Origin: a virus
Length of the DNA: 36,105 nt
IMG/VR virus record: IMGVR_UViG_3300022213_000175
Location: 1-36,105 of that record
Strand: one strand, 5' to 3'
A model generated the notes under the pieces. The model saw only the letters and a program-made list of their open reading frames with translations, did not search any database and was not told the origin of the DNA. Below, one piece after another: positions 1 to 36,105 of the stretch. Every line of letters starts with the position of its first letter. Positions within the stretch are counted from its first letter, which is position 1. The position numbers and the translations under genes are program-made.

Positions 1-99
1 CTCTCAATGTCCAAAGCGACGCTGTTCGATCTCGCTCTCGACCTCGTGCGCCGCGTCGAGGGCAACGAGCACCTCGACGGGGCGCCCCTGTACCGCGCG
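1..99. repeat. Direct repeat, exact copy of 830-928
   Basis: Bases 1-99 are identical to 830-928; the copies diverge at 100 (t) versus 929 (c). The repeat carries the start of a shared protein N-terminus (MSKATLFDL...). The length of exactly 99 bases, at the very start of the window, matches a common assembler k-mer size. The repeat is therefore probably the visible tail of a longer repeat (528-928) cut by the contig end. Confidence 0.95.
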
Positions 100-330
100 T
101 TGCAGACGCTAATGGACGAGCGCGACCATGCCCGCGCCGAGAACGCCCGCCTGCGGGCTCTCCTCGCCGAGCCGAGCGACGATGAGGCGGAGCGGCTGTG
201 GGGGTTGGTACCGCCGCCGACGGTGTTGACCGGTGATCTGGTCGCCGCGCAGGGCGAATGGAATCGGAGGAGGGTCTGCGCCATCCTCGCCGACCTGCGC
301 GCGCGGGCAGGAGAGCCCAATGCCTCGTGA
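7..330 (+). CDS. Hypothetical protein, 5' end probably cut (paralogue of the 740-1219 product)
   Basis: No family was recognised. The visible part is 107 residues. The first 31 residues from MSKATLFDL are identical to residues 33-63 of the 159-residue protein at 740-1219, after which the two differ completely. In that paralogue the same Met is internal, so the true start here probably lies before the window and the full protein would be near 139 residues. The unique part is helical and charged (DERDHARAENARLRALLAEPSDDEAERLW), which suggests a short coiled coil. A 25-codon frame overlaps its 3' end. Real coding is likely because the frame is closed and followed by tightly spaced small genes. 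Confidence 0.6.
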   Translation: MSKATLFDLALDLVRRVEGNEHLDGAPLYRALQTLMDERDHARAENARLRALLAEPSDDEAERLWGLVPPPTVLTGDLVAAQGEWNRRRVCAILADLRARAGEPNAS

Positions 331-397
331 TCGTGTCCGTGCGGCCGAAGCCAGGTTGGAACAGGCGCGATTCCGCGCGCGCACGGAGGCACCATGA
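320..397 (+). CDS. Candidate 25-residue micro-ORF
   Basis: This small frame (MPRDRVRAAEARLEQARFRA...) begins inside the end of the preceding gene, has GGAG just upstream, and ends in an ATGA overlap with the start of the next gene at 394. It may be a real peptide or only a translational link that carries ribosomes to the next gene. It is highly charged and predicted helical. There is no family match by eye. Confidence 0.35.
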   Translation: MPRDRVRAAEARLEQARFRARTEAP

Positions 398-534
398 AGA
401 CCAGCGTCCTCGTCGCAGCAATGGCCGCCATGGGCGCGCCCGCCGCCCTTCCCAGGAGGCTGTACAGCCGCACCCTCACCCCGGCGCAGCGCAAGGCGCA
501 CCGCACCGCGAAGCGCGCCCGCAAGGCCACGTGA
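394..534 (+). CDS. Small basic protein, 46 residues
   Basis: The start is well marked: GGAGG, a four-base spacer and ATG, the same arrangement as at the start of the 34311 gene. The product (MKTSVLVAAMAAMGAPAALP...) has a short hydrophobic N-terminal stretch followed by a strongly basic tail rich in Lys and Arg (AQRKAHRTAKRARKAT). It could be a small nucleic-acid-binding or membrane-associated peptide. Its last codons lie in the 127-base repeat, where the other copy encodes the C-terminus of a different protein. No family recognised. Confidence 0.5.
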   Translation: MKTSVLVAAMAAMGAPAALPRRLYSRTLTPAQRKAHRTAKRARKAT

Positions 535-654
535 TCGCCTCGCTCGTCGGGGCATGACCGCATGTTCCGCCTCGACCTCTGCGAGCCGCACGCGGACGAC
601 TGCGTACGGTTCGGGTCCGTGATCACGGGCCCCCCGTCCGGAGAGCGCGACGAG
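528..654. repeat. Direct repeat, exact copy of the last 127 bases of the window
   Basis: Bases 528-654 equal 35979-36105, an offset of 35,451. The base before each copy differs (c at 527, t at 35978). The repeat covers the last codons of the 104-residue gene at the right end and the start of the zinc-motif gene at 562. A length of exactly 127 at the contig end is typical of overlap at a graph node, so the genome closes on itself here or carries a longer repeat. Confidence 0.95.
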
Positions 655-783
655 TGCGCGCTCTGCGGATCCCGCCCCGCGTGGCACGTGATCGTGCGCG
701 CGGGCACCCCAACCCCCAGGCCCCACCCAGGAGAAACCCGTGACCAGAAACCGCAACCAGACCGGCGGACCCCGCCGCGGTGA
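562..783 (+). CDS. Small putative zinc-binding protein, 73 residues
   Basis: The product begins MFRLDLCEPHADDC and then has a CALC pair about 18 residues later, followed by a Trp-His. The four Cys with nearby His look like a small zinc-binding fold. The C-terminal third is Pro/Arg-rich and probably disordered; it overlaps the start of the next gene (GTG at 740). The first 93 bases are repeated exactly at 36013-36105, so this gene may exist in two copies. An alternative start at 553 in another frame would give only 22 residues and is less likely. Confidence 0.6.
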   Translation: MFRLDLCEPHADDCVRFGSVITGPPSGERDECALCGSRPAWHVIVRAGTPTPRPHPGETRDQKPQPDRRTPPR

Positions 784-1219
784 CCGATCGATCACGCAGA
801 CGGACGACGAGGAGCTCCGCGCTGCGTTCCTCTCAATGTCCAAAGCGACGCTGTTCGATCTCGCTCTCGACCTCGTGCGCCGCGTCGAGGGCAACGAGCA
901 CCTCGACGGGGCGCCCCTGTACCGCGCGCTCGTCGAGGCCTACGAGCCGATCCGTTGCGTGCGCGGCGAGCGGCTCCTCCCGAGCTACCGCCGGGAGCGC
1001 TACACTCGCGAGCAAGCGCAGGCGAGGATCCTCGCGATCGTGCGCGACAGTCCGAGCGGGACCGCCCCGCCCGACTGGCTCGCCGCGCAAATGCGCGCCG
1101 ATGGCGGATGGAGCAGCAATGACGTGGGGTATGCCGACGTGCGCCGCCTCGTCGACGAGGGCGTGCTCGAGCGCGTGTTGATCGGCGGGTTGGCGTGTGT
1201 CCGTGTGGTGTCGCCGTGA
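740..1219 (+). CDS. Hypothetical protein with winged-helix-like C-terminus, 159 residues
   Basis: The GTG start has AGGAG seven bases upstream. Residues 33-63 are identical to the visible start of the gene at 7-330. The C-terminal half (from about residue 92, REQAQARILAIV ... DVRRLVDEGVLERV) reads like a winged helix: a helix, a helix-turn-helix-like stretch and a short hairpin. DNA binding is therefore possible but unproven. The stop overlaps the next start (GTGA at 1216-1219). Identical N-terminus with different C-terminus in the paralogue suggests duplication followed by exchange of the C-terminal part. Confidence 0.65.
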   Translation: MTRNRNQTGGPRRGDRSITQTDDEELRAAFLSMSKATLFDLALDLVRRVEGNEHLDGAPLYRALVEAYEPIRCVRGERLLPSYRRERYTREQAQARILAIVRDSPSGTAPPDWLAAQMRADGGWSSNDVGYADVRRLVDEGVLERVLIGGLACVRVVSP

Positions 1220-1545
1220 GCGCGATCGACCTCGACGGCGTGCGGGCTTGGTTGGGTCGGTCGAGGAGCCCGTTCGCCACGGCGGCGCTCGAGCACCTCG
1301 ACGACCTCGAGGAGGAGGTCCTCGATCTCGAGGAGCGCCTCGCCTGCGCGGAGGCGGAGGCGGAAAACCGCCGGCACGAGCTCGCCGCTCGAGCGGCGGA
1401 GGTGCATCGCCTCGAGCGCGAGCTCCGAGCGATCGCCGTCGACCGCTACCTCGCCCGCGACCTCGAGGGGTGCGACCGACTCGAGGAGGTCGCGGGCTTG
1501 CTCGACCAGGCGCGCGCGGAGCTCGCCGGCGAGTGCGCCCCGTGA
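1216..1545 (+). CDS. Coiled-coil protein, 109 residues
   Basis: It starts at GTG overlapping the previous TGA. From about residue 25 to the end the sequence is a long run of Leu/Ala heptads with Glu and Arg (LEHLDDLEEEVLDLEERLACAE...), a clear coiled coil, so the protein probably oligomerises. No enzymatic motif and no family recognised. It belongs to the small-gene chain 740-2155, in which each gene overlaps the next by four bases. Confidence 0.6.
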   Translation: MSAIDLDGVRAWLGRSRSPFATAALEHLDDLEEEVLDLEERLACAEAEAENRRHELAARAAEVHRLERELRAIAVDRYLARDLEGCDRLEEVAGLLDQARAELAGECAP

Positions 1546-1772
1546 GCCCCTCGCACCGGTCCGCTCGAGCGCTCGTCACCGAGGCGGTCGACCGGGTCAA
1601 TTACGCACCCGAGCTCCTCGCGCTCCTCGATGCGTTTGAACGGGGAGACGATCTCAACGGTCCCGTCGGGGCGCTCGTGCTCGTCGTGCTCGCGGACGAG
1701 CTCGAGCGGCTCCTCGAGCTCGAGGCGGACGAGCTCGTGCGTGCAGCCTACCTCGGGCGAGGTGAGCGGTGA
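1542..1772 (+). CDS. Small helical acidic protein, 76 residues
   Basis: The GTG start overlaps the previous stop (GTGA at 1542-1545). The product (SPSHRSARALVTEAVDRVNY...) is predicted all-helical with an acidic Leu/Glu-rich stretch (ADELERLLELEADELV). Its last bases again form a GTGA overlap with the next gene. An upstream extension of the frame is antisense-like and rejected. Function unknown. Confidence 0.55.
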   Translation: MSPSHRSARALVTEAVDRVNYAPELLALLDAFERGDDLNGPVGALVLVVLADELERLLELEADELVRAAYLGRGER

Positions 1773-2155
1773 TCGCGCTGCTCCTCCTCGCGTGTGACCT
1801 GCCTCCGAGCTCGCTTACCGACTGTCGGCGCGTTGACGCCGGATACGAGGGCACGATCGAGGGTGCGGACCGAGACGGGCTGCCCGCCTATGTGTGCGAG
1901 GCGTTCTGGTATTGCCGCGAGGGGTCGTGGTACGCGGGCGAGCTCTACGGGTGGGGATGGGAGGTCGAGCTCGAGCAGGTCGGGCCCGGCACATGGTCCG
2001 AGCCCGCCTCGAGGCAAGCAGAGGCGGACCGCCTATGGTGCGATCGGTGCGGGTGGGCGAACGGCCCCGCGCTCCTCGCATTCGAAGTGTCTGACCGAGG
2101 GTGCACGTGGAGTGACGGAGAGATCCCGCCCGAGACACAATGGCAGGGTCGCTAA
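1769..2155 (+). CDS. Predicted lipoprotein, Cys/Trp-rich, 128 residues
   Basis: The start GTG overlaps the previous TGA. The first nine residues, MIALLLLAC, form a very short lipoprotein signal with lipobox LLAC, so the mature protein would begin at Cys9 and be anchored in a membrane. The mature part has further Cys residues in pairs (VCEAFWYC, WCDRC) and many Trp and Tyr, which suggests disulfides and an extracytoplasmic location. It resembles in style the lipoproteins at 32147-32949. Possible roles are superinfection exclusion or envelope modification. No family recognised. Confidence 0.6.
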   Translation: MIALLLLACDLPPSSLTDCRRVDAGYEGTIEGADRDGLPAYVCEAFWYCREGSWYAGELYGWGWEVELEQVGPGTWSEPASRQAEADRLWCDRCGWANGPALLAFEVSDRGCTWSDGEIPPETQWQGR

Positions 2156-2188
2156 TCGCGGCGGACGAGCGCGGAGCGTCACACCCGG

Positions 2189-2196
2189 GGTAGAGT
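2189..2196 (+). promoter_or_regulatory. Candidate extended -10 promoter element
   Basis: GGTAGAGT just upstream of the 2218 gene matches the (G/T)GGTA-N3-T motif found before other well-separated genes in this genome. A -35 box is not clear. Confidence 0.35.
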
Positions 2197-2217
2197 CGCC
2201 ACCGGAGGTCACCCGTC

Positions 2218-2481
2218 ATGCAATCACTCGACCTGATCAACCAAGCTCTCGAGCTGCTCGTGCAAGCGCAAGAGATCATGCCCACCGAGGCGGATTCGAT
2301 GCCCACCCTCGAGGCGGGCGACGTCGTGGCGTCCCAGGTCGAGCGGATCGCGCCCGCGATCGACCTGCTCACCTCGATCACGAACGTCCTTCAAGGGGGC
2401 GAGCCTCCCGCCGATCCGGCGAGCTCCGCCACCGACACCGCGGTCGCGGACGCCACGGCGGACGACGGGATCGGAGCGTGA
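2218..2481 (+). CDS. Small acidic protein, 87 residues
   Basis: The ATG is preceded by GGAGG with a nine-base spacer and by a candidate promoter, so this looks like the first gene of a new unit. Residues 1-60 are predicted helical (SLDLINQALELLVQAQEI...). The rest is an Ala/Asp-rich disordered tail. It ends in a GTGA overlap with the next gene, a small membrane protein. Function unknown. Confidence 0.6.
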   Translation: MQSLDLINQALELLVQAQEIMPTEADSMPTLEAGDVVASQVERIAPAIDLLTSITNVLQGGEPPADPASSATDTAVADATADDGIGA

Positions 2482-2663
2482 GCCCCGAGCACGTCGCGAC
2501 CGCGGCGATCGCGGCGATCGGAGCCTCCGCCCTCGGGCGCGTCGCGCTGATCGTGCGCAATCCCGCGTCGCCCGAGCAGAATCTCAGCGCGCTCGAGCGG
2601 AACGCGATCGCGCTCCTCGTGATCGCGATCGCCGCGTACCACTTCGGGGCATGGCCCCTGTAA
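2478..2663 (+). CDS. Small membrane protein, 61 residues, holin candidate
   Basis: The start GTG overlaps the previous TGA. There are two hydrophobic stretches: residues about 7-26 (ATAAIAAIGASALGRVALIV) and 42-61 (ERNAIALLVIAIAAYHFGAW), separated by a short polar loop. Size and topology fit a small phage holin or another phage membrane peptide. It does not sit beside a recognisable endolysin, so the holin label is only a possibility. Confidence 0.5.
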   Translation: MSPEHVATAAIAAIGASALGRVALIVRNPASPEQNLSALERNAIALLVIAIAAYHFGAWPL

Positions 2664-2698
2664 ATGTGCGCCCCGTGTGTGTGTGGCACGGGACAAGG

Positions 2699-2716
2699 GG
2701 CGGGAAGGGGTGCCCT
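2699..2716. other. Short hairpin between two rightward genes
   Basis: The stretch GGGCGGGAAGGGGTGCCCTT contains a GGAAGGG/CCTTTCC-type imperfect inverted repeat at about 2703-2720. It lies in the 92-base gap between the small membrane protein and the GroES-like gene and might act as a weak terminator or pause. The evidence is limited to base complementarity. Confidence 0.2.
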
Positions 2717-2755
2717 TTCCGTTCGATCACACGACCTCGACGGAGAAACCAGATC

Positions 2756-3361
2756 ATGACCGAGAAATTCCTAGCTCCCCCGTACCCCGAGGCGGACGCC
2801 CACGACGTGAGGATCGCCGAGCTGATCGAGCTCGAGCGCTCGATCGCGCGCCTCACCCCCGACATCGACCCGGTAACGAGCCGCGCCGATCGCCTCGCCG
2901 CTCTCGAGGTGCACCTCGATGCGGTCGACGACGAGCTCGAGCGGATCCACGGATGGCGCCCGAGCTCGCTCACCTCGAGGCTCACGGCGGTGCGGGACGT
3001 CGCCCGCGGGGTCACGGTCGGGATCGATGGAGCCCGACCCCTGCGCCGGGTGGACGCGACGTGGCAATCGCGCCCCGCGTCGTCGCCCCTCGTCGCACCC
3101 CCTCCGGGGATGCTCGTCGTCGTGCACCTCGAGCAGACCAAGCGCGGCGGGCTCCACGTGCCCGGGAGCGCGACGCGTGACCCCGCAGTCGAGCGCTACC
3201 GCGTCGAGGTCGTCGGGGCGCCTCGAGGCGACGATGACGTGCGCCCGTGCGCTCCCGGTGACGTCGTGGCGCTCGTCACCGCTCCCCGCGAGCTCGAGGT
3301 CGGCGACTACCGCTGTGCGGTGGCGCCGTTCGCGAGCGTGCTCGCGGTGTTCCCGCAGTAG
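2756..3361 (+). CDS. GroES-like co-chaperonin domain fused to a coiled-coil N-terminus, 201 residues
   Basis: Residues about 112-201 follow the GroES/Hsp10 pattern. There is a first strand (GMLVVVHL), a TK-x-GGL-x-VPGSA segment like the TKSAGGIVLPGSA loop region of GroES, a strand ending in VEVVG (GroES EVLAVG), PGDVVAL (GroES VGDIVIF) and a final ASVLAV strand (GroES SDILAI). Residues about 13-80 are a helical, Leu/Glu-rich region absent from normal GroES, which is about 97 residues. Phage co-chaperonins such as T4 gp31 pair with host GroEL to fold the capsid protein, and this product could do the same. The start ATG was chosen because GGAG lies upstream and the N-terminus is compact. The 33-44 base gaps on both sides set it apart from the overlapping genes. 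Confidence 0.6.
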   Translation: MTEKFLAPPYPEADAHDVRIAELIELERSIARLTPDIDPVTSRADRLAALEVHLDAVDDELERIHGWRPSSLTSRLTAVRDVARGVTVGIDGARPLRRVDATWQSRPASSPLVAPPPGMLVVVHLEQTKRGGLHVPGSATRDPAVERYRVEVVGAPRGDDDVRPCAPGDVVALVTAPRELEVGDYRCAVAPFASVLAVFPQ

Positions 3362-3420
3362 ACCGATCCTGTTCCTACCTCTCTCGACGGAGAGTCACCC
3401 GTGATTCTAGAGGTGCTACC

Positions 3421-5295
3421 ATGGTGCAGACCGCGCAAAGGCGCAAACGGATCGTCGTCGTCCGGAGCTCGCCCGTGACCCCCAACCGCGACGATCCCGA
3501 GCTTCCCGAGCTCCCCGAGAGCGTCGACCCGCCGGTCGATATGCTCGAGCGCTCCGGGCTGCGGAGCTACCTCGCGACGAGCGACGCGGAGCTCGTGCGA
3601 CGACCGGTCGAGCTGCTCGCGCGACTCGCCGCGGTGACCCGCCTCCCAGCGATCACCGACGCGCTGATCTTCCCCGCGCATCCTGCGCTCCGCGCGCGGT
3701 GGGACAAGCGGATGCAGCGCTACGTGTCCCCGACCTCCGGGAAGCCCACCGACTGTATTTCACTCCGCGATCGGCAGGTTCACCTCCACGCCCGAGGCGA
3801 GCCCGAGCCGACGAGCGTCGTCCCGTTCGGCAAGCTCGAGGAGGTCGTCGCGACCCTGTTCGCCCTCGAGGAGCTCGACCGGTTCCGCAATCTCACGTCT
3901 GTCCGCGTGGCGCAGAATGACCTCGACTCGCTCGGCGAGCACGTGCGGCTCCTCACGGATGCGATCGCCGAGCTCCGCGTGCTACCACCGAGAGCGTCCC
4001 CGGTCGACGCGGACGCGACGAGCGGCACCGTCGAGCGCGAGCACGCGACCGGTCGACCGGGGGCACCCGACGACCTCGAGCCGCCGACCGACGAGCTCGA
4101 GGTCCCGACCGGACCGACGCAGGTCGACGACTCGCCCGAGCTCGTCGAGGAGCCGACCGCACCGGTCATCCGACGCCCCGAGCGCTCGAGTCGCGAGCTC
4201 GAGCTCGAGCGTCGGGTCGCGGAGCTCACCGCCCGCCGAGAGGCGCGCGCTCCGCTCACGCTGCGCGACCGGGTGCTCCTCGTGCTCGACCTCGAGTCGC
4301 GCGACCTCGGCTCGCTCGCGTGGCTCTCGATCGCCGGGCTCGTCTCGGTAGGGACCACGTGGCACGGGACGACCGCGATCGGTCTGCGTCCCGAGCTCGC
4401 CGTTCTGATCACCGTGTTTCTGTGCGGGTTCCTTTGGACCCTGCTCGTCGGTCTCGCGATGGCGCACGACCGATTGCGCAAGGGTTCGGCGGAAGCGCTG
4501 TTCGCGATCGCGTGCATCTACTTCGGTTTTTTCACCTACTATGAGGGGATGACGCACGCGCAGCGGACCGCCGCGGCGACCGACCTCGCCGAGCGGGCGC
4601 ACGCCGATCTCGTCGCCTCGGTCTACACGAGCCACGCGAGCGAGCTCGAGGGGCTCCGCAAGACGGCGGGGAGCCTCGGAGCACTCAAGGCGGACGAGAT
4701 CCGCGACGGGAGCACGGGCACGGGGCGGGCGGGCTACGGACCGCGGGCGAAAGCGCTCGCGCAGCAACAGACCGACGCGTCGCTCGCCGCGGCGCTCCTC
4801 GAGGGGAGGCTCGGGCCCCTCGAGGCGATCGTGCACACTCCGATCGAGGGGCTCACTCCCGACGAGCTGCACCTCCTCGACGTGCGGATCTGGTCCGTCG
4901 CTCCCGCGGAATGGCGACCGACGGAGGCGCCCGCGCGGGAGCTCTACGTCGACACGTCGGGCCCGAGCTCGCCGATCCTGCTCCCGCTCTACGCGATCCG
5001 CGCGGGCGAGCCCGAGGCCTATGCAGCGCTGCTCTGCGCGGCGACGGTCGAGGGGATGATGGTGTGGTGTGGAATGGCGATCGAGCGTCGCCGGAAAGAG
5101 CGACTGATCCCCGCCATGACCCGCGCGGGGACGCGGCTCGTTCGGGAGGCTCGGGACGCGCTCGCGTCGGTGGGCGTGAGCCGCGCGGCTCGAGCTCGAG
5201 CTCGGTACGCCCACCGGGAGACCGACGACGACCTCGACGCGCTCGAGCGGCTCGTCGAGGAGCGGAGAGCGGCTCGTCGTCGGGGTGAGTCGTGA
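3421..5295 (+). CDS. Large multi-span membrane protein, 624 residues
   Basis: The ATG has GAGG seven bases upstream. The first ~290 residues are soluble, with a folded-looking part (about 40-180) and an acidic, Pro-rich linker (about 190-260). Predicted membrane spans lie at about 298-316, 327-350, 359-376 and 533-555. A charged helical region sits between spans three and four, and the C-terminal tail is strongly basic and helical. There is a weak resemblance in layout to DUF4407-type membrane proteins, not enough to assign. It is the largest gene of the rightward block, and its stop overlaps the next GTG start. Function unknown; envelope remodelling, exclusion of other phages or replication-site anchoring are all possible. 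Confidence 0.65.
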   Translation: MVQTAQRRKRIVVVRSSPVTPNRDDPELPELPESVDPPVDMLERSGLRSYLATSDAELVRRPVELLARLAAVTRLPAITDALIFPAHPALRARWDKRMQRYVSPTSGKPTDCISLRDRQVHLHARGEPEPTSVVPFGKLEEVVATLFALEELDRFRNLTSVRVAQNDLDSLGEHVRLLTDAIAELRVLPPRASPVDADATSGTVEREHATGRPGAPDDLEPPTDELEVPTGPTQVDDSPELVEEPTAPVIRRPERSSRELELERRVAELTARREARAPLTLRDRVLLVLDLESRDLGSLAWLSIAGLVSVGTTWHGTTAIGLRPELAVLITVFLCGFLWTLLVGLAMAHDRLRKGSAEALFAIACIYFGFFTYYEGMTHAQRTAAATDLAERAHADLVASVYTSHASELEGLRKTAGSLGALKADEIRDGSTGTGRAGYGPRAKALAQQQTDASLAAALLEGRLGPLEAIVHTPIEGLTPDELHLLDVRIWSVAPAEWRPTEAPARELYVDTSGPSSPILLPLYAIRAGEPEAYAALLCAATVEGMMVWCGMAIERRRKERLIPAMTRAGTRLVREARDALASVGVSRAARARARYAHRETDDDLDALERLVEERRAARRRGES

Positions 5296-5399
5296 GCGAC
5301 CCGTCGCTCGTGCCCGAGCTCGTCGCTCGCGTAGAGCGCGACGAGCGCGAGCGCGACGAAGCCCGCGCCGACCTGCACGCGCGGGCAAACGCGCCATGA
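5292..5399 (+). CDS. Candidate 35-residue charged peptide
   Basis: This frame starts at GTG overlapping the stop of the membrane protein and ends in an ATGA overlap with the next gene, so it bridges the two genes exactly. The sequence is a single charged helix (VARVERDERERDEARADLH). It may be translated mainly to couple its neighbours. Confidence 0.45.
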   Translation: MSDPSLVPELVARVERDERERDEARADLHARANAP

Positions 5400-5608
5400 C
5401 CCCGCCGAGCGAGAGCGCCATCGCTCGCGTGCTCGTCGAGCAAGGTCGGTATGGGGTCCAAGCGGCCGCACAGCGCGGCTTTCGGTGGGCTCGGGCTGCG
5501 CGCAAGCTCGCCGAGCGCGACGGGCGCTATGGGCCCGAATGGGAAGCATGGGCGACCCTCGAGGTGCGGCTCGCGCGGATCGCTGCGCCCGCATTGGAAT
5601 TCCTCTGA
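5396..5608 (+). CDS. Small basic helical protein, 70 residues
   Basis: It starts at the ATG of an ATGA overlap. The product (TPPSESAIARVLVEQGRYGV...) has an Ala/Arg-rich helical core and a C-terminal helix with two Trp residues. No family recognised. An upstream in-frame extension is antisense-like and Arg-rich and is not used. Confidence 0.55.
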   Translation: MTPPSESAIARVLVEQGRYGVQAAAQRGFRWARAARKLAERDGRYGPEWEAWATLEVRLARIAAPALEFL

Positions 5609-5907
5609 CCCCCCGCTGCCCGACCTGCGCACGCGCCCGAGGCCTCCCCGTGCCCCCAGGACCGCGCACGCGGGTCTGTGTCGACTGCGGGGCTCCGCCA
5701 CCCCTCCCGAGGCCTCCCGCGGGCCCCTACGGGGGCGAAACGCTCCTTCCCGACGAGCACCTCGAGCTCGAGCTCCGTCGCCTCGAGGTGCGCGCGCGAG
5801 CTCGGGACACGGGGATCGCGCTCGCTCTCGGGCTCGTCGTCGGCGCGTTCGTCGTGCTGTTCGCGATCGCGGTCGTGCTGTTCGCTACGACTCCCGACCG
5901 CCGATGA
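5605..5907 (+). CDS. Zinc-ribbon protein with C-terminal membrane span, about 100 residues
   Basis: There are two Cys pairs (CPTC near residue 5 and CVDC near residue 25), the typical knuckles of a zinc ribbon, then a Pro-rich linker. An amphipathic helix and one strong hydrophobic span (about 72-93, IALALGLVVGAFVVLFAIAV) complete it. The start is uncertain: a CTG overlapping the previous TGA fits the NTGA pattern of this genome, while an ATG at 5539 would overlap the previous gene deeply. Its end overlaps the convergent leftward gene by 23 bases. Confidence 0.5.
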   Translation: MTPRCPTCARARGLPVPPGPRTRVCVDCGAPPPLPRPPAGPYGGETLLPDEHLELELRRLEVRARARDTGIALALGLVVGAFVVLFAIAVVLFATTPDRR

Positions 5908-6247
5908 CGCGCACGCGGGGGCGCCCGGTCCGCCGCTGATCGACCACAGCGGCGATCCGATCGAACACCGCGGGGGGCACGTCTGCGATCAGTCGCACGA
6001 GCTCGTCGACGAGCTCGTCGCTCGAGCGCATCGTCAGTGAGTCGCGCCGATCCGCGTCGTCCGCGGCGGTGATCTCCGCACGCAGCCGCATAGCCTGACT
6101 CGTGAGCTGCATGAGCGCGGTCATGCTGCCTTTCTGGCGCGCGCTCTCGAGGTCGGAGAGCACCGCGGCGAGCATGGCGCGACGGAATTCGTGCGGCTCG
6201 AGCGCGGCGAGCTCGGCGACGGACCGTTTGCGGGGTTGCCTTGGCAC
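5885..6247 (-). CDS. Hypothetical helical protein, 120 residues; possible small terminase subunit
   Basis: This is the last gene of the leftward block, starting at GTG. It begins with a basic segment (PRQPRKRS), followed by helices. Residues about 38-60 (RQKGSMTALMQLTSQAMRLRAEI) resemble the oligomerisation helices of phage small terminase subunits, and no small subunit lies next to the large one at 24567-26066. The likeness is weak and the protein may be something else. It overlaps the 3' end of the rightward zinc-ribbon gene. Confidence 0.45.
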   Translation of the reverse strand: MPRQPRKRSVAELAALEPHEFRRAMLAAVLSDLESARQKGSMTALMQLTSQAMRLRAEITAADDADRRDSLTMRSSDELVDELVRLIADVPPAVFDRIAAVVDQRRTGRPRVRVIGGRES

Positions 6248-6251
6248 GCGA

Positions 6252-6905
6252 TCAGCCGAGCGAGGTCACGAGCACGAGTGCGATCGCGAGCGCCGCGACA
6301 CCCATCCCCGCGAGCCCGGAGAGCACGACGAGCCCGACGAGCGCGCACGCCACGTGCTCCCGCTCGAGGTACACGCGCACGTGCTCGCTCACGACCCGAG
6401 CAGGGTCCGCCCCGGGCTGCGTGATCTCCCGCCACAGATCACGCCCGGAGAACGGCGGAGGCGGAGGCGGGAACCGTGTCAGCTCGGGCGCGTCCCCGGG
6501 GTACGGGGTGACCTCGAGGAGCGCCTCGTCGACGAGCTCCTCGCCCTCGGGCGGGAGCAGCTCGCCGGTCGGCCCGGTGGGCCCCTCCGGATCGGGTCCG
6601 TGGTCGGAGTAGCTGCCAGCGGGATCGGGGACGACGTTGCGCGACGAGCTCGGGGGATCGCCCTCGCTCGTGCTGTCACCCGGGCGGCCGCGGCGGTGGT
6701 ACGCGACGACCGCGACCCCCCCTCGGGGTGACGGAGGCTCGACTCGCCCGGTCGGTCGTCCCGACGGGTCCCGCACGACCCGCGAATCATGGTCGGTCCC
6801 GACACGCAAAAACCCCCGCCGCTCGAGCTCACGGCGCGCGTGCTCTACACGTGGCGCCCGCCCCGTCGCTGGGATCTGCGGAGGTTTGCGCTGGCGATCA
6901 GTCAT
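6252..6905 (-). CDS. Membrane protein with Pro/acidic-rich region, 217 residues
   Basis: The ATG at 6905 overlaps the end of the upstream gene by eight bases. Residues 1-70 are basic and charged, about 70-165 are Pro/Gly/Glu-rich and probably disordered, and the C-terminus (about 185-217) is a long hydrophobic region that could form one or two spans (ACALVGLVVLSGLAGMGVAA). Neighbouring genes also encode membrane proteins, so it may belong to a lysis module. No enzymatic motif was seen. A longer reading frame upstream is rejected because it is Arg/Pro repeat-like shadow. Confidence 0.5.
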   Translation of the reverse strand: MTDRQRKPPQIPATGRAPRVEHARRELERRGFLRVGTDHDSRVVRDPSGRPTGRVEPPSPRGGVAVVAYHRRGRPGDSTSEGDPPSSSRNVVPDPAGSYSDHGPDPEGPTGPTGELLPPEGEELVDEALLEVTPYPGDAPELTRFPPPPPPFSGRDLWREITQPGADPARVVSEHVRVYLEREHVACALVGLVVLSGLAGMGVAALAIALVLVTSLG

Positions 6906-7386
6906 GCTGAGCCTCGGGTGTCGGGGGCGGGGGCGCCTCCTCGGGTGCCCCCGAAGGCGGGGGCGATGGCAGGGGTGCAGACGGGGGCGGTGACTGCGTC
7001 GGGACGACATCGTCTATCGCTGCGCTCTCCGGTAGCGGGAGCGCCCACCGAGAGAGTAGCACCGAGACGACCGCGGTCGCGGCGGGCAGGAGGATCCGCT
7101 CGGCGACGGACACGCGCCACCAGCGGCGCGCCTCGATCCGCTCTTTCTCGCGTGCGCGGAGCTCGATGCGACGGTCCTTTCGCTCGCTCGCTCGCTCGCG
7201 CGCCTCGAGGCGCTCTCGCTCCTCCCGCCGCTCCTCGACGTCGGCGATCCGATTCAGGACGACCAAAAGCTCGTCGAGGCGGTCGCGCACGATCTCGAGA
7301 TCGTCTCCGTTGCGGGCGACCTGTTGACGGATGCGCGCGAGGTCAGCGCGCAGCTCGAGCACGAGCTCGCGAGTCTCGTCCGCCAC
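6898..7386 (-). CDS. Coiled-coil protein with one membrane span and Pro-rich tail, 162 residues
   Basis: Residues 5-90 are a strong coiled coil (ELRADLARIRQQVARNGDDL then a run of Glu/Arg). Residues about 97-118 form a membrane span (RILLPAATAVVSVLLSRWAL), and the rest is Pro/Ser/Ala-rich. A coiled coil followed by one span is the layout of XhlA-type haemolysin/holin accessory proteins and of some spanin-like proteins. Its place near the end of the tail/lysis part of the block supports a lysis role. The Pro-rich tail is unusual for XhlA. Confidence 0.5.
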   Translation of the reverse strand: MADETRELVLELRADLARIRQQVARNGDDLEIVRDRLDELLVVLNRIADVEERREERERLEARERASERKDRRIELRAREKERIEARRWWRVSVAERILLPAATAVVSVLLSRWALPLPESAAIDDVVPTQSPPPSAPLPSPPPSGAPEEAPPPPTPEAQHD

Positions 7387-7390
7387 GGGA

Positions 7391-7654
7391 TCACGCTGCG
7401 GGGTGTGAGGTCGGTCCCGTGTCCGGCGAAAAGAGCGCGACCGCGTCGTCGTCCAACCAGGGTGACGCTGCCTCGGTGATCCCGTGCATGAGCGCCGCGG
7501 CGCACCGCGACGCGATCCGCTGCCACTCGTTCGGGGTGATCTTGCGCCCGCCGTCGGAGGAGCGGGCGATCGCGCCCTTGATCTCGGTGAACGCGGTGAT
7601 CGCCACCGCTATGCCGATCTCGATCAGCGCGGGCAGTAGACCGACGAGCTTCAC
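7391..7654 (-). CDS. Small membrane protein, 87 residues, possible holin
   Basis: The GTG start (7654) is preceded by a GAGGGGG ribosome site; an upstream ATG would lack one. Residues 3-26 are hydrophobic (VGLLPALIEIGIAVAITAFT), followed by a segment of the kind ...GGRKITPNEWQRIASRCAAAL. This layout, a hydrophobic start then DG-K-TP-x-EW, is common in small proteins of phage lysis regions. It lies between the SGNH hydrolase and the coiled-coil membrane protein. I infer a holin-like role with moderate doubt. Confidence 0.5.
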   Translation of the reverse strand: MKLVGLLPALIEIGIAVAITAFTEIKGAIARSSDGGRKITPNEWQRIASRCAAALMHGITEAASPWLDDDAVALFSPDTGPTSHPAA

Positions 7655-7680
7655 GGGACCCCCTCGGGCGGGAGCATAGC

Positions 7681-8349
7681 TCAGAGCGCCGCTTGCCACC
7701 CCACCCACTGCAACGAGCCCGCGGTCGCGTACCCGGCGAGGTCGTAATGCACTGCGTCGTTGAGCGTGATCCCCGTGTAGTCGGCAAGCGCGCGCGTGGC
7801 GCGAGCGGCGACCGCGGACACGTTCGCAGCGCGAATCACCGCGAATTCCGAATAGGACGCATCCTCAGTCCTCATGTTCTGAACCACGATCCGCACGTTC
7901 GGGAACGCTGCCTCGATCAGCGCGCACGTTTGCCCGATCCGTGCGGCATAGGCGGCGCTCTCCGCACCGTTCTGCGCGTCGTTCTCGCCGATCATGAGCA
8001 CGCACAAGGTGACGTCGCGGCGATCAATCCCGAGCGCGGTGCAGTCGGCGATGGCGTTCGGGAGCTCGGTCGTCTCCACCCCCGAGAGGATCTGACCGTT
8101 CGTCGCGCGGCGAATGATGGTCCCCGTTCCCATGTTCGCCGCGAGGTACGGGAGCACCCCCGGATCGGGACCGGTCCCGCTCGAGTCGGGCCATGCGGAG
8201 AGGTTGACGCCCCCGTCGCGGACGCTGATCCCCGCGGGGAGCGTGACCCCGCCATAGACGGTGTCCGTCGCCCCGACCCCATGGGCGATCGAGTGCCCGA
8301 GCACGAGTGCGACGCTCGGCGAGTCGGGCTTTGCACCCGCCGAGCTCAC
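7681..8349 (-). CDS. SGNH/GDSL-family hydrolase, 222 residues
   Basis: It starts at the GTG of a GTGA overlap with the upstream gene. The SGNH blocks are visible: block I GHSIAHG with nucleophile Ser20, an Asn-Gly near 84-85 as a possible block II, block III GEND with Asn123, and block V DAVH with Asp198 and His201 completing the catalytic pair. These enzymes hydrolyse ester bonds, often acetyl groups on polysaccharides. Its place directly after tail genes suggests a virion-associated esterase that trims host surface sugars, or a lysis enzyme. The Asp in the usual GDS motif is replaced by His, which occurs in divergent members. Confidence 0.75.
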   Translation of the reverse strand: MSSAGAKPDSPSVALVLGHSIAHGVGATDTVYGGVTLPAGISVRDGGVNLSAWPDSSGTGPDPGVLPYLAANMGTGTIIRRATNGQILSGVETTELPNAIADCTALGIDRRDVTLCVLMIGENDAQNGAESAAYAARIGQTCALIEAAFPNVRIVVQNMRTEDASYSEFAVIRAANVSAVAARATRALADYTGITLNDAVHYDLAGYATAGSLQWVGWQAAL

Positions 8350-9068
8350 GCGAAAGGGCCCGTCGTCCTCACCCTCCGCGAGTAGACCGACGCGGCGAGC
8401 GTCGGGGTCCCCGTCGTCACTGACACGTGCACGACCGCGCAACAGAATCGCCGATTCGCCGCCGCCCCGAGCGCCGCGGGAGCGGTGCCCGCGAGCACGA
8501 TCTCCCCCTGATCACTCGTCCGCTGCACCCGCCCGGTCACGCGGGGCACGCCGGCCGAGTCGAACGTGACCGAGCCGTAAACCTGGCTCGGTACGTTCGT
8601 GTTCGATCCGTTCGCGGCTGCGGTGACCGCTGCTCCGGTCGGGCCCGCCTGCGCTGCGTTGACTACGGTCGTGCTGTTCGGGTAGATAAGGAGCCCGGTC
8701 CCGTTCGCCGTGCCGCGTCCCGCGCTGTTCGCGTCCCGAAACCACGTCGCTAGGCCATACTTCGCGGTCGACAGCGGCATTGCGCCGATGTTCATGCACC
8801 ATTCGAACCGGTCCGTCTCGTCGGACCAATCCGGGTAAAGGTCGGTGAGGAGCACGTCAAAGTCGGGCGCAGTCTCTTGCCACCCGTCGTATTGCACGAC
8901 GTCGCCCGCCATCACAAACGTGAGCCCCCCCGAGCCATCGTGCGCGGTGCCCGTCGTCGTGCGGGCCCCCGGATCGTTGAGCGACCCCCAACCGGTGATC
9001 AAGTCGAACGCGGGGACCGAGGCGCCCCCTGCCAGCGCGACGGGCGCCCCCGTGAAGTAGCCCGACAC
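8346..9068 (-). CDS. Putative tail/receptor-binding structural protein, 240 residues
   Basis: It starts at GTG four bases after the upstream stop. The product is rich in Gly, Thr, Ser and Ala with short beta-type segments (DGSGGLTFVMAGDVVQYDGW ... FCCAVVHVSVTTG) and few charged residues, typical of beta-sandwich virion appendage proteins with a lectin-like fold. It sits between the tail-hub gene and the SGNH hydrolase, so these may form a tail-tip host-recognition set. There is no specific family match. Confidence 0.5.
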   Translation of the reverse strand: MSGYFTGAPVALAGGASVPAFDLITGWGSLNDPGARTTTGTAHDGSGGLTFVMAGDVVQYDGWQETAPDFDVLLTDLYPDWSDETDRFEWCMNIGAMPLSTAKYGLATWFRDANSAGRGTANGTGLLIYPNSTTVVNAAQAGPTGAAVTAAANGSNTNVPSQVYGSVTFDSAGVPRVTGRVQRTSDQGEIVLAGTAPAALGAAANRRFCCAVVHVSVTTGTPTLAASVYSRRVRTTGPFA

Positions 9069-9072
9069 GGGA

Positions 9073-9381
9073 TCAGCCCGGACCGACGGAGGACATTGCG
9101 GTCACCTCGACCGAGGCGCTCGTCGCGGCGCACGCGAGACCAAACTCCCCGCGGCGGATCGCCCGCACGTGCTCGACCCCCCCTTTGAGCGTCTCGTAAG
9201 CGCTCCCGAGGCTCGCCGCGTCGGTCACGTCGCCGAGCTCGAGGTACAGGTCGGAGGCACAGAAAAGCCGATACCACTTCGGCGCCCCCGTCGTCGGGGC
9301 GAGGTAGCGCCGCACCTTGTTTGCGGTGCTTTCGCTCGTGTCGATCGACGGTACGTTGATGACGAGCTGTTTCGCCGCCAT
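9073..9381 (-). CDS. Small tail-region protein, 102 residues
   Basis: The ATG has a GGGGGGT ribosome site. The product (AAKQLVINVPSIDTSESTAN...) is a mix of strands and helices without a known motif. It has a Trp-Tyr-Arg cluster near residue 36 and a Gly-rich end. By position it is probably a minor virion protein or an adaptor for the following beta-rich protein. Function unknown. Confidence 0.55.
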   Translation of the reverse strand: MAAKQLVINVPSIDTSESTANKVRRYLAPTTGAPKWYRLFCASDLYLELGDVTDAASLGSAYETLKGGVEHVRAIRRGEFGLACAATSASVEVTAMSSVGPG

Positions 9382-9399
9382 GAGACCCCCCGCGACAGT

Positions 9400-10944
9400 C
9401 TACCTCGGGACGCGGAGCGTGATCGTCGTGCGGTCCGCGGCGAGTCGCGGAGGCGCGACGATCGTCGCGAGCTTGCTCGTCCATCCGCGTTCGTCGTCGG
9501 TGATCCGCACGGTGTCGCCCTCGCGGAGGTCGAACCGCATTCGATCGACCACCGCGTACCGGGTGACGAGCGCGGGGATCGCCTCCCGCGCGACCCGATC
9601 CTCGAGCACGCGGAGCACGGTCCCCTCGTCCCAGGTCCAGTCAATGACCTGTACCCCCCGTGCCCGGCGCAATCCGAAGCGCGCGCGACTATCCGCGCAG
9701 ATCCCCGACCGGATCACCGTGACCGACTGGCTCGAGGTCGATCCGGGCTCGGCGGTGAGCGGGACAGAGCTCGCGAGCTCGCGCGCGCTCACTCCGCCGG
9801 TGACGACGACCCGAGCGCGGTACACGCCCGCCCGATCTTCCCGGTAGTCGGCGGTAAACTCGTTCGTCGGTCCGGGGGTCTCGGTGCGGACCGTCGACGC
9901 CGCCTCGAGGTGACGCCCGGTCGTGAGCTCGGCGACGACGCGAGCGCCCGAGGGGGTCCAGTCGCGCCCGACGAGGTAGCGGCGACCGGTGGGCCCGATC
10001 CGGACGACGACGGGCAGGTCGGGGAGGAGCACGCTCTCGAGCCACGTCCAAGCGTCGGACATCGGCTGATCAATCCACGTGTCGACGAGGTAGGCGGAGA
10101 GGAGCTCCTCGACCTCCGCGGCTCGGTCCCACTCGAGCGTATCGGGCGCCCACCGCCGACACAGATAGGTGACGACCTCCCATGCGGATCGCGGTCCGCC
10201 TCCCGTGTCCGGGTGAAACCCCGCGAACAGCGATCGCGCGTCGGTGGCGGTGGCGGGGTAGCCGGTCGCAGAGTCGGCGAACGTCGCCGCACGGACGCCC
10301 TTCCCGAGCAGGTCGACCTTTCCCGCGACGGTCTGATCCGCCTCCCCGACGGTGACGTCGTTGCGTATCCGGCACCCGGTGAGGTCGAGGTCGGGATCCT
10401 CGGACACGATCGCGAGGGTGTCCGCCCGCGTCGCAGACCATTGCGCGAGCGCGACGGGAACGACCGGGTACGGGGTCGCGGTCCCCTCGTAGCCCGGGAA
10501 GCCGAAGATCACCGGGTACGCGACCCCCTCGTCGCCGAGCGTACCGGTGACGGGCCACGTGAGCGCCCCCGCGCGAGAGAACGCATCGGGGACCGGGAGC
10601 CCGACGACGAGCTCCGAATCCGAGTCGATCTTGCAGCGCATCGGCTGATCGTCCGTGTCGTATTCGACCTCGACGAGCGCACCCGCGAGCACGACGAGCG
10701 CCTCGTCGTAGGTGGTGCCCGCGAGCCACCGGCGGAGCACCGCCCGAGCCCCCTGCATCCGGGGCGCGAGCGACGTCCACGCCGCCCGAGCGTCTTGCAC
10801 CTGGATCGCGATCCGCTCCGCTCCATCCTCGACCTCGAGATCGGAGAGCCCGGGCCGGTAAATGTGCGTCGCGTCGACCTCGATGCGATCGACCGACCAC
10901 CGATACGTGCGCCCCTCGACGACGATCTCGAGCAACCAATGCAC
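9400..10944 (-). CDS. Putative tail hub / baseplate-type protein, 514 residues
   Basis: The GTG at 10944 was chosen because a GGGAGGT ribosome site sits six bases upstream; a longer frame from 11004 is Arg-rich and lacks one. The N-terminus (HWLLEIVVEGRTYRWSVDRI) and the central part are beta-rich. The C-terminal end contains REGDTVRITDDERGWTSK, a GD-V-x-I-T-type segment common near the end of siphophage tail-hub proteins that follow the tape measure. The length of about 500 residues fits. It lies downstream of the 1089-residue tail protein and after the large non-coding repeat region, so it may have its own regulation. Specific family not confirmed. Confidence 0.5.
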   Translation of the reverse strand: MHWLLEIVVEGRTYRWSVDRIEVDATHIYRPGLSDLEVEDGAERIAIQVQDARAAWTSLAPRMQGARAVLRRWLAGTTYDEALVVLAGALVEVEYDTDDQPMRCKIDSDSELVVGLPVPDAFSRAGALTWPVTGTLGDEGVAYPVIFGFPGYEGTATPYPVVPVALAQWSATRADTLAIVSEDPDLDLTGCRIRNDVTVGEADQTVAGKVDLLGKGVRAATFADSATGYPATATDARSLFAGFHPDTGGGPRSAWEVVTYLCRRWAPDTLEWDRAAEVEELLSAYLVDTWIDQPMSDAWTWLESVLLPDLPVVVRIGPTGRRYLVGRDWTPSGARVVAELTTGRHLEAASTVRTETPGPTNEFTADYREDRAGVYRARVVVTGGVSARELASSVPLTAEPGSTSSQSVTVIRSGICADSRARFGLRRARGVQVIDWTWDEGTVLRVLEDRVAREAIPALVTRYAVVDRMRFDLREGDTVRITDDERGWTSKLATIVAPPRLAADRTTITLRVPR

Positions 10945-10960
10945 GACGACCTCCCGCCAC

Positions 10961-10968
10961 AGACTACC
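10961..10968 (-). promoter_or_regulatory. Candidate -10 element before the tail-hub gene
   Basis: On the leftward strand CGGTAGTCT lies just upstream of the ribosome site of the hub gene and resembles the GGTA-N3-T motif seen elsewhere in this genome. With the non-coding array behind it, a separate promoter here is plausible. Confidence 0.3.
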
Positions 10969-11020
10969 GCGACGAGGCGCTCGTCCGCCCCGCAACGGTA
11001 GCACCTACGTTTCACGGCGA

Positions 11021-11039
11021 CCCGCGCCGGAGGCGCGGG
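11021..11039. terminator. Strong GC hairpin (8-bp stem, 3-base loop)
   Basis: CCCGCGCC-gga-GGCGCGGG is a perfect inverted repeat at the downstream edge (for leftward transcripts) of the non-coding array. No T-run follows on either strand, so it could be a pause, a processing site or an RNA structure rather than a simple terminator. Confidence 0.4.
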
Positions 11040-11040
11040 C

Positions 11041-11305
11041 GAGCGCGTGTGGAACGTTTCGGGTCAACCGTCGCGTCGGTTGCTCCCGAGCGTTTCACGA
11101 CGAATTGCGATCGTGTCCGCATGGACGTTTCACGGCTGCACCCGCGTGAAACGGGCGTCGTAGAGCGTGTGGAACGTTTCGGGTGTTCCCGTCGTCGACG
11201 GTTGCCTCCGCGCGTTCCACGGGCGATCCGCCGCTCGGCGGTGGGCACGTTTCACACGTGACCCGCGTGAAACGGGCGTCGTAGAGCGTGTGGAACGTTT
11301 CGGGT
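11041..11305. repeat. Non-coding tandem repeat array with CGTTTCAC boxes
   Basis: Two units of 122 and 121 bases (11041-11162 and 11163-11283) and the start of a third (11284-11305) are visible. Each unit begins with GAGCG(C)GTGTGGAACGTTTCGGGT and ends with ACCCGCGTGAAACGGGCGTCGTA. Each contains an inverted repeat, CGTTTCAC ... GTGAAACG, at 11126-11133/11146-11153 and 11248-11255/11267-11274. Further CGTTTC boxes lie at 11008, 11055, 11091, 11175 and 11296. The middles differ in sequence but both can fold (for example CAACCG/CGGTTG at 11065-11082). The repeat length shifts reading frame, so it is not a protein repeat. The rest of the gap to 11442 shows no gene. Confidence 0.75.
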
Positions 11306-11442
11306 GCTCTTGTCCGATCCGGTCGAGGTCGACGTCTGCTCAGCGTTCCCGCCGTGTGCCGCGCGCGGTCGGGCCCCGGGTCGAGAGAGCGGGCACCCGT
11401 CTTGCCTCTCCGCAATCCCCTAACGGTACGCGGCACCTCGCC

Positions 11443-14400
11443 TCAGCAGAGCTCGTCGACGGTGAGCGCTCCGACGGTAACGATCTCGTTCGTGCCCTCG
11501 GTCCCGAGCTTGCCGGTGATCGCGAGCGAATCGGTGACGACGCGCCCATAGACGAAGTCGTCGAGGCCAATCAGCGTCGAGCCCGAGCTCGTCGGAAGGC
11601 GGGGCACGACACACACGGGGACCTCGCCCGAGTCGACCACGTCGAGGAGCTCGGGGAGCGCTGCCGCGTCCTCTCCGGTCCCGATCGGGATCCCGCCGGA
11701 GATCGCGACGTAGCTCTCGGGCTCGCGGAGCTTGCGCGTGTCCTGATACTCGGGCCATGAATAGGTGATCCGCCGCGCGGGCGGTCCGAGCTCCCGAGCG
11801 GAGCTCACCCCGTCGCTCGAGATCGAGCGACGGACGAACGCGCGGCGCTCCCGGGTCCACCCCCATGCAGGTTCGGCGCCGAGCCCGAGCACGCGCCCGA
11901 TCGATAGGATCCCCGCACCATACTTGCTCGACGGGGAGGTCACCGAGGCGGTCGCGCTGATCCGCACGTAGCGCCGCACCGTGAGCGCGGACGGGTACAC
12001 GACGAGGAGCCCGCGGGGGCTCACGATCCGCAGGTCGCTCCCCGAGCTCGGGAAGCTCCCGATCGACGCGAGGGTGATCCGGAGCGGTTGGCGGGTCGCG
12101 CTCTGCGATCCCCAGAATCCGGCGCTATTCGCAAGAATGTTCACCGCGACGCTGTTCGATACGACGTAGCCCCCCGCGAGCTCGTTCTCGGCGAAATAGC
12201 GCGAGCCCTGCGTGCCGCCGTTCGCCGCGACGACCGACCCCGTGCGCGTGTAGGTGAGGCTCGAGCCTACGGTCAGGTCGAGGGTCCCGAGCGTCGTCCA
12301 TCCGGTCGACCCGTCGTCGGTCTCGAGGAGCCATTGATGCGGCCGCGCGCGGAGCGCGAGCAGCGCGATCCCGTCCCCGTACCACTCTGCATTGTCGAGA
12401 TCGTACACGAGCAGCGGTTGCGAGTCGCCGGTCGTGCGCCACGAATCCCGCGGCGAGGGCGACTGCGTCGGGTGTATGGCCTTGATCGGCCACGCATACG
12501 AGGTCGCGAGCGTCGTCGTCTCCCCGAGGTAGGTGGGCCCCCCGGTCGCGGCAATGAGCCCGAGCTCCTCGTCGTCGGCGGTGAGCTCGGGGACCGGGTA
12601 GGGGTTCGCTCTCCCGGGTACGGGCTTGCCGTAAGTATGCCCGCGGGATCCGGCGCTGTAGGCTTTCTCCCATTCGTCGGTCGATTCAATGGAGTGCTGC
12701 CACTCCCCGCCGAACGCGACCCCGACCCACCGGATCGCGTGCGTGCACGTCCCCGCGTGCGTCGCACCGTACCCCCACAGCACGCGATCGAGCGTCGCGA
12801 CCGCCCCGCTCGAGACGGAACCCCCCGTGCCCTTCGTCCACGTTTCCGCGAGATCGCCGGTCCCTTGCGTGTACCACCATTCCACTTTCCCCGCGGTGAG
12901 CATGACGCGGATGCGGGTCCACGTGAGGTTCCCGCCTCCGTCGGTCCCATTCATCGTGAGCGCGATCGACTCGATCGTTGCGCCGCTGTTCGCATTTTGC
13001 AGCGCGATCCCGTCGGTGCAGAGGTGCACGAGCACCTCGTACTCGTAGGTGGAATTGTCCGAGAGCCGAATGCTCGCCCCTGCGTTGAGCGCTCCGACCC
13101 CGAGCGCTTGCGCCCGCGTCGCGCCCGCGGTCACGTAGGCCTCGATCTCGAACATGACCGAGCTGTGCGCCACGGTCGCGGTGTAGCTCCACGTGTAGCC
13201 GCTCGCGAGCCCCGCGTTGAAATAGAGCGCGTCGTACCCGGCGGTCGACAAGCTCGGGAGCGTCGTCGTTGCGACCGCCGTCCACCCATGGTGATGCGGG
13301 TAGGCGATCGGGTAGTAGAGCCGCGACTCGATCGTCGTCGCGGGTGCGGAGGCGCCCCACGCCGCGCGGAGCTCGTGCGTGATCACCGTGCCGAGCGCCC
13401 CCGGACCGTGCGCGACCTGACTCCACCCACCGAGGCGAAGGACCCCGAGCACGTTGTCGGTGCTCGTGCTCCCCGGGCTGATCCCGTGCCCGACCAAGTA
13501 GACAGCGCCCGCCGCGGCGCACGCCCCCTGCCACTCGAGCCAATCGGTCGTCGTGTTCGGGTATGTGACCTCGCACGTGTATTTTGCCCAGGTCGCCCCC
13601 CCGTCGAGCGACCGATAGCACGCGAGATCCTCGTATACCGTCGCGGTCACGATCCGGGTCGCGTACAGGTAGATGACCCCGTCTGCGTCGACGACGGGGA
13701 CGACGACCTGAGCGTCGCGACCCGAATCGACGACAATCGCGGCTGCGTCCGCAAAGTCGCTGCGTGCGGAGGCGAGGAGGCGCACCTCTGGCGCCAGCGT
13801 CGAGGGGTTGACGTAGGCGACGAGAAAGTGTGATCCGGTCCACACGGGCCAATGCGCCGTCCCCGACAACGATGCGTTGACCGAATCGAAGGAGGCGCCC
13901 GCGGTGCTCGACGCAAACTGACTCGAGGTGCCGCTCCCGTCGGTCTCGTCGGTCGTGATCATGAGCCAGTCGAGCCCGTTCGGCCGATACGCGACGCGGA
14001 TCGCCCCAAACTCGAAGCTCGGCTGTGAGCTCCCGCCGAGCACGAACCGCGAGAATCCGGAGAACGTCGCCCCCTGATCGGTGGAGTAGAACGCGGCTTG
14101 ACGTAGGCCCGTGTTCGCAGACAGCCCGGAGTACAGGATCACCCGGTCGTTGCCCTCGTCATACACCAGACCGATCGGCCCCTCGAGCCCCGGAGCGTTC
14201 GCCGAAAACGTCGCGCCATCGGTCCACACGCCCGAGCGGGTGTCGTAGGACCAGACGCGACCGGTCTTTGCGCTGTTGTCCACCGCGGCGAGGACGATGA
14301 TTCCGTCGGGGAGCGCGCACGCCGCAACGCCGGTCCACGAGACCGAGCTCCCGAACGTCCCCGTGGCGCCCGCGCTGATCCCGCCGGAGAATCCGGTAAC

Positions 14401-14712
14401 GATGTTCGGGTCGTTCCATCCCCGATAGTCCGTCGACGCGGTGTCGTCGGCGAGGCGATACGCGATCTCGGCTCCGCCGGCACGACCCGCGTACCCGCCG
14501 CGCATCGTGCGCACGAACAGGTCGACCGACTGCGCACGGCTCACCTGCGGGCGCCACGTCGAATCGGTGTCGGTCGGGACCGGTTGCCCCGGTTGGGACC
14601 CGTCTTGCGTGTAGGCGCTCGAGCGGGTCGCGACCCCGATCGCGGCGAGAGCGTCGGAGTCGTGTCGCGCCTCGAGCACTACCAGACCGAATGTCGGATC
14701 GTCGCGTCCCAT
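11443..14712 (-). CDS. Large tail protein with sialidase-type Asp-box beta-propeller, 1089 residues
   Basis: The ATG lies just after the stop of the tape measure gene. At least two Asp-box motifs are visible (YSTDQGATFS near residue 229 and YRSLDGGATWAKY near 370), the hallmark turns of sialidase/BNR beta-propellers. The remainder is Gly/Thr/Ser-rich beta-type sequence with a laminin- or concanavalin-like look near 500-650. A long protein directly after the tape measure is usually part of the distal tail, so it is probably a tail-tip or adsorption protein that binds surface sugars. Sialidase catalytic residues are not evident, so binding is more likely than cleavage. Confidence 0.6.
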   Translation of the reverse strand: MGRDDPTFGLVVLEARHDSDALAAIGVATRSSAYTQDGSQPGQPVPTDTDSTWRPQVSRAQSVDLFVRTMRGGYAGRAGGAEIAYRLADDTASTDYRGWNDPNIVTGFSGGISAGATGTFGSSVSWTGVAACALPDGIIVLAAVDNSAKTGRVWSYDTRSGVWTDGATFSANAPGLEGPIGLVYDEGNDRVILYSGLSANTGLRQAAFYSTDQGATFSGFSRFVLGGSSQPSFEFGAIRVAYRPNGLDWLMITTDETDGSGTSSQFASSTAGASFDSVNASLSGTAHWPVWTGSHFLVAYVNPSTLAPEVRLLASARSDFADAAAIVVDSGRDAQVVVPVVDADGVIYLYATRIVTATVYEDLACYRSLDGGATWAKYTCEVTYPNTTTDWLEWQGACAAAGAVYLVGHGISPGSTSTDNVLGVLRLGGWSQVAHGPGALGTVITHELRAAWGASAPATTIESRLYYPIAYPHHHGWTAVATTTLPSLSTAGYDALYFNAGLASGYTWSYTATVAHSSVMFEIEAYVTAGATRAQALGVGALNAGASIRLSDNSTYEYEVLVHLCTDGIALQNANSGATIESIALTMNGTDGGGNLTWTRIRVMLTAGKVEWWYTQGTGDLAETWTKGTGGSVSSGAVATLDRVLWGYGATHAGTCTHAIRWVGVAFGGEWQHSIESTDEWEKAYSAGSRGHTYGKPVPGRANPYPVPELTADDEELGLIAATGGPTYLGETTTLATSYAWPIKAIHPTQSPSPRDSWRTTGDSQPLLVYDLDNAEWYGDGIALLALRARPHQWLLETDDGSTGWTTLGTLDLTVGSSLTYTRTGSVVAANGGTQGSRYFAENELAGGYVVSNSVAVNILANSAGFWGSQSATRQPLRITLASIGSFPSSGSDLRIVSPRGLLVVYPSALTVRRYVRISATASVTSPSSKYGAGILSIGRVLGLGAEPAWGWTRERRAFVRRSISSDGVSSARELGPPARRITYSWPEYQDTRKLREPESYVAISGGIPIGTGEDAAALPELLDVVDSGEVPVCVVPRLPTSSGSTLIGLDDFVYGRVVTDSLAITGKLGTEGTNEIVTVGALTVDELC

Positions 14713-14713
14713 C

Positions 14714-16423
14714 CTAGATCCTCCGCTTGCCGATCCGGCCGTTTGTGAAGGTGACCGCGACGACGGTCACCGATTCGCCCCCGCCGCTCGAGCGCGAGCT
14801 CGAGGCGCCCGATTGCCCGCCGCGGTAGCCCCCGCCGTCGTCTTTGTAGTTCGCGCCCTGATCCGGCGGTGGCTCGTAGCCGTTCGGAGCGGTGACCGCG
14901 CTCCCCGCGCTCCCCGCGCCCCCTCCGCCGCTGCTCCGCGGGAACGGGATCGACTCCCCGAGGATTTGGGAGGCGGGAACAACCATCGAACCGAGCACGA
15001 TCGCCGCGGCCTCGAATGGCGCCCCGATCGCGTTCCCTGGGATGGTCGAGAGATCGCGCGTGAGGTTGAACCACGTCGCGATCGCGGACGCGGTCAGGCT
15101 GACGAGCTCGAGGGTTTTCTGCAACGCGAGCGCCCGTTGCGCTCGCGCGACCTCCGCCGCGGTGACCGCGTCTCCCGCCTCGAGCCGCGCGGTGTAGCTG
15201 GCGATCACTCCGTCGGTGAGCAGCTCGATCGCCGCGGTCGCCTCGCCGAACGCACTCGCGACGTATTGCGCCTCTTTTGCGGCGACCCCCATCCGCTCGC
15301 GCGCTGCTCCGAGCGCCGCGTCGCTCGTCCGCTGCTCCTCGAGTCGCCGCGCGACGATCGCCTCGTTGAGCTTGTCGACCGCCTCGAGCTCGCGCTCGTA
15401 ATTGGCGAACCGCTGGTCCCATGCCCACTGATCGATCGAGCTCGAGACCGACTCTTGCAGCGCGAGCAGTCGCTCTTGCTCGGCGACCTCCGCAGCGATC
15501 GCATCCGTGAGCTCCCGCCGTTGACGCGCCTCGTCGTCGAGGCGCAATTTCTCGCGCTCCTCCGCGAGCTTAGTCCACCGGTCGATCTCCGCCTGCGTCG
15601 GCGCGAGTTTGGCCTCCGCCGCGGTGTCGACGAGCGTTTGATAGGCGCCCTCGAGGTCGTCGACCGCCCCCTTTACGAGATTGATCGCGGGTGCCCACCG
15701 CGCCCATTCGGGGAGCCAGTCGATGACCTCGTCGATTTTGCGACGGACCGCATCGAAGCTCTTTTCGAGACCGTTGACCCATTCGATCAGGTCGGTGACC
15801 TTCCCGGCGAGCGCAGTCAGCGCGGGGGCGAGTGCCGCGCCAAGCTGTGTCGTGAGCACGTCGACCTGTTGCCACAGCGCTGCGGTCGCGTGCTGATACT
15901 GATCGAGCGCCTCCCGAGCGGCGGGGTCGACGAGCGCAGACTCGCCCATTGCGTCGAGGCGCTTGACCGCCTCACCCGCCGCGTTTGTGACCGCTGCCAT
16001 CCCCGCGACGAGCACGCCACCCGCGACCGCCGCGACCCCGATCGCCGCGGCCGCTCCGAGCACGGCGACCCCAACCCCCGTCGCCGCGACCCCGGCGACC
16101 CCGAGGCTCGCGGTGACCTCCCCGACGCCCCCCGCCGCTTGCCCGAGCGGGAGCGCGAAGTCGAAGATCGCTTTTCCGATCGAGGCGATCGGCCCCCCGG
16201 CGCTCTCGAACCCCTTTTTGAGCACCTCCGAGGCTTTCTTGAACGACCCCGACATCGCCTTGCCGACGTCGGTCGCCCCGCTTTCGGCGTGCTTGAGCTC
16301 CTTTCGCACTTTGGAGGCGAGCTCTTTCGCCTCCTTTCCGCCGATGTCGGGGAGCAGCGCCAACCGGCGCTCAAACTCGCGGAGCTCGGCGGTGACGGCG
16401 ACTGTAAGGCGATCACCGGGCAC
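14714..16423 (-). CDS. Tail tape measure protein, 569 residues
   Basis: Tape measure features are clear. Residues 1-75 are charged helices, and about 80-155 form a very hydrophobic Ala/Gly/Val region that could cross a membrane during DNA entry. Long helical coiled-coil stretches run from about 280 to 430, another hydrophobic region lies near 440-490, and a Gly/Ser-rich tail ends the protein. It follows the frameshifted tail chaperone genes as usual for siphophages. At about 1.5 angstroms per residue the tail would be short, near 85 nm. Its start overlaps the end of the upstream gene by 11 bases. Confidence 0.8.
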   Translation of the reverse strand: MPGDRLTVAVTAELREFERRLALLPDIGGKEAKELASKVRKELKHAESGATDVGKAMSGSFKKASEVLKKGFESAGGPIASIGKAIFDFALPLGQAAGGVGEVTASLGVAGVAATGVGVAVLGAAAAIGVAAVAGGVLVAGMAAVTNAAGEAVKRLDAMGESALVDPAAREALDQYQHATAALWQQVDVLTTQLGAALAPALTALAGKVTDLIEWVNGLEKSFDAVRRKIDEVIDWLPEWARWAPAINLVKGAVDDLEGAYQTLVDTAAEAKLAPTQAEIDRWTKLAEEREKLRLDDEARQRRELTDAIAAEVAEQERLLALQESVSSSIDQWAWDQRFANYERELEAVDKLNEAIVARRLEEQRTSDAALGAARERMGVAAKEAQYVASAFGEATAAIELLTDGVIASYTARLEAGDAVTAAEVARAQRALALQKTLELVSLTASAIATWFNLTRDLSTIPGNAIGAPFEAAAIVLGSMVVPASQILGESIPFPRSSGGGGAGSAGSAVTAPNGYEPPPDQGANYKDDGGGYRGGQSGASSSRSSGGGESVTVVAVTFTNGRIGKRRI

Positions 16424-16826
16424 GACGACGACCCCCCCCGACGATCACGTCGCCGAGCTCCGCGAGTAGACGACGCTTGAGCAGGGTCATGGGCCCGCGC
16501 ACGAGCGATTGCCACGCGTTTTTTCCCTGCAAACCGCCCTTTACGCTCTTGATGTAGACCGAATACGGCACGAGGGCGAGGATTTGCCCCTCGACGCGCG
16601 CGGCTCCCCGGTCGAGGAGCACGGCGGTGCGAAGCCCGTCGCGGCTCCGCCCGGTCTTGACGGGCCACCGGGCGACCGCCTCGTCGAAGATCGCCCGCAC
16701 GTCGCGCTCGATCCGCTCGTAGACGACCCCGCCGGTCTCCTCGAGGAGCGACTCGACCCAGCGGCGGAGGCCATCGTCAACGGTGACGGTGACGTCCCCC
16801 TCCCGGTAGCGGATCAGGTCGGGCAT
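16413..16826 (-). CDS. HK97 gp10-like tail/neck protein, 137 residues
   Basis: The central part reads VKTGRSRDGLRTAVLLDRGAA and is followed by VPYSVYIKSVKGG, the pattern of HK97 gp10-type proteins: a PV-K-TG-x-L-R segment then a strand-rich part with Y-x-x-Y. Such proteins act at the head-tail joint or in tail completion. It lies between the tail chaperones and the tape measure, slightly unusual for gp10 homologues, which normally precede the tail tube gene. Its start overlaps the end of the -1 frame of the chaperone. Confidence 0.45.
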   Translation of the reverse strand: MPDLIRYREGDVTVTVDDGLRRWVESLLEETGGVVYERIERDVRAIFDEAVARWPVKTGRSRDGLRTAVLLDRGAARVEGQILALVPYSVYIKSVKGGLQGKNAWQSLVRGPMTLLKRRLLAELGDVIVGGGRRRAR

Positions 16827-17372
16827 GGTCCCCTCCGGTCGAGGTCAGCTTGGCGAGCTCCGCGCTGTGCTCGCGGTAGTCCGCGATCAGCAACGCTTGC
16901 TCGTCGGGCGCTAGCTCGGCGAGCCATCCGGGGGCGCGTCCCCACCATCGTTCAATCGCGAGCCGCTCGCGCTCGAGTCTCCCGAGGGGGGTTCGGAAAA
17001 AACCGCCGTGCGCTCGACCATTTGAGCGGTCGGGATCGAGGCGCGGATGACCTCGAGCGCGCGTTGCCCGTGCTGCACGAGCTCGAGCATCGTCGGAGCC
17101 TCGTCGCCCGGACCGAGCTTCACGTCGGGCCCGAGGAACAGGTCGACGACCTTCATCCCGAACGCGAGCACGTCCCCGTCGAACGGGATCCGCGACCGCA
17201 CGCGCGCCACGCACAGACCGAGCGCCGCGGCGAGCACGAAGTGCGTCGGGCGTACCTTGCGCGTGTCGCCCGCGATGTCCTCCACCGCGAGGAGCAGCGC
17301 GTATGCGTGGCTCACGCGCGGCGGGGCGGTCAGGACGAGCTCGGAGCCCGCGAACCGGATCGGCTCACTCAC
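16777..17372 (-). CDS. Tail assembly chaperone, long -1 frameshift form (gpGT-like), about 198 residues
   Basis: Reading continues from the short form through a -1 shift at codon TTT (17000-16998) into a frame that gives FRTPLGRLERERLAIERW and then APGWLAELAPDEQALLIADY. This second part is strongly protein-like, helical, with conserved-looking Trp and Pro, and has no start codon or ribosome site of its own. It ends at 16777, overlapping the next gene. This is the standard layout of the lambda gpG/gpGT pair. The exact efficiency and slip point cannot be seen from sequence. Confidence 0.65.
16911..17372 (-). CDS. Tail assembly chaperone, short form (gpG-like), 153 residues
   Basis: It sits between the tail tube and tape measure genes, where siphophages encode a gpG/gpGT chaperone pair that coats the tape measure during tail building. 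Residues 1-120 are folded with helices (SHAYALLLAVEDIAG, THFVLAAALGLCV). The end of the frame after residue 126 becomes Ser/Gly/Pro-rich and low in complexity, as expected beyond a frameshift site. The start is a GTG close to the upstream stop. Confidence 0.65.
   Translation of the reverse strand: MSEPIRFAGSELVLTAPPRVSHAYALLLAVEDIAGDTRKVRPTHFVLAAALGLCVARVRSRIPFDGDVLAFGMKVVDLFLGPDVKLGPGDEAPTMLELVQHGQRALEVIRASIPTAQMVERTAVFSEPPSGDSSASGSRLNDGGDAPPDGSPS
16997..17003 (-). promoter_or_regulatory. Candidate -1 programmed ribosomal frameshift site (GTTTTTT)
   Basis: On the leftward strand the zero-frame codons are GCG GTT TTT TCC. A run of six T lets the Phe tRNA slip back one base from TTT to TTT, giving GTT TTT TTC CGA in the -1 frame. 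A C-rich run (ACCCCCC) a few bases downstream is a second, weaker slip candidate. No other six-T run was noticed in this very GC-rich genome. Confidence 0.6.
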
Positions 17373-17721
17373 CGTCGCCCCCTGCGTCGAGCGACCCGGG
17401 GAAGCGCGCGGGCGTCAGGGTGCGGGGCGGGGGCTCCGCCACCGCGGGACGCGCCTCGGGCTGCGGGACGGGGGCGGGGGCGGGCTCCCGATCGGGCACG
17501 AGGTGCCACTCGCCATCGGCGCCGAGCTGTGCGTGCACGCGCCCGTCGAGCGTGCACGTCGAGCCCACCGGGAAGCGCCCGCGGCGCTCCCACCCCTCGC
17601 CGCGGATCGGGACGTCGGTGTGCGACTGTCCCTGCACCGTGAGCCACGCACGCCGCGCGTCCCGCCGCTGGTAGCGCTCGATCTCCGTGCCCGCTGCGTC
17701 CTTCACGATTGCAAGTGCCAT
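17365..17721 (-). CDS. Small tail-region protein, 118 residues
   Basis: The ATG has GGGAG six bases upstream. Residues 1-75 form a compact beta-rich domain (ALAIVKDAAGTEIERYQRRD ... GSTCTLDGRVHAQLGADGEW). The rest is a Pro/Ala-rich tail. It lies directly after the tail tube gene and overlaps the chaperone start, so a minor tail or assembly role is likely. No family recognised. Confidence 0.5.
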   Translation of the reverse strand: MALAIVKDAAGTEIERYQRRDARRAWLTVQGQSHTDVPIRGEGWERRGRFPVGSTCTLDGRVHAQLGADGEWHLVPDREPAPAPVPQPEARPAVAEPPPRTLTPARFPGSLDAGGDGE

Positions 17722-17744
17722 TCGATCTCCCGTGCCGTGAGGCG

Positions 17745-18284
17745 CTAGGCCTCGGTGAGCGTGACCGTCTGCGAGTTGACGAGCACAATGTCGCCGAGAC
17801 ATTGCGCGCTGATCGCGAGGATGTTGCCGTCGATCGCCTCGTTCCACTCGCACGCGACGACGCAATCCTCGCACGTGATCGTCTCGTCGGCGGTATCGCC
17901 CCAATTCGTGCCCTCGATCGTGAGCTTGATGTCGATCGTGTACTCGCGATTGGCGCCGAGCGTGCTGACGTTCGCCGCATAGGCGCCTTTTTTGCCGGCA
18001 AACTCCCATGGGGTTCCGGGTGCCACTCCGGACGAGCCGATCACGTTGCCCGTGAAGCACGTGAACGTGACCTGCGGAAAGATCCGCTCGCCGCGGTTCA
18101 GGCTCCCAAACTTGCCCCGCCGTGTCATCACGACCGGGGCGTTCTGGTTCGCGGGTCCGAGCCCGGTGATCTTGAGATCGCCGCGGTCGGTGGCGAGCGC
18201 GAGCGTGACCGGGGTCCCGGTGCCGTCGATCAGCGTGATCGCCCCCTGTAGGTTGTTCTTCCAAAAGGTCGATTCCGCCGCCAT
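17745..18284 (-). CDS. Major tail tube protein, 179 residues
   Basis: Size, position before the tail chaperones and tape measure, and composition all fit a major tail protein. The protein is beta-rich (GAITLIDGTGTPVTLALATD, EYTIDIKLTIEGTNWGD) with an acidic Cys-containing segment (ETITCEDCVVACEW) near residue 136. Tail tube proteins stack as hexameric rings around the tape measure. Assignment is from context and fold style, not from a specific signature. Confidence 0.65.
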   Translation of the reverse strand: MAAESTFWKNNLQGAITLIDGTGTPVTLALATDRGDLKITGLGPANQNAPVVMTRRGKFGSLNRGERIFPQVTFTCFTGNVIGSSGVAPGTPWEFAGKKGAYAANVSTLGANREYTIDIKLTIEGTNWGDTADETITCEDCVVACEWNEAIDGNILAISAQCLGDIVLVNSQTVTLTEA

Positions 18285-18299
18285 TGACGCCCCCTCCCG

Positions 18300-18746
18300 C
18301 TACAGCGGGTAGCCGTGGAATACCTCGACGGTCACGTGCCCGAGGAACACGGTCCCGTCGCCGATCACTTGCCGATCCACCTGCACGACCCGCGGGGCGG
18401 GTCCGCCGCTCCCGGTCGTGCCCCCGAGGGCGACGACGAGCGCCGCCTCCCGGGCGAGGGCGACGTCATAGTCGCCGACGTGCGCGTCCGCGCGGAGGTA
18501 GCTGGAAAACTTGATCCCGACGATCGTGCGCGCGGGTGCTTGCCCGCCGCTGGGTTGGCGCCCGTCGAGGAACGTCGTCGAGGGGAGCCCGACCGCGTAG
18601 GCGAGCGCCTCGACGTCTTGCAGGTCGGCGCCCGGAAACAGGTCGTAGGACAGCGCCGACGGTCGCCACGGGGGCGAGAGGATCCCGAGCACAGCGGCGA
18701 GCCGTGCTTGGATCCTCGCCCGGATCGTGGCGGGTGCGAGGCTCAC
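18300..18746 (-). CDS. Putative tail terminator / tail completion protein, 148 residues
   Basis: It starts at the GTG of a GTGA overlap. It opens with a helix (ATIRARIQARLAAVLGIL) and has a mixed alpha/beta body with a strand-rich end (TVFLGHVTVEVFHGYPL). This position, immediately upstream of the tail tube gene, and this length are typical of gpU-like tail terminators. No signature motif was seen. Confidence 0.5.
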   Translation of the reverse strand: MSLAPATIRARIQARLAAVLGILSPPWRPSALSYDLFPGADLQDVEALAYAVGLPSTTFLDGRQPSGGQAPARTIVGIKFSSYLRADAHVGDYDVALAREAALVVALGGTTGSGGPAPRVVQVDRQVIGDGTVFLGHVTVEVFHGYPL

Positions 18747-19249
18747 GCGTACTCGATCACGTGACCGCCCGCCGCGGCGACCTCGTTGTCCGCGTGCGCC
18801 ACGCTCCACGTGGCGGTGACGTCCCAGTAGTTCGCAACGGTGTTGTCGAGCGTGATCACCGTCGGTCCGAAGCTCGACACTTTCTCGACGTTCGCCGCGT
18901 CGGTTGCCGAGATCATGCCGTAGACGATCGCGCGGGTCGCGCTGTGCACCTCGAGGTGACACTCGACGACCGCCGCGTCCGCGTCGACCACGTCGATCGC
19001 GGCGGACGCACCGCACGCGGTGTTCGATCCGGGCGTCGACGAGCTCCCGAATCGCACCTTGAGCGTGAGCGTGTCCGTGCTGTTGTTGTCGTTGACGATC
19101 ACGGGGACACGCATCGTGTAGAGCTTCCCGGCTTGCAGCGCGTAGGCGGCGAAGATCCGCCCGTAGAGCCTGCCCTCGGTCGTCGTGTTCTCCACCTCCG
19201 CTGCCTCGCCGGTCGCGATGGCGATCAATCGTCCTGCGATCATGCTCAC
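18743..19249 (-). CDS. Putative minor virion protein, 168 residues
   Basis: It starts at GTG overlapping the previous TGA; an ATG two codons later is possible. The protein is beta-rich, with alternating hydrophobic and Thr/Ser residues (LYTMRVPVIVNDNNSTDTLT, ATRAIVYGMISATDAANVE), and has no catalytic motif. It resembles capsid decoration or tail-decoration beta-sandwich proteins, but its place between connector and terminator genes leaves the role open. Confidence 0.5.
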   Translation of the reverse strand: MSMIAGRLIAIATGEAAEVENTTTEGRLYGRIFAAYALQAGKLYTMRVPVIVNDNNSTDTLTLKVRFGSSSTPGSNTACGASAAIDVVDADAAVVECHLEVHSATRAIVYGMISATDAANVEKVSSFGPTVITLDNTVANYWDVTATWSVAHADNEVAAAGGHVIEYA

Positions 19250-20019
19250 CCCCACCTGTTCGGAGAGACGGGCTCACCGAACGATTGAAGCCAAACGGCG
19301 GGCTCGGATCCGACCTGATCCGTGTCCGCGCTCCCCGTGCTCGAGTCGACCTCGAGGTATTGAAACCGCGCGTCCGCCCATTCGACGCGCCATTGTTCGC
19401 GGTAGTATGCCGCCTTGTCGCCGAATGCGGCTTGGTTCCGCGTCGCGAGGTCTTCGAAGATCAGCGCGATCGTCCCGACGATTTGCAGCTCTCGGAGAGC
19501 CTCGCCGGACAGGATCAGCCAGGGGCGCCGACCTTTCCTGCGGAGCTTCTCCTCGATTTGGAGCCAGCACGAATCGAGGTAGTCGTCGAATTCGGCGAGC
19601 GTCAACGCGGTGATGGGGTGCGCGTTGGTCGGATCGAGCGCGCGGAGGCGCCCGAACAGATCCGCCGCGACCGCGGGAGGGTGCAGTCGCGACACGACGA
19701 GCGACGCGGTGCGGCGGATGTTGCGCGTCGTCCCGTCGGGCATGACGAGAGCCCACGCAAGGATCCACCCCTCTCCATAGGGCTCGTCGGTGAATGTAGC
19801 GGCCGGGATGTCGTAGTTGGCGATCGATCCCGTGAGATCGACGGTCACCCCCGAGAGCACCGCGACCTGACTCGCGTTGTAGACCGTGAGCGTCCCCGAG
19901 CTCGGGGAGACGAGCGCGCCCGCGTCATACACCCGCTGTTGCACGTTGTTGACCCGCCCTTTCTCGAGGCATTCGTGCGAGGTCGCGCGGGCGCTGTAGA
20001 GGGTGTCGGTCGCGGGCAT
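19246..20019 (-). CDS. Putative head-tail connector protein, 257 residues
   Basis: Residues 1-115 form a beta-rich domain (SGTLTVYNASQVAVLSGVTV ... GEGWILAWALVMPDG). Residues 120-257 are helical with a Trp-rich stretch (DDYLDSCWLQIEEKLRRKGR, WRVEWADARFQYLEVD). The helical part resembles gp6/gp15-type connector proteins that attach below the portal. It lies between the capsid genes and the tail genes, which supports the assignment. Confidence 0.5.
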   Translation of the reverse strand: MPATDTLYSARATSHECLEKGRVNNVQQRVYDAGALVSPSSGTLTVYNASQVAVLSGVTVDLTGSIANYDIPAATFTDEPYGEGWILAWALVMPDGTTRNIRRTASLVVSRLHPPAVAADLFGRLRALDPTNAHPITALTLAEFDDYLDSCWLQIEEKLRRKGRRPWLILSGEALRELQIVGTIALIFEDLATRNQAAFGDKAAYYREQWRVEWADARFQYLEVDSSTGSADTDQVGSEPAVWLQSFGEPVSPNRWG

Positions 20020-20023
20020 GGTC

Positions 20024-20386
20024 TCACCCCTCGTCGGTGAGCGCGGAGGGGAGCGCGAGCCCGCACCCGGGGCGACGCGGCTCGCCCTCGGGGATGCTCC
20101 CGCCGCTCACGACGAGGCGGTCGCCACGGATGCGCGCGAGCTCCTCCGCTTGGCGCTCGCTCGACTCCGCCGCGATCTCTCGCGCGCGCTGGCGATCGAA
20201 CCCTTCCCGGCGGAGCACGTCATAGTGCACCTCTCGGGCGTGCTGCTCGATGGCGTTCCCCTCGCGATACTCGGTCCACCCGGGGGCGACCCGAGCCTCG
20301 ACCCCGAGGCGCGTCCCCCGCGCGCGACGCTCGAGGCGCTCTCGAGCACCCGGGCGGGCGAGCAGTCGGCGGATCGCGTCGCTCAC
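20024..20386 (-). CDS. Small basic helical head-region protein, 120 residues
   Basis: It starts at the GTG of a GTGA overlap with the previous gene. The sequence is a series of charged helices (SDAIRRLLARPGARERLERR ... DVLRREGFDRQRAREIAAES) ending in a Gly/Pro-rich tail. It may bind DNA or act in head completion. Longer upstream frames are Arg/Ala-rich shadow and are not used. Confidence 0.5.
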   Translation of the reverse strand: MSDAIRRLLARPGARERLERRARGTRLGVEARVAPGWTEYREGNAIEQHAREVHYDVLRREGFDRQRAREIAAESSERQAEELARIRGDRLVVSGGSIPEGEPRRPGCGLALPSALTDEG

Positions 20387-21234
20387 CGCTTGCCCCGCGG
20401 CGAGCTCGGAGGCTCGACGGGCTCGGGGGTCGCGACGACGGGCTCGATCTCCTCGAGCGGGGCGACGGGCGTCTGCATTTGCTCCGCCCTCAGATCCTCC
20501 TGCCACGCGCGGACGACCCCGAGCCGTTGCCGGTACAGGTTCGCGCTCTCCGCGGACCCGTTCGCCTTGGAGAGCTCTTTGCCGAGCCGCGTCTCGTAAT
20601 GGCGCACGAGCCGCTCGATCACGTAGGGCCGTGGCTGCCCGAGGAGCCCGCGCTGCACGAGCCCCGAAAGCCACGTGACATAGCCGATCGTGTCCGATTG
20701 AATGTGCTCGGACCCCGCATAGAGCTGCTCAAAGCGCGTATGCCACGAGATCACTTTGACAAACGCGCCCGTCTTGCGGTCTTGCGCCACCCCGACCTGA
20801 AAGCCCCGGAGGTAGCTCCGCGGCTCGCCGGGCTTGCCCTCGTACCCGATGTCCCAGGGGAGCGCGTAGTGCCCCTGGCGGTCGACCGCGGCGAGCGCGT
20901 CCGTCGGATCGGGCGCTCCTCCCGAGCCGCGCGACACCCCGTTGACCCCGGGGTTGAACGACAACCGGTAGAGCTGCGGGATCAAGTGCCCCTCGAGCAC
21001 GTCCCACCGGTCGGCGCAGTAGACGAGGCGGAACGGGGGCGAGGCGGGGACGCGCGGATAGGGGTCCTGCTCCGCCGGTCGTCCCGCCACGTCGGGGAGG
21101 ATGTCGAGCGCCTCCGCGGCTCCGCTCGAGAGCAAAAACCGCCCGATCGGTCGGGTCGCCCCTTGCGGGACGTTCGGGGTGTCCGGGCTCGCGGGCGCCT
21201 CGGTCCCCTCGTCACCGTCTTGCAGTCGTGCCAT
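20383..21234 (-). CDS. Hypothetical head protein, 283 residues
   Basis: It lies directly after the major capsid gene. Residues 60-200 look folded (PPFRLVYCADRWDVLEGHLI ... GAFVKVISWHTRFEQLYAGS); the ends are Pro-rich. The YVTWLSGLVQRGLLGQPRPYVIERL segment is helical and ends in charged helices. It could be a minor capsid or adaptor protein. No family recognised. The start ATG is followed by an acidic, flexible N-terminus. Confidence 0.55.
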   Translation of the reverse strand: MARLQDGDEGTEAPASPDTPNVPQGATRPIGRFLLSSGAAEALDILPDVAGRPAEQDPYPRVPASPPFRLVYCADRWDVLEGHLIPQLYRLSFNPGVNGVSRGSGGAPDPTDALAAVDRQGHYALPWDIGYEGKPGEPRSYLRGFQVGVAQDRKTGAFVKVISWHTRFEQLYAGSEHIQSDTIGYVTWLSGLVQRGLLGQPRPYVIERLVRHYETRLGKELSKANGSAESANLYRQRLGVVRAWQEDLRAEQMQTPVAPLEEIEPVVATPEPVEPPSSPRGKR

Positions 21235-21257
21235 CGCTCACCCTCCGGTTGTGTGGG

Positions 21258-22229
21258 TCACGCGTCGCTGATCAGCGTGATCCCCGCCTCGACACCCTTC
21301 GCCCATGCCATGTACGCGTGGCTCACGAACGCGGTCTCAGCCGAGAACGCGTCGCGCGATCTCTCGAACAGGATCACGCCCGCGTTGCCCTCCTCGGAGT
21401 TTCCGCCGACGAGCACTTGGTTGTTCGGGTCGTCGACCCCGCGGACGAACATCCCGAGGCACCCGATCACCCCGCCGCTCGCGAACAGCGCACCGGCCCG
21501 ATCCGCAGCCGCGTTCGCCGTCTTGACGCGGTTGTTTCGGAACCAATCGACGCCGAGCCACGACCCGACGTAGCCCGTCCCCTGCAACGTCTGCATGGCG
21601 GCGAGCTCGGCGCTGTAGTTCTGCGTCCCGCCACCGGCGGACCCGATCGAGGTGCCCCCGTCGACGATCAGGTCAGACCACTGTTGCCCGTGGATCACGC
21701 CCATGAACGCGGGACCGGGGAGATTGCCCACCGCCCCCGCCCCGATCAGCGCCATGACCGACGCCACGTCGAGATCGGTCCCCGTCCCCGGTCCGCTCTG
21801 CGTCGAGAACCCGTCGATCACGTCGCAGATCAGGTCGGTCGCCCGACTGTTCATGCTCTGCACCGCGTCAAGCGCGAGGATGTCCGCGTCGATCCGCCCG
21901 TCGGGGAGCGTCATGCGGGCGAGGTCCGTCCACCCGTAGGCCTTCGTGTAGCGGGTGACCGTGAGGGTCGAGCTCCCGTCGGTGAGCGCGGTCAACGGGA
22001 CGGTCGACCCGTCGGCGAGCGCCGCGGGGAGGTCGTAGCTGTTGAGCCCGACGTGACTCACCTTGCGCGTCGCGGACCCGATCGCGTCGACGGGCTCCGC
22101 CATGAAGATCGCGGGATGCCGCGGGATGTTGTTTCGCTCGGCGAGGAGCAGGATCACCGCAGGATCGAGCACCTCGGAGGTGAGCAGGTCCGACAACGAG
22201 CTGTAGGTATTTGCGTTCGGTGCAGCCAT
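21258..22229 (-). CDS. Major capsid protein, 323 residues
   Basis: It follows terminase, portal and scaffold genes, the canonical place for the coat protein. The ATG at 22229 has GGGAGG nearby; an upstream in-frame extension is rejected as it lacks one. The N-terminal helix region (YSSLSDLLTSEVLDPAVILL), the segment AYGWTDLARMTLPDGRIDAD and the beta-rich C-terminal half are typical of the coat proteins of HK97-fold phages. Length of about 320 fits a coat protein with a separate scaffold protein. It has its own 196-base leader with a possible hairpin. Confidence 0.75.
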   Translation of the reverse strand: MAAPNANTYSSLSDLLTSEVLDPAVILLLAERNNIPRHPAIFMAEPVDAIGSATRKVSHVGLNSYDLPAALADGSTVPLTALTDGSSTLTVTRYTKAYGWTDLARMTLPDGRIDADILALDAVQSMNSRATDLICDVIDGFSTQSGPGTGTDLDVASVMALIGAGAVGNLPGPAFMGVIHGQQWSDLIVDGGTSIGSAGGGTQNYSAELAAMQTLQGTGYVGSWLGVDWFRNNRVKTANAAADRAGALFASGGVIGCLGMFVRGVDDPNNQVLVGGNSEEGNAGVILFERSRDAFSAETAFVSHAYMAWAKGVEAGITLISDA

Positions 22230-22338
22230 GGCCGACGATCCTCCCCCGTGGAATGGACCGGGAGCCCGACGACCGACGTCACCCCCGGGTCGAGGGGGCA
22301 CCTCGCCGACGATTGACAGCTCGTCGTGGCTTAGCCCC

Positions 22339-22354
22339 GGGGGAGGCATCCCCC
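22339..22354. other. Hairpin in the leader of the capsid gene
   Basis: GGGGGA-GGCA-TCCCCC forms a 6-bp stem with a four-base loop between the scaffold stop and the capsid start. The 196-base leader (22230-22425) shows no convincing gene. A promoter-like GGTAGCTT lies near its beginning on the leftward strand. The hairpin could limit read-through or stabilise the capsid mRNA. Confidence 0.35.
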
Positions 22355-22425
22355 GTGCGCGTCTTCACCGCCCGCGCTGGCGTGCCGTGCCCCTACGTTA
22401 CCCGGGCGGGGCATCACGTGGCAAG

Positions 22426-23100
22426 CTACCGTCGTCGCGCTCGGTAGGGTCCCCGCCCGACGCGCTTGCGCAATTCGTCGAACAGCCGCCCGTCACCGCG
22501 GATAGCTCGAGCGCGCGCCTCCGCCCATTCCTCGGGCGTCGGTTCGCCGCCTCCTCCGCCTCCCGTGTCGTCTGCGGGCGTCGTCCCCTTGTTCGGCTGC
22601 GGGCGACCGCGGGAGGTCGTCGCGGGCGCATCCTTCCCCTTGCCCGCGGGGGCTTTCCACCGCGACGTGATCGGCTCGAGCAGCTTCGGAGCCTTCGCAG
22701 GATCTTTCTTGATGCCCTCGAGCCAGTCGGGGAGGCTCGGGCGGTTCTCCGCCGGGAGGCGCCCGTGCGCGAATCGGACGAGCTCGACCTCGTCGGGATC
22801 CGTGAGCCCGGTCGCCCACAACGCCCGCTCCGTCTTGTGGGTCTCGACGAGCTTGGTTTTCTCGCCCTCGAGCTCACGGATCCGAGCCCCGAGGGTGTCC
22901 GCGGTCTCGGCTTTCGCGCGCACCGCCTCGAGCTCCCCGCGGAGCTGCTCGAGCTCGGTCGTCCGAGCAACGAGCTGTTGCCTCACCGTGCGGAGCTGCG
23001 TCGTCGCCGCTCCCGCTGCGCCTCCGCCTCCGGTTCCGCCTCCGGTTCCGCCCGCTGCGGGCGTCCCGTTCGCTCCCGTGCCCGTGCCCTCGTTCGCCAT
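22426..23100 (-). CDS. Scaffolding protein, 224 residues
   Basis: The sequence begins with a Gly/Ala-rich flexible stretch (1-35). A long coiled coil follows (about 36-95, LRTVRQQLVARTTELEQLRG ... RIRELEGEKTKLVETHKTE), then a short conserved-looking patch (ALWATGLTDPDEVELVRFAH), a disordered Pro/Gly/Lys-rich region and a charged C-terminus. This is the standard architecture of phage scaffolds, and it lies between portal and capsid genes. No protease motif is seen, so maturation cleavage by a phage protease is not suggested. Confidence 0.75.
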   Translation of the reverse strand: MANEGTGTGANGTPAAGGTGGGTGGGGAAGAATTQLRTVRQQLVARTTELEQLRGELEAVRAKAETADTLGARIRELEGEKTKLVETHKTERALWATGLTDPDEVELVRFAHGRLPAENRPSLPDWLEGIKKDPAKAPKLLEPITSRWKAPAGKGKDAPATTSRGRPQPNKGTTPADDTGGGGGGEPTPEEWAEARARAIRGDGRLFDELRKRVGRGPYRARRR

Positions 23101-23114
23101 CGTGCCTCCCTTTC

Positions 23115-24563
23115 CTATGCGCTCGCGCGCGTCGCGCCTCTGTCCATCTCCTCGAGCTCGCGTCGAGCCTCCTCGAGCGAGAGATCGTGGATCACCGAGT
23201 ATGCTCGCTCGCGCGACGTGAGCCCCTTGTCGAGTAGCTCGAGCTGGTCACGTCGACGCGCGTCCTGCTCCTCGGGCGTGAGCGGGAGCCCGAGATAGCG
23301 GACACTCCACCCCGATTCGGGGAGCTCGACCGCGCGCTCGTCGTCGAACCCCCCCTCAGGATCGTGGAGGTGCGTATTGAGCAGCGCCGCGCACATACCG
23401 AGGAGCTCCTCGTCGCCCGCGCGGAATTGCGGTTCGAATTTCCGCGCGGCCGCGCGCTGCCCGTCGCGGCTGATCGCCAGCGCGTAGCCCGACCGCGGAT
23501 CGCCCGAGGTGCGAATGAAGTCGGGATCGGTGACCCCGACGTAGGCGGCAATCCGCGACTCGAAGATCATGAGCGCCTCGGCGAGCGCGAGCGGATCGGC
23601 CCCCGGGGCAAACTGTCCGGGGGGCGTCGGGGACGCGCCCGCGTCGGGGTTTGAGCGCGTCAGGCGGAGGAGCACGGTCGGGTCGGTCACGATCCCCTGA
23701 CGTGCGGTGCCCGGAGGCCCCTCGGTCGTCGCTGCCTTGACCTCGAGGTCGATCGCCCACCGCTGAGGCCAGCTTGCATCCCGCACGCAGTGACCCCAGA
23801 ACGTCCACAGCACGCACGACTCGAGCGTCGCCTCGTAGAGCTCGCGCAGCTCGCTCCAATCCCACAGCTCGCCGGTGGGTGTCGCGTGGTAGAGCACCGC
23901 GGCGAGGTACGGATCGCCGCGGCCCCCGTCCCACCGGTACGGGTAGCGCTCGCCCGAGGCGCCCGAGCCGAGCGCTTTCGCGGTGATGACCTCGCCTTGC
24001 GCGTCGACGACGCGGTATTGCTCTTTCTCGGGGTCGATCTCGTCATAGGTCCATTGCCGCACGCCCGCGACCTTGCGGATCCGCGCCTCCCGCAGCGTCC
24101 CCGGGCGGTCGGGCTCCTCGTCGTGCGGCTCGATCTCGCACCGGTCCGGGAACACGGGGCGGATCGTGAGACGCCCGCGGCTCGTAATGTCGGGGCGCAC
24201 GAGCATTTCACGGATCCCGATCGTGTCCCGCTGGATCCGCTGCATCTTGCTCGCCCACAGCGATTCGGAGAGCTTGACGGTGAGCCAGTTTGCGAGGCTC
24301 CCGTCGGTGTCGTCGGGGTGCGAGAGTCGAGGTGCGCGGTCGTAGAGAACCGCGGTTTGATGGCACACAGACCGGAACGGATTCGCGGAGAGGTCGGGAT
24401 AGCCGACCGCCTCCCGCCGGATCGCTCCGAGGCGCGCGCGGATCCGGCGGATGGCGTCCGCCTCCCAATCCCCGTAGAGCAGTCGTCGTCTGGCGCGCGC
24501 GACCTGCACCCGACGCGTATCGCCGAGCGTCGGCTCGCCGAGCGCCCGATCGGCGCCGATCAC
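23115..24563 (-). CDS. Portal protein, 482 residues
   Basis: It starts at GTG a few bases after the terminase stop. It opens with an acidic/basic N-terminus and a helix-rich region (RRRLLYGDWEADAIRRIRAR), then a central mixed part (RCEIEPHDEEPDRPGTLREA). A long helical segment (LALAEALMIFESRIAAYVGV) followed by an acidic loop (TDPDFIRTSGDPRSGYALAI) corresponds to the stem and crown region of SPP1 gp6-type portals. It ends with a Glu/Arg-rich tail. Portals form the twelve-subunit gate for DNA packaging. Context between terminase and scaffold is decisive. Confidence 0.75.
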   Translation of the reverse strand: MIGADRALGEPTLGDTRRVQVARARRRLLYGDWEADAIRRIRARLGAIRREAVGYPDLSANPFRSVCHQTAVLYDRAPRLSHPDDTDGSLANWLTVKLSESLWASKMQRIQRDTIGIREMLVRPDITSRGRLTIRPVFPDRCEIEPHDEEPDRPGTLREARIRKVAGVRQWTYDEIDPEKEQYRVVDAQGEVITAKALGSGASGERYPYRWDGGRGDPYLAAVLYHATPTGELWDWSELRELYEATLESCVLWTFWGHCVRDASWPQRWAIDLEVKAATTEGPPGTARQGIVTDPTVLLRLTRSNPDAGASPTPPGQFAPGADPLALAEALMIFESRIAAYVGVTDPDFIRTSGDPRSGYALAISRDGQRAAARKFEPQFRAGDEELLGMCAALLNTHLHDPEGGFDDERAVELPESGWSVRYLGLPLTPEEQDARRRDQLELLDKGLTSRERAYSVIHDLSLEEARRELEEMDRGATRASA

Positions 24564-24566
24564 CGG

Positions 24567-26066
24567 TCACCCGAACACGACGTCCGGGCTCGGTCGGCTC
24601 GGTCCACTCCCGAATATGTAAGGGTCGACCCCGTATACGATGGCATCGATCGGATCCTTGTATTCGTTGTCCCGAAGATCGTATCGGTCCATAGCTGCGA
24701 TGACCCGCACGCACCGCGAGTGTACGCCGAACCCGCCGGGCTCGCACGTGCGGTGGTAGAGCCACCGCGACCGGGTGCCCGCCGATCCCGCTCCTCGACC
24801 CGTACCGCGCTTGATCGTGCGGATCGGTGGGTAGAGCTCCTCCCCCGGGCGGAGCTCCCCGCGACGCTCGAGCTCGCGGGTCACGTGCGACGCGAGCTCG
24901 CGGTTGCTCTTGCTGTGCGGAGCGCCGGGCTCGTGCACCCGGTCGCCCCCGACGAACACGAGATCGCGCCACTTCACCCGGTGGCGCTCGAGCATGGCGC
25001 AGATCCCCCGCGCGTCGTCCTGCGGGGTCGCGGTGCCCGCTGGATCGGTGTACTCGTCGAGCACGTACAAACGCCACGGAGATTCGGGGCGCTCCCGCCA
25101 CAAAGCGATCAGCACGGCGATTTGCTTGCCGGGCTTGTGCCCGTGGTCGAGCCCGAGCACGAGGTCGACCTCGCCGCGCGGCACCCGGGAGTGCACGTGC
25201 GAGTCACCGCCCCCGTTGCGAAACTGTGCGAAGTAGCGCCCGACGCTCCGCGTCTCCCACTCCCCATAGACGACGACGGGCACCTCGTGCGCGGGGCACA
25301 GTCGGATCCGCTCGGCGATCCACGCTGCGTCTTTCGGGCGACCGTCGCGGGTGCGGAGCGGCTCGGTCGCGCCGAGCGGGACGAGCTGCTCGGGCGTGAG
25401 CGGGGTCCAATGGTCGTGCACCGCTCCCGACTCGCACAGCTCGCGGAGGTAGCCGACCGGAGCGTTCAACGGGGTGAACGAGAGCAGCACGACCCCGCCG
25501 AGCTCCTCGACCCGTTGCATCGATTCGGTGAAATGCCGTTGATGGCGCGGGGGCTCGTCACACGTGACCCCCGAGAGCGTCGCCCCCGCGAAGTCGAGCG
25601 CATCTTGTTTGCCCGTTTTGATCCGGAGCACGCTCCCGTTTTTGAACAGGACGACCGGCGCATTCACGGGGCGGAACCCCCGCACCTCGTCAAACTCCGT
25701 CCGCGGGTCGAGCTCGTCTTTTGGGAGGAGCTCCCACAGCTTCTTCATTTGATCGACGGCGTTGAAGCTCTGTAGGACGAGCCACCAGTCGACCGGCGGA
25801 GGCGGGACAACGAACCCCTCGGAGGCGAGGGGGTGCACCCCGCGGCAATAGCCGATCGTGAGCCCGAACGATGCGGTCGTCTTGCCGATCGTCTGGTTCC
25901 CCGCTCGGATCGCCTTGAAGGGGTACGCGTCCGCGAGGAATTCGTATTGGAGCGGGAGCCACGCAATCTGTGCCACTGGATCCCGCTCCGCGCGCGCTCG
26001 GAGCTCGTGAGCGGCGGTGACGCCGCGCACGAGTCGTGCGCGGAGCTCGGACCCGTCGAGTGTCAC
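24567..26066 (-). CDS. Terminase large subunit, 499 residues
   Basis: The GTG start forms a GTGA overlap with the upstream gene. The ATPase domain shows Walker A AGNQTIGKT (residues 55-63, Lys62) and Walker B VTCDE (Asp170, Glu171). The nuclease domain shows the RNase H-type acidic residues: Asp307 in LGLDHGH, Asp375 in FVGGD and Asp474 in KDPIDAIVYG. The enzyme cuts concatemeric phage DNA and drives it into the head through the portal. Length is normal. No small terminase subunit is recognisable next to it. Confidence 0.9.
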   Translation of the reverse strand: MTLDGSELRARLVRGVTAAHELRARAERDPVAQIAWLPLQYEFLADAYPFKAIRAGNQTIGKTTASFGLTIGYCRGVHPLASEGFVVPPPPVDWWLVLQSFNAVDQMKKLWELLPKDELDPRTEFDEVRGFRPVNAPVVLFKNGSVLRIKTGKQDALDFAGATLSGVTCDEPPRHQRHFTESMQRVEELGGVVLLSFTPLNAPVGYLRELCESGAVHDHWTPLTPEQLVPLGATEPLRTRDGRPKDAAWIAERIRLCPAHEVPVVVYGEWETRSVGRYFAQFRNGGGDSHVHSRVPRGEVDLVLGLDHGHKPGKQIAVLIALWRERPESPWRLYVLDEYTDPAGTATPQDDARGICAMLERHRVKWRDLVFVGGDRVHEPGAPHSKSNRELASHVTRELERRGELRPGEELYPPIRTIKRGTGRGAGSAGTRSRWLYHRTCEPGGFGVHSRCVRVIAAMDRYDLRDNEYKDPIDAIVYGVDPYIFGSGPSRPSPDVVFG

Positions 26067-26344
26067 CCGTGCCCCGCAATGGAGGCGCGCCTCTGTAGGC
26101 GCGCGCCGATGGTCTCGAGCCCGCGATTCAGCACCGCGGCGAGCGCCGTCACTTGCGACATTTCGGGCGGGCACGTGAGCCGCTCGATCTCGTGCACCGC
26201 CCCGCTCTGCATGGTCACGATCGGGTGCGGGAGCACGACCGACCCGTCGACGACCGCCGGGCTCTCGACGATCGACTCGATGTGATCCGGACACAGCCCG
26301 ATCACGCGCCCGTCTTGCAGCTTCACCGCGAGCACGATCAGCAC
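26063..26344 (-). CDS. Small SwrD/FlbD-like protein, 93 residues
   Basis: The GTG start has GGAGG six bases upstream. Residues 1-50 resemble the bacterial SwrD/FlbD family, whose pattern is L-x-G-x-x-F-x-x-NPDHIE-x-IEE-TPD followed by a short strand. Here it reads KLQDGRVIGLCPDHIESIVES, then a hydrophobic strand and IVTMQSGAVHEIERL. FlbD/SwrD proteins act on flagellar function in bacteria; a role in a phage is not known to me. It lies directly before the large terminase gene with a four-base overlap. It could alternatively be an unrelated packaging accessory protein with chance similarity. Confidence 0.45.
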   Translation of the reverse strand: MLIVLAVKLQDGRVIGLCPDHIESIVESPAVVDGSVVLPHPIVTMQSGAVHEIERLTCPPEMSQVTALAAVLNRGLETIGARLQRRASIAGHG

Positions 26345-26937
26345 ATTGCACCTCCGCCGCGCGAGCCCCGCGCAAGCTCCGCATAGTAGCCTCCGCCGTG
26401 CTCGTGTCCCCACACGGCGAGACACAGCGCGTCGACGACGCCCTCGCGCCGATCTTTCCGACGCGGAAGCTCGAGCTCAGGCCAAAGAGCGGCGACGAGC
26501 TCCGCCGCGCGCGCCTTCGCCGCCTCCCGCCCCTCGAGCTTGTCGGCTCGATCGCGCTCTCCGCGCTCTCCGCGGGCGGGGGCGGTGCCCTTGCGCCGCC
26601 GAGCCAGGTCGAACAGGTCGCCGTGCCACTTGTCCCCGGTGACGTGCTCGATCCCGAGCTCGTATCGACGCGCGGCGAACGCGCAGAGGAGCGCTCCGTA
26701 CCCGCTCCCGTAGCGGAACGCCCCCGCGGCACCCATGCGCGGGTATGCGTGCGCGAGCTCGAGCACGGCGAGGTGCGCCGGTCGGCGCTCGAGCTCGCCG
26801 AGCAAGGCCTCGAGGTCGAGGTCGCCCCTCACGGTGAGCGGGAGATTGCACGCGTGGCTCACGCACAGCCCGCGCGGGAGGCTCTCGACCCATGCGAGCC
26901 CCCCGTGTTTCCCCGGATCGGCGCCGACCACAATCAC
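26338..26937 (-). CDS. RuvC-like Holliday junction resolvase, 199 residues
   Basis: The fold is RNase H-like. The first strand has Asp7 in GADPGKHGG, the second catalytic region Glu60 in LAVLELAHAYP, and the C-terminal acidic cluster Asp162/Asp169 in KDRREGVVDALCLA. These match the acidic residues of RuvC and of phage crossover junction endonucleases. The enzyme would resolve branched DNA made during replication and recombination before packaging. It lies between the recombination module and the terminase. The start GTG overlaps the upstream TGA. Confidence 0.75.
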   Translation of the reverse strand: MIVVGADPGKHGGLAWVESLPRGLCVSHACNLPLTVRGDLDLEALLGELERRPAHLAVLELAHAYPRMGAAGAFRYGSGYGALLCAFAARRYELGIEHVTGDKWHGDLFDLARRRKGTAPARGERGERDRADKLEGREAAKARAAELVAALWPELELPRRKDRREGVVDALCLAVWGHEHGGGYYAELARGSRGGGAMC

Positions 26938-27452
26938 GACCGCCTCGCGCGCCACTCGTCGGCGTGCGGACACGTCACGAAATGTGAGCGGTGGCCCTTG
27001 ATCCTCGGGAGCTCGGGGTGCACGCTCGCCTCGAGCACGACCCCGCCGGTGATCACCGCGCGGCGGGCGCTCTTTTTCTCGATCTTGACGAGCGCGTGCG
27101 GGACGTAGAGCACGGGCTCTCGCCGCCACGCGGGATCGACCGCGACCCCCGCGAGCTCGAGGCGCTTGAATGTGACGATCTCGACCGGTTCCGCGTCGAG
27201 CGGGACGCGCGACCCGCCCTCGGTCACGTCCCACCGGATCGCGGCTCCGCACGACCGACACTGACGAACCCCTGGTCCCCCGCGAGAAACCCCCGGAGGA
27301 TCCCCACCCTCCGGGGGCGCCCCGGGCGGGGCTTGCGGCGGTGGCGGGGGTGTGGTTCCTCCCGCCGGTGAGGGGGCGTCTCCTCGAGCGCCCTCCGCCG
27401 CGGACCGCGCAGCGCGACGCTGCGCGAGTTTCTTCGCGAGATCGTCTCTCAC
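26934..27452 (-). CDS. Zinc-finger protein, 172 residues
   Basis: It starts at GTG overlapping the end of the annealing protein gene. Residues 1-60 are basic then Pro-rich and disordered. From about residue 62 it reads CRSCGAAIRW ... VPLDAEPV and later SHFVTCPHADEWR. CRSCG and TC-P-x-A-x-x-W with a His pair form a zinc-binding pattern found in many small phage proteins of replication regions. Its exact role is unknown; its neighbours suggest DNA metabolism. Confidence 0.6.
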   Translation of the reverse strand: MRDDLAKKLAQRRAARSAAEGARGDAPSPAGGTTPPPPPQAPPGAPPEGGDPPGVSRGGPGVRQCRSCGAAIRWDVTEGGSRVPLDAEPVEIVTFKRLELAGVAVDPAWRREPVLYVPHALVKIEKKSARRAVITGGVVLEASVHPELPRIKGHRSHFVTCPHADEWRARRS

Positions 27453-28957
27453 TCGCCCCCCTCGGGGATCGCCTCGAGGAGCGCCTCGAGGAGTCGGCGG
27501 AGCGCGGGCTCTGGCGCTCCGTCGATCGCGGGGATCCCCGCGGAGGCGAGCGCCGCGCGCGTCACCTCGGGTCCGAGATCGGCGGCGAGCGCGCGGCACT
27601 CGGCGCCGAGCTCGGCGCCGACCGGTCCGGTCCAGGGGGCGGGCTCCGCCTCGGGCGGGAGCTCGTCGTCGGGACCCTGGATCGCCGCGTGCTGCGCGTC
27701 GGCGATCGCTCGGACGATCCGCGCGACGATCTTGTCGAGGCGAGCGATCCCCGCTCGAGCGAGCCCGCCCTCCGCGTCGATCGCCCGGTGGGCGATCTCC
27801 GGGTGACTCTCCTCGTAGGCTCTGACCCGCTCGAGGAGCTCTCCCCGACGATCGGGCGCAGCCGCGCGCGCGGTCGTCGGGGCGGAGCTCGAGGTCGAGG
27901 GGGCTCCCGCCGCGGGCGCAGCGGATGCCTGCGCACCCGCGGGGGGGGCCCCGAGCCCGAGCCCGAGATCGGCCAAGCGGTCGCTGCTCGCTCCGTTCTC
28001 GGTGGGGGTGCCCTCGTCACCGGGCGTCCGCCCCGCCTCGAGATCGCCGATCTCCGCCTCGAGGGTCGACGCGGTGATCGCCCCGTCGCGCCACCGCCGG
28101 TAGAGACCGCGGAGCGCTCCGAGGTCGCCCGCAAGCCACTGATCGCGGGGCTTGCCGAGCCAGCGCTCGACGAGGGCGAGCGGGAGCGGGGGCGTGAGCG
28201 ACGACAGACCGTCGACCGCTTGCTTGATCGCCTCCGCAAGCGACCTCCGGCGCATGACGGCCTTTCCGTCGCGGAGGATCGGCTTTCCGTCCCGCCCGAG
28301 CTCGGGGACGAGACCGAGCTGAGTCGTGCTCGCCGCGTCCCGCGCTGCCTCGAGCGCCGCGTGCTGCACGTGTTGCGGGATCACCCGCTCGAGCACCCCG
28401 CGGATCGCCTTGCTCTCCGCGCTCTGTAGCTGCATGACGCGCCACCGGTCCTGCTCGTCGGGCTTGCTCGCGAACGCGGCGGGGGGCGGGCGGAGGTGCA
28501 CGACGAACGGGCGCTCGTGAATCAAGAGCGTTTGCAGATCCACGACACGCGCGCGCAGCCACACTTGCGGGGGTCGCTCGCGGAGCACCTCGACCTGATA
28601 GACGAGGCGCCCCCATTCCCCGGCGAGCGCGTCCATGAGGTCGATCGTCGGACCCTCGACGGTCGTCAGCGTCCCATCGCGATTCTTGACCTGCCACGAG
28701 TAATAGGCCTTTGTCCCCGCGTTGCGAGGATTCGGATCGAGCTGTGTCCCGAGCGCGCGCCCGATCTCCCGCGCGCGCTCGAGCACGACCGGGAGCTCGC
28801 GGGGTCCGAGCTCGCGGGCGAGGCGGGCGAGCGCGGGCAGGTCGACCGACGGGGGTGTCGCCGCGGCGGGTGCCGCGATCTCGAGGGGCTCGTCGACCGG
28901 TCGAGATCGGGCGGGGGGCTCGTATCGTGCGTCGTCGTCGAAAAAGTCGGTCGTCAT
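27449..28957 (-). CDS. Putative RecT-like single-strand annealing protein, 502 residues
   Basis: Residues about 30-200 contain a VEGPTIDLMDALAGEWGRL segment, then ARVVDLQTLLIHERPFVVHL and QLQSAESKAIRGVLERVIP. This matches the order of motifs in a family of phage annealing proteins related to RecT/Erf. The C-terminal part is long, helical and Pro/Ala-rich, which is unusual; typical members are 250-350 residues. The gene lies two genes from a YqaJ exonuclease, the usual partner. Together they would resect double-strand ends and pair homologous strands. The family call is from motif likeness only. Confidence 0.6.
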   Translation of the reverse strand: MTTDFFDDDARYEPPARSRPVDEPLEIAAPAAATPPSVDLPALARLARELGPRELPVVLERAREIGRALGTQLDPNPRNAGTKAYYSWQVKNRDGTLTTVEGPTIDLMDALAGEWGRLVYQVEVLRERPPQVWLRARVVDLQTLLIHERPFVVHLRPPPAAFASKPDEQDRWRVMQLQSAESKAIRGVLERVIPQHVQHAALEAARDAASTTQLGLVPELGRDGKPILRDGKAVMRRRSLAEAIKQAVDGLSSLTPPLPLALVERWLGKPRDQWLAGDLGALRGLYRRWRDGAITASTLEAEIGDLEAGRTPGDEGTPTENGASSDRLADLGLGLGAPPAGAQASAAPAAGAPSTSSSAPTTARAAAPDRRGELLERVRAYEESHPEIAHRAIDAEGGLARAGIARLDKIVARIVRAIADAQHAAIQGPDDELPPEAEPAPWTGPVGAELGAECRALAADLGPEVTRAALASAGIPAIDGAPEPALRRLLEALLEAIPEGGE

Positions 28958-28985
28958 GTGCCGTTCTCCGTTCTGTGGACACTAG

Positions 28986-29573
28986 CTAGGTGGTCCGCCG
29001 CTTGCGTCGCGGCGGTGCGGGTGGGGCGTCGGGGCGATCGTGCTCGCGCCCCTCGTCGTCGGGCTCGGGCGGGAGCACCGAGAGCCGCGGTGGCTTGCCC
29101 TTGCCCTTGCCCTCCTCGAGCGGCAGCTCGAGCTGCAATTGCGACGTGTGCACGACCGAGGAGAGCAGCCACATTTCCGCGATCGGCGTCGCGAGCTCGG
29201 GACCGCCCTCGACCCGCACGATCCACGCGAGCTCCGCGCGCCCCTCGCGAGCGCTGAGCTTGACTTGGCGAAGCCACCCGGGCTCCTCGGAGAGCCACGG
29301 GCGCCCGTTGTCGGACCGGGCGGCGCTCACGAGCACCCGGTCGTCGAGCCGTTGGGTCACCGTGAGCGCGGGGGCGCCCCCGACCGAGGCCTCCGCGGGC
29401 TCCTCGTAGGCCTCGAGCCACTCGGGGAGCTCGAGCGCCTCGGTGCTCGCCTCGTCGTGCACCTCGACGAACACCAGGTCCCAGGCCTTGGACGCACCGT
29501 CGACCACGGGGCGGAACGCCCGTAGAATCAGGGTGCTCGTCGCCTTGCCCTCGATCGGACGCAGATTGCTCAC
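28986..29573 (-). CDS. Hypothetical protein inside the recombination module, 195 residues
   Basis: It lies between exonuclease and annealing protein with a GTGA overlap to the exonuclease. Residues 1-160 are folded, mixed alpha/beta (ATSTLILRAFRPVVDGASKA ... QRLDDRVLVSAARSDNGRPW), and the C-terminus is Lys/Arg/Pro-rich. It may help single-strand DNA handling, such as a single-strand binding or loading factor, but nothing in the sequence proves it. It is the only gene in this module with no assigned function. Confidence 0.55.
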   Translation of the reverse strand: MSNLRPIEGKATSTLILRAFRPVVDGASKAWDLVFVEVHDEASTEALELPEWLEAYEEPAEASVGGAPALTVTQRLDDRVLVSAARSDNGRPWLSEEPGWLRQVKLSAREGRAELAWIVRVEGGPELATPIAEMWLLSSVVHTSQLQLELPLEEGKGKGKPPRLSVLPPEPDDEGREHDRPDAPPAPPRRKRRTT

Positions 29574-30568
29574 TTTCGACCTCCGTTGACGGTGACGCGC
29601 GGGTAGACGAACGGGGCGCCCGATCGTCGGTAGCGCGCGAGGAGCTCCTCGAGCTCCGGGTGCTCGGCGAGCAACGCGTGTTCGTCGAGGGTGTCGCTCG
29701 ACTGACCAGCGACGACGGTCACTCTACCGCTCGGGAGCTCGAGCTCGCGGGTCGTGCCCGCGCTCGCGACGAGCCACCGCCCGAGCTTGCGTTTCTCGTC
29801 CTTCGCAGTTTTCTCCATCTGCGCCGCTCCGAGGTAGGCGGTCGCGACGCGCACCTCCTCCGCAGTCGCGCGACGTCGACCGCCTCGGTAGAGCTGCGCG
29901 AGGAGCCTCCCCGCTGCCTCGGAATGGTCGATCGGGGGCGGGAGCCGCGTCGCGACGTGGCGATCCCAAAACTCGGAGCAGCGGGCGACCATACGCTCGA
30001 CGAGCGCCTCGTCGCGGATCACCCGGTAAACGCGGAGCTCGGGGAGGAACGGGTCGTCCCCGGGGAGGAGCACCGCGAGATCGGTCGCGCCGAGCTCGAG
30101 CGTCCACATTTGATGCTGCGTCTGTAGGTAATAATCCGGGCGGACGGTCGCTCTCGCGAAGTCATCCCAGCGGGCGATCGTCGCGGGCGGTCCCCACCGC
30201 GACGCGTCGCGGTCGGTCTTGACCTCGAGGTTGACGATCCCCTCGTCGGGGTCGTCGACGACGAGCGAGTCGGGGGTCGAGGTCGCCCACCGGTCGCGAG
30301 ACCACAGCGTGTGCGGGGGGATCCGCTCGAGCGTCCGCCCGGTCTCGCGCTCGTAGGTTGCGAGCACGCGCGGCTCGAGGCGAAGCCCGCGGCTCTGCGC
30401 CTCGTTCGGCTCGCCCTCGTCGTCGACGCCGTTCACGAGCCGATCCCACACGTCGAACCGAGTCGCGTACCTCGAGACCCCGAGGATCGCGGGCACGTCG
30501 GAGCTCCCGATCCGACGCGCGCGGAGCCAGTCGAGGCGCGTCGGGTATGTCGTGCGGGCGGGATTCAT
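29570..30568 (-). CDS. YqaJ-family phage exonuclease, 332 residues
   Basis: The YqaJ/lambda-exonuclease pattern is visible. It includes RRIGSSDVPAILG near the start (residues 18-30), GLRLEPRVLATYERETG (Glu65), STPDSLVVDDPDEGIVNLEVKTDR with Asp100, Glu115 and Lys117 as the metal site, and DYYLQTQHQMWTL (Gln149, Gln151). The enzyme degrades one strand from double-strand ends and works with an annealing protein, here probably the 27449-28957 product. The start ATG follows the stop of the upstream gene by a few bases. The length is normal for the family. Confidence 0.8.
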   Translation of the reverse strand: MNPARTTYPTRLDWLRARRIGSSDVPAILGVSRYATRFDVWDRLVNGVDDEGEPNEAQSRGLRLEPRVLATYERETGRTLERIPPHTLWSRDRWATSTPDSLVVDDPDEGIVNLEVKTDRDASRWGPPATIARWDDFARATVRPDYYLQTQHQMWTLELGATDLAVLLPGDDPFLPELRVYRVIRDEALVERMVARCSEFWDRHVATRLPPPIDHSEAAGRLLAQLYRGGRRRATAEEVRVATAYLGAAQMEKTAKDEKRKLGRWLVASAGTTRELELPSGRVTVVAGQSSDTLDEHALLAEHPELEELLARYRRSGAPFVYPRVTVNGGRK

Positions 30569-30571
30569 TCG

Positions 30572-31297
30572 CTAGAGCGGGATTTCGAGGTGCTCGGCGC
30601 AATGGCGCGCGCCCCGTACCGCGGTCCGCCCGCAACCCGGAGTCATACACACGGTCGGCGCCTCGAGGTCGTCCACCGGGTAGCCCGCCGGGTGTAGCTT
30701 CGCGGTCGCGGCGAGCTCCTCCGGATCGGGCAGACCCGCGGCCGCACGGATGTCCGCCTCGGGCGGGATCGAGTCGGGGGCTCGGTCGACGCTCCGATCG
30801 CCCTCGGGCGACGCGAGGTCGGCCCCGAGGAACACGGTCCCCCCGTGCGCGGGCGGATCCGGATCGGGCACGAGATCGGCCACGCGGAACGGGGGCGCGA
30901 GGTCGAGCTCCTCGAGCGCCCGCTCTGCCTCCCGTCCCGCCTCCCGTCCCGCCTCGAGCTCGCGCGAGCCGGAAACGAACGGTGAAGCGGTGGACTCGGC
31001 ATGACCGAGCGCGCTCGCGACCTCGGGGAATGTGGACGGGACGACGGGTGCGGGGACCGCATCATAGAGCCGCTGCTCGAGGTCGCGCACGTCCTCCTCG
31101 AGCGCGTCGCACCGCTGATCGAGCGCCTCCCACGTGGCGAGCTCCCGCCCGAGTCGAGTCAGCTCGATCCGGAGAACATGAACCGCCGGGTCATCGGCGA
31201 GATCGTCGTCGTCTCCTCGGAGCCGCACGTCGAGCTGTGTCGCGGTGTCGCCAATGGTTCTGATCAGGTTCCGCAGCATCCAAATCGTCGGTCGCAT
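30572..31297 (-). CDS. Coiled-coil and zinc-finger protein, first gene of the leftward block, 241 residues
   Basis: The ATG at 31297 has GAGGTG six bases upstream. Residues 5-85 contain a helical, Leu-rich region (DALEEDVRDLEQRLYD). The middle is acidic and Pro-rich. The C-terminus reads CMTPGCGRTAVRGARHCAEHL, a CxxxxC-x9-CxxH zinc-binding motif. It heads the long leftward transcription unit and is divergent from the ribbon-helix-helix gene, so it may be a regulator or early DNA-metabolism factor. No family recognised. A longer frame upstream lacks a ribosome site. Confidence 0.55.
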   Translation of the reverse strand: MRPTIWMLRNLIRTIGDTATQLDVRLRGDDDDLADDPAVHVLRIELTRLGRELATWEALDQRCDALEEDVRDLEQRLYDAVPAPVVPSTFPEVASALGHAESTASPFVSGSRELEAGREAGREAERALEELDLAPPFRVADLVPDPDPPAHGGTVFLGADLASPEGDRSVDRAPDSIPPEADIRAAAGLPDPEELAATAKLHPAGYPVDDLEAPTVCMTPGCGRTAVRGARHCAEHLEIPL

Positions 31298-31350
31298 GAG
31301 CACCTCGTGTGGGTCGAGGCTACCTCGGGGGCTCGCTGTGGTCAATCGTG

Positions 31351-31358
31351 GTAGAGTG
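31351..31358 (+). promoter_or_regulatory. Candidate extended -10 promoter element before the regulator gene
   Basis: TGGTAGAGT in the 78-base divergent gap (31298-31375) matches the shared (G/T)GGTA-N3-T motif. The gap must hold the signals for both the regulator and the leftward block. A clear -35 was not found. Confidence 0.35.
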
Positions 31359-31375
31359 TGCACCGGAGGTGCTTC

Positions 31376-31615
31376 GTGAGCCGCCCGAACCTAGCCAAAC
31401 CACAGAAACGACCCCGCAATTACGGGGAGCCGTTTCGTCTTCGCCTGCCAGAAGACGCGGAGCCGCGCGTAATCGAGCTCGCTCGCCGCACATACCGGTC
31501 ACTACCAGACCAAGTGCGATACCTCGTCATGCTCGGGCTCGAGGTCGAGGAGCAGCGACAAGCGGCCGCGGATGCGGCGATCGGACACTCTGTGGGCCTA
31601 CCGGACGAATATTGA
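31376..31615 (+). CDS. Ribbon-helix-helix-type DNA-binding protein, 79 residues
   Basis: The GTG start has a perfect GGAGG with a six-base spacer; an ATG six codons earlier lacks one. The N-terminus is basic, then PFRLRLPEDAEPRVIELARR gives a short strand and first helix, and RSLPDQVRYLVMLGLEVEE the second helix. This is the Arc/CopG-type ribbon-helix-helix layout. Such proteins bind operators as dimers. Its place divergent to the leftward block suggests it controls that block, which is inference. The last part is Ala/Gln-rich. Confidence 0.6.
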   Translation: MSRPNLAKPQKRPRNYGEPFRLRLPEDAEPRVIELARRTYRSLPDQVRYLVMLGLEVEEQRQAAADAAIGHSVGLPDEY

Positions 31616-31627
31616 CCGGTCGGTCGG

Positions 31628-31636
31628 TGGTACGCT
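31628..31636 (+). promoter_or_regulatory. Candidate extended -10 element before the 31651 gene
   Basis: GGTGGTACGCT just upstream of the 31651 gene resembles the other promoter motifs, TGGTAC with a T six bases later. TTGACC lies 13 bases upstream, a spacing too short for a normal -35. The gap also separates this gene from the regulator stop. Confidence 0.3.
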
Positions 31637-31650
31637 GTGTGGGGGTGCAC

Positions 31651-32202
31651 GTGAGCGACGACGACCCGCGTTGGGGCTACGCCGAACCATGGGATCAGCT
31701 AACGATCGCACCTCACACGTGCGTACAGGTCGACGTGGTCGACGAGGTGCTCGTCCTCAGGGTTTGGGATCCGGTAGACCCCGACCATGAGGTCGTCCGC
31801 GTGTCCGTCGACTCCCATGCAGCGCGCAAGCTCGGGGTGCAATTGCTCTACGGGGCAATCACCGCGGAATGGGAGTACACGTCGCGCGGGCTGCAACAGG
31901 CACTCTCCGAGCTCGCGAGCCGCGCGGCCGCGCAGCCGTTCCCCGAGGAGGAGGAGGCTCCCCCCGACGGGGCGCACGACGAGCCGACACAGCTCTACCA
32001 GACCGGGGGGTGCCCCTGGTGCGCGAGCGCCGCGATCACGACCGAGGAGCAGCGCCCCGGGGAGACGCGATGGCAGGCGAGGTGCGGGGCCCGGTGGCGG
32101 ATCCTCGACGCGGACCCCGATCGCGTGATCGAGGTGCAGCCGTGTCCTACTGCGTCGTCGTCTGGTCCGCACAGCCGAGAGAGGCGCGCAGCTCCGGAGT
32201 GA
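31651..32202 (+). CDS. Hypothetical protein with C-terminal zinc-ribbon-like motif, 183 residues
   Basis: The GTG start has GGGGG upstream; another GTG two codons before is possible. Residues 1-100 are a mixed alpha/beta domain (LTIAPHTCVQVDVVDEVLVL ... SHAARKLGVQLLYGAITAEW). Further on, GGCPWCASAAITTEEQRPGE followed by ARCGARWRI forms a Cys-pair motif like a zinc ribbon. It follows the regulator gene and overlaps the convergent lipoprotein gene by 56 bases. Function unknown. Confidence 0.55.
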   Translation: MSDDDPRWGYAEPWDQLTIAPHTCVQVDVVDEVLVLRVWDPVDPDHEVVRVSVDSHAARKLGVQLLYGAITAEWEYTSRGLQQALSELASRAAAQPFPEEEEAPPDGAHDEPTQLYQTGGCPWCASAAITTEEQRPGETRWQARCGARWRILDADPDRVIEVQPCPTASSSGPHSRERRAAPE

Positions 32203-32443
32203 GCACGCACCGCGCACACTCGAGGCGCACACACTCGTCGGGGATCGCCGGACACTGGAACGTGCGCCCGTCCGCGAGCTCTGCGTGCACGAGCTCGTCG
32301 CCGGGGGTGATGCACAGCCACACGGGCGCGCAGCCGAGCTCACCCTCGGGCGGGGTCTCGTCGACCGTGCACTCGTCGGACGTGTCCGCCGAGCTCGAGC
32401 TCGAGCTCGAGCCCGGAGTGCACGCGAGGAGCAGCCAGATCAA
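32147..32443 (-). CDS. Predicted small lipoprotein, 98 residues
   Basis: The start is a TTG in a TTGA overlap with the upstream stop. MIWLLLAC is a very short signal with lipobox LLAC. A Ser run (residues about 12-18) is encoded by the (GAGCTC)3.5 repeat, which links the anchor to a Cys-rich domain (GCAPVWLC, CVRLECARC). The Cys pattern suggests disulfides outside the cytoplasm. It forms a pair with the 169-residue lipoprotein and may act in exclusion of other phages or envelope change; this is inference. Confidence 0.55.
   Translation of the reverse strand: MIWLLLACTPGSSSSSSSADTSDECTVDETPPEGELGCAPVWLCITPGDELVHAELADGRTFQCPAIPDECVRLECARCVLTPELRASLGCADQTTTQ
32391..32411. repeat. (GAGCTC)3.5 short tandem repeat within a lipoprotein gene
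   Basis: Three and a half copies of the hexamer GAGCTC lie inside the small lipoprotein gene and encode its Ser linker. The six-base unit keeps frame when the copy number changes, so slippage could alter linker length without breaking the gene. Confidence 0.6.
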
Positions 32444-32949
32444 TACGGACCGCCCGACAGCGTGACCCCTGCGCAGTCCGGATCCTCGTTCGTGTAGCTG
32501 ACAACCCCCGGACACACGCAATCGCAGACGACCCCCGTTCCACCGGGGCACGGTGCCGTGTGCGTGAGGTTCACGCATTGGCAGTCCCCCGAGACAACGA
32601 ACGTGAAGCGGCAATCGCCGACGACGAGGTGCTCCTCGCTTTGCTGCTGAGGCACCGCGGAGTGCGCCGCGCACGAGATCCCGCACGTGGTTCCGTTGAA
32701 GCTCCCGACGCGATACCACCCCGCGTCGCCGACCGCGACGCGCAGCCACTCCATCGGACCGGGTCCGATGCACTCCCCGTCTGCGTCGGGCTGCGCGCCA
32801 CCGGGGCACTCCCCAGGCTCGACGCTCGGGCCCGCTCCGACACACACGCCCGACTCGTCGGGCTGCGCGCCACCGGGGCACTCCCCAGGCTCGGCATCAC
32901 ACGACACCGCGAACACCGCAAACAGGAACGGGACCAGACCAGACCGCAT
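32440..32949 (-). CDS. Predicted Cys-rich lipoprotein with internal repeat, 169 residues
   Basis: MRSGLVPFLFAVFAVSC is a classical lipoprotein signal with lipobox AVSC, so Cys17 would be lipidated. The mature protein contains two near-identical EPGECPGGAQPD repeats (about residues 20-31 and 44-55) and then a Cys-rich domain (CGISCAAH, CQCVNL, CDCVCPG). Cys-rich repeat lipoproteins are common in some very GC-rich Gram-negative bacteria, which is a host clue. It is separated from the replication-type gene by only 14 bases (its start precedes that gene's end in the same direction). Function unknown. Confidence 0.6.
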   Translation of the reverse strand: MRSGLVPFLFAVFAVSCDAEPGECPGGAQPDESGVCVGAGPSVEPGECPGGAQPDADGECIGPGPMEWLRVAVGDAGWYRVGSFNGTTCGISCAAHSAVPQQQSEEHLVVGDCRFTFVVSGDCQCVNLTHTAPCPGGTGVVCDCVCPGVVSYTNEDPDCAGVTLSGGPY

Positions 32950-32963
32950 GACGACCTCCGCCG

Positions 32964-33947
32964 CTATCGTCGCACGCGAGAGGGGTGCAAGGCCACCCAG
33001 CGATCACGCGCCACGGTGAGCGCGCGGGTCACATACCGGCGACGGACCCCGTCCGGAGCGTCCCAACCCCGCCGCACCGTCCCGTCGACGGTCCGGTGAC
33101 CGCGGGCGAGGGTGATCCACCGGTCGACGAGCCATGCCGAGCCGCACCGGTAGGCCTCGAGCACGACCGCGAGCTCCCGGTCGGGGGTCTCCTCGAGCTC
33201 GGCGAGCATCCGCTCGGCGAGCGACTCGACCACCGCTCGGCGCTGCTCGAGCGGGGGCGGGGTGTCGCCCCCCTCGAGCGAGGTCGCGCCGAGCAATCGC
33301 GGCTGCTCGGTCGCGGGCGCCTTGCGGGCGGCGACCGCCTCGAGCTCGAGGAGGACGAACGGGTCCAGGGTATCACCGTCCGGATAGCTCAACGGATCGA
33401 TCTCCTCCTCGGGGCTCTCCGGTGAGCCCCCCCCCTCGGGGGGGTCGGGGGGGATCTGGTTGATCTGATCCCTCGTCTGATCGGGTGCCGCTGTGGCACC
33501 CTCGGGGTGCCGCTGTGACACCCTAGCCCGGAGCTGCTCGGGTGCAGGCTCCTCGGGGGCTCCCGTTTCGAACGAGGCATCGAACAGCGGGCCCGTTGGT
33601 CGGGGGGGGGTGCGCACCCGTACCGCTCTCACCCGGTAGACGGTCGACGAGCGAGGCGCGCGGAGCTCACTCAGCCATCCCGCCTCGACGAGCCTCCGGA
33701 GCGCCCGTTGCGCCGTTCGGAGCCCGACGTGCGCCGCGGCCGCCAACCGCGGGATCGCCAACCAGCACGCGCCCTCGCACCCCGACGCCCTCCGCGCGAT
33801 CACCCCGAGCACCGCGATCTCGTGCACGGTGAGGTCGGGATCGCGCTCCGCGGCGAGCTCTACGTCGAGCGCGCTTGGTATTTCGCGGCGACCGTGGTAA
33901 TCGTTGCTCGTGCAGCGGTCGGGCGTGGCGGTCGGGGCGCTGTGCAT
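32964..33947 (-). CDS. Putative replication initiation-type protein with winged helix, 327 residues
   Basis: The ATG has GGAG seven bases upstream; longer frames lack a ribosome site. Residues about 36-105 form a winged helix (LTVHEIAVLGVIARRASGCEGACWLAIPRLAAAAHVGLRTAQRALRRL is the region at 40-87, shown in parts: VHEIAVLGVI, AIPRLAAAAHVG, TAQRALRRLVEAGWL). This layout is usual in phage replication initiators such as O-like and DnaD-like proteins. The middle is Pro/Glu-rich and disordered, and the C-terminal part is helical with a Trp-rich patch (GSAWLVDRWITLARGHRTVD). It faces a large non-coding region that may hold the origin. Transcription regulation instead is possible. Confidence 0.55.
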   Translation of the reverse strand: MHSAPTATPDRCTSNDYHGRREIPSALDVELAAERDPDLTVHEIAVLGVIARRASGCEGACWLAIPRLAAAAHVGLRTAQRALRRLVEAGWLSELRAPRSSTVYRVRAVRVRTPPRPTGPLFDASFETGAPEEPAPEQLRARVSQRHPEGATAAPDQTRDQINQIPPDPPEGGGSPESPEEEIDPLSYPDGDTLDPFVLLELEAVAARKAPATEQPRLLGATSLEGGDTPPPLEQRRAVVESLAERMLAELEETPDRELAVVLEAYRCGSAWLVDRWITLARGHRTVDGTVRRGWDAPDGVRRRYVTRALTVARDRWVALHPSRVRR

Positions 33948-34093
33948 TGTCGTCTCCGTTCTGGTTCTGGTTCTGGTTTTGGGTGAGGGTGTCCGGTCGG
34001 GGTCGTGCTTGAGACGCACGACCCCGCCCGGGGGCCCCAACGAGTGAGGGGGCTCGCTCCCGCGCGGCTGATCACGACCGCTGCGGTGGGGCG

Positions 34094-34101
34094 ACTGTAC
34101 C
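34094..34101 (-). promoter_or_regulatory. Candidate leftward extended -10 element
   Basis: On the leftward strand CGGTACAGTCGCC matches GGGTAGAGTCGCC at 2189-2201, including the CGCC after the motif. It lies about 150 bases upstream of the replication-type gene and may start its transcript. Confidence 0.35.
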
Positions 34102-34259
34102 GCCGCGGTGAGCGCGCGGGAAGTGCCCCGCCGCAATCCGACGCACGAGCTCGCTCGGCACGAGCCGGTCGGCGATCCCCTGCTCGTGTGTTCAGGCGAT
34201 CGCCGTTCGGCGCGCGCGGTTACACGTCGGTTTTTCGCGTGACCTTTCGTGGCGTCCCG

Positions 34260-34268
34260 TGGTAGGGT
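34260..34268 (+). promoter_or_regulatory. Candidate extended -10 promoter for the rightward block
   Basis: TGGTAGGGT lies 43 bases before the ATG at 34311. GTGACC stands 18 bases upstream as a possible -35. It is the best promoter candidate in the window because the gene behind it also has a strong GAGGAGG ribosome site. Confidence 0.45.
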
Positions 34269-34310
34269 GTGTGTGTCGGTGGCAGACAGCCGCGCCACCG
34301 AGGAGGCACC

Positions 34311-34601
34311 ATGAACGCAACGAACGAGACCCCGCGCACGTCCGAGAGCTTCACCGTCACCGCCGAGCTCGTCCCCGGGTGCATGATCGACGGACGGTTC
34401 GTCCCCGCCGGTCACGACACCCGCGAGATCCTCTCGGCGACCGAGAGCTCCCCGAGCCTCGCCGCACGGATCTGCAAGTGCCGCGCGTTCGGGCGCGCGG
34501 GTTGGACCGCAGCGGTGTTCGGCGCGTGCGAGGTTCGCCTCTCGACCGGCGACGTGTCGCGCGTCGCCGCCGAACACGGGATCACTGTAACGACCGATTG
34601 A
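34311..34601 (+). CDS. Hypothetical protein, first gene of the rightward block, 96 residues
   Basis: It has a strong AGGAGG ribosome site and a candidate promoter. The product is a mixed alpha/beta protein (ESFTVTAELVPGCMIDGRFV ... CKCRAFGRAGWTAAVFGACE) with a CKC pair and a Trp near residue 64. It may bind nucleic acid or metal, but no family is recognised. The first gene after a strong promoter is often expressed early in infection. Confidence 0.55.
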   Translation: MNATNETPRTSESFTVTAELVPGCMIDGRFVPAGHDTREILSATESSPSLAARICKCRAFGRAGWTAAVFGACEVRLSTGDVSRVAAEHGITVTTD

Positions 34602-34703
34602 CCCCCGCCTCGAGGCTCCCGCCTCGGGCAAGATCCCACCCGAGCGGCGGGGGGCACTTCGCTCCCCGTCGCTCTCCCCAACCCTCGACGGAGTGAAACG
34701 AAC

Positions 34704-35114
34704 ATGCAGGTAGAGCAGCTCGAGCGCGAGCTCGAGATCGCGAGTGACGGTCAATACGTGTGGGTCAACCGCGGTGGCTTGATGGTCGCCCGGTACGGCC
34801 CGAGGGGCAATGAGATCGCCGATGGCGGTCTCCATGACTATGCTGTGCGCGCCGAGCCCGCGTCGCCCGAGTCGTTCAACCGGTGGTCGATCGCGGTGCA
34901 CGAGATCCTCGGGATCGCCATCGGCGAGACCCACCGCCCGATCGCCGCGGGCGGTCGGGAGCTCCCCGAGCTCCCCGCAGAGGACACGATCCCGATCGCC
35001 GATCCGGTCGTGGTCCGCCCCCGGACCGGTCTCGTCGTCGCGGTCGTCGTGGTCGGCGGGGCGCTCCTCGTCGCGGCGATCCTCGCCCTCGTGCTCCTCG
35101 GAGGTGCCCGGTGA
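34704..35114 (+). CDS. Small protein with C-terminal membrane span, 136 residues
   Basis: Residues 1-100 are soluble with a helical start and a beta-type part (DGQYVWVNRGGLMVARYGPR). Residues about 107-131 are strongly hydrophobic (TGLVVAVVVVGGALLVAAIL) and end in a Leu-rich stretch, a single span. Its GTGA overlap leads into the next membrane peptide. It may be an envelope protein. No family recognised. Confidence 0.55.
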   Translation: MQVEQLERELEIASDGQYVWVNRGGLMVARYGPRGNEIADGGLHDYAVRAEPASPESFNRWSIAVHEILGIAIGETHRPIAAGGRELPELPAEDTIPIADPVVVRPRTGLVVAVVVVGGALLVAAILALVLLGGAR

Positions 35115-35263
35115 GCCGCTACGACGCCCCCGCCGGTCCGGTCGAGACCGGGTGCACGATCCTCATGTTCGGGCTGCTCCGCCTCGTCGGCGGGGTCGCG
35201 CTCCTCTCCGGGCTCGCGATCGCTGGGTACGCGGGCGCGATCGCCCTCGGGGTGCTCCCATGA
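35111..35263 (+). CDS. Small membrane protein, 50 residues
   Basis: It starts at the GTG of a GTGA overlap. After a short polar start (SRYDAPAGPVETG) come one or two hydrophobic helices (CTILMFGLLRLVGGVALLSG, AIAGYAGAIALGVL). The same SRY start codons occur in the 104-residue gene at 35694. Function unknown; a holin-like or membrane regulator role is possible. Confidence 0.5.
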   Translation: MSRYDAPAGPVETGCTILMFGLLRLVGGVALLSGLAIAGYAGAIALGVLP

Positions 35264-35697
35264 ATCCCGACGACGCGATCGATCTCGGTCCGGGGGCGTC
35301 CCCGCGGTTCCTCTCGGTGCGCGAGCTCGTCGAGCGCATCCTCGTGCACGAGCAGATCACGCGCGGTCTCGTGACCCGCGCCGACGATCACGGGGCGAGG
35401 ATCGCGCGCCTCGAGCAGCGGATCGAGGAGCTCGAGGTGCTCGTCGCCACGTCCCGCGACGTGATCGAGCAGCAACGCGAGAGCGCCGCGGTGAGCGCGA
35501 GCAAGATCCACGAGCTCGAGCAGCGGGTGTACGACCTCGACGAGCGCACGGGCGGGCTCGGAGGGTGCGCCGATCTCGAGCAGCGGATCGGCCAGGTTGC
35601 CGAGCACCTCGCCGCGGTGGCGGCCTCCGCCTCGCGCGAGGGGGATGCGGCGATCTCGTTCAGGCTCGACCGCCTCGAGCGCAAGGTGCTCTCGTGA
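35260..35697 (+). CDS. Coiled-coil protein, 145 residues
   Basis: It starts at the ATG of an ATGA overlap. From about residue 20 to the end the sequence is an almost continuous coiled coil (RIARLEQRIEELEVLVATSR, KIHELEQRVYDLDERTG, EQRIGQVAEHLAAVAASASR). It may oligomerise or scaffold the small membrane proteins encoded beside it. No family recognised. Confidence 0.55.
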   Translation: MNPDDAIDLGPGASPRFLSVRELVERILVHEQITRGLVTRADDHGARIARLEQRIEELEVLVATSRDVIEQQRESAAVSASKIHELEQRVYDLDERTGGLGGCADLEQRIGQVAEHLAAVAASASREGDAAISFRLDRLERKVLS

Positions 35698-36008
35698 GCC
35701 GCTACACGGGCCATCCGCACGACCGGATCCCCCCGCGGGGTCGCACGCCCCGGCGGTGGACGCTCGCGCAGCGGATCAGCGACGCGATCGGTCAGACCTA
35801 CCGCATCTACCCGTGGTGGTGTCCCGACTGGCTCGGGGTCGCGATCGACCGCCTCGACCGCCCCGACCTGTTCGCGGGTCGTCGCCGGATCCGCGCGTGG
35901 CTCCGCGTCGTCGGGTGGGCGGTGGGCGTGTGCGCGCTCCTCGTGCTCGGGGCCGACCTGCTCGTGCACCTCGTCGCTCACGTGATCGCCTCGCTCGTCG
36001 GGGCATGA
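35694..36008 (+). CDS. Basic protein with C-terminal membrane span, 104 residues
   Basis: It starts at the GTG of a GTGA overlap. Residues 1-65 are basic with aromatic residues (TYRIYPWWCPDWLGVAIDRL) and residues about 75-104 are hydrophobic (VVGWAVGVCALLVLGADLLV). Its last nine codons lie in the 127-base repeat whose other copy follows the 46-residue gene at 394. The product is probably an inner-membrane protein of unknown role. Confidence 0.55.
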   Translation: MSRYTGHPHDRIPPRGRTPRRWTLAQRISDAIGQTYRIYPWWCPDWLGVAIDRLDRPDLFAGRRRIRAWLRVVGWAVGVCALLVLGADLLVHLVAHVIASLVGA

Positions 36009-36105
36009 CCGCATGTTCCGCCTCGACCTCTGCGAGCCGCACGCGGACGACTGCGTACGGTTCGGGTCCGTGATCACGGGCCCCCCGTCCGGAGAGCGCG
36101 ACGAG
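35979..36105. repeat. Direct repeat, second copy of 528-654
   Basis: This is the right-end partner of the 127-base exact repeat. Joining 36105 to 655 gives a circle of 35,451 bp. If instead this copy continues through a second copy of 655-829 into position 1, the circle is 36,280 bp and the full repeat is 401 bp. Confidence 0.95.
36013..36105 (+). CDS. Partial second copy of the small zinc-binding gene (5' part only)
   Basis: These 31 codons are identical to the start of the gene at 562-783. The frame is open to the end of the window, so the rest lies beyond it. In the circular models it either is the same gene as at 562 or a second full copy. No independent evidence separates the two. Confidence 0.6.
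   Translation, partial: MFRLDLCEPHADDCVRFGSVITGPPSGERDE

Follow-up and report, generated by a model that had tools for sequence, protein, structure and literature searches.

What is half a kilobase of organised non-coding DNA doing between two genes of a phage late operon? Late operons are tightly packed, and such DNA in the seam between genes amounts to a clean natural insertion. The question is raised by a single metagenomic virus record, linear and possibly incomplete, whose full 36,105 bases are here called the window. The phage genome is GC-rich, and its late genes lie on the - strand, with the tail genes running down to about 5.9 kb. The terminase (24567-26732) is recognised by a gene order conserved with relatives and by the faint similarity that the terminase of a relative shows to annotated phages. 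Its open reading frame has a codon score below those of its neighbours and carries about 220 extra N-terminal residues that are common to no relative; the gene probably starts near 26.05 kb. On the same strand lie a portal-like gene (23115-24563) and a capsid gene identified with Pfam (21258-22349); near the end of the late operon, at 7681-8442, there is a gene for a GDSL-type lipase/acylhydrolase (Pfam E 4e-8). The names "tail" and "portal" are based on position, and the gene map is rough.

Two late genes on the - strand border the insert. The upstream one (gene 1; 11443-14712), in the tail region, encodes 1089 amino acids with a BNR/Asp-box hint below the cut-off, and its stop is at 11443. 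The open reading frame of the downstream one (gene 2; 9400-10944) opens at 11004. Nevertheless, its likely true start is a GTG at 10944, behind a ribosome-binding-like GGGAGG that lies inside the insert. In the alignment of relatives, the N-terminus VHWLLEI at this position matches MTHWLLEV and VTHWLLEM of two relatives (G010 and G021), in both of which the start codon of gene 2 overlaps the stop of gene 1. From the stop at 11443 to the likely start at 10944 there is a gap of 498 bp (10945-11442), the sole one above 100 nt between 5.9 and 26.7 kb on this rough gene map. This bears out the claim, made in a preliminary description of this DNA, that the array interrupts a dense late operon. The same description had called the array non-coding. 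In effect, phage-like codon use is absent from all frames across the insert; scores are near zero or negative, the best being +4.2 and +1.9 bits, compared with +249 and +497 for the neighbouring genes. Together with a unit length that is not a multiple of three and thus shifts the frame, these scores rule out a coding array.

Is this gap a general feature of such phages? Relatives were traced through the terminase, with one 5-kb contig first and then 18 and 80 loci with alignments, and their tail regions were fetched. The flanking gene pair is found side by side in 23 relative records, with roughly 23-30% identity for those aligned; these records include near-duplicates of one lineage (for instance, G005/G007 and G034/G035). 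When the junctions are read from stop and candidate start codons, the two genes overlap or touch in 22 of the 23. In these, the possible start of gene 2 falls from 4 nt before to 2 nt after the end of gene 1, and the usual stop/start is GTGA, TGATG, or TAATG. The array is absent from the junction in all 23 records, no box clusters were found in the relatives, and a long non-coding gap at this place is seen only in the window, where it fits exactly between stop and start. As the genes of the relatives touch or overlap and only the window has a long gap, the array appears to be a private insertion; judged by this comparison of sequences, the insert is real and lineage-specific among the sampled phages. 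Parsimony favors an insertion over a 22-fold loss, although the insert could be old within a clade outside the sampled relatives. The preliminary description would have given up its proposal if absence from close relatives came together with no transcript, no skew change, and no protein binding; absence is indeed seen, but for distant relatives only. In the 23rd record (G027; L160, G027:10200-10800), and in this one alone, a 46-codon open reading frame lies between both tail genes with TGATG at both sides: another lineage, too, has an insertion at this seam.

The array itself occupies 11007-11350 and consists of three tandem units of about 120 bases, made of oriented 8-base inverted boxes that are denoted, on the + strand, F (CGTTYCAC) and R (GTGRAACG). 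Unit A (11007-11124), a diverged copy, has boxes at 11008 (F), 11049 (R), 11055 (F'), and 11091 (F). Those of unit B (11125-11246) are at 11126 (F), 11146 (R), 11169 (R), 11175 (F'), and 11213 (F), and those of unit C (11247-11350), which is worn at its 3′ end, at 11248 (F), 11267 (R), 11290 (R), 11296 (F'), and 11344 (worn F). Two full units of 121 bp and the start of a third had been described within 11005-11305. The tandem arrangement holds, but the units are three, the third being worn at its far end, and the span had to be corrected because unit C continues to the worn box CGTTCC at 11344. Spacings of 120 and 121 nt separate the direct repeats (11020-11073, 11140-11193, and 11261-11314), and the array ends about 60 nt before the start of gene 2.

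Within the units, R and F' overlap by two bases and form the near-dyad GTGGAACGTTTCGG, in which GTGGAACG overlaps CGTTTCGG. A 45-nt core, ACCCGCGTGAAACGGGCGTCGTAGAGCGTGTGGAACGTTTCGGGT, reading ACCCG...CGGGT on the + strand, is identical in units B (11140-11184) and C (11261-11305). Unit A keeps both ends of this core, while the middle is replaced by CCCGCGCC-GGA-GGCGCGGG. An inverted repeat CGTTTCAC-N11/12-GTGAAACG had been ascribed to each unit; it is present in B (N12, 11126-11153) and C (N11, 11248-11274) but not in A, where the same replacement removes the GTGAAACG arm and the first box faces GTGGAACG at 11049 instead. All three units have the 20-nt run GCGTGTGGAACGTTTCGGGT in common, the longest stretch that they share without a difference (column-shuffle p 0.0003), and the stretches between cores are alike only in part.

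The density of the boxes is far above chance. With one mismatch at most, CGTTTCAC is found at 10 places within 11008-11297, and the insert has 14 places with the relaxed 6-mer CGTTYC/GRAACG. Within 300 bp, 10 boxes of the CGTTYCAC/GTGRAACG type cluster together, and 200 first-order Markov simulations of the window never gave more than 2. The observed count agrees with the at least nine CGTTTC-type boxes within 300 bases reported earlier. Thirteen strict boxes exist in the whole record, so that 10 of them share this one cluster, in both orientations; the sole other exact CGTTTCAC in the genome is at 34693.

Perhaps, then, the array gathers recognition sites that act in cis within the late operon. 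This is the reading placed first, tentatively and with less than even confidence; a structured RNA and a landed repeat share the second place in a rough order that reflects judgements and not measurements. In a site cluster, a DNA-binding protein of the phage or the host would recognise the near-dyad core and the single boxes beside it, assemble along the array, and alter transcription through the late operon. The bound array might be a roadblock or terminator, or might provide a regulated internal start from which the downstream tail genes are expressed. In relatives, the overlaps suggest translational coupling, and such control would take its place. The array may have arrived as a mobile repeat or by local amplification. 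Besides box density and the placement of the insert, two observations are consistent with this reading. First, gene 2 has its own GGGAGG within the insert, which suggests that the overlap was replaced. Second, the 20-nt run stays identical in the three units, while the RNA arm that could pair with the 3′ part of the run is altered, with mispairs, in units B and C. Since the run is kept although its possible pairing partner changes, sequence, more than pairing, seems to be conserved, an argument that draws on three copies from one array. Nevertheless, no promoter-like site was found nearby in a search limited to the sigma-70 consensus, which is a weak test. As the state before the insertion is known from relatives, the effect of the insert on expression of the downstream tail genes is directly testable. 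If the array binds protein, it would add a compact new case to the regulatory or decoy arrays of phages.

Known phage site families resemble such a cluster in part. The 17-bp repeats of Cluster O mycobacteriophages are also short dyad sites of unexplained function, thought to bind a dimeric protein; yet they are 7-3-7 perfect dyads, with more than 30 copies genome-wide in all five cluster members, whereas the array is one clustered locus of tandem units in one lineage (PMC4351075). The extended start-associated sequences of Cluster K, also unexplained, likewise place inverted repeats, separated by a variable spacer, directly before the start of a phage gene, but they recur at many genes and are accompanied by a 13-bp start-linked motif (PMC3203893), and the array is found at one gene, is multi-unit, and ends about 60 nt short of the start. 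Finally, the stoperators of Cluster A are repeated sites that, as the array might, stop transcription inside operons. They are, however, asymmetric, oriented with transcription, and scattered (as contrasted in PMC4351075). The array boxes, in both orientations and mostly in one cluster, lack this dispersal and single orientation, as well as the genome-wide scatter usual for operators in general.

A doubtful but still sizeable share of belief goes to a structured RNA. It would be transcribed either as part of the late mRNA or on the + strand, in antisense to that operon; each unit would fold into hairpins closed by the F and R boxes, and the product might be a small RNA, serve as an attenuator, or mark a site of mRNA processing. 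The hairpins of unit A (GTGGAACG...CGTTTCAC, 11049-11098) and unit B (GTGGAACG...CGTTCCAC, 11169-11220) fold strongly (z -4.3 and -3.9); by strand, z is -5.3 as + strand RNA and -3.1 as - strand RNA for unit A, and -3.3 and -3.1 for unit B. In addition, G-U pairs accommodate the T/C box variants on the + strand, where the - strand would have A-C; the + strand of the array is also rich in keto bases, and the GC skew of the array is reversed relative to its surroundings. Covariance folding of the units, suggested in the preliminary description, gave a divided answer: consensus pairing on the + strand reaches 95% with two double-sided changes, which fits RNA and speaks against a pure site cluster, but 46 of 500 shuffles did as well, a weak covariation from three copies of one array. 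The interior of the hairpin also loses strength along the array (z -4.2, -1.2, and +1.0 in units A, B, and C), and the second hairpin of unit C is no better than shuffles. By folding energy, the array ranks 4 of 61 among genome windows on the + strand and 13 of 61 on the - strand. It is thus no outlier in this GC-rich genome; fold energy was rejected as proof of RNA, and its ordinary value sits well with recognition sites in DNA. No Rfam 15 family matched the window above its gathering threshold, the only hit being a chance-like MIR1437 at E 0.39. A covariance model of the units, run over the window and 51 relative loci, scored well only on the array (best other E 0.1), and a tRNA or tmRNA was rejected as its identity.

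Held to be just as doubtful as the RNA is a non-autonomous mobile or host-derived repeat of the REP/BIME kind, landed in the phage with little effect on it. A BIME module has two direct REPs with one inverted between them (PMC2817692). The array is similarly intergenic, with short palindromic inverted units in alternating orientation, head-to-tail modules, and differing inter-unit segments; the F-R-F order recurs in each of its three units, and the insert is lineage-private and placed exactly between genes. By contrast, it lies in a phage at a single locus, with no copy elsewhere in the record, and lacks the canonical GTAG-type head with a 20-30-nt REP palindrome. The record carries no Y1 transposase (PF01797), although a host-encoded one is possible. 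A 17-nt piece of the core has 25 scattered single matches in 84,980 species genomes, none with a box cluster around it, by exact pattern. Neither an 18-mer of the core nor the box architecture F-N-R-N-R matched any of 2.9 million viral contigs, again by exact pattern, so that diverged arrays could be missed; annotated phages gave array matches only at E of 2 and above. A candidate flanking direct repeat (CCC..AACGGTA..GCACCT) was discarded, as 10% of random pairs are as good. In the search for a host, for which composition had given Myxococcota as a first guess, the terminase profile had no match in 298 Gemmatimonadota and 396 Actinomycetota genomes. Scans of viral contigs with single proteins, those of the two tail genes and the capsid, also gave no match. 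If the array is a landed host repeat, it would document the entry of REP-like elements into phage late genes.

An unlikely reading is a phage-borne DNA sponge or nucleoprotein platform. Here, an acquired tandem array of about 14 sites, once replicated, would titrate a DNA-binding protein of the host or of a rival phage, or would take over from the gene overlap as a switchable block of the late operon.

Origins, packaging loci, and attachment loci typically carry arrays of short inverted sites. A function of this kind, of which an iteron-type origin and a packaging site had been proposed earlier, is nonetheless improbable. The array is private and absent from the junction in the 23 relative records, which makes a conserved origin or packaging site unlikely; it is also about 13 kb from the terminase, and the GC skew does not switch there at the kilobase scale. 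Iterons are expected at an initiator gene and kept in relatives, and the array lies about 22 kb from the initiator-like gene (32964-34934, with an HTH_36 domain). Inside that gene there are two copies of a 22-bp repeat, each nearly dyad (GGGTGCCGCTGTGRCACCCTCG, 33483-33524), a plausible iteron-type origin and a better candidate than the array. For an attP of a temperate phage, with arm-type sites around a core, an integrase would be expected; no tyrosine integrase domain was found, and serine integrases were covered by Pfam scans of called genes.

Least probable of all is a guide-RNA array of the CRISPR or TIGR kind: the identical 45-nt cores are separated by differing segments of about 76 nt, and TIGR arrays of phages likewise have tandem units with conserved motifs around variable, sometimes palindromic stem-loop parts (PMC12045711), but the "spacers" share boxes and much of one arm, the unit of about 121 nt is over three times longer than the 36-nt TIGR guide RNAs and lacks their 9-nt dual-spacer layout, the Nop-domain Tas protein (PF01798) is absent from the record, and Pfam scans of called genes found no cas gene.

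Further identities were tried and rejected. CGTTTCAC resembles the first 8 bases of the consensus for Mu transposase ends, but no 22-bp stretch of the array matches that consensus better than 13 of 20, and random places score higher. ECF sigma promoters with a GGAAC box showed no consistent -10 spacing by eye, and a diversity-generating retroelement was dismissed in the absence of an array copy from neighbouring genes. Other 8-mer hot spots in relatives, such as those formed by a 12-bp tandem repeat (L168) and by CTGTCCAC sites (L170), proved unrelated to the array. The former belongs to relative G013, which has two tandem arrays of the GACGCCACAYGG type with a 12-base period (L168:7918-8170 and 8970-9170) that would read in frame as repetitive peptides. 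The latter, in relative G016 (L170:6130-6440), is a cluster in which CTGTCCAC sites of either orientation surround an AT-rich stretch ahead of a gene, and looks like an iteron-type origin or an operator region.
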